Under the pieces are notes generated by a model that ran no database searches, was not told the origin of the DNA, and worked only from the letters and a program-made list of their open reading frames with translations. A stretch of 39,242 bases of DNA from Aminobacter aganoensis (GTDB taxonomy: Bacteria; Pseudomonadota; Alphaproteobacteria; Rhizobiales; Rhizobiaceae): the NCBI RefSeq assembly GCF_014206975.1, contig NZ_JACHOU010000029.1, positions 1 through 39,242 on the forward strand. The letters are read 5' to 3'. Below, in pieces: positions 1-39,242 of the stretch (position 1 is its first letter; every line of letters starts with the position of its first letter). The position numbers and the translations under genes are program-made.

Positions 1-702
1 GAGCGCATCACCATCCTTCGCCGGGACATTGCCAAGATGATCTCGTTCGGCCTGGAAGAGGGCATTGCGGCCGACTGGCAGCGCTTGCACCTCGAGTATC
101 GTGGGATTGTCGCGCAGATTCCGCGCACCGCGAGCAGGCTTGAGCTGGAGCCGGTAGCCGCAGAACTGGCCGCGCTTGCCCAGGAGGTGCGTAAGGCGTT
201 GGAAAGCCATGTTAAATCAGAGAAAACAAGCGCCAATGAGTCTCATTTCGAGCGCCACATACAGAATTCAAATACACAACTCCCTGAACTTGAACCCGGC
301 CTCGAAGAAGACCAGGGGGCGAGCGTGGCGCAAATGCCGGAAACCAGGAGCCAGCCGCCGACGGGATATCCGCTTGGCATGGTGTTGCGCGCCTGCCCTG
401 ACATTGCCGATTACGCACGAAACGGCATTTCGGGCTGGGCGGATCTGGTGGAGACGGCAAATCTGGTGCGCGGCGCACTCGGCGTGAGCCCGGATGCGTG
501 GAACCAGGCTTGCGAGGCAATGGGGGCGGTGGATGCCGCGATCATGGTGGCGGCGATGCTGCAGAAGGGTGAGGCGATTGCCAGCCCCGGCGGCTACCTG
601 CGCAGCCTGACCGCAAAGGCACGGGCTGGCGAGTTTTCCATCGGGCCGGTGCTGATGGCTTTGCTGCGCGGCAGGGGAGGGGGCCAGGCACGAACCGGGT
701 GA
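1..702 (+). CDS. repC: RepC replication initiator, 3' part
   Basis: This is the C-terminal part of RepC, the initiator of repABC plasmids; the frame is open from base 1, so the gene begins outside the window. About 233 residues remain. They show the RepC tail I recognise: a segment starting ERITILRRDIAKM, a variable acidic linker, then YPLGMVLRACPDIADYA, a middle around SPDAW, and the ending GGYLRSLTAKARAGEFSIGP. RepC binds the origin, which in this plasmid class lies inside repC, and is made with the partition proteins RepA and RepB, expected just upstream. The gene marks the window as part of a plasmid or chromid. The methionine at position 37 is internal. Identification is by recalled family sequence and is firm. 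Confidence 0.93.
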   Translation, partial: ERITILRRDIAKMISFGLEEGIAADWQRLHLEYRGIVAQIPRTASRLELEPVAAELAALAQEVRKALESHVKSEKTSANESHFERHIQNSNTQLPELEPGLEEDQGASVAQMPETRSQPPTGYPLGMVLRACPDIADYARNGISGWADLVETANLVRGALGVSPDAWNQACEAMGAVDAAIMVAAMLQKGEAIASPGGYLRSLTAKARAGEFSIGPVLMALLRGRGGGQARTG

Positions 703-739
703 TGAGGGAGGTGTCTTGCCATCTTCTGCCATCTTGCTA

Positions 740-755
740 ATAGCGCACGCGCTAT
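740..755. promoter_or_regulatory. Inverted repeat before the antitoxin remnant
   Basis: Perfect 7-base arms (ATAGCGC / GCGCTAT) separated by AC, about 20 bases upstream of the antitoxin start and just before its ribosome-binding site (AAAGGAGG, about 761-768). Position and symmetry fit an operator for autoregulation by a VapB-type antitoxin. Role inferred. Confidence 0.5.
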
Positions 756-775
756 GCCGTGAAAGGAGGCCGGCC

Positions 776-1022
776 ATGGCTGAACCACAACTTTCGATAA
801 GGAGCGCTCGGGCTCGCGACTTGGCGCATAGGCTTGCCCGACGTGAAAACCGTACGATCGCCGAAGTCGTGGAACGCCCTCGAATCCTACGAAGTGCGCG
901 AAGCAGGGCGTGAACCAGCGTTGGCCTTCTACACCCGACTGAGTGCGCAATCTGGCACCGACATTGACCTTGAGGCCACAATTCGTGCCCATCGGCATCC
1001 GCATCAGGGCGTCGATCTGTAA
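776..1022 (+). pseudogene. VapB-like antitoxin, frameshifted
   Basis: Remnant of a type II antitoxin of the Rv0623/PSK transcription-factor kind. The first frame (ATG at 776, good AAAGGAGG upstream) reads MAEPQLSIRSARARDLAHRL and continues through RRENRTIAEVVER. It then loses register at about 875, where two bases appear to be missing. The remaining half continues in another frame as ALESYEVREAGREPALAFYT to the stop at 1020-1022. Joined, the two give about 82 residues, the normal size. A sequencing error could mimic this, but the adjoining toxin is also damaged, so decay is the better reading. Confidence 0.72.
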
Positions 1023-1431
1023 TTTTTGTCGATACGTACGTCGTCTCAGAGACTCTGAAGAAGTCGCCGAATGAGCCGTGATCGCATGGTTGATCCGGCA
1101 CGATGCCGAACTGGCGCTACCAACCGTGACGATAGCCGAAATTGCCTTTGGCATTCAGAAGATCAGGCCAGACCAGCGCGCCGATCGTCTGGAACAAGGA
1201 CTGTCAGATTGGCGACGACGCTTAGCCGACCGAATCTTCGGGCTAACAGAGGAGGCGGCGCTGGCCTATGGGGAAATCATGGGTGCTGCGTCACGCCAAG
1301 GCCGCCCCATGTCAGGGCCTGATGGAATGATCGCGGCGATCGCGCAGGTTAACGGTGGCCAACTGGCCACGCGAAATCAGAGCGATTTTGGCGCAACGGG
1401 CCTCGTCTTGATCTCCCCTTGGGAATTCTGA
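1019..1431 (+). pseudogene. VapC-like PIN-domain toxin, broken
   Basis: PIN-domain ribonuclease toxin paired with the antitoxin remnant. The expected start overlapping the antitoxin stop reads GTA instead of GTG. The next codons give IFVDTYVVSETLKKSPNE, where the usual VDTN has become VDTY. A stop at 1079 then ends that frame. The rest of the domain is open in another frame from about 1078: VIAWLIRHDAELALPTVTIAE, then SGPDGMIAAIA and ATRNQSDF, which carry the remaining acidic active-site residues. So there are three independent lesions: lost start codon, changed active-site neighbour, and frameshift. A product initiated at GTG 1078 would lack the first catalytic aspartate. VapC toxins cleave RNA; this one is unlikely to work. 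Confidence 0.75.
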
Positions 1432-1461
1432 CCTGCGTTGAACGAAGCAGGATAAACTGTT

Positions 1462-2697
1462 TTAGAGCCCGCTTGCCTTGGTCAGGTTGACGCGGAACCG
1501 GTCGCGGCGACGCTGATATTTGCGGGTCATTTCGGCGCTGGCATGGCCGAGCTGCTTCTGGATATAGCGTTCCTCGACCTCTGCCGACGAGGCCAGCCCG
1601 GCCCGCAGCGAATGGCCGGCGAAAAGCGTGGCACGCTCACCTTCGGCCAGATCGCCGCGCACGCCGGCGGCGAGCGCCGTACGCCTGACGAGACGGGCAA
1701 CTTCCTGATCGTTGAGCCGTTCGGCGCCGACGTGCTTGCCCTGTCCGGTAACGCGGCGGAACAGCGGGCCATGGGCGATGCGGGCAAGATTCAGCCAGGT
1801 TTGCAGCGCGACCACGGGGCAGGTGATGTCGGACGAGCCACGGCCGATCTCGACCTCGCGCCAACCGGTTTTTCCCCTCAGGGTCACCAACAGGCCCTTT
1901 TCGGGGAAGATCTCGATCCAGCCTCGGCCATCCGATGTCTGGTCACGACCGCAATCGAGACCGACGATCTCGGAGCGGCGCAGGGCGCCGGTGAAACCGA
2001 TGAGCAGCATGGCGCGGTCGCGCAGGCCCCGCAACGTGCCACGATCCAGCGTTTCGAGCATGGCCATCAGATCCTCCGGCAGGATCGCCTCTTTCTGCCG
2101 GGGCGGGCGGGCATGGCTGTTTCTGATACCGGCCATGACAGTGGCGACGGCGCGATGCTTTCTCTCGAGAGAAAGGCCGCGTTGGGCATAGTTCCAGCCC
2201 AGCGACGAAAGCCGCCGTTCGATGGTCGACACGGACTTCTTGTCGCCGCCTGAAGCGGAGCCGGAGGCCAAGGCGGTAATGTAGAGCCCGACGATCTGTG
2301 GGTCCGGCGGCATGAGCGAAAAACCCTGGCGCCGGGCCCAGTCGGAAAAATGCTTCCAGTCAGCGGCATAGGCCCTACGGGTGTTGGCGGAACTCGCCGC
2401 CTCGACATAACCGCGCGCTCGCTCGGTGAGATCGCCGAGATGTGCAGGCATCTGGCCGGCGAACTTAGTTTCGGCGGGCGGCAGGGCGGGGGAGGGTTCG
2501 TCGGACAGGGGGGCGCGGACATCATCACTCTGCCGCCCCATCGCCATCACGACATCGACGATGTCGGGCAGATCTTCTGCCGGCGAGCCGCTGTCAGGGC
2601 GATCGTGGTCTAAATCGCCGTTCTCGGACGTGCGCTCTCGTCGAGCGGAGTGGTGCCCAGTACGGTTTTTGCGGTTCTGCTCGACGTGAGAGGCCAT
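1462..2697 (-). CDS. Tyrosine site-specific recombinase
   Basis: A 411-residue phage-integrase-family recombinase. The first ~80 residues are a low-complexity polar extension. Residues ~85-195 form the SAM-like core-binding domain (ANTRRAYAADWKHFSDWA), and the catalytic domain follows. Visible active-site residues are Arg240 (GALRRSEI), a Lys in RGKTGW near 276, His362 and Arg365 (GHSLRAG), His385 (LGHASAEM) and the nucleophile Tyr394, so it is probably active. The family cuts and rejoins DNA to integrate elements or resolve replicon dimers. It is divergent from the DUF1403-scpB pair across a short gap, and sits about 0.8 kb from repC. That arrangement points to replicon maintenance rather than a simple integrative element, although no recombination site was identified. 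Confidence 0.93.
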   Translation of the reverse strand: MASHVEQNRKNRTGHHSARRERTSENGDLDHDRPDSGSPAEDLPDIVDVVMAMGRQSDDVRAPLSDEPSPALPPAETKFAGQMPAHLGDLTERARGYVEAASSANTRRAYAADWKHFSDWARRQGFSLMPPDPQIVGLYITALASGSASGGDKKSVSTIERRLSSLGWNYAQRGLSLERKHRAVATVMAGIRNSHARPPRQKEAILPEDLMAMLETLDRGTLRGLRDRAMLLIGFTGALRRSEIVGLDCGRDQTSDGRGWIEIFPEKGLLVTLRGKTGWREVEIGRGSSDITCPVVALQTWLNLARIAHGPLFRRVTGQGKHVGAERLNDQEVARLVRRTALAAGVRGDLAEGERATLFAGHSLRAGLASSAEVEERYIQKQLGHASAEMTRKYQRRRDRFRVNLTKASGL

Positions 2698-2721
2698 TTC
2701 GGCAATGGATCACAATATGAG

Positions 2722-2740
2722 CGATAATTCAACATTATCG
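2722..2740. promoter_or_regulatory. Inverted repeat between recombinase and DUF1403 gene
   Basis: Perfect 7-base arms CGATAAT / ATTATCG around TCAAC, in the AT-rich gap between two divergent genes (starts at 2697 and 2823). It could be an operator for either direction, or a recombinase-binding arm pair. No matching second copy was noticed. Confidence 0.4.
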
Positions 2741-2822
2741 TTCTTTATTGCCGGATGACAGGCTGTGCGTTTGTATCGCAAATATGTGGTAAAAACCGCA
2801 CGACCGATTTAGACTCTTCGCC

Positions 2823-3776
2823 ATGACTCGCCCCATGCCGTCCGTCGAATTTGCTTCTTCGTTGCCGACCGTGCCCGGCTGGGCGCGTGCTCCGCAATCA
2901 GTGGCCGATCCCGCCGAGGCAGCATTCTGTGCCGGCGCGGCACTCCAAGCGCTCGACCAGTTGGTGCGAAGCGAACCGGTCTGGGCTGGTGCCTGGCGCC
3001 AGCGGCTCGCCCTGAAATGTGCTGCCAATGCCTGCCGGCAAGCCGGACGCAGCGAGGACGAGGCGGCGCTGCGCGACGCCTGGTTGCTGCGCAAGGGTAA
3101 CGACGATCCCGGTCCGGCCGGCAATCTTTTTGCAGCCTGGCGCCTACTGGCGGTGCACGCCCCGGTGATCGATGGGCCACGCCTTTCAGCGGTGGTCGAA
3201 AAACTGGGCCTGCGCTGGGACGACGGCCTTGCCGGATTGCCCGAAGCGGTTGACGAATTGGTTCGAAACGGACCGGCGGCACCCTTTGCCGTAGCGGCGG
3301 TGATGGGACGCGTAACGCAGGCAGCGCCATCGGCAGAACGGCTCGCCTGGTGGTTGGGCGACTTGACGCTTGCCGCCAAGCTGCGATGGCCCCGGCCGGT
3401 GCCGCTTTTGATGTCCCAGTTCTTTTCTCCCGCACTTCGTTCGGCCGAAGGCCGTGGCCAGAGGATAGGGCCTCTTGACGATCGGTTTGGCCGCGCCCTT
3501 TGCCTGGCACTCGGGCAGGCGGTAGTGGAGGCCTGCCGGCAGGCGGCTGACATGTCCCGCCGCGCCGACCGGCTGCAGTCGGTCGTGCCGAAGTTGCGCG
3601 CCAAGGGAGCGGGTGAGGTGGTCCGCAAGCTGTTCGATGACGACGCCGTGCCGGGTACACTGGTGACCGCCAACCTGTCGCGCTTTGCCGCACGGCGGCT
3701 GTTCGAGCGGCTCGAGACGTTCGAAGCGGTACGGGAGCTCTCCGGCCGCTCGAGCTTTCGGCTCTACGGGCTGTGA
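2823..3776 (+). CDS. DUF1403 family protein
   Basis: A 317-residue, mostly alpha-helical soluble protein that I recognise as DUF1403, a family of unknown function common on rhizobial plasmids. Recognisable stretches are AAFCAGAALQALDQLV near residue 35, AWRQRLALKCAANACRQAG near 55, a helical middle with RLAWWLGDLTLAAKLRWP, and the C-terminal AARRLFERLETFEAVRELSG. No catalytic motif, signal peptide or membrane segment is apparent. Its stop overlaps the GTG of the ScpB-like gene (GTGA), so the two are probably co-translated and may act together. There is no clear Shine-Dalgarno before the ATG. Function is unknown; a role as a partner of the ScpB-like protein is inference from coupling alone. 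Confidence 0.85.
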   Translation: MTRPMPSVEFASSLPTVPGWARAPQSVADPAEAAFCAGAALQALDQLVRSEPVWAGAWRQRLALKCAANACRQAGRSEDEAALRDAWLLRKGNDDPGPAGNLFAAWRLLAVHAPVIDGPRLSAVVEKLGLRWDDGLAGLPEAVDELVRNGPAAPFAVAAVMGRVTQAAPSAERLAWWLGDLTLAAKLRWPRPVPLLMSQFFSPALRSAEGRGQRIGPLDDRFGRALCLALGQAVVEACRQAADMSRRADRLQSVVPKLRAKGAGEVVRKLFDDDAVPGTLVTANLSRFAARRLFERLETFEAVRELSGRSSFRLYGL

Positions 3777-4504
3777 CGATGACCGATGCCGGCAGACCAA
3801 AACGGAACAGCGGACAGCAGACGCGGCCGGGCGGCCGTTTGGTCGACATCGAGTTGGATCACCTGCCGCCCGAACTGCGCTGGCGCGAGTGGATGGGGCG
3901 GGTCGAGGCGGTGATCTTTGCGGCAAGCGCGCCTGTGCCACGAGACATCCTGGCGCGGGTTGTCGGCAAGGGCTGCAACCTGGATCTCATCATCGACGAC
4001 ATTCGGGCCGAACTCGCCGGGCGCCCCTACGAACTGGTGGCGGTCGCCGGCGGCTGGCAGCACCGGACGAAAAGGGCCTTTGCCGATGCCATTCGCGCGG
4101 CATCCGTCGTGGACGGCGATGTCCGCCCGCTGTCGCAATCGGAGGCGCTGACGCTGATGTGCATCGCCTATTTCCAGCCGATCACGCGCAGCGAATTGTC
4201 GGCTTTTTTCGGCAAGGAGGTGAGCCGCGACCTGATTGCCACCCTGCGTGCCCAGGACTTCATCGCATCGGGTCCGCGCGCGCCGCAGCCCGGAGCGCCC
4301 TACACCTATGTGACGACCAAAACCTTCCTGTCGGAGTTCGGCTTCGAGACGCTGCAGGACCTGCCCGACTTCGCGGCGCTGGAAGACGCCGGGCTGCTGT
4401 CGAAGGAAAGGCTGTTGGCGGGGGATTTGCCGGTTGGCTTGGTGAGCAGAGAAGATGACGACGAAGATGACGCTTCAGGCGCAACGGTTGTTCAGGTCAG
4501 ATAG
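3773..4504 (+). CDS. scpB: ScpB-like segregation/condensation protein
   Basis: A 243-residue ScpB-family protein. ScpB is a winged-helix dimer that binds the ScpA kleisin in the SMC-ScpAB condensin complex. Visible family features are an N-terminal RVEAVIFAASAPVPRDIL (first winged helix), a middle PLSQSEALTLMCIAYFQPIT, and RGQDF-like QDFIAS, followed by YTYVTTKTFLSEFGFETLQD (second winged helix). Residues after ~220 form an acidic tail (EDDDEDD). The start overlaps the DUF1403 stop: GTG at 3773, or ATG at 3779. No ScpA or SMC gene is beside it; a plasmid copy with DUF1403 as neighbour suggests a specialised version. Family assignment is firm; the partner is unknown. Confidence 0.88.
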   Translation: MTMTDAGRPKRNSGQQTRPGGRLVDIELDHLPPELRWREWMGRVEAVIFAASAPVPRDILARVVGKGCNLDLIIDDIRAELAGRPYELVAVAGGWQHRTKRAFADAIRAASVVDGDVRPLSQSEALTLMCIAYFQPITRSELSAFFGKEVSRDLIATLRAQDFIASGPRAPQPGAPYTYVTTKTFLSEFGFETLQDLPDFAALEDAGLLSKERLLAGDLPVGLVSREDDDEDDASGATVVQVR

Positions 4505-4712
4505 GCGAGCTGGTGCGGCGATGCATTTGGCAGCCTTGTGGCAGGATTAGAGTTTGATCGGGCACGCCTTCGCGACCGCCGAGCAGTATCAATATTGGTC
4601 TGTGCCGCCGCCCAGTTGAGCGGCATGCGTTCGCAACTTCAACCACCGCTTGACCTGACATCAGCACGGCGCGGTGCTGTGAGAGCCGGCTGTTCCCGCT
4701 CTGGCGCCGTGA

Positions 4713-7058
4713 TCAGGCCGTCGCCTGGTTCGCGGCGGCGAGTGTTTCCTGGCGCAGGCGGTGGACTTCGGCCGCCGCTGCCTCAGCCTGGCCGTCGCCG
4801 GCGTGGCCGCCGACCTGGACTGTGGGTGTGGCGAATTGGATGCCGTTCGCTTTGAAGTCGAGCTTGATACGGTTCATGATCTCGCGGCGGATCATGAACT
4901 GCTCGCCCGGCTTGGTGGTAAAGCCGACGCGCACGACGATGGCGTATTCGCCGAAATCCGAGACGCCCTTCATCTTGAGAGGTTCGAGCAGGATGTCCTT
5001 GTATTCCGGCTTTTCGGCAACTTCAGCGCCGATGCGCTTGATGACCTTGCGCAGTTTTTCGAGGTCGGTGTCATAGGTGACCGACAGGTTGAACTTGATG
5101 ACCGACCAGTCGCGGCTCATGTTCTGCACGGCGCCGAGTTCGCCGAAGGGAACGGTGGTGAGCGGGCCGCGATGGTGGCGCAACTTGACCGAGCGCAGCG
5201 AAAAACTCTCGACCACACCCTTGTACTTGCCGGTTTCGATATATTCTCCGATGCGGAAGGCGTCGTCCCAGAGATAGAAAATCCCCGAGATCAGGTCCTT
5301 GACGATGGTCTGGGCGCCGAAGCCGATGGCGACACCCGCGACGCCGGCGCCGGCGATCAGCGGACCGATATCGACGCCGAGGCTGGTCAGCACCATCATG
5401 ACGGCGACGGCTGCAAGGGTGACGGCAAGGATATTGCGCAGGATCGGCAGCAGCGTGCGGATGCGGGCATTGCGGCCGCGCTCCTCGTCGGTGAGGCGGC
5501 GGTCGAGCGGACCGTCGGCCATCCGTACGGAAATCTCGGCCTTCAGGAACTGCCAGGCGATATCGGCGACCAGCAGAACGGCGATGGCCTGGGTGATGGC
5601 GTGGGCGACGCGGCTAACCAGCGTTTCGCCGGCACCCATCATTCCGGCGGCATCCACGCCCGCGGCGGCTGCGACCAGCCACGCGCACAGGATGATGACA
5701 GCGCCCCGCGCGCCGCGTTCGCCGATGACAAAATGCATACTGGTGGGGCGCTGCGTCTCGCTGCCACCGTGCAGGCGGGCGACGACCGCCGTTGTCAGCC
5801 GCAGGAGCGAAGGCAACACGAGCGCAACCAGGCCTGCCCAGAACAAGAGGTGGAGCCCCGCCATCCAGACGACCAGCAGCAGGATCATCGTGGCCGTCGC
5901 CAGCCAGGACCAGATCTTGCGGGTCGTCTCGCCGTGGCCGGACCGATGGGGGCGCGACCAGACCGCCTCGACGGCAATGGCAAAGAGGCCGAAATCGAAG
6001 GCGAACATGACGAGCAGCGTCGAGCCCTGCGAAAAGCCGAACACCCGCATCAGTTCCAGCACGACCCAGCCGACGACGAAGAAGCGAAGGGCACGCTGGA
6101 GCCGCGAGAACCAGTAGCGGGCCCGCTCCGGAGTGATGCGCGGCGCGGGCGCAAGGTCACCGGCAAGCACCGCATCGGCGGCTGGTTCGGGCGGTGATCC
6201 GGTGTCCACCGCCGGCACGGCCTCCATCGAGACGGCTTGTACCGGAGAGGCTGCCGCATCCAAGCCTTGCGGCAGGGCGACCGTTTCGGCCGGCGTCATT
6301 TCGGCGTAAGGGCCGGTCTGTTCCGGTACGGGCAGCGCCTCCGCGGCGGGTGGCAGGCGGTCGACCGGCTGTTCGAGCAACCAGACGATGTAGGTGCCGA
6401 CGAGGCCGCCGAAGCGGGTGACGAGGGCGGCGATCGCCAGGATCAGCGCCGTCCGCTGCAGCAGCGGCGGCCAGGCGACGATGGCGAGCGGCAGCAGGGC
6501 GCCGAGGGCAAAGCTGATCGCCTGGCCTGCGGCATGGAGGCCCGTCGGCACCAAGCCCACTGGATCGGCATGCTGCCCCGCTCCCGTGCGGCGCCAATGC
6601 CGGCCGGAAAGGTGGTTGAACAACCGTTCGAAGCCGATGGCGAGCACGGGCACGAGGAGCAGGAGGGCAAAGAGGCGCAGTAGCCCACGCTCGGTGACTT
6701 CGGCCCGAAGCCGCATCAGGGCGGTACGGGCGCCGCTGCCAAGCTCCATGCTGCCCTGCATCGCGGTCTCGATCCGGCGCTGGACGACATCGAGCCTTTC
6801 GGCGACGTAACCCGTCTGCATCATCGGTCCGACGCCGGCGGCCGGCGTCTCCGCAACCTTGGCCTCGCCTTTTCCGGCAGTGTCCAGCCAAGCGGCGACG
6901 CCGGGGTCGGCGAGCAGGCGACAGATCTCGCGCAGCTTGTCCTGCGGCGACGTCCCGGCATCCTGGGCCAATGCCGAATGGGCAAAACCGGAAAGCAGGA
7001 GGACGATCGCCAGGAGGCGTGCCTTGCCTCGCAAGAGGTCGCGGATTGCGATAGCCAT
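4713..7058 (-). CDS. Large MscS-family mechanosensitive channel
   Basis: A 781-residue inner-membrane channel of the small-conductance mechanosensitive family. It begins with a signal-like hydrophobic segment ending near ALAQDAG (~residue 32). A periplasmic region follows, then several membrane helices between ~125 and ~540 interrupted by a Pro/Ala-rich loop (~235-310). The canonical MscS pore and beta domain lie near 550-740. The pore helix reads GPLIAGAGVAGVAIGFGAQ, followed by KDLISGIFYLWDDAFRIGEY and PFGELGAVQNMSRDW. Such proteins open when membrane tension rises and release solutes during osmotic downshock. It resembles the longer YbiO/MscM-like members rather than the ~280-residue MscS. 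It stands alone, with no operon partner on its strand. Confidence 0.93.
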   Translation of the reverse strand: MAIAIRDLLRGKARLLAIVLLLSGFAHSALAQDAGTSPQDKLREICRLLADPGVAAWLDTAGKGEAKVAETPAAGVGPMMQTGYVAERLDVVQRRIETAMQGSMELGSGARTALMRLRAEVTERGLLRLFALLLLVPVLAIGFERLFNHLSGRHWRRTGAGQHADPVGLVPTGLHAAGQAISFALGALLPLAIVAWPPLLQRTALILAIAALVTRFGGLVGTYIVWLLEQPVDRLPPAAEALPVPEQTGPYAEMTPAETVALPQGLDAAASPVQAVSMEAVPAVDTGSPPEPAADAVLAGDLAPAPRITPERARYWFSRLQRALRFFVVGWVVLELMRVFGFSQGSTLLVMFAFDFGLFAIAVEAVWSRPHRSGHGETTRKIWSWLATATMILLLVVWMAGLHLLFWAGLVALVLPSLLRLTTAVVARLHGGSETQRPTSMHFVIGERGARGAVIILCAWLVAAAAGVDAAGMMGAGETLVSRVAHAITQAIAVLLVADIAWQFLKAEISVRMADGPLDRRLTDEERGRNARIRTLLPILRNILAVTLAAVAVMMVLTSLGVDIGPLIAGAGVAGVAIGFGAQTIVKDLISGIFYLWDDAFRIGEYIETGKYKGVVESFSLRSVKLRHHRGPLTTVPFGELGAVQNMSRDWSVIKFNLSVTYDTDLEKLRKVIKRIGAEVAEKPEYKDILLEPLKMKGVSDFGEYAIVVRVGFTTKPGEQFMIRREIMNRIKLDFKANGIQFATPTVQVGGHAGDGQAEAAAAEVHRLRQETLAAANQATA

Positions 7059-7707
7059 GTGCTTTCGGATCCCGATCGCGTTTCGCCTTCGTCGCCCTGC
7101 GGGTGGCGCCTTCGGAACTGGCTAGCCAACCCATCGGGTGACCTGCGAATATTAGTGCATGCCGAGCCTGTCGGCCATCGCCCGATTTGCACTCGGTTTG
7201 TTGCGACCAGTGCGAATTTTTATCTGGCGCAGGACGAACTGGATCACCCCTGCCGCCTGACCTCCGCGGGAAAGGAGGGTAAGCTGCGACTTGATCCCAA
7301 CGAGGTCAGCGAATAGGGCGGTTGCCGCGACCGTCTTGAGTATTTCGTCGCGGTTAGTTCCAAAGGCGGCGGATGCCAGCCTGCACACAGTTGGAAAACC
7401 ATCTTTCCGGGCCACACGCCGGCGCCTAAAACTGTGCCGTCAGTCGCGGCCAGACAGTCTCTGGCAGTAGCCGCAGTCCAGCCAAGCGCGCTGCGGGCAA
7501 AAGCGCACCTGCCCCATTCCGTTGCGTCATAAAACGTGTCACAGGAATCATGGTACTTCAAGCTTAAAATATCATGGGCCGGCAGGCTTTTTCGATCGGA
7601 GAGTGGCGCACGACAATTTCAAGCATAAGGAAATGGTGAATATCCACCGAGGGCGTGCAATCGAATGTCGCCAATGACAGGAATCCGCCCGCAACCGACG
7701 GCATAGT
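7059..7707. other. Intergenic stretch without a supported gene
   Basis: About 650 bases between the channel start and the regulator stop. The short open frames here lack recognisable protein motifs or ribosome-binding sites. The promoter of the channel gene must lie in the first part. I see no convincing terminator, repeat or RNA fold. Confidence 0.5.
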
Positions 7708-8487
7708 CTATCTGTCGGAAGCTCCACGGAGCCAGCCCATTGCGTCGTCGAACGACGACTCCGGGGTCGCCCTATCGAGCTTTAAATCCTTCTCGACATG
7801 GGTCAGATGCCTCAGCATTTCTTGCGCGGCGGCGGCTCCGTCACCTGCCGCAATGGCATCAACGATGCGCAAGTGTTCGTCGCGGGGACAGGCGTCGTCG
7901 TGCTCGGCATATAACAAGACTGCGAGGCAGGTCAGCGTCTGCAACTGGGTCATTAGTCTGCGCAGAACCTGATTTCCTGAGAGTTCAGCAAGTAAAAGAT
8001 GAAATTCCCCCGTCAAGCGGACAAGAGTGCCGCGCTGACCCGCGAGCCGAGCTTCATTCTCCTCCGCGATGTGCTTCCTCAATTCGACTAACCCGAACTT
8101 GTGTGGTGCCGAGGCCAAAACCCGCACGATCTCCGGTTCGACTAACCGTCGCACGAAAAGGATATCGCGCGCCTCCTTCCGGCTAGGTGAGGCGACGGTA
8201 GTACCCTTGTTTGGGGACTTCACCAAAATCCCGTCCTGCGCCAGCCTCGCAACGGCTTGGCGTACAACAGTCCTGCTGACATCGAATGTAGCGGCAAGTT
8301 GCTCTTCCGTAATAGATTCGCCTGCTGGGAGTCGCTGTTCAAAGATCGCCTGCAGTATCCGCCGCCGGATTTCTGCTTCCGTCCTACCGCGCGACTTTTC
8401 AAGCAGAGGGAGCTTGCCATCTCCTACGCTGCCTGTGTCCGCCGGCTCAAAATCTGCGCCTATGGGCTTCGCTTCATTCATCGTCAT
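7708..8487 (-). CDS. GntR-family regulator with FCD domain
   Basis: A 259-residue transcription factor. Residues ~35-100 are the winged helix typical of GntR proteins (RRRILQAIFEQRLPAGESIT, then EEQLAATFDVSRTVVRQAVARL and DGILV). Residues ~110-245 form the all-helical FCD ligand-binding domain with its histidines (TGEFHLLL, RDEHLRIVDAI, HLTHVEKDL), which bind a metal and an organic acid in relatives. It is divergent from the transporter-hydantoinase operon, with a 331-base gap holding a palindrome typical of this regulator class, so it is probably the local, substrate-responsive repressor of that operon. The ATG at 8485-8487 is used; one at 8479-8481 is also possible. Confidence 0.93.
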   Translation of the reverse strand: MTMNEAKPIGADFEPADTGSVGDGKLPLLEKSRGRTEAEIRRRILQAIFEQRLPAGESITEEQLAATFDVSRTVVRQAVARLAQDGILVKSPNKGTTVASPSRKEARDILFVRRLVEPEIVRVLASAPHKFGLVELRKHIAEENEARLAGQRGTLVRLTGEFHLLLAELSGNQVLRRLMTQLQTLTCLAVLLYAEHDDACPRDEHLRIVDAIAAGDGAAAAQEMLRHLTHVEKDLKLDRATPESSFDDAMGWLRGASDR

Positions 8488-8597
8488 TCTCTAAAGGCGG
8501 GTTTTCGGCTCCGCCAATATTCCTTTGGTGCCAGCGGCTTGCCTTGTTCGGCGTTCGTTGTTTGTAACGGCTTTAAGTTTGGGCTTTCATTTTTGCC

Positions 8598-8639
8598 TTG
8601 ACAAGAGGCTGTGAGCTCCTCAGTTTTATTGTGCACAAT
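8598..8639 (+). promoter_or_regulatory. Promoter -35 and GntR-type operator
   Basis: A perfect -35 hexamer TTGACA lies at 8598-8603. About 25 bases further on is the perfect 12-base palindrome ATTGTGCACAAT (8628-8639), preceded by a T-rich stretch that could be the -10. The core TTGT-GC-ACAA matches the TNGTNNACNA style of sites bound by FCD-type GntR regulators. It lies between the divergent regulator and the operon, where such a repressor would block transcription. Confidence 0.6.
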
Positions 8640-8818
8640 GTAGAGCACAGTGCAAATAGCTGCAAGGCGAGGAGGAATGCGGCAGTTGGGGCTTCGCCGG
8701 TGCCGCGCTAATCCGCATCGCATGGAAGCAGACATGGCTCAGGATGGCTTGGGCTTGCTGCATCAGAATGGGAAGTCGCTACGCTTCGTGGTGCGTGGCA
8801 AACAATTGGGAGGAACCA

Positions 8819-10453
8819 ATGGGCAAGACAAGTTTCTTGGAGAGTGGAGCCTTGGGCGCTATTTTCCGGTCATCAGCAAATCTTCTTTCTGGCACCATCA
8901 TTGCTTTAGCTGCGGCAGCCTCAGTGCCGGCTTTCGCGCAGGACGCTTCGACTACGCTGATTGTTGCGGGTCCCCGGACCCCGGAATCGCTTGATCAGGA
9001 ATATCCTCCGACCGAGGCCGGCCACGAAGCCCGCCGCAATATCTACGAACGCCTTCTCGCCTATGCATCGAAAACCGGGGACGATGGCATAGTCTATGAA
9101 GATTTCAGCAAAATCGTCGGTGCTCTCGCAGAAAGCTGGGACGTGTCGGACGACAAGACGTCGATTACCTTCCACCTGCGCAAAGACGCCGTCAGCACCG
9201 CCGGCAATCCACTCACAGCCGACGACGTGATGTGGTCGTTCGAACGCGGTTGGCAGCTGAAGGCGAACTTCCGTTGGTACATGACGCAGGTTCTCAAGAT
9301 CGAATCTTTCGAACAGGCCTTCGCTAAGGTCGACGAGCATACGGTCAAGGTCACAATCCCCAATTCGTCGCCGCTAATTGACCGTCTCTGGGTCAACAAT
9401 GACCTGGGCATTCTCGATGCGACCGAGATGAAGAAGCATATTACCAACGAGGATCCGTGGGCTTCGACCTGGCTTGCGACCCATTCTGCTTCCTTTGGCC
9501 CGTACGGTGTGACCAAGTACACGCCGGGCCAGGAAGTCGTATATGAGGCCAACGCCAAGTACTATCGCGGCGAGCCCCGCCTCAAGAAGGTAATTTTCCG
9601 GGAGATGCCTACGTCGGCGAACCGCGTTGCGGCCTTGCAGGCGGGGTCTGTCGATGTCGCAGAATATCTGCTGCCTCGTGAGCTCTCGCTGGTCGAAAAA
9701 ATGCCGAGCGTAAAGGTTTGGAAGGTCTTCGGGAACTACATCCATCGCGTGGAAATGAACAACGAAATGGAGCCCTTCTCGAATGTGAAGGTGCGTCAGG
9801 CGCTAAACTATCTGGTTCCTCGTGAGGGCATTCTGAAGGCGGTCTATTTCGATACTGCGCGCATGACAAAAAGCCCCATCTCCGAAATCTACCCCGGTTT
9901 CACCGACGAATATTTCCAGTATTCAACGGACCCAGTGAAAGCCAAGGCGCTGCTCACTGAGGCCGGCTATCCGGACGGCTTCAAAACCGAGCTCGGCTAT
10001 CGCACCGGCGATCAGATCGAGGAAGAAATCGCGGTCATTCTGAAGAGTGCCCTGGCTAAGGCTGGCATCGAAGTCACCCTGTCGAAATTGCCGGCCTCGA
10101 CCTTGGTGGAGCGCTATAGCAACGGCAAGATCCCCATGTACTTCTTTCGCGATATGGCGATCGTTCCCGATGCCGCCTATGTCGCCAATCTGTGGCTCAA
10201 CAGTGCCTCGCTCATTAACTATCCCCGCTTCAAGACCGAGGAAGTCGACAAGCTGATCGACTCCAGTCTCACCAGCATCGACGAGCCGAAGCGCCTCGAG
10301 GATATGCGTCGAGTGCAGCAAATTACAGTTGAATCTGCGCCTTGGATATTCCTGATGAATCCTGGCTACCAGCTCGCGACACGGAGCAACGTGAAGGGCT
10401 ACTCTTGGTACACACCTAACGCGAACAGCTGGTTTGATTTCTACAAGGACTAG
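8819..10453 (+). CDS. Peptide-type ABC transporter substrate-binding protein
   Basis: A 544-residue periplasmic binding protein of family 5 (SBP_bac_5; dipeptide, oligopeptide and nickel importers). The start at 8819 is preferred over the in-frame ATG at 8744: GGGAGG stands 6-8 bases upstream, and the product then begins with a normal signal peptide ending SVPAFAQDA. Family hallmarks are EAGHEARRNIYERLL, the SWDVSDDKTSITFHLRKDA region, TADDVMWSFER, and the late NVKVRQALNYLVPREGILKA and YPDGFKTEL. It heads an operon with two permeases and a fused ATPase, so it captures the substrate for that importer. The downstream hydantoinase suggests a cyclic amide or amino-acid derivative rather than a plain peptide, but this is inference. 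Confidence 0.94.
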   Translation: MGKTSFLESGALGAIFRSSANLLSGTIIALAAAASVPAFAQDASTTLIVAGPRTPESLDQEYPPTEAGHEARRNIYERLLAYASKTGDDGIVYEDFSKIVGALAESWDVSDDKTSITFHLRKDAVSTAGNPLTADDVMWSFERGWQLKANFRWYMTQVLKIESFEQAFAKVDEHTVKVTIPNSSPLIDRLWVNNDLGILDATEMKKHITNEDPWASTWLATHSASFGPYGVTKYTPGQEVVYEANAKYYRGEPRLKKVIFREMPTSANRVAALQAGSVDVAEYLLPRELSLVEKMPSVKVWKVFGNYIHRVEMNNEMEPFSNVKVRQALNYLVPREGILKAVYFDTARMTKSPISEIYPGFTDEYFQYSTDPVKAKALLTEAGYPDGFKTELGYRTGDQIEEEIAVILKSALAKAGIEVTLSKLPASTLVERYSNGKIPMYFFRDMAIVPDAAYVANLWLNSASLINYPRFKTEEVDKLIDSSLTSIDEPKRLEDMRRVQQITVESAPWIFLMNPGYQLATRSNVKGYSWYTPNANSWFDFYKD

Positions 10454-10503
10454 CGTCGCCGCGCGGAGGTTCGCCTCCGCGCACACGACCAATCGCAGCG
10501 AGC

Positions 10504-11553
10504 GTGAGAAAAATGACTCTCATCCAGTACTGGCGCGTGCTTCCGCGCCCCCTCAGAATCATCGCGGGTCGTCTAGTTATGATCGTGCCACAGATGTTTG
10601 GCGTGATGCTCGTCACCTTCTTGCTTGTCCGGCTGCTTCCAGGAGATCCTGCGCTCTTGATGCTCGGCAACATGGCGACCGAAGAACAGATCATCTCGTT
10701 GCGTGAAAAGCTGGGCCTCAACCTCAGTCTCTACGATCAGTTCATACAATATGCAGGCAACGTCCTGCATGGTGATCTCGGCGTCTCGCCCTTCACTTCG
10801 AACCCGGTAGCCGTGGATCTTCTGGAGCGGGCGCCAGCCACGTTGGAACTCATTACCTACGCCATGCTTCTCACGATCCTGATCGGCGTGACGCTCGCGG
10901 TGATTTCGGTGGTCCGCCCTCGAGGCCCCATTGACTACGGCAGTCGCGTTTACGGACTTGCGGCAGGTGCCATACCCGACTTCTGGGTCGGCTTATTGCT
11001 AATCTACTTCTTCTTTTATGTACTCGGCTGGGCGCCCGCTCCTTTCGGGCGGGTCGACGCCATGGTCACACCACCGCCCACGGTGACCGGCTTTTACACG
11101 ATCGACAGTTTGCTGGCGGGAGATTTTGCCGCGTTCTTCTCGGCATTGGGTCGATTGCTGCTTCCGGTACTGACGCTCGCCATCGTCAATGCGGGAGCGC
11201 TCATGAAAATGACGAAGACCGTTTTCGCGGACGCCTATCGCAGCGAATTCATCCGACATCAACGCGCCTGTGGCCTCTCGGAGCGCACCATAGTCCGTAG
11301 CGCCTTGCGCAACAGCTTGCCCCCGATCATCACCCTTGTCGGCTTCTTGTTCGGCTTCTTGCTCGGCGCCGCTGTTCTCGTAGAGACGATCTTCTCCTGG
11401 GGTGGCCTCGGCCAATACGCCGTGCAGGCGGTGATCAACAGCGATTACCCCGCACTGCAGGGGTTTGTTCTTGTGGCCGCTGCCTTCATCCTCGTCGTCT
11501 ATCTGATCGTGGATATTCTCTACGAACTCGCTGATCCAAGGATCAAAGTGTGA
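10504..11553 (+). CDS. ABC transporter permease, DppB type
   Basis: A 349-residue inner-membrane permease. It has six predicted membrane helices; the first is near residues 25-45 (MFGVMLVTFLLVRLLPGDPA, the DppB signature with the GDP motif). A typical large loop follows (LREKLGLNLSLYDQFIQYAG). The EAA coupling motif lies late in the protein (AYRSEFIRHQRACGLSERTI), then NSLPPIITLVG and VETIFSWGGLGQYAV. The start is GTG at 10504, or ATG at 10513. The stop overlaps the next permease by one base. It pairs with that protein to form the translocation channel. Confidence 0.94.
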   Translation: MRKMTLIQYWRVLPRPLRIIAGRLVMIVPQMFGVMLVTFLLVRLLPGDPALLMLGNMATEEQIISLREKLGLNLSLYDQFIQYAGNVLHGDLGVSPFTSNPVAVDLLERAPATLELITYAMLLTILIGVTLAVISVVRPRGPIDYGSRVYGLAAGAIPDFWVGLLLIYFFFYVLGWAPAPFGRVDAMVTPPPTVTGFYTIDSLLAGDFAAFFSALGRLLLPVLTLAIVNAGALMKMTKTVFADAYRSEFIRHQRACGLSERTIVRSALRNSLPPIITLVGFLFGFLLGAAVLVETIFSWGGLGQYAVQAVINSDYPALQGFVLVAAAFILVVYLIVDILYELADPRIKV

Positions 11554-12395
11554 TGAAAAAAAACGGTATTGTGTTGCGGTTCCTGCAAAGGCCGAGCGCC
11601 GTGATCGGACTGACGATCCTTGCTCTCCAGGTTATCGCCGTGATCTTCGCCCCTTGGATTGTCCCCTATTCGCCGATCGAGGCAAACCCGCTCGTCTCGC
11701 TTGAGGCGCCTTCGGTTGCACATTGGCTTGGCACGGACGTGTCGGGCATGGATATTTTTTCGCGCATTGTCTACGCGACGCGGATAAACCTGTTGATCTC
11801 GATTACGGCGGTCATCGTCGCGTTCGTTATCGGCGTACCGCTCGGATTGCTGATTGGTTACTACCGTGGCCTGCTCAGCGCCACGGTGATGCGCCTGTTC
11901 GATTTCATCCAGTCCTTCCCGGTCTTCGTGCTGGGAATGGCCCTCGTTTCGGTCATGGGCCAGGAAATCTGGAACGTGGCCATCGTCCTGGCGGTCCTGT
12001 TCATACCAATGTTCGCCCGGCTTATCCGGGCTGAGGTGCTTTCGCTGCGCGAACGCCCCTTCATCAGTGCCGCCCGATGCAGCGGCGCGACCGATTTATC
12101 GATCATGTTCCGCCATATACTGCCCAACGCCATGACGCCGGCGATCGTCCAGATCTCTATTTCCATAGGCATGGCCATTCTGCTGACAGCGGGGCTTTCC
12201 TTCGTCGGCGCTGGCGTGCGCATGCCGACTCCCGAATGGGGACTGATGGTGAGCATCGGCGCGCAGCAGATGATCCTTGGCGTGTGGTGGGTTGCCCTGT
12301 TTCCCGGACTTGCAATCGTCCTTGCCGTGCTGTGTTTCGCCCTACTTGGTGATGCCGCCCGCGAGGTCGCCGACCCAACAGCACGGAGGCGCTGA
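11553..12395 (+). CDS. ABC transporter permease, DppC type
   Basis: A 280-residue permease, the second half of the channel. It shows the N-terminal DppC features (LAPWIVPYSP-like FAPWIVPYSPIEANP, HWLGTDVSGMDIFSRIVYAT). An EAA-type coupling loop follows (RAEVLSLRERPFISAARCSG, then LPNAMTPAIVQ), then LSFVGAGVRMPTPEWGLM near the end. The ATG at 11553 overlaps the upstream stop in a TGATG arrangement; a GTG three bases earlier is possible. Co-translation gives equal amounts of the two permeases. Confidence 0.94.
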   Translation: MKKNGIVLRFLQRPSAVIGLTILALQVIAVIFAPWIVPYSPIEANPLVSLEAPSVAHWLGTDVSGMDIFSRIVYATRINLLISITAVIVAFVIGVPLGLLIGYYRGLLSATVMRLFDFIQSFPVFVLGMALVSVMGQEIWNVAIVLAVLFIPMFARLIRAEVLSLRERPFISAARCSGATDLSIMFRHILPNAMTPAIVQISISIGMAILLTAGLSFVGAGVRMPTPEWGLMVSIGAQQMILGVWWVALFPGLAIVLAVLCFALLGDAAREVADPTARRR

Positions 12396-12396
12396 T

Positions 12397-14076
12397 ATGT
12401 CCAAAACCATGTCTGCCAATCAAGAAACCCCGTTGCTCGTCGTCCAGAATCTCAGTGTCCAGTTCGACGGAGCGGACAGGCCTGCACTAGATAACGTGTC
12501 ATTCGGTCTCCGCCGTAATGAGGTTCTCGGTATCGTGGGCGAAACCGGGTCGGGCAAGTCCGTCCTGGCGCGTGCACTAATGAACCTTTTGTCCGAGAAC
12601 GGCCGCATCACCGCTGGAGACGTTTTGCTAGACAACCAGTCGATCCTCGGCATGGATGACGCTGAATTGCGCCGTCTTCGCGGCGGCCGGCTTGCACTCA
12701 TCGGCACCAACGCCAAAGCGCTGCTCGATCCGGTTGAGACCGTCGGGTCGCAGATTGTGCGCGTTCTGCGCGCCCACCGCGGTGGCTCGAAGCGGACGGC
12801 GTGGCGCGAAGCCGTCGATATGCTCGGCAAAGTGGGCATCGTCAATCCGGAGCGTCGTGCCCGCGCCTACCCGCACGAACTTTCCGGGGGCATGGCGCAG
12901 CGCGTCGTCATCGCTATGGCAATGATCACGTCTCCCCAGGTCGTACTCGCCGACGACGCAACACTCGGGCTTGATGCTACCATCCAAGTTCAGGTCCTCG
13001 ACCTGCTCGTCAACCGCTGCCGCGAGCTAGGGCTTGGCGCAATCGTCATCACGCACGATCTCGGCATAGTCGCCCATTTCTGCGACAAGGTGGCTATCAT
13101 GCGCGAGGGCCGTATCGTCGAGATCGGACCCGTGGGCAAGTTTCTCTCAGGCCCGACGCAAGTCTATAGCAGCGAACTCCTCGACGCAGCCAAAGTACGC
13201 CCAACGCCCATCGTCAGCAAAACCCCGGAGCAAACGACTGGCGTTAAGAGCGCCACTTTGCTTGATGTGGCTAATTTGGTGAAGCACTTCCCCATCCCCG
13301 GAACCAACGAGGTTGTGCGGGCGGTTGACGACGTATCGTTCTCTCTGGCGCGCGGCGAGACTCTTGCCCTCGTGGGTGAGTCAGGGTCGGGGAAGACTAC
13401 TATCGGCCAGTGTCTTGTACGTCTGCTGACTACGACATCAGGCCGTGTCACCTTCGACGGCGACGATCTGATCGGCATGAGCGAGCGTGAGTTTCGGCAG
13501 CATCGCCGGCGCATCCAGATGGTCTTTCAAGAGCCTTATGTCGCGCTCAATCCGCGCTGGCCTGTCGCAAGCCTTATCGGCGAACCGCTGGCGCTGCTGT
13601 CTGCAACGGAGTCGGTCGACAAGGCCAAACGGGTTCGAGAATTACTCGATGCGGTTCAACTGCCTGCGCGGTTGGTGGATGCCTATCCGCACGAACTGAC
13701 TGCTGGCGAGCAAAAACGCGTTGGTATTGCCCGTGCCTTGGCGACGCGCCCTGATTTCGTGGTCTTCGACGAGCCGACCACGGCGCTCGACATCCGGGTA
13801 CGGGCTCAAATCATCGACCTTGTACGTGAGCTTCAGACGGAGATGGGGCTCTCTGCGCTCTTTATCACACACGACCTGAATTCGGTGCGCTCGCTGGCCC
13901 ATTTCGTTTCGGTAATGCGTCATGGCAAAATTCTGGAATATGGCCCAACAGAGACGATCTTTGCGTCTCCGCAAGAGGAATACACCAAGACGCTGCTGAA
14001 AGCCGAACTGCCGATCGAACAGAGCCAGGCACAGCGCGAGCGGGGCGAGAAGAGGCTGACAGGAGCAATGCGGTGA
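12397..14076 (+). CDS. Fused double ABC ATPase of the peptide-type importer
   Basis: A 559-residue cytoplasmic ATPase with two ABC domains in one chain (DppD-DppF type). The start at 12397 has GGAGG at 12385-12389. Domain 1: Walker A G48-S55 (GETGSGKS), signature LSGGM at 162-166, His in VITHD. Its Q-loop position reads IGTNA (Thr104 where Gln is usual), and its Walker B ends ADDAT (Asp187 and Ala188 where Glu-Pro is usual). Domain 2: Walker A G327-T334 (GESGSGKT), Q-loop VFQEP, Walker B FDEPT (Glu459) and H-loop ITHD are intact, but its signature is LTAGE (434-438). The defects all fall in the same composite nucleotide site, so one site is probably non-hydrolytic. It energises the two preceding permeases. 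Confidence 0.94.
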   Translation: MSKTMSANQETPLLVVQNLSVQFDGADRPALDNVSFGLRRNEVLGIVGETGSGKSVLARALMNLLSENGRITAGDVLLDNQSILGMDDAELRRLRGGRLALIGTNAKALLDPVETVGSQIVRVLRAHRGGSKRTAWREAVDMLGKVGIVNPERRARAYPHELSGGMAQRVVIAMAMITSPQVVLADDATLGLDATIQVQVLDLLVNRCRELGLGAIVITHDLGIVAHFCDKVAIMREGRIVEIGPVGKFLSGPTQVYSSELLDAAKVRPTPIVSKTPEQTTGVKSATLLDVANLVKHFPIPGTNEVVRAVDDVSFSLARGETLALVGESGSGKTTIGQCLVRLLTTTSGRVTFDGDDLIGMSEREFRQHRRRIQMVFQEPYVALNPRWPVASLIGEPLALLSATESVDKAKRVRELLDAVQLPARLVDAYPHELTAGEQKRVGIARALATRPDFVVFDEPTTALDIRVRAQIIDLVRELQTEMGLSALFITHDLNSVRSLAHFVSVMRHGKILEYGPTETIFASPQEEYTKTLLKAELPIEQSQAQRERGEKRLTGAMR

Positions 14077-15035
14077 GAGGTGCAGAGAAGACAGTCCTTG
14101 TTACCGGCGGAGCAGGGTTGCTTGGCAACGCCGTGCGCACTCTTCTGGAAGAAAGGGGCACAGAGGTGATTGCCGTCGACAGGATCGACGTCACCGGCGA
14201 CGGCAGGCCGCTTACGGTCTGCGACATCACCGATATACACCGCCTTCACGCTGTCGTGGTGGGCCGCGATATTGGCGGCATCGTGCATTGCGGTGGTTTT
14301 TCTGGGCCGATGGTCGAACGTGCAAATCCAAATGGCATGGTACAGGTCAACGTCGTTGGTACGGCGAACGTTCTTGAGCTGGCGCGTATCCATTCCGTCC
14401 AGCGTTTTGTCTTTTGCTCTTCGACCAGCGCATTCGGCAACACGGAATCCGAAAACGGGCAAACGCCAGAGCCCGTGCCTGAAGACGTGGCGCTGTGGCC
14501 CTCGAGCGTGTACGGGGCAAGCAAGGTCGCAGGCGAGCAATTGGTCTCGACCTACGCACAGCAATACGGGCTAGACGGAGTGAGCCTACGGATCTCCTGG
14601 GTTTACGGACCACGCCGGACGACCGATTGTGCCATCCGAACGATGATCGAAGATGCCCTTGCCAGCCGGCCCACGCATCTGCCCTTCGGTCGGAACTTTC
14701 CGCGACAATATATTCACGTCGATGATGCCGCGCGGGCATTGGTCTCGGCACTCGACAAACCCAGCCTGCCGCGCCGTACCTATACGGTTACCGGGGGCAC
14801 CTTTCTCACGCTCGGCGAGATCGGCGATATGGTCGCCCGGGTTCTGCCGAACGCGGAGATCAACCTCGGCCCGGGCTCGGACCCGGTCGACGATGTTCAG
14901 GGGCGGTTCGATATTTCTGCCGTCGAGCGAGATCTTGGCTTTGCGCCGGCCATCGGCCTTGAAGATGGCATCCGCAGCTATGCGGCGTGGCTTTCGGCGC
15001 ACGCAAGTGGACATCTTGAAAGGACAAGTAATTGA
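14073..15035 (+). CDS. NAD-dependent epimerase/dehydratase (extended SDR)
   Basis: A 320-residue extended short-chain dehydrogenase of the epimerase family. The N-terminal Rossmann motif is VTGGAGLLGNAV, with an acidic residue for NAD at the end of strand two (VIAVDR). The active-site pair is YGASK (Tyr-x3-Lys), with upstream FCSSTSAFG and later LRISWVYGPRRTTD. Relatives act on nucleotide sugars, sugar acids or small keto/hydroxy compounds. The GTG start overlaps the ATPase stop (GTGA), so it belongs to the importer operon and probably processes the imported compound or its breakdown product. Exact substrate unknown. Confidence 0.88.
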   Translation: MRGAEKTVLVTGGAGLLGNAVRTLLEERGTEVIAVDRIDVTGDGRPLTVCDITDIHRLHAVVVGRDIGGIVHCGGFSGPMVERANPNGMVQVNVVGTANVLELARIHSVQRFVFCSSTSAFGNTESENGQTPEPVPEDVALWPSSVYGASKVAGEQLVSTYAQQYGLDGVSLRISWVYGPRRTTDCAIRTMIEDALASRPTHLPFGRNFPRQYIHVDDAARALVSALDKPSLPRRTYTVTGGTFLTLGEIGDMVARVLPNAEINLGPGSDPVDDVQGRFDISAVERDLGFAPAIGLEDGIRSYAAWLSAHASGHLERTSN

Positions 15036-15790
15036 AGGACCCGTTCAGGCTTGATGGAAAGACCGCAGTGGTCACCGGTGGCAGTCGTGGGATTGGCGGC
15101 GCTATTGTGGAGCTCTTTGCTGCACGCGGCGCCAAGGTCGTTTTCTGTCACTATGGTGACGTCAAGGGCTCTGCGGCACTCTTGGAAAAGACCCATTTGT
15201 TGGGGTTGCCTGTCGATGGAATCGAATGTGACGTTGCCGACGAAAATTCGGTGAAGCGTTTAACGAACTTTGCTTCGGAACGACTTGGTCACGTCGACAT
15301 TGTCGTCAATAGCGCTGGCATCGGCGGCGACTGTATGTTCGTGGATCTCGATGTTGCCTCCTTCGACCGAATGCTCGCCGTACATCTGCGGGGAACCTTC
15401 CTCGTCACGCATTCCTTTTTCGGCGGCATGCTCGAACGACGCTGGGGACGTGTTATCAATGTCGCCTCTCAACTGGCTTACAAGGGCGCTCCTGGTCTTG
15501 CACACTATTGCGCGGCCAAGGCTGGGGTTGTGGGCTTCACGCGGGCACTGTCTTACGAAGGCGCGCCGCATGGAGTGCTGGTGAATGCCATTGCTCCAGG
15601 ACCGATCGAGACCGAACTTCTCATGAGTCTGAGCGACGAATGGCGCGCGATGAAGATGGCCCAATTGCCGATCCGGCGGTTCGGTCTCGTCGACGAAATC
15701 GCCCCGACGGCGCTCCTATTGGCGTCTGACGCGGGGTCCAACTACGTCGGCCAGACGCTGTCCCCCAATGGCGGGGACGTAATGATCTGA
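15032..15790 (+). CDS. Short-chain dehydrogenase/reductase
   Basis: A 252-residue classical SDR oxidoreductase. The cofactor motif VTGGSRGIGGAI lies near residues 15-26. NSAGIGG follows at the usual NNAG position, then a catalytic Ser in INVASQLAY and the Tyr-x3-Lys pair in HYCAAKAG. The C-terminus LLASDAGSNYVGQTLSPNGG is typical of FabG-like enzymes. The start is TTG at 15032, overlapping the previous stop (TTGA) with AAAGGA upstream; the first residues MKDPFRLDGKTA match the usual SDR beginning. It probably oxidises or reduces a hydroxy/keto intermediate in the pathway encoded by the operon. Confidence 0.92.
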   Translation: MKDPFRLDGKTAVVTGGSRGIGGAIVELFAARGAKVVFCHYGDVKGSAALLEKTHLLGLPVDGIECDVADENSVKRLTNFASERLGHVDIVVNSAGIGGDCMFVDLDVASFDRMLAVHLRGTFLVTHSFFGGMLERRWGRVINVASQLAYKGAPGLAHYCAAKAGVVGFTRALSYEGAPHGVLVNAIAPGPIETELLMSLSDEWRAMKMAQLPIRRFGLVDEIAPTALLLASDAGSNYVGQTLSPNGGDVMI

Positions 15791-15841
15791 CGCCGCCGTA
15801 TCCGGCGAGGCGGAAGTTACCACATTTCAGAAAGAGCAATT

Positions 15842-17263
15842 ATGCACGAATTTGACCTGGTCGTCAGGGGTGGAACGGTTGTAACCGCGGCTGACACCGT
15901 ACGGGCGGAAGTCGGCATCAGCGCTGGTCGCATAGTGTCCGTTGGACAAAAGCTGGGAAGCGCAGCCAAAGAGATCGATGCATCCGGCCTGCTCGTCATG
16001 CCTGGCGGCATAGACAGCCATGTACACCTTGCCCAACCTTCCTCTGGAGGCACGAAGATGGCCGACGGTTTCGAAAGTGGAACCCGTTCCGCCATTGCCG
16101 GCGGCAATACCACGGTATTGCCATTCGCCTTGCAGCCACGCGGCGCCAGCCTGCGGGCGAGCGTGATGGAATATCATCGGGAGGCCGACGGCAATGCGCT
16201 CGCCGACTACGGTTTTCATCTGATTGTCAGTGATCCCACCCCCAGCGTTCTCGGGCAAGAGCTGCCCTCGCTGGTCGATGACGGCTATAGCTCCTTTAAG
16301 GTTTTCATGACCTATGACGATCTCGTGCTCACTGATCGCCAACTGCTGGAGGTCTTTGAAAGCGCTCGCACTTGCGGTGCCTTGGTCATGGTTCACTGCG
16401 AAGGATACGACGCAATACGCTTCATGACTGAGCGACTAGAGCAGGCCGGCAAAACGGCACCCTACTATCACGGGGTCTCTCGGCCGCAATCGGTGGAGCG
16501 CGAAGCGACGCATCGCGCAATTAGCCATGCCGAACTAACTGACGTGCCAATCATGGTGGTTCACGTCTCCGGTCGCGAAGCGATGGAGCAGGTCCGCTGG
16601 GCGCAGCACAAAGGCCTTAGAATTCTCGCGGAGACGTGCCCGCAGTATGTCGCGCTGACGGCGAACGACCTCAAGGGTCTCAATATGGATGACAGCGGGG
16701 GCAAGTATGTGTGCTCCCCACCACCGCGCGACGAGGATAGCTGGAAGGCGATCTGGGAAGGCATCCGGACGGGGGTGTTCCAGACTTTCTCGTCCGACCA
16801 CTGTCCCTACTATTTCGATGGAAGCCAAGGGAAGAAAAATGACAAGGCGCGGACGTCATTCCGATGGGTTCCCAACGGCATCCCGGGCGTGGAGGTTCGT
16901 ATGCCGATCCTTTACTCCAAGGGCGTCGTGGAAGGCCGCATTACCGTAAATGAGTTCGTCGCACTGACCTCGACCAATCACGCTAGAATCTACGGCCTCT
17001 ACCCGCAGAAGGGCTCAATCGCTCCAGGCTTCGATGCTGACATCGTCCTGTGGGATCCCAATCGTAAGGAAACTATTCGCCAAGAGATTATGCATCACGG
17101 CTCCGACTATACGCCTTACGAAGGAATGACGGTAACCGGTTGGCCAGTCATGACCCTCCTGCGAGGCAAGGTGATGATGCAGGACGGCAAGATCATCGGC
17201 GAACCAGGCGACGGCTCCTTCCTGAAGCGGCGCAGGTCGCCATATGCAACCATTGGGACATAG
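15842..17263 (+). CDS. Hydantoinase/dihydropyrimidinase-type amidohydrolase
   Basis: A 473-residue metal-dependent amidohydrolase that opens cyclic amides such as hydantoins or dihydropyrimidines. Ligands for a two-metal centre are visible: His60 and His62 (DSHVHL), Lys153 expected to be carbamylated (SSFKVFMTY), His185 (MVHCEG), His241 (VVHVSG) and Asp319 (SSDHCPY). Length and the C-terminal GSIAPGFDADIVLWDP fit the D-hydantoinase/DHPase group and exclude allantoinase only weakly. It is the last gene of the importer operon, 51 bases after the SDR. No carbamoylase gene follows, so the ring-opened product must be handled by enzymes elsewhere or by the two dehydrogenases here. No clear terminator was found downstream. 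Confidence 0.93.
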   Translation: MHEFDLVVRGGTVVTAADTVRAEVGISAGRIVSVGQKLGSAAKEIDASGLLVMPGGIDSHVHLAQPSSGGTKMADGFESGTRSAIAGGNTTVLPFALQPRGASLRASVMEYHREADGNALADYGFHLIVSDPTPSVLGQELPSLVDDGYSSFKVFMTYDDLVLTDRQLLEVFESARTCGALVMVHCEGYDAIRFMTERLEQAGKTAPYYHGVSRPQSVEREATHRAISHAELTDVPIMVVHVSGREAMEQVRWAQHKGLRILAETCPQYVALTANDLKGLNMDDSGGKYVCSPPPRDEDSWKAIWEGIRTGVFQTFSSDHCPYYFDGSQGKKNDKARTSFRWVPNGIPGVEVRMPILYSKGVVEGRITVNEFVALTSTNHARIYGLYPQKGSIAPGFDADIVLWDPNRKETIRQEIMHHGSDYTPYEGMTVTGWPVMTLLRGKVMMQDGKIIGEPGDGSFLKRRRSPYATIGT

Positions 17264-17530
17264 CGCATGCGTTCAGGTTGGCATCCCTCACGGCGGCCAA
17301 ATCAAAGCTGACGCCCGGATTGATCTCGGCGAAGCACCTTAGAGCCAGGCCGAATGGACGGGTCAAGCTTCATCGCCGTTTGCACGCCAAACTGTTCCGC
17401 GAAAGCATAAAGGTCGAGCGGTTCGTCGTGGCCTACGCCAATACTCGATTTGATGACAAATTTAAGAGGGAAATTAGTGAATTCTTATTGAGCGACAACT
17501 TAAGCGATCTGATAAATTTGTCCCAAAGAA

Positions 17531-19720
17531 GTGACTGTTCCTTTCGAGAGCTTTTCAATGGCGGGCGGCGCTCCTCCCTCTTCTCCCGGTTTTTCGGGGC
17601 ATAAAAAAAGAACAATCATTGTTACTGCTGTGCTTTTCTCACTGGGCGTAGCAGCTGCATTAGGAGTCTTCGTCAGTAGCGCCATTTATTCCATTGTGCG
17701 TACTGCCGATGAACTCGATGAAAGCAGGGCAGCTGGTGCAGTGGAGTCCGCGCTAGAATCATTGCGGTCGCAGATGGCTGGTACTGTCAGGGACAACGCA
17801 TTCTGGGACGAGGCTTATCGCCAACTGGCGTCGCCAACCCGAAATGCCTGGCTTATCGAGAACTGGGGCGTCCCATCTCTCGACTATCCACTCTATGATA
17901 TGGCCTTGGTAATTGGACCCGACGACAAGTCCCTGTTGCACCACCGCTATGGAAAGCCAATGGACGGGCGGCCTAGCGAGTATTTCGACAGTTCCTTTGC
18001 TCGACTTGTGGAGCGGGCGCGCTCGCCTGATAGTTTGCAAGGAGACGTCCATGCGGCTTTCATCGGAACGGCGGATGGACTCGCTCTAATCGGAGCCGCA
18101 CGTATCCGGCCCTTCCTTCAAGGCATTTCGCCGCCAGATCCTTATGTTCTGATATTCGGAAAGTATTTAGACTCCAAAGCTCTGAACGAGACAGCGCGAA
18201 AATTCAACCTCCGCGGTCTTCAGCTGACCAATGGCCGGGTGGAGGGCACGATCGCGGCGCCGTTAAAGGATGTCGAGGGGAATAGTGTAGGCTTCCTTAG
18301 CCTTCCCTCAGAACGACCTGGTACACTCAGCTACGAACGGGTTCGTCCGCTCCTTTTTGGAGCAGCTGCCGTGCTGCTCTTGCTGATCATCGGCATTGGC
18401 ATGATTGGTTTGCTATCGGTGCGCTCACTCGCCAGGGAAGAGGCTCGCGCGAGACAAAATTCTCTCCACGACCATTTGACCGGCGTACTCAATCGACCGG
18501 GTCTTGCCGAATACGTCGAACATCTCGCGATACGCGATGGGCAACGTTCGGCGGGAATGGGTTTGTACCTGGTAGACATCGACGGGTTCAAAGCCATCAA
18601 CGACCTCTGGGGGCAACAGGTTGGCGATAAGCTGCTGCGAGCTGTGGCCGCGCGTTTAACCAAAAATCTCCCACTTGGATCAGCGATATCTCGGCTCGAC
18701 GGTGACGCGTTTGCAATTGTGGCGTGGACGAATGCCTCCGAAAACGCCGCCCATTGGCTATCGGCGGTCAGTGAGGTGTTCGCAGAACCATTCACGATCG
18801 GACGACACGAAATCGAGATCGGTGTCAGTATTGGCGTCGCCGAAGCCGTGCTTGCAGGAGCAAGTTTTCACCACTTGTTGCAACAGGCCGAAATGGCTCT
18901 GCATCAGGCCAAGCATGGGTCAGGTGACACAACCGTCGTATTTAGCCCGGATTTGGAAGCCCAGCTTTCCGAACAAGGGAAGTTAGAGCGACAGCTGATC
19001 GAGGCACTGGATAGGCGCGAACTCAAGGTAGCGTTCCAGCCCGTCGTCGACGCATGCAGCGGGGATATTTGCGGCGTAGAGGCCTTGGCGAGATGGAACA
19101 GTCAGGCTGGCCCAATCTCTCCGGAGGTATTCATACCCGTCGCAGAGAGGGCCGGTCTCATTGGGATGCTAGGATCCCAAATTCTGGAAGAAGCTATAGC
19201 ACAAGGCTCACGCTGGTCGGAGTTGCAGATCGCTGTCAACGTTTCACCGCTGCAACTCCGTAATCGATACTTCGCTGGAGGCCTAAAGGCCACTCTCGAT
19301 GAGTTTGCGTTTGAGCCGCACCGCTTGACAATCGAACTCACGGAGGGGGTTCTTATTTCGAACACCGATCAGGCAAAAAGATCTATCTCCGAGCTCAAGG
19401 CGCTCGGAATTAAGGTTGCTCTCGACGATTTTGGTTCCGGGTTTGCGAGTATCGGTTCTTTGCGTCAATTCAGCTTCGATCGTGTCAAATTGGACAAGTC
19501 TCTTGTCGCCAACATCGAGCACGATGCCCAGGCTGCAGAAGTGCTGGCCGCTACTATCAATCTGGTGAATGCTATCGGGATCCCTGTGACGGTCGAGGGA
19601 ATTGAGAACCGGTACCAGGCGGAATTTGCCCGTCAAGCCGGTTGTCATCAATTGCAAGGCTATTGGTTTTCAAAGCCTCTCTCGAAGGAAGAATTGGCCA
19701 AACGGTTCTTGTCGCCGTGA
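17531..19720 (+). CDS. Membrane GGDEF-EAL protein, probable c-di-GMP phosphodiesterase
   Basis: A 729-residue inner-membrane signalling protein. A membrane helix lies at ~28-52, then a periplasmic CHASE4-like sensor (RDNAFWDEAYRQLASP near 90) and a second helix at ~275-300. A GGDEF domain covers ~310-470 and an EAL domain ~485-725. The GGDEF site reads DGDAF at 390-394 (GGDEF normally), so diguanylate cyclase activity should be lost. The EAL domain is intact: EAL at 517-519, NVSPLQLRN, IELTEG, the Asp pair in LDDFGSG, KLDKS and TVEGIEN. It therefore most likely degrades c-di-GMP in response to a periplasmic cue. GTG 17531 is the start used; the ATG at 17558 is possible. It has no operon partners. 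Confidence 0.93.
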   Translation: MTVPFESFSMAGGAPPSSPGFSGHKKRTIIVTAVLFSLGVAAALGVFVSSAIYSIVRTADELDESRAAGAVESALESLRSQMAGTVRDNAFWDEAYRQLASPTRNAWLIENWGVPSLDYPLYDMALVIGPDDKSLLHHRYGKPMDGRPSEYFDSSFARLVERARSPDSLQGDVHAAFIGTADGLALIGAARIRPFLQGISPPDPYVLIFGKYLDSKALNETARKFNLRGLQLTNGRVEGTIAAPLKDVEGNSVGFLSLPSERPGTLSYERVRPLLFGAAAVLLLLIIGIGMIGLLSVRSLAREEARARQNSLHDHLTGVLNRPGLAEYVEHLAIRDGQRSAGMGLYLVDIDGFKAINDLWGQQVGDKLLRAVAARLTKNLPLGSAISRLDGDAFAIVAWTNASENAAHWLSAVSEVFAEPFTIGRHEIEIGVSIGVAEAVLAGASFHHLLQQAEMALHQAKHGSGDTTVVFSPDLEAQLSEQGKLERQLIEALDRRELKVAFQPVVDACSGDICGVEALARWNSQAGPISPEVFIPVAERAGLIGMLGSQILEEAIAQGSRWSELQIAVNVSPLQLRNRYFAGGLKATLDEFAFEPHRLTIELTEGVLISNTDQAKRSISELKALGIKVALDDFGSGFASIGSLRQFSFDRVKLDKSLVANIEHDAQAAEVLAATINLVNAIGIPVTVEGIENRYQAEFARQAGCHQLQGYWFSKPLSKEELAKRFLSP

Positions 19721-20140
19721 TGTTGTTCCAGTCTCATCTTCAACACGGGCACAAATTTCGTCCTGCAAGGCTATGGGGCAAAGCGGTGCAGAGGAGACAT
19801 TCTTTGAGATCTCGTATTGCTGGCGGGCGCGTGGCAGCAGCCAGATTGCGACAAGCGCGGTAAACTTACCTATCCCTGAAATCGTATGCGCACATTCCGA
19901 ATGTGAACCCGACGCCTGTTCCTTGCGTCTTCCGATCCTCATCAGCGCCTCGGGCTTCTGGCCGGAGGAATGAGAGCGTCGCGGCGCAGTCGAGATCGTC
20001 GGCAAAGTGGCCCAGCATTTCACCTGGGGAACCGAGATATGGCGGGACGGCCAGAGGCTCACAGTCACCAACACCCCCGGACGACGGCCAGCCGCTGGGG
20101 CGGCACCGCGCACGTGCAAGTGCAGTTCACGAATGCTTTG
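19721..20140. other. Stretch without a supported gene
   Basis: About 420 bases with no intact gene. Near 19,985-20,070 a plus-strand frame reads like protein debris (HFTWGTEIWRDGQRLTVTN) without a start. It marks the beginning of the decayed corridor that runs to about 27 kb. Confidence 0.4.
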
Positions 20141-20464
20141 CTAGCTGCAATTACGTCTGCGGGCGGTTTCGATTGCGGACTGCTGAGCCTGCAACCGTTC
20201 GATCCTTGCCGTCTGCTTCTCTTTGATCAGTTCGACAGCTCCGGCACCGCCAGGCGCCCATGCCGGGACACGGAAGTTCGAAACTCGTCCTCGGCTGATG
20301 GCGGTCGCCGAAATGCTCTGAGACGTGCCGCCGATCTCGGTGTTGAGTTCGGTGCACGTCATGGCCGCGTACTTCGACGCATCGACAGGGCCGCTGCCAA
20401 TTTGCGTCGCACAGCCTGACATCAGGGTGGCAAAGGCCAGAACGAGGCCGGGGGCTCTCTGCAT
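20141..20464 (-). CDS. Small predicted lipoprotein
   Basis: A 107-residue secreted lipoprotein. A short signal peptide (GLVLAFATLMSGC) ends in a lipobox with Cys18. The mature part is small and polar, with a cysteine at MTCTEL, a helical KEKQTARIERLQAQQSAIETA segment and a final RRRNCS. I recognise the general type, common in rhizobia and near prophage debris, but no named family. It lies alone on its strand next to phage-like remnants. Function unknown; attachment to a membrane is the only well-supported property. Confidence 0.75.
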   Translation of the reverse strand: MQRAPGLVLAFATLMSGCATQIGSGPVDASKYAAMTCTELNTEIGGTSQSISATAISRGRVSNFRVPAWAPGGAGAVELIKEKQTARIERLQAQQSAIETARRRNCS

Positions 20465-20522
20465 CCGGGCAACTTAGCAATACTACGCTGCGATTGGAAC
20501 CGGCCCATCCCACTCCCGCCAT

Positions 20523-20834
20523 CCGGCGAAGGTCTACGTCTGCACGACGCCCCATCTGAGCTAGGCGCAGGATGAAGCGCTGGCCTGGGTCGAGGTCAGC
20601 AATGAGTCAGGAACGAATACCAATATCGTCAACTAGGACCTGCTTTCGCCCGACGTCAGCCAAAGGGCAAGGGCAGTCGACTGGCGGCGCGGCGCCGGCG
20701 TCGAGGTAGTCGCTCTAGCAGGCCGCCGACAAGACGGCTGGGGTGCTGGCCTCGAATGGCTGTCGGCCATCCTGTAGGTCCTCGCCGTGCTGCTGGTGCT
20801 GGTCGGTCTCGCATGCATCGCCTGGGGCTGGTGA
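20523..20834 (+). pseudogene. Phage tail-tube-like remnant and membrane-helix tail
   Basis: One frame, broken only by TAG at 20562, 20634 and 20775. It reads PAKVYVCTTPHLS, then AQDEALAWVEVSNESGTNTN-IVN, then DLLSPDVSQRARA and GAGVEV. This order (KVYVCTT, LAWVEV, GTNTNIV, a DVSQ strand, an AG-VEV strand) matches what I recall of phage tail-tube proteins (Phage_tube_2 type). The linker expected between VEV and GTNTN is shortened. The final part (LEWLSAIL, TAG, then VLAVLLVLVGLACIAWGW) is a membrane helix and may be a different, holin-like piece. No start codon or ribosome-binding site is visible. This is fossil prophage DNA; the assignment rests on memory of the family. Confidence 0.5.
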
Positions 20835-21136
20835 AAGGCGAGGTAGACCCACGAGGAAGACGTGCCGGCATGAAGGCGTACCTGATTGGTGGCGTGGACC
20901 TGGTCATCGCCACCACCTTCTGGGGAGCCTTGCGGCGGCCTGGCCGCTCGACCGAACGGGCGTGAAATGGCGCGGCGAGCAACGCCGCTGAGTTGGCGCT
21001 GGCGGGGTGTTCGACTTCGAAGGCGGCAGCTGTAGCACTGAGGGGGCTGCGGGCGGTTGCCGGTACGTCGCTGATCGGGGTGCTCGGCGAGGACCAGGCC
21101 GGGATCGATGAGCCGTGGCGGGCTTCTGTGCTGCAA
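20835..21136 (+). other. Small decayed phage-like frames
   Basis: Continues the prophage debris. ATG 20870 begins MKAYLIGGVDLVIATTFWGA, a one-helix protein that shifts frame near 20,930 and ends WRGEQRR at 20991. TTG 20993 then begins MALAGCSTSKAAAVAL, resembling a tiny lipoprotein. The order membrane helix, membrane helix, small lipoprotein is reminiscent of a phage lysis cassette, but no family can be named. Confidence 0.3.
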
Positions 21137-21290
21137 ACTTGGCTCTTATGTCGGTCGTTCGACCTCAGAGCGACGCTCGCGACTGCACCTGATGTATTGC
21201 CTGAGCGACAGCCTCGTGAACTGCCTGCGTGATTGTGAGCCCGCGTTGGCGCGCGTACTCGGCTGCTCGCTTCTCATTAGATTGTCGGAG

Positions 21291-21312
21291 AATTGCATGC
21301 AGGCAATTGTCG
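21291..21312. repeat. Short inverted and direct repeat
   Basis: AATTGC (21291-21296) and GCAATT (21303-21308) form an inverted repeat. ATTGTCGG occurs at 21281-21288 and again at 21305-21312. Possible protein-binding site upstream of the small gene at 21458; role unknown. Confidence 0.35.
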
Positions 21313-21457
21313 GTGGCGAGTGTATAGTCTTGAGCAAATAGATGCAGAAATAACTCCAGTTTTCACCGTAAACCACAGGCTGAAAGTGGGTGGTGGTGCA
21401 GCGGCAATGCCTTGAGGGTGGTAGTATCCGGTCGTGCTAGTCGGGGGAGTACCAACA

Positions 21458-21640
21458 ATGCCGCAGAAGCAGATACTCACACACCTGAAATGTGCATTGG
21501 ACCTATCGCTCTTCGTGAAGGACCCGTTCCTCACCTATCTCATCGGGATGGCTCGCAGCGAGGCGCAACGCAACGTAAACCGGGTCAAGAAGGCGGACAG
21601 TACCAAGAAGCGGCAAGAGCGTGAGGCCTTGCCGGCATGA
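21458..21640 (+). CDS. Small basic hypothetical protein
   Basis: A 60-residue protein beginning MPQKQILTHLKCALDLSLFV. The first half is amphipathic with a hydrophobic patch (DPFLTYLIGMA). The second half is strongly basic (RNVNRVKKADSTKKRQERE), suggesting nucleic-acid or membrane contact. The ATG at 21458 is chosen because GGGGGAG stands 8 bases upstream. A good terminator follows directly, which supports a real transcription unit. Not recognised as a named family. Confidence 0.6.
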   Translation: MPQKQILTHLKCALDLSLFVKDPFLTYLIGMARSEAQRNVNRVKKADSTKKRQEREALPA

Positions 21641-21646
21641 GCTTTG

Positions 21647-21679
21647 AGCCCTGCTGCCGAAAGGTGGCGGGGCTTTTTT
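21647..21679 (+). terminator. Rho-independent terminator
   Basis: Stem AGCCC / GGGCT extended inward by GCTGCC/GGTGGC-type pairing around GAAA, followed by six T (21674-21679). It closes the small gene ending at 21640. Confidence 0.75.
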
Positions 21680-21681
21680 GT

Positions 21682-22106
21682 TCAGCCGGTCTTGCCAGCG
21701 CTATGGCTTACCCAACCATATCCACGACCTGAAGGGCCGTAGTGCTTCAGCTCCAGGAGCCTGCCCCAGGCTTCAACGAAGCTGGGCCTTGTGACTGCGT
21801 CGATATCCCAAACAACCAGTTGAGGTCCGTCCACCTCCTCGAACCACTCTGATGTTCGCTTTAGCAAGGTTCCCTGCAGCGAGTTGAAGGTATAGTCGTC
21901 CATACCGACACCGTCGCCGACATTCGGTTGTCGAAACCACTGGCCATGACTTCCGCTGCAATGACTACGTCAGGAATACGCCATGCGATCCCGGGGTGGG
22001 ATTCGGCGAGTTGGTACAGTTCGGCCAGACTGTCCAGAAACTCCTTCAATCGGGGATCGTCGACAGGGTATTTCATTCGCCCCCAGTTCATTTGCGCTAT
22101 CGCCAT
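21682..22106 (-). pseudogene. DUF3291 family protein, frameshifted
   Basis: Two minus-strand frames join into one DUF3291 protein (about 140 residues; dimeric alpha/beta barrel fold, unknown role). The first starts at 22106 with MAIAQMNWGRMKYPVDDP and continues through WRIPDVVIAAEVMASGFDNRMSATVSVW. The second begins near 21903 as DDYTFNSLQGTLLKRT and continues EWFEEVDGPQLVVWDID to a YGWVSH end. At the junction (~21,900) a few residues usually present between VSVW and DYTFNS are missing, so a short deletion caused the shift. Confidence 0.78.
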
Positions 22107-22258
22107 CGACCTCGCTTCTCCGTTGCTCGGTCTCCTGAAGCTAACATCTTGATGTGAATGCGTTAGAATCGCGTGGTAAAAACCATCGCCACCATTGCGA
22201 ACGATAGTAAAACGGCCCCACTTTCCGACCCAGTCTGATGTAGCTAAAGCCGGTACTC

Positions 22259-22450
22259 ATGGCCAAGGCGCAAAGCCCGATGAAGAAATGGACGGTGGGA
22301 ATCGCAGGCGGGTTGCTGTTAGCCTAGGCAGTTCTTGCGATCGGCTTTTCTGCGATGTGTGAAGACAGCAACTTAGCGCAGATCTGCCCGGGCAATCGCG
22401 TGGACTGCAGCTACATTTCATACTTCAATCCAGTCGAAATTCTCAGCTAG
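22259..22450 (+). pseudogene. Small membrane protein interrupted by TAG
   Basis: A 64-codon frame from ATG 22259, too short for ordinary ORF calling. It reads MAKAQSPMKKWTVGIAGGLLLA, then TAG at 22325-22327, then AVLAIGFSAMCEDSNLAQIC and a four-cysteine tail (C-ED..IC..DC) ending with TAG at 22448. Through the TAG it would be a single membrane anchor with a small disulfide-rich periplasmic tail. A coherent product on both sides of a single stop suggests a recent nonsense mutation. No family recognised. Confidence 0.45.
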
Positions 22451-22829
22451 TGCCTGCGAACGCGTGGTGAGCCTGCGACGCGCAGATTATCGATAAACTG
22501 GGGCAAGATCGGTAGGTTCGTCGGTCATCTCCGACGCCTTTTCGCCCTTTGCGTGATGGGCTTGTCGGGCCGACACCAGTGTCAAGCGAGTCTGCGCTGA
22601 TGGTGATAGGCCCGTCATAGCCGTGGATGCGGAACGTGATCCGGCCGTCGTCCCAGGTGTGGTCGACCGCGACTTCTATGGTGATCGTGTCGTGGATGTC
22701 GCGCGATTTCCGGCCATGCCGCCCCCAAAACCAATGCCCTCAGGCATGATGAGGCTACTTTTGCTCGGTTGTAATATGACCGTGGTCACGCCGTTTGCCG
22801 CCGCGGAATTGATCGGTATGCTGCGCGTC
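22451..22829. other. Gap before the SRAP gene, with coding debris
   Basis: About 380 bases. The SRAP frame is open upstream but lacks SRAP character, so it is treated as non-coding. On the minus strand, near 22,600-22,715, one frame without a start reads ITIEVAVDHTWDDGRITFR and then GYDGPITISADSLD, a beta-rich protein-like remnant of unknown family. Confidence 0.4.
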
Positions 22830-23525
22830 ATGTGCAGTCGCGTCTTCGTCAAGTCGACCCTCGCCGAAATGCTGCGGGGCTTCAGCTTCGCCGATCCGGC
22901 CGGCGTCGCAGGGCTCGGCAATGCCTTCCCGCGCTACAATGGGGCGCCAACGCTGATCTATCCGATCATCGTGATGGACGAGGCCCAGACGGGTAGCGGG
23001 ATGTTCGTCTCGGCCAAGTGGGGGCTAATCCCGTCCTGGCAGAAGGAAGAGAAGTCGGGCCGGCCGCCGCCGATCAATGCCCGCTCGGAGACCATCGCCA
23101 GCAATGGCATGTTCAAGCGTGCCTATGCCTCGAAGCGCTGCCTGGTGCCGATCGACGGCTATTTCGAATGGCGGGACATCCACGGGACCGGCAAGGAAAA
23201 GCAACCCTATGCCATCGCCATGAAGGACGGCTCGCCTTTTGCGCTCGCCGGGATCTTCGACATCTGGCGCAACCCGGCGACTGGCGAATTGGTTCGGACG
23301 TTCTGCCTCGTCACCTGTCCGCCGACCGAGCTGATGGCGACGATCCACGACCGGATGCCGGTCATCCTGGCATCCTCGGACTATGCCCGATGGATCGGGC
23401 CGGAGTTGGACCCCGGCGACCTGATGAAGCCGTTCCCGTCGGATCTGATGACGATGTGGAAGATTGGCCGCAAGGTCGGGTCGCCGAAGAATGACACGCC
23501 GGATATTCTCGATCCGATCGAGTAG
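22830..23525 (+). CDS. SRAP-domain protein (YedK/HMCES family)
   Basis: A 231-residue SOS-response-associated peptidase family protein. These proteins shield abasic sites in single-stranded DNA by forming a thiazolidine crosslink through Cys2, exposed after removal of the initiator Met. That fixes the start at ATG 22830 (MCSR), not the upstream in-frame codons. Matching active-site residues are Cys2, Asn83 (PINARSET), Glu113 (DGYFEW) and His173 (IHDRMPVIL); WGLIPSW is also characteristic. Full length and apparently intact inside an otherwise decayed stretch. No obvious LexA box precedes it, although a canonical one lies 3.7 kb downstream. A strong terminator follows, shared with a convergent porin gene. 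Confidence 0.93.
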   Translation: MCSRVFVKSTLAEMLRGFSFADPAGVAGLGNAFPRYNGAPTLIYPIIVMDEAQTGSGMFVSAKWGLIPSWQKEEKSGRPPPINARSETIASNGMFKRAYASKRCLVPIDGYFEWRDIHGTGKEKQPYAIAMKDGSPFALAGIFDIWRNPATGELVRTFCLVTCPPTELMATIHDRMPVILASSDYARWIGPELDPGDLMKPFPSDLMTMWKIGRKVGSPKNDTPDILDPIE

Positions 23526-23556
23526 TGACTTTGCGGACTTGGCGACTCTTAGAACA

Positions 23557-23581
23557 AAACCCCGGCCGGGAGCCGGGGTTT
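23557..23581. terminator. Terminator between convergent genes
   Basis: Perfect 10-base stem AAACCCCGGC / GCCGGGGTTT with a five-base loop, lying between the stops of the SRAP gene (23525) and the porin gene (23596). The A and T flanks let it work in both directions. Confidence 0.85.
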
Positions 23582-23595
23582 GCGTTTCGACTATC

Positions 23596-24270
23596 TTAGA
23601 ACCTGTAATTCACCCCGAGGCGAACCGTATCGAATTTGGTTTCCGATCTAAAAAAGTCGTTTGCGCGTTCCGTCCACCCCAGATCGACGTGGAGATACTC
23701 GGCTTTGACGGACCAGTTTTGGTTTAGCGCATATTCAACGCCGGCACCGGCAGACCATCCAATATTCGTGTCGGAAACGTAGAAATCTGGGTCATCGACG
23801 ATTTGCGACTTGACCCGGCCAATAGCGAGACCGCCAGTTCCGTAAACCAACAGATTGTCAAAAGCATAGCCTAGTCGAGCGCGGGCGGTAGCATACCAAT
23901 CTACGTTGGTCGTACAAGCGTCGCCGCAGCCCCAACCGCCACCGTCCGGCTGCCCCAAATTGCCCGGGCCAAAGGCTCCTTCAACGCCGGAAATTGAGAG
24001 GTCGGCCTCGATGCCGGCGACCCAATTGCCTGCAAACTGCACGTTGTAACCGGCTGTAAGACCGCCGGCAAAGCCGTCCACGGCAAACCAGTTGGAAGTG
24101 GCGCCGTCGTCAAATCGTGTATCGCCCCAGCCGTAAGCAGCCTGAAGGCCAACATATCCCCCGGTCCAGATGAAACCGGCGGAAACAGGAGCAACTTCCA
24201 CAGTATCGGCTGCAAATGCAGCGCTCGAGACAGCGCACAGTAAGGTCGTGGCCAATAGAATCGATTTCAT
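23596..24270 (-). CDS. Omp25/Omp31-type outer-membrane beta-barrel
   Basis: A 224-residue outer-membrane protein. The signal peptide MKSILLATTLLCAVSSAAFA precedes ADTVEVAP. The mature part is an eight-strand barrel with alternating aromatic/hydrophobic strands (WTGGYVGLQAAYGWG, GGLTAGYNVQFAGNWVAGIE, DWYATARARLGYAFDNLLVYGTGG). It ends in an aromatic, VRLGVNYRF, as the BAM insertion signal requires. This is the Brucella/Bartonella Omp25-Omp31 and rhizobial RopB-like group. The start at 24270 is chosen because GAGGTGGG lies directly upstream; the longer frame to 24282 would swallow that site. A CGDAC pair in one loop may form a disulfide. Confidence 0.92.
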   Translation of the reverse strand: MKSILLATTLLCAVSSAAFAADTVEVAPVSAGFIWTGGYVGLQAAYGWGDTRFDDGATSNWFAVDGFAGGLTAGYNVQFAGNWVAGIEADLSISGVEGAFGPGNLGQPDGGGWGCGDACTTNVDWYATARARLGYAFDNLLVYGTGGLAIGRVKSQIVDDPDFYVSDTNIGWSAGAGVEYALNQNWSVKAEYLHVDLGWTERANDFFRSETKFDTVRLGVNYRF

Positions 24271-24405
24271 GTCCCACCTCATTATTTGGTGGTTCTATAG
24301 CGCTCGCCAAATGCGTGTGCAAGCGGCGTACACTCTTTTCGGTTGTGAAAATATGCACCGTTGTAGCGCCGCAACACTTCAACCTAGGCGGTAAACTAGT
24401 GGCTG

Positions 24406-24437
24406 TTGACTTCGCAAGGCATTTGTTCCTTTCGTTC
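24406..24437 (+). promoter_or_regulatory. Promoter copy with shortened LexA-type site
   Basis: TTGACT (24406-24411), then GTTC (24425-24428) and GTTC (24434-24437) with five bases between them instead of seven. The block aligns almost base for base with the promoter at 26559-26592, differing mainly by a missing AT pair. It ends two bases before an ATG. The shortened spacing probably abolishes LexA binding and damages the -10. Confidence 0.55.
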
Positions 24438-24439
24438 TT

Positions 24440-24678
24440 ATGCCAATGCTCTCCGAATTCCCCGTGAGAAAGGTCATCATCACGAGCGACAAGTGCGGGA
24501 TGCGAAAGCAGTACGACCGCGACGCGATAGTGGCCGGCGGGATCGCACACTGGCGCATCTGCTGGATGATATTGTTGCCCGCGCAGGCCGTATGCGGATC
24601 AAAACGCTCAGTGTCTATGACCGATCCGGCGCGAAATATGAGGAGTTGGTGCGCTTGCACGCACTCCCGCGGCGGTAG
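24440..24678 (+). pseudogene. Small zinc-ribbon-like protein, frameshifted
   Basis: From ATG 24440 the frame reads MPMLSEFPVRKVIITSDKCG, then MRKQYDRDAIVAGG. It then needs one extra G at about 24,541 to continue as DRTLAHLLDDIVARAGRM and TLSVYDRSGAKYEELVRLHA to the stop at 24678, giving about 79 residues. The CxxC expected of the zinc knuckle reads SDKC, so one ligand is lost as well. Layout (short N-terminus, knuckle, then an acidic-helical segment) resembles the intact gene at 26595, and the promoters are near-copies. Confidence 0.6.
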
Positions 24679-25549
24679 ATCACCCGCTTCAAGGTCGCTT
24701 CACTTCGGTCGCCAGATGTGGCATAGCCTTCGGCCAGCAAAACGTTCTCAGCCAGCCGTCCTGAAAAAGACGGGGCCTAGGTCTGTCGTCTCGCCAGGCA
24801 GGGAAGAAGGCGAAGCAGCCTGCGGTGATCGGCCAGCCGAAATTCGCGGCCTCTCACTTCACCCAGCACCATCCCAGGATACACCCGCGGATCACTACCT
24901 TTTGGGAAACGGCGAACGGATTGCCTTCTGGCAGCGCCACCCGGATCAGCCTGGAGCGATCCCTTGGCCGCAGCATGTTCTGGAATTCGGCCGGCAGCGC
25001 ATCGGCAATCTGGAGGACTCTTTCGACGGTGCCCTTGGTGCGCTGACGTCGACCTTCATCCCTGCCGTTATCGGGAACAGATATTCATCGGGCAGATACG
25101 CCAGGATGTATGATTGTCCGCCATTTATCTGGAGAAGTTCGTCACCCGGCGTACGAACTGGCCGGAAACGGGACGCATGGGCCGACCACGCCGGCGCATT
25201 CCAGCCTGTGGTTCAGATAACTTGTCGATGTCATAGCAGTTGGACCTCGAAAAGAGAACGAAACGCCATAGCGTACGCATCAAGGGCAGCGGATGTCGGA
25301 GATGTTCCGCGTTCGTGCGCGAATGTTCTCATAACCCTAGCTGTTAGATCGGGTTATGCGCCGGACTGGCTAAGTCCGTAACCTGTTTGCGCTATTCTTC
25401 CTGGATCTGCTCGTCGTTGCACAAGGAGGTTTCCTTGCCGGCTCGGGAACCAATATCTGCCGATTTTGTTTGAAGAGCGGGAGCGACCCGCACCAGCCCT
25501 TATCCCTGCGCTCCCCTTCCTGCCGTTTTTCGATTAGGCAGGTTTGAGT
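24679..25549. other. Decayed stretch without an intact gene
   Basis: About 870 bases. The long plus-strand frame through it is the out-of-register continuation of the broken gene above and has no protein character. On the minus strand a coding-like segment (about 24,898-25,029) reads VERVLQIADALPAEFQNML, then DRSRLIRVALPEGNPFAVSQK. It continues in another frame as VYPGMVLGEVRGREFRLAD, so it looks like a frameshifted gene that I cannot name. Confidence 0.35.
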
Positions 25550-25582
25550 TGGGGCCCGACGCCCGTCCGGGCCCCATTTTTT
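25550..25582 (+). terminator. Strong plus-strand terminator
   Basis: Perfect 9-base stem TGGGGCCCG / CGGGCCCCA around a nine-base loop, followed by six T (25577-25582). Oriented for plus-strand transcripts, yet no intact plus-strand gene ends before it, so it probably outlived a lost gene or ends a small RNA. Confidence 0.75.
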
Positions 25583-25587
25583 GCCCC

Positions 25588-25851
25588 CTAATCTTCGATC
25601 AGCGTGGCGCCAAATCGTGCCCATAGCTGCGCACAGGCTTGGGCAGGCAAGCTTCCTGTGCGGCCATAGAGCACGGCAGCAGCCTGAACGTCGAATTCCT
25701 GCATCGGTGCAAGTGCGACAAATCTGACGGCAGCCCCAAGCGGAAGTTCTTGAATGGGGGCATCTGCTTTAACCTCAAGGTCATAGACGCCCATGATGCG
25801 GCTCATCGTCGCCCGCTCACGATATGCTGCTTGCATTTCGTCTTCAGTCAT
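25588..25851 (-). CDS. Small hypothetical protein
   Basis: An 87-residue soluble protein beginning MTEDEMQAAYRERATMSRIM. The remainder alternates short strands and helices (VYDLEVKADAPIQELPLG, VRFVALAPMQEFDVQAAAVL) and ends CAQLWARFGATLIED. GGCGGAG stands upstream of the ATG. It is the last member of a minus-strand run of tiny genes (26534, 26285, 26094, 25851 starts), 16 bases after the stop of a broken neighbour. Family not recognised. Confidence 0.6.
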   Translation of the reverse strand: MTEDEMQAAYRERATMSRIMGVYDLEVKADAPIQELPLGAAVRFVALAPMQEFDVQAAAVLYGRTGSLPAQACAQLWARFGATLIED

Positions 25852-25867
25852 CTGTAGCTCCGCCTCG

Positions 25868-26094
25868 TCAACCTGGTCCGACCTTGCGCACCCAGCCCTT
25901 TTCGAGCTTGAACACGCCGTTTCATGCCGCCTTGCCGTTCCAGATTCGTCAGCAATTCATCCCATCTGCCGAGATAGACCACAATCGTCGCAGGGTATCG
26001 GCGTATTCGCTTCCGGGTTTTCAGGAATTCTTAAGCGAATTGTCCCGGAATAGGGGCATTCGAGCTTTGCATCAAGATACTGGCTGGCGGCCAT
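25868..26094 (-). pseudogene. Small two-CxxC-type protein with two frameshifts
   Basis: From ATG 26094 it reads MAASQYLDAKLECPYSGTIR, then RIPENPEANTPIPCDDCG. It must then change frame near 25,978 to give VYLGRWDELLTNLERQGGM, and again near 25,922 to give NGVFKLEKGWVRKVGPG and the stop at 25868-25870. The ECP and PCDDCG cysteines suggest a small zinc ribbon. It lies in line between the genes at 26103-26285 and 25588-25851, consistent with one former operon. Confidence 0.5.
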
Positions 26095-26102
26095 GATCGC
26101 CC

Positions 26103-26285
26103 CTAACTACGCGAACGACTTAGCCGCAGCTTCTCACGGGACGGGCCATGCAGGTGGATCAGGGCACGCGCCTGGCCATCGGACAAGCCATACTCTTCAG
26201 CCAACGTGTAGGTCGTGTAGGTTGCTTCAGCTGCGATCCGGCGGAAGATATCGAGTTGGGCGTCTTCGTCTGTGTTACGGGTCAT
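26103..26285 (-). CDS. Small helix-turn-helix-like protein
   Basis: A 60-residue protein beginning MTRNTDEDAQLDIFRRIAAE. The segment ATYTTYTLAEEYGLSDGQAR looks like a compact helix-turn-helix, followed by a basic tail (SREKLRLSRSRS). ATG 26285 is chosen over the longer frame to 26348 because GGGAG lies 8 bases upstream. Second gene of the minus-strand run. It could be a DNA-binding regulator of the run; this is inference from fold-like pattern only. Confidence 0.6.
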   Translation of the reverse strand: MTRNTDEDAQLDIFRRIAAEATYTTYTLAEEYGLSDGQARALIHLHGPSREKLRLSRSRS

Positions 26286-26357
26286 GGAGATTTCTCCCAA
26301 AACTTTCAACGCTCGACCTGCACTTACGATCCGCAGGGTGCCTCGCAAAAAAAACGC

Positions 26358-26534
26358 TCAGCGGATGTATTGCTCGCCATCCGCCTTGTGCTGGTGGCAG
26401 AACCAGTGGGGCTCCGCGGTCTTGCCGAGGGCGAAGCCCCAGCCACCGTCCTTCTTGCAGCCGGGGTGCTCGCAGCCATGTTCGTAGAGGCCTGCCGGCG
26501 TCAGCCTAGGGACGGATGTTTGTTCGTCGCTCAT
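26358..26534 (-). CDS. Tiny cysteine/histidine-rich protein
   Basis: A 58-residue protein, below usual ORF-calling length. It begins MSDEQTSVPRLTPAGLYEHG and carries Cys21 and Cys26 (CEHPGC), then GWGFALGK, then Cys46 with His47 and His49 (FCHQH). This pattern is a likely zinc site, and the type recurs in Rhizobiales as small unannotated proteins. It is divergent from the gene at 26595, with 60 bases between the two start codons. A possible promoter TTGCGG (26570-26565) and TAACTT (26546-26541) would put the transcript start at or next to the ATG. It is first in the minus-strand run. Confidence 0.65.
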   Translation of the reverse strand: MSDEQTSVPRLTPAGLYEHGCEHPGCKKDGGWGFALGKTAEPHWFCHQHKADGEQYIR

Positions 26535-26558
26535 GCCCGTAAGTTAGCGCGATGTGAA

Positions 26559-26592
26559 TTGACACCGCAAGGAGTTTGTTCCTATTTCGTTC
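26559..26592 (+). promoter_or_regulatory. Promoter with canonical alphaproteobacterial LexA box
   Basis: TTGACA (26559-26564) is followed by GTTC (26578-26581), seven bases, and GTTC (26589-26592). GTTC-N7-GTTC is the established LexA site of alphaproteobacteria. The -10 (TATTTC, 26583-26588, 18-base spacing) lies inside the box, so bound LexA would block the polymerase. The ATG follows at 26595, about where transcription should start, suggesting a leaderless message. Confidence 0.7.
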
Positions 26593-26594
26593 TC

Positions 26595-26903
26595 ATGTCT
26601 GCGCCGAACCGAACGACACCCTTTTCGCTGTCCAAGCTGAACGATGCCCGCGAGCTCGTCCTGGTCAGCTGCGCCTATTGCAAGCGCGAACATGCCTATT
26701 ATCCGACCGACCTCATGCAACTGTTCGGCGACGTCGACGTCGATTCCCTGGCCGCTCAGATGACCTGCGAGAGTGTCCGTGGCGGACATGGGTTTCTCCG
26801 GGTCCAGCGCATTTTCTCCGGTTCAAGGGAGATGGTTGGCAAGAAGATTCGTAGGCTTGTGTCGATCAAGTTCAGGCGCATTCCAGTCTGGCGGGAGGAG
26901 TAG
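26595..26903 (+). CDS. Small zinc-ribbon-like protein under a LexA-type promoter
   Basis: A 102-residue protein beginning MSAPNRTTPFSLSKLNDARE. Cys26 and Cys29 with His33 (CAYCKREH) and Cys58 with His65 (TCESVRGGH) form a probable single zinc site. Between them is YPTDLMQLFGDVDVDSL, a stretch I recall from unannotated Rhizobiales proteins. The C-terminal third is basic (KKIRRLVSIKFRRIPVW), consistent with nucleic-acid contact. The ATG stands three bases after a LexA box and has no nearby Shine-Dalgarno, so translation may be leaderless. The next gene follows four bases later. Damage-induced expression is predicted; the biochemical role is unknown. Confidence 0.75.
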   Translation: MSAPNRTTPFSLSKLNDARELVLVSCAYCKREHAYYPTDLMQLFGDVDVDSLAAQMTCESVRGGHGFLRVQRIFSGSREMVGKKIRRLVSIKFRRIPVWREE

Positions 26904-26907
26904 CGTC

Positions 26908-27156
26908 TTGGGCCGTCCAAGCAGAAGAGAAAAACTGACAGACAGCGAAATCGAGGCGGTTGTCCTGGCCGCTATCCCGCTTCGCGCGGCAATTCAGAAG
27001 TGTTTCATCTCGCTGAAGCCATTCAACGAAACCTACACGCTCTTAAACGACCATATTGGCAGGCTCGATACGATGTTGGAGAGCATCACGCGCCGGAAGA
27101 TCGACTACCGTGGAAGAGATCTCGGGCTGCTGCCGAAGAGCTTGGGACGACCTTAG
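26908..27156 (+). CDS. Small hypothetical protein, second gene of LexA-type operon
   Basis: An 82-residue basic protein starting at TTG 26908 with a strong GGGAGGAG 7 bases upstream. It reads MGRPSRREKLTDSEIEAVVL, then a helical middle (IQKCFISLKPFNETYTLLNDH, then GRLDTMLESITRRK) and ends LLPKSLGRP. The middle may form a short coiled coil. It follows the zinc-ribbon gene by four bases and has no promoter of its own, so it should share the SOS-type control. Not recognised as a named family. Confidence 0.6.
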   Translation: MGRPSRREKLTDSEIEAVVLAAIPLRAAIQKCFISLKPFNETYTLLNDHIGRLDTMLESITRRKIDYRGRDLGLLPKSLGRP

Positions 27157-27446
27157 ATGTTTACACATACCAAAATCGCTTCAGCTACGGCCACCAGGCG
27201 CTATCCTAGAACTGGCGGACGAAACTGCTATGCCGATGACATGGCGGAAAGTAGGAGCTAGCTGCCATTTTGAAGCAGGGGTCTAAGCGTGATTCCGAAA
27301 CAATGTGACCAGATCGGCTCCGTAGAGTGAGGTCATTACAGGGATCGAGTGTTTTTCGGAGCTGGCCTTGCACATTGTATCCCCTCGATGAGGTCCAGCG
27401 TTTGCGGCATTGGCTCGCGGGTCCGGCAGTTGTCGCCTCGGTCCGC

Positions 27447-28079
27447 TTACTCATCAACTCCTGGGTAGTTGTCCTGCCGGAGCAGGCGCGCCAGATGCGC
27501 TGAATTTGAGGCGAGCATCTCCAGCGTCATTTTGACCTTGTCGGGAATCTTCTTCAGGTCGATGTAGTTCACGTCCTGCATGGCCTCACCGACCCAATAG
27601 CCGCCGGCATTGGCCGGTATGGTAAAGCCGACATCGTTCAGTGCTTGGAAACAGGCTGCATGGCAGTGATGCGCGCCGTCCTCATTGCCGACCACCAGAA
27701 CGACCGCGACCTTGCCGCTGCTGGGCATCCTGCCGCGATCATCCGTCTCGGACAGGAATGCGTCCAAGCGCTCCAGCACACGTTTGGCCAAGCTTGAGGG
27801 TTGGCCCATCCAGATCGGCGTGGCCAGAACGAAAATATCTGCAGTCAGGATCAGCTTGCGCAGTTCGGGCCATTCGTCGCCGCCGCCTTCATCTGACCGG
27901 ACGCCGGGCGGAATGTTCTGATCGGCCATTCGGCGCGAACTGCCCGTCACACCATGCGGCTGCAGAAAGCTGAAAAGGTCTGCGATCATCTTGTCGGTCG
28001 AACTGGGCTCATCGTCCTTGGAAGTCTTTAGCGAGCAGTTGAGGGCAAAGGCGGTCAGGGCCGGCATTGTCGAGCTCAT
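27447..28079 (-). CDS. Flavodoxin-fold NAD(P)H-dependent reductase
   Basis: A 210-residue FMN-binding protein. A first strand and phosphate-binding loop (LTAFALNCSLKTSKDDEPSST) precede a long helix. The middle shows the typical DIFVLATPIWMGQPSSLAKRVLERLDAF-type segment (reported here as ILTADIFVLATPIWMGQPSS). Strand four is VAVVLVVGNEDGAHH. This fits the NADPH-dependent FMN reductase/flavodoxin group. Its ATG overlaps the stop of the dehydrogenase gene (ATGA), making it the last gene of the respiratory cluster. It may reduce quinones or shuttle electrons, but no specific partner is evident. Confidence 0.87.
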   Translation of the reverse strand: MSSTMPALTAFALNCSLKTSKDDEPSSTDKMIADLFSFLQPHGVTGSSRRMADQNIPPGVRSDEGGGDEWPELRKLILTADIFVLATPIWMGQPSSLAKRVLERLDAFLSETDDRGRMPSSGKVAVVLVVGNEDGAHHCHAACFQALNDVGFTIPANAGGYWVGEAMQDVNYIDLKKIPDKVKMTLEMLASNSAHLARLLRQDNYPGVDE

Positions 28080-29416
28080 GGCTGTTGGCCTTCGGATGCC
28101 ACACGCCAGACCTTGTCGCCAACATCGTCAGCAATAAGCAGTGAGCCGTCTCGGCCGATGGCCACGCCCACCGGCCGACCAGCAGCAGTATCGTCCGGAC
28201 GCAGGAACCCAGTCAGGATATCTTTGGGAGGTCCGGATGGTTCGCCGGCGTTGAAAGGAACGAAAACCACTTTGTAGCCACTGCGGGGCATTCTGTTCCA
28301 CGAGCCGTGCTGGCCGATGAAGGCGCCGTTCTTCATTTCGGGTCCGAACATTTCGCCAGTGTTGAAAGTCAGACCCAAAGAAGCGGTGTGCGAGCCAAGC
28401 GCGTAGTCAGGCTTGACTGCCTTGGCTACGAGATCTGGCCGCGGCGGCTCGATGCGATCGTCTACTATTTGTCCGAAATAGCTGTATGGCCAGCCGTAGA
28501 AGGCGCCATCCTCTACCGACGTCATGTAATCGGGCACCAGATCGCTGCCTATCTCATCACGCTCGTTGACGACCACCCACAGCTTACCGCTATCTGGTTG
28601 CCAGGACAGGCCGTTAGGGTTGCGCAATCCAGTCGCAAACAGCCGTTTTTTTCCGCTTGCGAGGTCGATCTCGTAAACTGCCGCGCGGCCTTCCTCGACG
28701 TCCATGCCGTTCTCGCCAACATTGCTGTTGGACCCGACAGTTGCATAAAGCTTGGTACCATCCGGAGAAGCTCTGACGTCCTTGGTCCAGTGATGGTTGA
28801 GGCCCGCCGGCAGGTCAGTGACCTGTTCCGGCTGCGCCGCGATCTCGGTTGCGCCTTCCGTGTAGGGAAACGCAACGATGCCGTCGGCATTAGCGACATA
28901 GAGCTTGTCGTTCAGAAGCGTCATGCCGAAGGGAGACATTAAGCCGGTGATGAATGGCTGCTTGAACTCGGCGCTGCCATCACCATCGGCGTCGCGCAGG
29001 ATTGAAATCCGATTTGCGCTCGGGGTGTCGGCGCCTGCGCTGCCCATTACCAGCTGTGCGACCCAGCGCCGAATGCCGACGCTGCTTTCTTCCTGCGGCG
29101 GTTTATTGCTCTCGGCGACCAGCACGTCGCCATTTGGAAGGACATGCAGCCAGCGAGGGTGGTCGAGGCCGTCAGCGAACAAGGTGACAACGTATCCCTT
29201 TGCCGGCGTGGGTATCTCGCCCTCTTTCCAAGGCACGGCTTTGGCCTGGTGAACAGTCGGTAGCAGGCGCGGATCAGGCTCGGGCAATGTGGGATTGGGA
29301 CCATACTGGTCCTCAATAGCCACCGTCGCCTGTTCTCGTGACGAGAAGACCACGACGGCTCCAGCGACGGCGATCAGGATGACAATGACCAGGGATGCGA
29401 TCAAAAATTTCTTCAC
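28076..29416 (-). CDS. Membrane-anchored sorbosone/glucose dehydrogenase-like propeller
   Basis: A 446-residue protein of the PQQ-type sugar dehydrogenase superfamily. An N-terminal anchor (FLIASLVIVILIAVAGAVVV) holds it in the membrane facing the periplasm. A six-bladed propeller follows: VTLFADGLDHPRWLHVLPNG, RISILRDADGDG, FGMTLLNDKLYVAN, the LNHHWTKDVRASPDGTKLY blade, GLRNPNGLSWQPDSGKLWVVVNERDE, and GRDGSLLIADDVGDKVWRV. The start is GTG 29416 with AGGAGG 9 bases upstream. Relatives oxidise aldoses or sorbosone and pass electrons to quinone or cytochrome c. The adjacent triheme cytochrome and oxidase make the latter route attractive. Cofactor and substrate are not provable from sequence alone. 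Confidence 0.88.
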   Translation of the reverse strand: MKKFLIASLVIVILIAVAGAVVVFSSREQATVAIEDQYGPNPTLPEPDPRLLPTVHQAKAVPWKEGEIPTPAKGYVVTLFADGLDHPRWLHVLPNGDVLVAESNKPPQEESSVGIRRWVAQLVMGSAGADTPSANRISILRDADGDGSAEFKQPFITGLMSPFGMTLLNDKLYVANADGIVAFPYTEGATEIAAQPEQVTDLPAGLNHHWTKDVRASPDGTKLYATVGSNSNVGENGMDVEEGRAAVYEIDLASGKKRLFATGLRNPNGLSWQPDSGKLWVVVNERDEIGSDLVPDYMTSVEDGAFYGWPYSYFGQIVDDRIEPPRPDLVAKAVKPDYALGSHTASLGLTFNTGEMFGPEMKNGAFIGQHGSWNRMPRSGYKVVFVPFNAGEPSGPPKDILTGFLRPDDTAAGRPVGVAIGRDGSLLIADDVGDKVWRVASEGQQP

Positions 29417-29459
29417 CTGACTTCACCTCCTGGAGAGATCGGAAATCTTCCCCAGGACC

Positions 29460-30557
29460 TCAACGTTGCGCCGCGGTTGGGGTTGCATTCTTTGCGGCAA
29501 GAGCTCCGAGGAAGGCAGCAAGTGCGTTTATATCGGCATCTGACAGGCGTTCCGCCGACTTGTGCATCAGATGCGCATTTTGGCCCCCGCCTCTGGCCGC
29601 GGCCCGGAACAGTCGCAACTGATTTGCGATATAGTGTTCGTCCTGTCCGGCTATGTCGGGATAAGTCTCATTTCTGATGGCTGTGTTCCCATGACACCCG
29701 AAGCATGACGGGATAGCCCGATCAGGCGCCCCTCCAAAGACGATGCGCGCCCCGTCCGAACGATCGTCTTCATCGGGCATGATCTGACGCAGGCGGGATG
29801 GCTGCCGGGAAAAGTGGCGAGCGACATCCGGGAAGACTGCTGGGTCCAAGGCCGAGATTGGCAGCGCCATGATACCGCTCCGTCGCTCTCGATCGGCATA
29901 GGAGCGAAGTGACGCCAGGAGATAACCTTCCTTCTGGCCAGCTATGATCGGAACGAGGCCGCCGGCTTTCAGCCCGTCTCTGCCATGGCACCGGCTGCAC
30001 TCTGCAATCGCGTTGGCGAAGCCCCGCGGCGAAATTTCCAGCCGGCCGCTCTGTCCGAGCGAAAGCGCCCGATAAGATTGTGCGCTCATGCCGGGAAGTT
30101 CGCGGAGGAAGGCGACCATGGCCCAAACTTCATCGTCGCGCGCCTGCGTTGGCCATGCTGGCATGCCGGTGAAGCGCACGCCGTATTTGACGATCCAGAA
30201 CAACTCGGCGTCATTCCATTCGCCGACCTTTTCGGTAAGGTCAGGAGGCGGCGGCAACATTCGTTGCGCCGATGGGCTTACAAGCTCTCCCGGCGCACCA
30301 TGGCAGATCGCGCAACCGCGTGCGAAATGACCGGCCGCAGGCCCGATGTCATGGCGCGGCAATTGCGCGGGAGCGTCGACCTCGAGCAGAGCGTAGGTTT
30401 TCACCGCCGTCCGCATGGCTGAATGGAGCAGCCATTCGGTGACTTTCCAGTGTCCTGTCGAAGCCCCGATATTGAAGAAGCCGATCCAGGCAAAGACGAT
30501 AATCGCAACCGGAAAGATCGTTAGAGCGATAGCCAGATGTTTCCAACGGAGTTCCAT
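29460..30557 (-). CDS. Membrane-anchored triheme cytochrome c
   Basis: A 365-residue c-type cytochrome. The N-terminal membrane helix (~residues 8-29) is followed by three heme-binding sites: C82-A-I-C-H86, C187-S-R-C-H191 and C285-F-G-C-H289. Candidate axial methionines include GMPAW after the first site and the IMALP stretch after the second. ATG 30557 overlaps the CtaG stop by one base (TGATG); a GTG three bases upstream is also possible. In this operon it probably carries electrons from a periplasmic dehydrogenase, such as the one encoded next, to the CuA/cytochrome c subunit of the oxidase. Confidence 0.92.
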   Translation of the reverse strand: MELRWKHLAIALTIFPVAIIVFAWIGFFNIGASTGHWKVTEWLLHSAMRTAVKTYALLEVDAPAQLPRHDIGPAAGHFARGCAICHGAPGELVSPSAQRMLPPPPDLTEKVGEWNDAELFWIVKYGVRFTGMPAWPTQARDDEVWAMVAFLRELPGMSAQSYRALSLGQSGRLEISPRGFANAIAECSRCHGRDGLKAGGLVPIIAGQKEGYLLASLRSYADRERRSGIMALPISALDPAVFPDVARHFSRQPSRLRQIMPDEDDRSDGARIVFGGAPDRAIPSCFGCHGNTAIRNETYPDIAGQDEHYIANQLRLFRAAARGGGQNAHLMHKSAERLSDADINALAAFLGALAAKNATPTAAQR

Positions 30558-31186
30558 CACGGGTGTCCGGTCGAAATGGCGGGAGGCTCACGCAGAAGCC
30601 GGGCAAGCAGCCACAGGGCGCCGGCGAGATAGACAACTGCGCCAACAAGCAGCATCAACACGCCGCCGAGCGCCTGGTCCTGATTAGCGGACAACTCAAG
30701 GCCAAAGCAGGTCACGGTGCCTTCCCCATATAGCGGGCGCGGGCTCAAGGAGAGCAATGCGCCAAGCAGGGTCATGTGAATGGAGGTGAACAGAAGACCA
30801 AATGCACCGGCGGCCGCCGGCCGCATGTCATGCGGTGGCTGATGAAGGCATGCGATCCAAACAAGCAGGCCCGCGACCAGGAACATGGCTTGCTCGATGG
30901 CCGTGACGAAGGTTGAGGTCTCGGCCAGCAAACGCATTTCCGGCATGTGCCATGCCCAAACGACGGCCAGTTCGACGAGCGATGCTATGATCGGCGCCCA
31001 CCCGGGGATGCGCCAGGAACGAGAGTAGTTGGAAAGCCCGATTGCGATAAGCGGGGCGGCCAGAGCCACGACCCCCATATGCGCCAACATGTGTGATGCG
31101 AAAGAGCCTCGCCAGGTCGAGATCAGAGGGCCGCCCCATATCAGGCCGAGCAATGCCACGCCCACCGCCAATGCCGTGCGTCTCAT
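30557..31186 (-). CDS. ctaG: Cytochrome oxidase assembly protein, caa3 CtaG type
   Basis: A 209-residue inner-membrane protein of the caa3_CtaG family, needed for copper insertion or assembly of caa3-type oxidases (distinct from Cox11). About six membrane helices are visible. Conserved features include ASHMLAHMGVVALAAPL near residue 30, VWAWHMPEM near 80, AMFLVAGLLVWIA, and HMTLLGALLSLSPRPLY. Several histidines and methionines near membrane edges could bind copper. The ATG at 31186 makes a clean ATGA overlap with the upstream stop, with GGAG 8 bases before it; the longer GTG start at 31195 is less likely. Confidence 0.9.
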   Translation of the reverse strand: MRRTALAVGVALLGLIWGGPLISTWRGSFASHMLAHMGVVALAAPLIAIGLSNYSRSWRIPGWAPIIASLVELAVVWAWHMPEMRLLAETSTFVTAIEQAMFLVAGLLVWIACLHQPPHDMRPAAAGAFGLLFTSIHMTLLGALLSLSPRPLYGEGTVTCFGLELSANQDQALGGVLMLLVGAVVYLAGALWLLARLLREPPAISTGHP

Positions 31187-31566
31187 CGCAGGCACTCCGA
31201 AATGAACAAAACAGGCATTGCGACCAACACGACCGCCACGAAGCTCAAGCCGGAGAGCAACAGTGTGGCAAATCCCTGGAACAGGGTACGGTCGCGCAAT
31301 GTCGGATCGTCATGCGGCGGGTCATCGCGGCCATATCCCCATTGCCGCCAGGCAAGCCAGGCCGACAATAAGATCCCGATAAGGGCTGCCATTGTGGTCG
31401 CGGCGATGATCAAACGTACCGAACTGAACCCGATGCCTAGCACCCCAGGCTTCTGGCAGTGCACAGCTACCAGCACATAGCAGGCGAGAAAATGCAGTGC
31501 CCATATCACCGGTGCGGTGAACAGCGTCCAAAGCGAATCTGTTTCGCTGGGCAAGATCCGGGTCAT
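31183..31566 (-). CDS. Small membrane protein of the oxidase cluster
   Basis: A 127-residue protein with three predicted membrane helices (LFTAPVIWALHFLACYVLVA, LIIAATTMAALIGILLSAWLA-type and LLLSGLSFVAVVLVAMPVLF). A histidine and cysteine in the first helix and HCQKPGVLG just after are noteworthy. It is joined to its neighbours by ATGA overlaps on both sides, with GGAGG before the ATG, so it is made with the oxidase. It may be an accessory subunit or assembly helper. No named family recalled with certainty. Confidence 0.78.
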   Translation of the reverse strand: MTRILPSETDSLWTLFTAPVIWALHFLACYVLVAVHCQKPGVLGIGFSSVRLIIAATTMAALIGILLSAWLAWRQWGYGRDDPPHDDPTLRDRTLFQGFATLLLSGLSFVAVVLVAMPVLFISECLR

Positions 31567-34079
31567 CCGCCAACCTCCGGAAACAGACCCATGATCGCTC
31601 CGCTTATGGCTGCCATCAACGCGAGAAAATGCCAGTAAAGGCAGGTGTTGCGCAGGTCCATGTCATGGGTCGGCGTAAGCCTGCCGGCGACACTGCGTGC
31701 CAGGCAGTAAAACTGCATGATTACGCCCAGACCGGCATGGACAACGGTCCATCCGACAAGCACCCACACGATGGCCGGGTAGACGTGGGCGACAGGGTCC
31801 ATGCGATGAAGCCAAGGTCCGGCCAGTGCGGCGGCGGCCGCAGCGATAGCGAGGACCGACGATGTCACGAGAATTGTGCGCATCAAGCCAACTGATCCGT
31901 TCGCATTGAGTGAACGTGCCAGCATCATCGTGCCCCAGGCCAACACGAAAAGGGCGACCGAAATTAGCGGCCAGGTCAAGCCAGGTCCGGTGGCGCCAGC
32001 GGTGAAATCCGCATGAATGGTCCAATAGAAGAAATAACCAAAGACGAGGCTGGCGAAACCGGTGGAGTTGCCGGTCATCGTGATGAACATCGCCCACCAT
32101 CCGACTGAGGCTGGGCCGGATGTGTAGAGAGGCAGGACGAGCCCGAGTCCCGCATCCCTTTCAGCTTTCTTCGGGATTTCGGCCGTGCCGGTCCATAACC
32201 AATAGAGGATCGTCGCCAGCGTAGCGAACCCTGCCAATGATGCAGCTAACCACCACTTGAAGGTCAGTGTCAGGAATACGGCTGCAAGGGCAACTGCCGC
32301 GATCATCGTGATACCGCCGGTTGCCGGCACCCGGATCACCTGCTCGGGCTTTGCATCCAGGACTGAAGTGACCATGCCCTCACGGCGTCCCTCCTCGACG
32401 TCGGGCAGGTAAAAGCGTCCGGCGTTCACGTCTGCCACAAGGTTTTTCTGATCCCACAGCGGGTAGCGGCTTTCGACGATCGGGATTGAACGTACCCCCC
32501 ACATTTCTTCCGGCTCGGAAATCCACTCCAGCGTGCCGGCATTCCAGGGGTTAAGAGCGCTCTTGGGATCTCCATGCTTCGGCCGCACGATATCTGCGAC
32601 CACGATCAAGACACCCGCCGCGAAGGTATATGCCCCTGCTGTCGACATGAGATTGAGCCAATCCCAGCCGAGGTCGCCCGGATAAGTGAAAACCCGGCGC
32701 GGCATTCCGCGCAGACCCGTCAGGTGCATAGGGAAGAAAGCCACGTTGAGACCGGTGAACATCAGCCAGAAGGCGATCTTGCCCCATCGAACGGACAGAT
32801 GCCGTGCGTTGATCAGCGGAAAATAGTAATAGATCCCGGCCACCACGGGAAACAGCATCCCACCAATCAGCACATAGTGGAGATGCCCGACCACGAAATA
32901 GGTGTCATGGGCCTGCCAATCGAATGGCGCCAGCGCAACCATGACCCCGGTGAGGCCGCCGATGACGAAAGTCGCAATGCTGCCGGCCCCAAACAGCATG
33001 GGAATGGACAGCACAACACGACCTGCAAGCATGGTCGCGATGAAGACGAATATCTGGACCGCGGTCGGGATTGCCACTGCAGCGGAGGCGGCAGAGAAGA
33101 AGGCGAGTGATATCTGCGGGAGCCCGGTTGTGAACATGTGGTGAACCCACAGGCCGAAAGACAAGAAACCTGTCCCTACTGCCGCCAGCACGATCCATGA
33201 ATAGCCGACAATAGGTCGTTGCGCGAAGGTAGGCACGATCATCGCCATCAATGCGATGGCGGGCAGAAAGATGATGTAGACCTCCGGATGGCCAAAGATC
33301 CAAAACAGGTGCTGCCACAGCAGCGGGTCGCCGCCGCGGGCCGGGTCGAAAAATGGCCAGTCGAACATACGTTGAAGTTCGAACAGAATGTCGCCCGCGA
33401 TCAGAGGCGGAAAGGCAAACAGGATCATTCCCGCAACCACCAGAAGATACCAGGCAAAGAGCGGCATCAGGTTGATGCGCATTCCGGGTGCGCGACATTT
33501 CATGATGCCGACAATGATCTCGACCGCCGCGGCAATGGAGGCGACCTCGATGAATGAAAGGCCGAGTAACCATATGTCGGCCCCGATACCGGAGAGCTTC
33601 TCGTCCGTTGCCAGGGGTGGGTACATAAACCAGCCGGACGATGGCGCTGCGTTGAAGAAAATCGACCCACAAACGAAAACGCCGCCAAGTAGAAAACTCC
33701 AGAAGCCAAATGCTCCAAGTCGCGGAAACGGAAGCTCGCGAGCGCCGAGCATCGGAGGCAGAAGGAAGATCGCTATCGCTTCAAATATCGGCACGGCGAA
33801 GAGAAACATCATCACCGTGCCGTGGAGTGTAAAGGCCTGGTTGTAGAAGTCGGCCGACACCAGATCATTGTCGGGTACGGCCAGCTGCGCTCGCATGATC
33901 AGTGCCAGCACGCCAGCAAAAAGCATGAACGCGAAAGCAGCGCCGGCGTACCAAATGCCGACATCCACATTGTTGACAGATGTCCAGTACCGCCAGCCCG
34001 ATGGTGTGCGCCACACTTCCCGCAGGCGCTGTTCCTGCGCTTTTCCTGGTGGTGCCGAGGATCTGGCGCGGGTGTTCAT
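31563..34079 (-). CDS. Haem-copper oxidase subunit I fused to subunit III
   Basis: An 838-residue cytochrome c oxidase core. Subunit I covers about residues 40-560 and shows the haem and CuB ligands: His in FTLHGTVMM, the GHPEVY motif with the Tyr crosslink partner, the His pair in WVHHMFTTG, and both His in GHLHYVLIGG. The C-terminal 250 residues add further membrane helices of subunit III type (YFFYWTIHADFT, then HWHFL-like YWHFLALMAAISG), a natural I+III fusion. The motif usually reading PTGIKVF is PTAVQIF here, so the K-channel lysine is replaced by glutamine. ATG 34079 overlaps the subunit II stop (ATGA); the TTG at 34097 is rejected. Confidence 0.95.
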   Translation of the reverse strand: MNTRARSSAPPGKAQEQRLREVWRTPSGWRYWTSVNNVDVGIWYAGAAFAFMLFAGVLALIMRAQLAVPDNDLVSADFYNQAFTLHGTVMMFLFAVPIFEAIAIFLLPPMLGARELPFPRLGAFGFWSFLLGGVFVCGSIFFNAAPSSGWFMYPPLATDEKLSGIGADIWLLGLSFIEVASIAAAVEIIVGIMKCRAPGMRINLMPLFAWYLLVVAGMILFAFPPLIAGDILFELQRMFDWPFFDPARGGDPLLWQHLFWIFGHPEVYIIFLPAIALMAMIVPTFAQRPIVGYSWIVLAAVGTGFLSFGLWVHHMFTTGLPQISLAFFSAASAAVAIPTAVQIFVFIATMLAGRVVLSIPMLFGAGSIATFVIGGLTGVMVALAPFDWQAHDTYFVVGHLHYVLIGGMLFPVVAGIYYYFPLINARHLSVRWGKIAFWLMFTGLNVAFFPMHLTGLRGMPRRVFTYPGDLGWDWLNLMSTAGAYTFAAGVLIVVADIVRPKHGDPKSALNPWNAGTLEWISEPEEMWGVRSIPIVESRYPLWDQKNLVADVNAGRFYLPDVEEGRREGMVTSVLDAKPEQVIRVPATGGITMIAAVALAAVFLTLTFKWWLAASLAGFATLATILYWLWTGTAEIPKKAERDAGLGLVLPLYTSGPASVGWWAMFITMTGNSTGFASLVFGYFFYWTIHADFTAGATGPGLTWPLISVALFVLAWGTMMLARSLNANGSVGLMRTILVTSSVLAIAAAAAALAGPWLHRMDPVAHVYPAIVWVLVGWTVVHAGLGVIMQFYCLARSVAGRLTPTHDMDLRNTCLYWHFLALMAAISGAIMGLFPEVGG

Positions 34080-35227
34080 TCGAGCCCTTTCAGCCAAACG
34101 GCGATCGACCGGATGTCGTCCGGAGGCAACATGTCGAAAGCTGGCATGTGCGTGCCGGGCTTGATTGCATCAGGTCTGACTATGAAGCTCGAAATGGTCT
34201 CCGGCGTGTTGGGCAGGATGCCCGCGCCAAGCGTGTTGCGTGATCCCAGATGTGACAGATCAGGCCCGAACCGGCTTGCGGCGCTGGTCCCCTCAACACG
34301 ATGACAGCTGCCACAGCCATGTTTTTCAAAGAGCTCCGAGCCCGGAGCGAAGACACCTGGCGATGGCTGCTTTCGCCTTTCGGTCCAGAGGGCGAATTCC
34401 TGCACAGGAAGGGAGGTTACCTCCACGGCCATGAGTGCATGGGAGGTCCCGCAATATTCAGCGCAGGGTCCACGGAAGCGGCCTTCCTTGGTGGCGACAA
34501 GGGAAAGCCGATTGGTGCGACCAGGGATCATGTCCACCTTGCCGGCAAGCGATGGGATCCAGAAGGAATGGATCACGTCAGTGCTTTTAAGTGAGAACTC
34601 AACGCGCTGGCCAACTGGCAAAACGATTTCGTTTGCAGTTCGGAACTGAACTCCGCCCGGAAGCCGGTAGATCACATCCCACCAGAATTGCCGACCGGTG
34701 ACTTCAATAATGACTTGAGGCGCTCCCGAATTTGCGAAGGGCCTCAATCCAGGCATCAACCAGAGTGCATAACCAAGCAGGCCGACCAATGCAGCGGACG
34801 GGAGAACCGCACCTCCCCAAAATACGAGTTGGGTGGCAGCTCGATTGTCGATCGGTCCTAGCTTTCCCCGGATTGCGGTAGCTAGCAGTGCCATCAAGCC
34901 GAGCCATATCACCGCGCCGCCGCCCAGCATCGCCCAAAACAGCTGGGCAACGCTCGCGGCTTCCTCGCCGGATGGCTCCAATGCCGATTGTTGTCCCGAG
35001 CAACCCCAAAGAGCCAAGCCTAGAAAAAGGATAATGCATCTACACTGGTAGATGCATTTAGAGTTTGTAGGTCGATTTGATGCCGCGACGATATTCTTGC
35101 TCCGGTCAGAAATGTCGACCTCAAGGGACCATAACCCGTGGAGCAGGGGACGGTTCCCCTCCTGATTTGTCCGGAGGGGTTTGCTGACCGCCGTGAGGAT
35201 ACCACTACTCTCCGAGATAGCTGCCAA
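34076..35227 (-). CDS. Oxidase subunit II with CuA and cytochrome c domain
   Basis: Subunit II of a caa3-type oxidase. From the N-terminal side it has a lipoprotein-like segment (CIILFLGLALWGCSG), two membrane helices, and a CuA cupredoxin domain (DVIHSFWIPSL, CAEYCGTSHALM with all copper ligands). A C-terminal heme c domain follows (GCGSCH, with a late Met in HMPAFDML). It accepts electrons from cytochrome c and passes them to subunit I. The only standard in-frame start before the lipobox is ATG 35227, which gives an implausible ~60-residue extension. The true start probably lies close to the hairpin at 35034-35057 and may be non-standard or mutated. First gene of the oxidase operon. Confidence 0.9.
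   Translation of the reverse strand: MAAISESSGILTAVSKPLRTNQEGNRPLLHGLWSLEVDISDRSKNIVAASNRPTNSKCIYQCRCIILFLGLALWGCSGQQSALEPSGEEAASVAQLFWAMLGGGAVIWLGLMALLATAIRGKLGPIDNRAATQLVFWGGAVLPSAALVGLLGYALWLMPGLRPFANSGAPQVIIEVTGRQFWWDVIYRLPGGVQFRTANEIVLPVGQRVEFSLKSTDVIHSFWIPSLAGKVDMIPGRTNRLSLVATKEGRFRGPCAEYCGTSHALMAVEVTSLPVQEFALWTERRKQPSPGVFAPGSELFEKHGCGSCHRVEGTSAASRFGPDLSHLGSRNTLGAGILPNTPETISSFIVRPDAIKPGTHMPAFDMLPPDDIRSIAVWLKGLE
35034..35057. repeat. Perfect 10-base inverted repeat at the subunit II start
   Basis: Arms ATGCATCTAC / GTAGATGCAT with a 4-base loop, exactly where translation of the oxidase subunit II should begin. It could be an operator, an RNA hairpin over the start, or the scar of an insertion. 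Confidence 0.7.
35156..35179. promoter_or_regulatory. Hairpin upstream of the oxidase operon
   Basis: Arms CCCCTCC / GGAGGGG separated by 10 bases, about 100 bases upstream of the subunit II lipobox codons. No T-run follows on either side, so it is not a simple terminator. Possible regulatory hairpin or operator. Confidence 0.45.
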
Positions 35228-35339
35228 GCGGCCCGAAGTTCCTAATCTTAAAACATCGGGTAGAGATCGGGTCTTTGCCGCAACGATTCATGGGGAGTTG
35301 CAAGTTGCAACCCGATGATCAGTGTGCGCGTTGAGGGGG

Positions 35340-35588
35340 ATGGAATTTAGGCCGAGCATCTGGGTCAAAGAGGGTGATTTCGCGTTTTTCGCTATCGCCT
35401 CCGTTAGAGATGCCATCGACTTCCTGGATGCATGGCCCTCTGGTAAGCGAAACTCATTCTACTATTTGGCCGCAAACAGCCTTCAATCGGCAGTCGCGGG
35501 TGCGATCGAACCCGCTGAGGCGCGGGACGTCTTCGAAATCTTTTGCCGAGAAACCGGCATTCTGGTCGAAGCCAAAATGCTCGATTGA
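35340..35588 (+). CDS. DUF982 family protein
   Basis: An 82-residue protein of DUF982, a family of small proteins that is abundant in rhizobia and of unknown function. The characteristic pattern is present: VKEGDFAFFAIASVRDAIDF, WPSGKRNSFYYLAANS (the WP-G-x-x-Y-x-x-A core), and PAEARDVFEIFCRETGILVE. ATG 35340 is preferred. GTG 35322 is in frame but adds residues that are not family-like, although GAGGGGG lies immediately before the ATG and is too close for ideal spacing. It stands alone, divergent from the oxidase operon. Confidence 0.82.
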   Translation: MEFRPSIWVKEGDFAFFAIASVRDAIDFLDAWPSGKRNSFYYLAANSLQSAVAGAIEPAEARDVFEIFCRETGILVEAKMLD

Positions 35589-35769
35589 ATTTGGTCACAT
35601 TCAGCGGAGCGCGAACGACGTCTGAAGGCGGCGCTGTTTACCTGGGATGAAAGCGATCGTTGCAGGCGACCGTGCAGCAAATTAATTCAGCTACCCCGAG
35701 TTGAAGTTCCCGACTGCTCTGCTTTCCGATGGGAACGGAAGTGAAGTGTAAGCCGGTGTCCGCGCCGCG

Positions 35770-35852
35770 AAGAGTGAGAGTGGGAATGGGAAATCCATGA
35801 CGGGTTGAGTGTCGAAAGAGAGGCTGTCGGCGCCCGTCATGGAGTTGGTCCC
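35770..35852 (+). promoter_or_regulatory. Structured leader, copy A (before DUF932 gene)
   Basis: The box AAGAGTGAGAG (35770-35780) is followed by an 11-pair perfect stem: 35794-35804 (TCCATGACGGG) with 35833-35843 (CCCGTCATGGA). An inner stem (35813-35818 with 35824-35829, one A-G mismatch) carries loop AGAGG. The Shine-Dalgarno GGAG (35841-35844) is inside the outer stem, 8 bases before the ATG. A second copy with compensatory changes precedes the next gene, so this is probably a cis-acting RNA that controls translation. Confidence 0.75.
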
Positions 35853-37046
35853 ATGAACATGCAGGTTCTCGAGGCTCGCCGCGAATCGAGCGGCGGATAT
35901 AAGGTTGATGTCAGCCGTGGAGAGCGCATCGGGCGAGTCTCGTCCGAGTGGTTCTCCCGCCCGGCTGACGAACGCTATCTGTCGCTCACCGAGCTGGGCC
36001 GTTCGGTTCGCGCCCGGACCGAGCGCAGCCGAACGCGCGTGGTCGAAACTGCTCTTATCCATGTTGAGGCCAGTCGATCGGACCCGGAGCGCCTATCTCT
36101 GATCCTGCCCGGATCGGATACCCCGGTAGCGCCGACGCATTGGAGCTTTGGCCAACTCGCCAGCCAGGTGGGAGCGCCCGCCGCCTATCTTCGCCAGCTT
36201 CCGGCCGCGCTCGCAGGCATAAACCTGCAATATGGGCTCACGTCGCACCGGGTCGAGCAGATCAAGACCCTCGAAACGGAGAACGGACGGGTCGACCTGC
36301 GTGCCGTGACTGGTCCTGACTATGGCCGCATCTATGACCATGAACTGGTTGAGGCGGTGCAGAAGATTGCCGGCAACGGCACGGGCGACACCCGCTGGAA
36401 GGTGCCCGGTGTGCTGGATTGGTCGACCGGCGTCTACAATCCTCGCGTCGACATCACCAAGGACACAACGACGCTGTATGCGTCCGATCGCGACGTATTC
36501 CTGTTCTTGGTGGACGATCTGAATCCCATTGAGGCCGGTAGGCTCCCCGACGGTTCGCCCGACCTCTATTTCCGCGGCTTCTATTGCTGGAATTCCGAAG
36601 TCGGTGCCAAGACCCTCGGCATGGCGAGCTTTTATCTCCGTGCGGTCTGCCAGAATCGAAATCTCTGGGGGGTCGAGGATTTCCAGGAGATCACCATCCG
36701 TCATTCGAAATATGCTGCATCGCGCTTCGCCCACGAGGCCGCGCCAGCGCTGCTGAATTTCGCGAATTCCTCACCCACCCCGTTCATCAAGGGTGTCAAG
36801 GCCGCGCGTGAACGGATTGTCGCCAAGACCGATGACGACCGTACAGACTTCCTGCGAAAGCGCGGCTTCTCAAAGGCCGAGACCGGCAAGATCATCGAGA
36901 CTGTGCTTGCAGAAGAAGGCCGCCCGCCCGAGTCGATCTTCGACTTTGTCGCCGGCATCACCGCCCTCGCTCGCGATAAAATCCATCAGGATGCGCGGCT
37001 GGAGCTGGAGGGCAGGGCCAAGAAGCTGCTCGACCGCGCTGCCTGA
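35853..37046 (+). CDS. DUF932 (phage/plasmid-like) protein
   Basis: A 397-residue soluble protein of DUF932, a family carried by plasmids and phages; some relatives are described as phage/plasmid-like protein TIGR03299. Recognisable parts are WSFGQLASQVGAPAAYLRQL near residue 95, the VTGPDYGRIYDHELVEAVQK stretch, DRDVFLFLVDDLNPIE, and YFRGFYCWNSEVGAKTLGMA, followed by ENRNLWG-type CQNRNLWGVED. The C-terminus is helical and charged. ATG 35853 is chosen for the GGAG 8 bases upstream; the longer frame runs back through the hairpin. It precedes the ParB-like gene and shares its leader type, suggesting joint control. Molecular role unknown. Confidence 0.9.
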   Translation: MNMQVLEARRESSGGYKVDVSRGERIGRVSSEWFSRPADERYLSLTELGRSVRARTERSRTRVVETALIHVEASRSDPERLSLILPGSDTPVAPTHWSFGQLASQVGAPAAYLRQLPAALAGINLQYGLTSHRVEQIKTLETENGRVDLRAVTGPDYGRIYDHELVEAVQKIAGNGTGDTRWKVPGVLDWSTGVYNPRVDITKDTTTLYASDRDVFLFLVDDLNPIEAGRLPDGSPDLYFRGFYCWNSEVGAKTLGMASFYLRAVCQNRNLWGVEDFQEITIRHSKYAASRFAHEAAPALLNFANSSPTPFIKGVKAARERIVAKTDDDRTDFLRKRGFSKAETGKIIETVLAEEGRPPESIFDFVAGITALARDKIHQDARLELEGRAKKLLDRAA

Positions 37047-37120
37047 TCCCCATAACGGGCGATTCCGTTTAATCGGCTTTGCGTCGTGGGTCCGTTCCGT
37101 AACTTTTGCGCTGCCCTTCT

Positions 37121-37203
37121 AAGAGTGAGAGGGCGGCGCTTCGCTTCGTGACGGGTATCGGTTCGAGAGAGAGGCTCTCGGCGCCCGTCGCGGAGTAACT
37201 GCG
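37121..37203 (+). promoter_or_regulatory. Structured leader, copy B (before ParB-like gene)
   Basis: The same box AAGAGTGAGAG (37121-37131) is followed by a 12-pair stem: 37144-37155 with 37184-37195, including two G-U pairs. A perfect inner stem CGAGAG (37164-37169) / CTCTCG (37175-37180) carries the same AGAGG loop. The Shine-Dalgarno GGAG (37192-37195) is again buried, 8 bases before the ATG. Relative to copy A, one A-T pair becomes G-C and two pairs become G-U, which is evidence of selection on the fold. Confidence 0.78.
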
Positions 37204-39204
37204 ATGGCAATTGCCGTTCAGAAGATCACCCTGTCGTCCTCGCGCGATATCCCCTTCAACAAGCTGGTGCTCAGCCAGTCCAACGTCCGGCGCGTAAAGG
37301 CCGGCATCTCGGTCGAGGAGCTCGCCGAGTCGATTGCCAGGCGCGGCCTCATTCAGAGCCTTCATGTCCGGCCCGTCCTCGACGGCGAGGGTCAGGAGAC
37401 GGGCATGTTCGAAGTTCCCGCCGGCGGTCGCCGCTATCGCGCGCTCGAAATGCTCGCCAAGCAGAAGCGCCTAAACAAAACGACGCCGGTTCCCTGCATC
37501 GTATCGGCCGCAAACTCTGACATTCTCGTCGACGAGGTCTCTCTGGCCGAAAACATCGAGCGCGCGCCGCTGCATCCGCTCGACCAGTTTCGGGCCTTCC
37601 AGGCAATGCGCGAGAAGGGAATGACCGAGGAGGCCATCGCAGCCGCCTTCTTCGTTGGCGTCAACATCGTGAAGCAACGCCTGCGCTTGGTATCAGTTTC
37701 ACCTACGCTTCTGGACGTCTATGCCGATGATGGCATGACCCTCGAGCAGCTCATGGCCTTCAGCGTGTCGCACGACCATGCCCGCCAGGATCAGATTTGG
37801 GATGCCGTGCGCAATAGCTGGCAGAAGGAGCCCTATCAGATCCGCCGTATGCTGACCGAGACGACTGTTCGCGCTTCCGACAAACGTGCTGTCTTCGTCG
37901 GCATCAACGCCTATGAGGCCGCAGGCGGCATCGTCCTGCGGGATCTTTTCCAGTCTGATGACGGCGGTTGGCTTCAAGACGTCGGGCTACTGGACCGGCT
38001 CGTCTCCGAAAAGCTGACCGTGATCGCCGACGAGTTTGCCGCCCAAGGTTGGAAATGGGTCGAAGCAGCCCTCAGCCTCCCTTACGGCGTCACCCATGGT
38101 CTCCGAAAGATTGAGGGCGTTCCGCTCGACATCACTGCGGAGGAGCAAGCGACACGCGAAGCGCTGCAGGCGGAACTCGATCGCCTGACCACCGAATATG
38201 AGGAGACGGACCAGCTCCCCGACCAGATCGACCAGCGCCTGGGCGAAATCGAAGCAGCCCTTGAAGCCCTCGACAACCGTCCTGTCCGTTATGATCCGGC
38301 CGAGGTCGCCATGGCCGGCGTGTTCGTCGGCATCGACGCCAACGGCTCGCTTTCTGTCGATCGCGGTTATGTCAGGCCTGAAGACGAGCGATCGGCCGAG
38401 GCCGACCATGAAACATCGGACGAAGAGGTCGATCCCGAAACCGGCGAAATTCGCGCCCCTATCGTGCAGCGCGCCGACATCACCATCGGCGGTCAGCCCG
38501 CTCAAACCGATGGGGATGCTGAGGAAGACGGCTTGAAGCCGCTGCCCGAGCGTCTGATCATCGAACTGACGGCTCATAGGACGCTCGCCTTGCGCGACGC
38601 TGTGGCGAACAATCCGCAAGTTGCCTTGACCATGTTGCTGCACAAGCTGGTCAGCGATACCTTCCGGATCACCGCACCGACTGGTTGCCTCGAAGCGAGC
38701 GTTAAACATCTCTATCTCTCCGGTCTCTCCCACGAGATGAAGGGCAGCCCTTCAGCGCAATCGGAGCGCGCACGCCATGAAAGCTGGGGGGATCACATTC
38801 CCGCAGACGATCAGACCCTCTGGGATTGGTTGGAACAGCTCGACGATGGCATGCGCCTCGACCTCTTGGCCCATTGCGTGAGCTTTGGGGTTAATGCGCT
38901 CTACGAGCGGCCAAATCCGCACGCGGTGTCGGGCATCAGTCGCCACGGCCTGGATGTGCGCCTCGCGCAAGCCGACCGGCTCGCTGTTGCCACGGGACTC
39001 GATATGGTCGCAGTGGGTTGGAAGCCGACAGTCGAAAATTACCTCGGCCGGGTCACGAAGGGTCGCATTCTCGAAGCCGTCCGCGAGGGCGCTGGCGAGC
39101 GGGCGGCCGAACTCATCGATCACCTGAAGAAGGGCGACATGGCCAACTGTCGCTTGGCATTTAAATGCAAGAATGCGGTGGTTTTGCCCGGGTTAGGCAC
39201 TTAA
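37204..39204 (+). CDS. Large ParB-like nuclease/partition protein, C-terminus replaced
   Basis: A 666-residue ParB/Srx-domain protein of the large plasmid type. The N-terminal ParB domain shows SQSNVRRVKAG, GLIQSLHVRP, the GGRRYRALEML box and the ENIERAPLHPLDQFRAF motif, then a KorB-like helical DNA-binding part (TEEAIAAAFFVGVNIVKQRL). The middle is a coiled, acidic region, and the last third is a conserved helical domain. Such proteins are common beside DUF932 genes on rhizobial replicons; they are not the RepB partition protein. After GDMAN (about 39,145) the sequence departs from the EAERLL-type ending that I recall for relatives and runs into CRLAFKCKNAVVLPGLGT, so the gene is probably truncated by an insertion or rearrangement. 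Confidence 0.88.
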   Translation: MAIAVQKITLSSSRDIPFNKLVLSQSNVRRVKAGISVEELAESIARRGLIQSLHVRPVLDGEGQETGMFEVPAGGRRYRALEMLAKQKRLNKTTPVPCIVSAANSDILVDEVSLAENIERAPLHPLDQFRAFQAMREKGMTEEAIAAAFFVGVNIVKQRLRLVSVSPTLLDVYADDGMTLEQLMAFSVSHDHARQDQIWDAVRNSWQKEPYQIRRMLTETTVRASDKRAVFVGINAYEAAGGIVLRDLFQSDDGGWLQDVGLLDRLVSEKLTVIADEFAAQGWKWVEAALSLPYGVTHGLRKIEGVPLDITAEEQATREALQAELDRLTTEYEETDQLPDQIDQRLGEIEAALEALDNRPVRYDPAEVAMAGVFVGIDANGSLSVDRGYVRPEDERSAEADHETSDEEVDPETGEIRAPIVQRADITIGGQPAQTDGDAEEDGLKPLPERLIIELTAHRTLALRDAVANNPQVALTMLLHKLVSDTFRITAPTGCLEASVKHLYLSGLSHEMKGSPSAQSERARHESWGDHIPADDQTLWDWLEQLDDGMRLDLLAHCVSFGVNALYERPNPHAVSGISRHGLDVRLAQADRLAVATGLDMVAVGWKPTVENYLGRVTKGRILEAVREGAGERAAELIDHLKKGDMANCRLAFKCKNAVVLPGLGT

Positions 39205-39242
39205 TCGTGAGAATTCCTGCAGCCAGATTCTCAAATTAACTG
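39148..39242. mobile_element. Possible mobile-element end truncating the ParB-like gene
   Basis: From about 39,148 the sequence no longer fits the ParB-like gene. It begins TGTCGCTTGG and contains the perfect palindrome GCATTTAAATGC (39157-39168). GAGAAT (39209-39214) is repeated inverted as ATTCTC (39227-39232). A TG start with terminal symmetric motifs suits an insertion-sequence end (IS21-like is one thought), but the rest lies outside the window. Confidence 0.35.

Follow-up and report, generated by a model that had tools for sequence, protein, structure and literature searches.

Covarying mRNA leaders precede several unrelated gene families on alphaproteobacterial plasmids

Two genes of Aminobacter aganoensis, one encoding a DUF932-like and the other a ParB-like protein, are each preceded by a leader in which the same short box is followed by a hairpin that reaches into the Shine-Dalgarno (SD) sequence. 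This raises the question of what such a leader is, and whether it holds translation off as an initial annotation of the locus had proposed. We analysed a stretch of 39,242 nucleotides (contig NZ_JACHOU010000029.1, hereafter the window) and followed its leaders into plasmid records and genomes.

The two leaders of the window

The window begins with the 3' end of a repC gene, which indicates a repABC-type replicon. The features under study are listed with their window coordinates.

35770..35780, plus strand: GA-rich box AAGAGTGAGAG of leader 1 (from sequence and family-wide box counts)
35795..35805, plus strand: 5' arm of the outer stem P1 of leader 1, pairing with 35832-35842 (covariation)
35812..35830, plus strand: inner stem P2 of leader 1, with loop AGAGG at 35819-35823 and one A-G mismatch (35816/35826)
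35832..35842, plus strand: 3' arm of P1 of leader 1, its final two bases being the GG of the SD
35841..35844, plus strand: SD sequence GGAG of the DUF932-like gene, opening cost 8.6 kcal/mol
35853..37046, plus strand: DUF932-like gene, 397 aa, homologues named DUF932 in plasmid records
37108..37139, plus strand: hairpin P0 of leader 2 (37108-37118 with 37129-37139), most of the box in its loop
37121..37131, plus strand: GA-rich box of leader 2 (from sequence)
37146..37156, plus strand: 5' arm of P1 of leader 2, pairing with 37183-37193 (covariation)
37163..37181, plus strand: P2 of leader 2, with loop AGAGG at 37170-37174
37183..37193, plus strand: 3' arm of P1 of leader 2 (covariation)
37192..37195, plus strand: SD sequence GGAG of the ParB-like gene, opening cost 7.6 kcal/mol
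37204..39204, plus strand: ParB-like gene, 666 aa, PF02195 ParB_N

The initial annotation had described two leaders that share a box, an outer stem, an AGAGG loop and an 8-nt gap between GGAG and ATG, and every detail was confirmed from the sequence. Read off directly, positions 35770-35780 and 37121-37131 both carry the box AAGAGTGAGAG without any difference; at up to two mismatches the window holds seven further matches to it, every one with two. P1 comprises 11 pairs in each leader, the gap of 8 nt leads to ATG at 35853 and 37204, and a direct repeat (35798-35845 and 37149-37196) has 81% identity. The double compensatory change described earlier is likewise present, with A-T at 35797-35840 corresponding to G-C at 37148-37191, as are the two pairs that become G-U (35795-35842, C-G to U-G in leader 2; 35798-35839, U-A to U-G in leader 2). 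In both copies GGAG lies within the stem as had been stated, the 3' arm of P1 ending on the GG of the SD. Folding-energy z-scores are -5.75 for leader 1 (0 of 200 shuffles as stable) and -2.66 for leader 2 (5 of 200). Given the family-wide covariation reported below, the likeness of the two leaders exceeds chance.

The DUF932-like protein of the window is without a Pfam match at E 0.001, and its relatives match PF06067 only below the cut-off of that family. Just upstream of the DUF932 leader, on the opposite strand, lies a cytochrome c oxidase set (27447-35227; COX1, COX2, CtaG-like, cytochromes). A coxB/ctaD set is likewise located just upstream of a DUF932 leader on a Methylocystis plasmid (L081), in the orientation opposite to that in the window.

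Size, distribution and covariation of the leader family

BLAST searches with the two 96-nt leaders (E 0.01) against 72,556 plasmid records matched 90 and 39 records, respectively. A covariance model, R1, was built on an alignment of 12 copies (A1; the window and five plasmid loci). It matched leaders of this kind, here called class I, in 27 of 385 sampled genomes of the class Alphaproteobacteria and in 65 of 297 of the order, counts that include the genome of the window, and in 25 of 299 of the phylum, where all listed matches fell in the same class. The genome of the window has seven class I copies, two of them in the window, one on contig C33 and four on contig C9. A pattern scan of genome contigs returned at least 120 stretches; titles that name a genus or class are alphaproteobacterial, and some titles say merely 'bacterium' or 'Proteobacteria bacterium'. 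Outside Alphaproteobacteria no copy was seen among the matches, outsiders having been sampled in no known number. R1 gave 168 matches on 100 of 120 pattern loci, and the best 150, once aligned, comprised 141 distinct leaders, ten of them shared with the first set analysed below; the remaining 20 pattern loci (L252-L271, outside the gene census) each carry one or more class I matches at E 0.01. A covariance-model search, which the initial annotation had suggested for alphaproteobacterial plasmids, brought many further leaders with covariation, and the presence of leaders on many other plasmids is supported by both BLAST of plasmid records and R1 matches.

At gathering thresholds, no Rfam 15 family was found on the window or on five leader-bearing loci. 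A permissive Rfam 15 scan of 35700-37260 (E up to 10) left the leaders unmatched and gave two weak snoRNA-type matches, both inside the DUF932-like gene. Searches of open-access PMC brought up no paper whose title or abstract opening describes such a leader. The leader family is large and absent from Rfam 15, to which both classes are new. Among three IMG/VR contigs with the leader pattern, which may be phages or misfiled plasmids, R1 matched L273 (two matches) and L274 (three) and had no match in L272.

Pairing was assessed in two sets of class I leaders. The first comprised 126 matches, reduced to 122 distinct leaders of which 12 were seed sequences; pairing is kept in 96.5% of 2296 cells, both sides change in 15 of 19 pairs, none of 500 shuffles reached the observed pairing values, and pairing fell to 38-47% when the partner was shifted by 1-3 columns. 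The second set (141 distinct leaders, no seed, ten also in the first) was 97.5% paired with 12 of 19 double-change pairs, and the 131 leaders new to both seed and first set were 97.4% paired, with 447 GU and 39 AC combinations. Both alignments had been made by fitting to the model; MAFFT on sequence alone gave nearly the same pairing counts, and a 21-sequence MAFFT alignment with hand-set structure was 94% paired (12 of 17 double-change pairs). GU outnumbered AC by 399 to 46 in the first set (279 to 7 in P1 alone) and by 482 to 41 in the second, an excess that indicates selected pairing on the mRNA-sense strand. The partner of the second G of the SD is C or U in 120 of 121 leaders. Alignment pair 49-82, which contributes 29 unpaired cells of 121 to a total of 81 unpaired cells, is probably not a real pair.

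Box, hairpin, SD and start codon recur as one unit. Model R3 describes the hairpin alone and is blind to box, SD and start codon; at E 0.01 it matched in 37 of 199 order genomes. The flanks were read in the 30 best-scoring loci, window included, where 52 of 55 matches were testable and three lay too near a locus end. GGAG follows within 9 nt in all 52, a start codon with an ORF of at least 60 aa in 51 (the odd one has ATG 8 nt on and a short ORF), and a box is present upstream in 51 (the odd one has a flank of only 9 nt). Among 109 readable leaders of the 122 found with R1, a model that itself includes the ATG, 108 have ATG 7-9 nt past GGAG. Between the end of the box and the start of the stem lie 13-15 nt in 119 of 121 leaders of the first set and 14-16 nt in 137 of 141 of the second, with a one-column shift in reading between them, and the spacer sequence is poorly conserved despite its near-constant length. 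Of 249 full-length distinct class I leaders, 215 contain the motif AGAGNNAGAG and another 28 contain it with a single mismatch. Conservation ends abruptly at the box, no conserved sequence being found upstream of it in 115 leaders.

Several further candidate elements were considered. P0 is strong (score of at least 10) in 47 of 97 ParB-type leaders versus 61 of 485 shuffles; it is no general part of the leader, as it was strong in 0 of 76 ArdC, 1 of 40 DUF932, 0 of 14 185-aa family, 0 of 62 helicase and 0 of 8 ArdB leaders. An earlier test on the whole of class I, in which exchanging upstream parts among leaders served as the null, gave equal median P0 scores and a modest excess of helices with at least eight pairs (107 of 251 versus 338 of 1253). 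A leader peptide inside the hairpin (GTG or ATG, then ACG) was rejected since neither frame nor stop is kept: among 122 leaders the short frame stops within eight codons in 52, later in 12 and stays open in 45, four have CTG and nine are without the motif. Pairing of the class I box with P2 was discarded because P2 letters are free to vary and the box is nearly invariant. Duplex energies of box and loops as anti-SD decoys, calculated with an assumed 16S tail, were about those of the true SD and were uninformative. Some ArdC or DUF932 leaders (L019, L228) carry a GCGGGG-AGA-CCCCGC hairpin and a C-rich stretch upstream of the box.

Downstream genes and a second leader class

A second, divergent class emerged from twelve long loci with 16 weak R1 matches (E 0.02 to 8); six of these matches finish precisely at a helicase start codon. 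Their alignment shows that the six have in common the box, a AGAGAGAGCGC loop and, immediately 5' of the SD, the segment CGCTCTC. The corresponding model R2 (class II) was run on 80 of the 95 R1-positive genomes and matched in 48 of these 80 class I-positive genomes; in the genome of the window it matched at two places, on contigs C22 and C9, and the window itself has no class II match. In 39 class II sequences (six seed) 90% of cells are paired, 14 of 29 pairs show double changes, slides reduce pairing to 43-54%, and GU exceeds AC by 158 to 26. AGAGNNAGAG is present in 34 of the 39 and in 64 of 78 sequences of a wider set that holds weak matches; the GA loop (GAGAGAG in the loop region) is found in 39 of 39 and 70 of 78, respectively. 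Part of the box is predicted to be paired, unlike in class I. The two classes have in common the GA-rich box, a GAGAG-type apical loop and a hairpin abutting the SD, and little else. Tandem class II leaders, one before an ArdB-type gene and one before a helicase gene, were observed at L096:908-1601 and L094:475-1160. Contig C22 ends about 430 nt upstream of its class II leader (76757-76859, L114) and helicase gene, and the window ends just past the ParB-like gene, which suggests that the two are neighbouring contigs; a search for an exact overlap of their ends of at least 12 nt found none.

The gene census covered 335 distinct leaders of both classes, 315 of them with a readable ORF; in 20 an ORF of 35 aa could not be read, 16 of these lying within 100 nt of a locus end, and the class II entries include a few weak cross-matches to leaders of class I. 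Class I leaders (n = 240) precede genes for ParB-like proteins (97), ArdC (77; PF08401 and PF18818) and DUF932-like proteins (40; labelled by plasmid-record names and sub-threshold PF06067 matches), with smaller numbers for a 171-185 aa family (14), a 135-aa family (3), DUF2958 (PF11171, 1) and others (8), some of which resemble shifted frames of known members. The guess that copies would also stand before ardC thus proved right. Class II leaders (n = 75) precede genes for strawberry-notch helicases (62; PF13872 and PF13871), ArdB (8; PF03230 at 3.1e-36) and others (5). One leader type precedes several unrelated gene families.

Pfam and NCBIfam gave no name to the 185-aa, 135-aa and 305-aa proteins, and two tested members of the 171-185 aa family had no Pfam match. 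The place of this family is named RadC in three records with confirmed leaders, and the one member tested had no PADLOC match; a class I leader stands at this place in L002:16055, L082:28948, L118:3991, L120:15795 and L121:34959. On contig C33, a class I leader (L079:3947-4033) lies ahead of a 97-aa ORF that has no ArdC match in the present frame and may be a broken ArdC gene. Residues 120-288 of the strawberry-notch protein at L083:22345-26664 match the PADLOC profile mads_2 (E 8.6e-12). Two class II matches end on the starts of DUF6878 genes (L121:35560-35664, E 8.6e-7; L120:16397-16502, weak, E 0.0043), and DUF6878 genes are possible further members of the regulon considered below.

Proposed translation control and competing explanations

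The cost of opening the SD was calculated for random draws of up to 80 leaders per class, leaving out those without a readable SD. For class I (80 leaders) the median was 7.3 kcal/mol versus 2.8 kcal/mol with the upstream part shuffled, and 76 of 80 leaders were above their own shuffle; a control of 69 mechanically defined ORFs of at least 250 aa with an SD-like motif gave 3.8 kcal/mol. For class II (61 leaders) the cost was 2.1 versus 3.4 kcal/mol shuffled, with 17 of 61 above their own shuffle. By these predicted energies, hiding the SD is a built-in property of class I but not of class II, and as the class II SD is more open than when shuffled, occlusion alone is not the mechanism shared by the two. 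Of the initial proposal, a cis-acting RNA holding translation off, the covarying structured RNA and the hidden SD of class I stand, whereas class II with its open SD does not conform to it. The leaders, which stand before anti-restriction genes and others that serve plasmid upkeep, probably control when these downstream genes are translated.

We propose that alphaproteobacterial plasmids set these leaders directly before genes for ParB-like, ArdC, DUF932-like, strawberry-notch helicase and ArdB proteins. In class I, P1 by computation pairs the GG of the SD and raises the cost of opening it, and translation may be kept low until the hairpin is opened. More tentatively, the GA-rich motifs could be recognition elements of one trans factor, an RNA-binding protein or a small RNA, that co-ordinates translation; this suggestion derives from the two classes sharing little beyond the box, the GA loop and the SD-abutting hairpin. 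Neither a trans factor nor a transcription start was found in this analysis. To the reading as a whole, a family of cis-acting mRNA leaders before establishment-type genes in which class I holds translation low and a shared trans factor reads the motifs, we assign a probability of roughly 0.6.

Conserved structured leaders directly 5' of coding sequences are also known from Rfam 15 cis-regulatory families. In ribosomal-protein leaders and phage operators a hairpin abuts or includes the SD and has a conserved apical loop. The present leaders likewise have a hairpin at the SD with a conserved apical loop; they differ in that one leader type serves many non-homologous genes instead of one autoregulated gene, in the second linear motif upstream, and in that the ligand is only putative. 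The RNA thermometers ROSE and FourU have an SD paired in a hairpin, which class I shares. In contrast to these, P1 of class I is long and G-C rich with an SD opening cost of about 7 kcal/mol at 37 °C, no Rfam match was obtained for the leaders, and the SD of class II is open.

A linear motif followed by a hairpin is also the layout of boxA/boxB, and the linear motif, near-fixed spacer and hairpin of the leaders could be a nut-like element read by an antitermination complex. The class I hairpin, however, overlaps the SD and keeps a constant distance to the ATG, both of which point to translation, and 35589-37210 contains one terminator-like site, as chance predicts; we consider antitermination improbable. 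Translation could also be addressed without occlusion if the SD-side hairpin were a docking platform for a protein (a phage-coat-like repressor or activator), with the strength of P1 mere scaffold and both classes acting alike. This would account for the box, GA loop and hairpin beside an open SD in class II, and for the GAGAGAG loop in 39 of 39 class II leaders (70 of 78 in the wider set), but the class I SD is itself paired and its 5' partner tracks it as C or U, which a platform would not need, and we regard docking alone as rather unlikely.

The remaining explanations act at the level of DNA. Several copies per plasmid ahead of different genes would be expected of a dispersed repeat or recombination site (e.g. 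attC-like) copied before genes. Against this, the leaders show compensatory changes, the GU excess and a fixed phase to SD and ATG, and copies on the same plasmid are no more alike in P2 than copies from different plasmids, so that we give this explanation hardly any credence. A single-stranded DNA promoter of the Frpo/ssi type, in which a hairpin in the incoming strand allows RNA polymerase to initiate ahead of second-strand synthesis, is suggested by the cargo, since ArdC, ArdB, ParB-like proteins and a nearby SSB resemble that of leading regions as described in PMC11541004, where hairpins likewise stand before plasmid anti-defence and ssDNA-related genes. Unlike the elements described there, the leaders pair on the sense strand, the class I SD is in the hairpin, and 35589-37210 yielded no linear -35/-10 match. 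A template-strand hairpin would make G-U into A-C, against the 399 GU and 46 AC observed (279 and 7 in P1), SD and ATG are locked to the hairpin, about 19 pairs would be short for -35/-10 mimicry, and a scan of 35589-37210 with a linear consensus found no sigma-70-like promoter. We consider such a promoter very improbable.

For the cis-acting mRNA leaders, the link to transfer is indirect. The cluster order in several annotated plasmids is [ArdC or DUF932]-ParB-helicase-toprim-DUF2493, often with SSB, and other genes are interspersed in Rhodobacterales clusters. The cluster lies 16 kb from a relaxase in L080 and directly behind repC in L082 and L121; some carriers have no typed relaxase. Typing placed L118 and L121 among non-mobilizable plasmids, and the same holds for 47 of the 90 and 20 of the 39 BLAST-matched plasmids. 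ArdC and ParB-like proteins encoded by mobile elements feature in PMC5512222 as conflict proteins, recipients of an F-type plasmid are reported to receive its ParB and SSB proteins as well (PMC8406263), and ArdC of R388 is described as required in the recipient and not in the donor in PMC7213743. Gene content fits the hypothesis that translation is timed to plasmid transfer, whereas the cluster is not placed uniformly by the relaxase.

Leaders on the same plasmid were also compared with each other. Boxes of ParB and ArdC leaders are slightly more alike within a plasmid (7 of 2000 permutations as high, 17 pairs); for ParB and DUF932 leaders 118 of 2000 permutations were as high (15 pairs). P2 is less alike than permuted (1990 and 1986 of 2000 permutations at least as alike), and the apical loop shows no within-plasmid likeness. 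These signals are weak, fourteen comparisons having been made. P2 appears more different within than across plasmids, as if repeats were kept different.

An RNA-level regulon, in which one trans factor reads both classes and releases anti-restriction, ssDNA-handling and partition-like proteins together on plasmid entry or establishment, is possible, although we hold it doubtful. If true, it would be a translational counterpart of the single-stranded promoters in enterobacterial leading regions. Anti-restriction and establishment genes need to be made at the right moment in the recipient. A leader common to unrelated genes, in two classes, offers a bait for a trans factor and a reporter for the signal, and the new RNA family provides a genome marker for such gene clusters.
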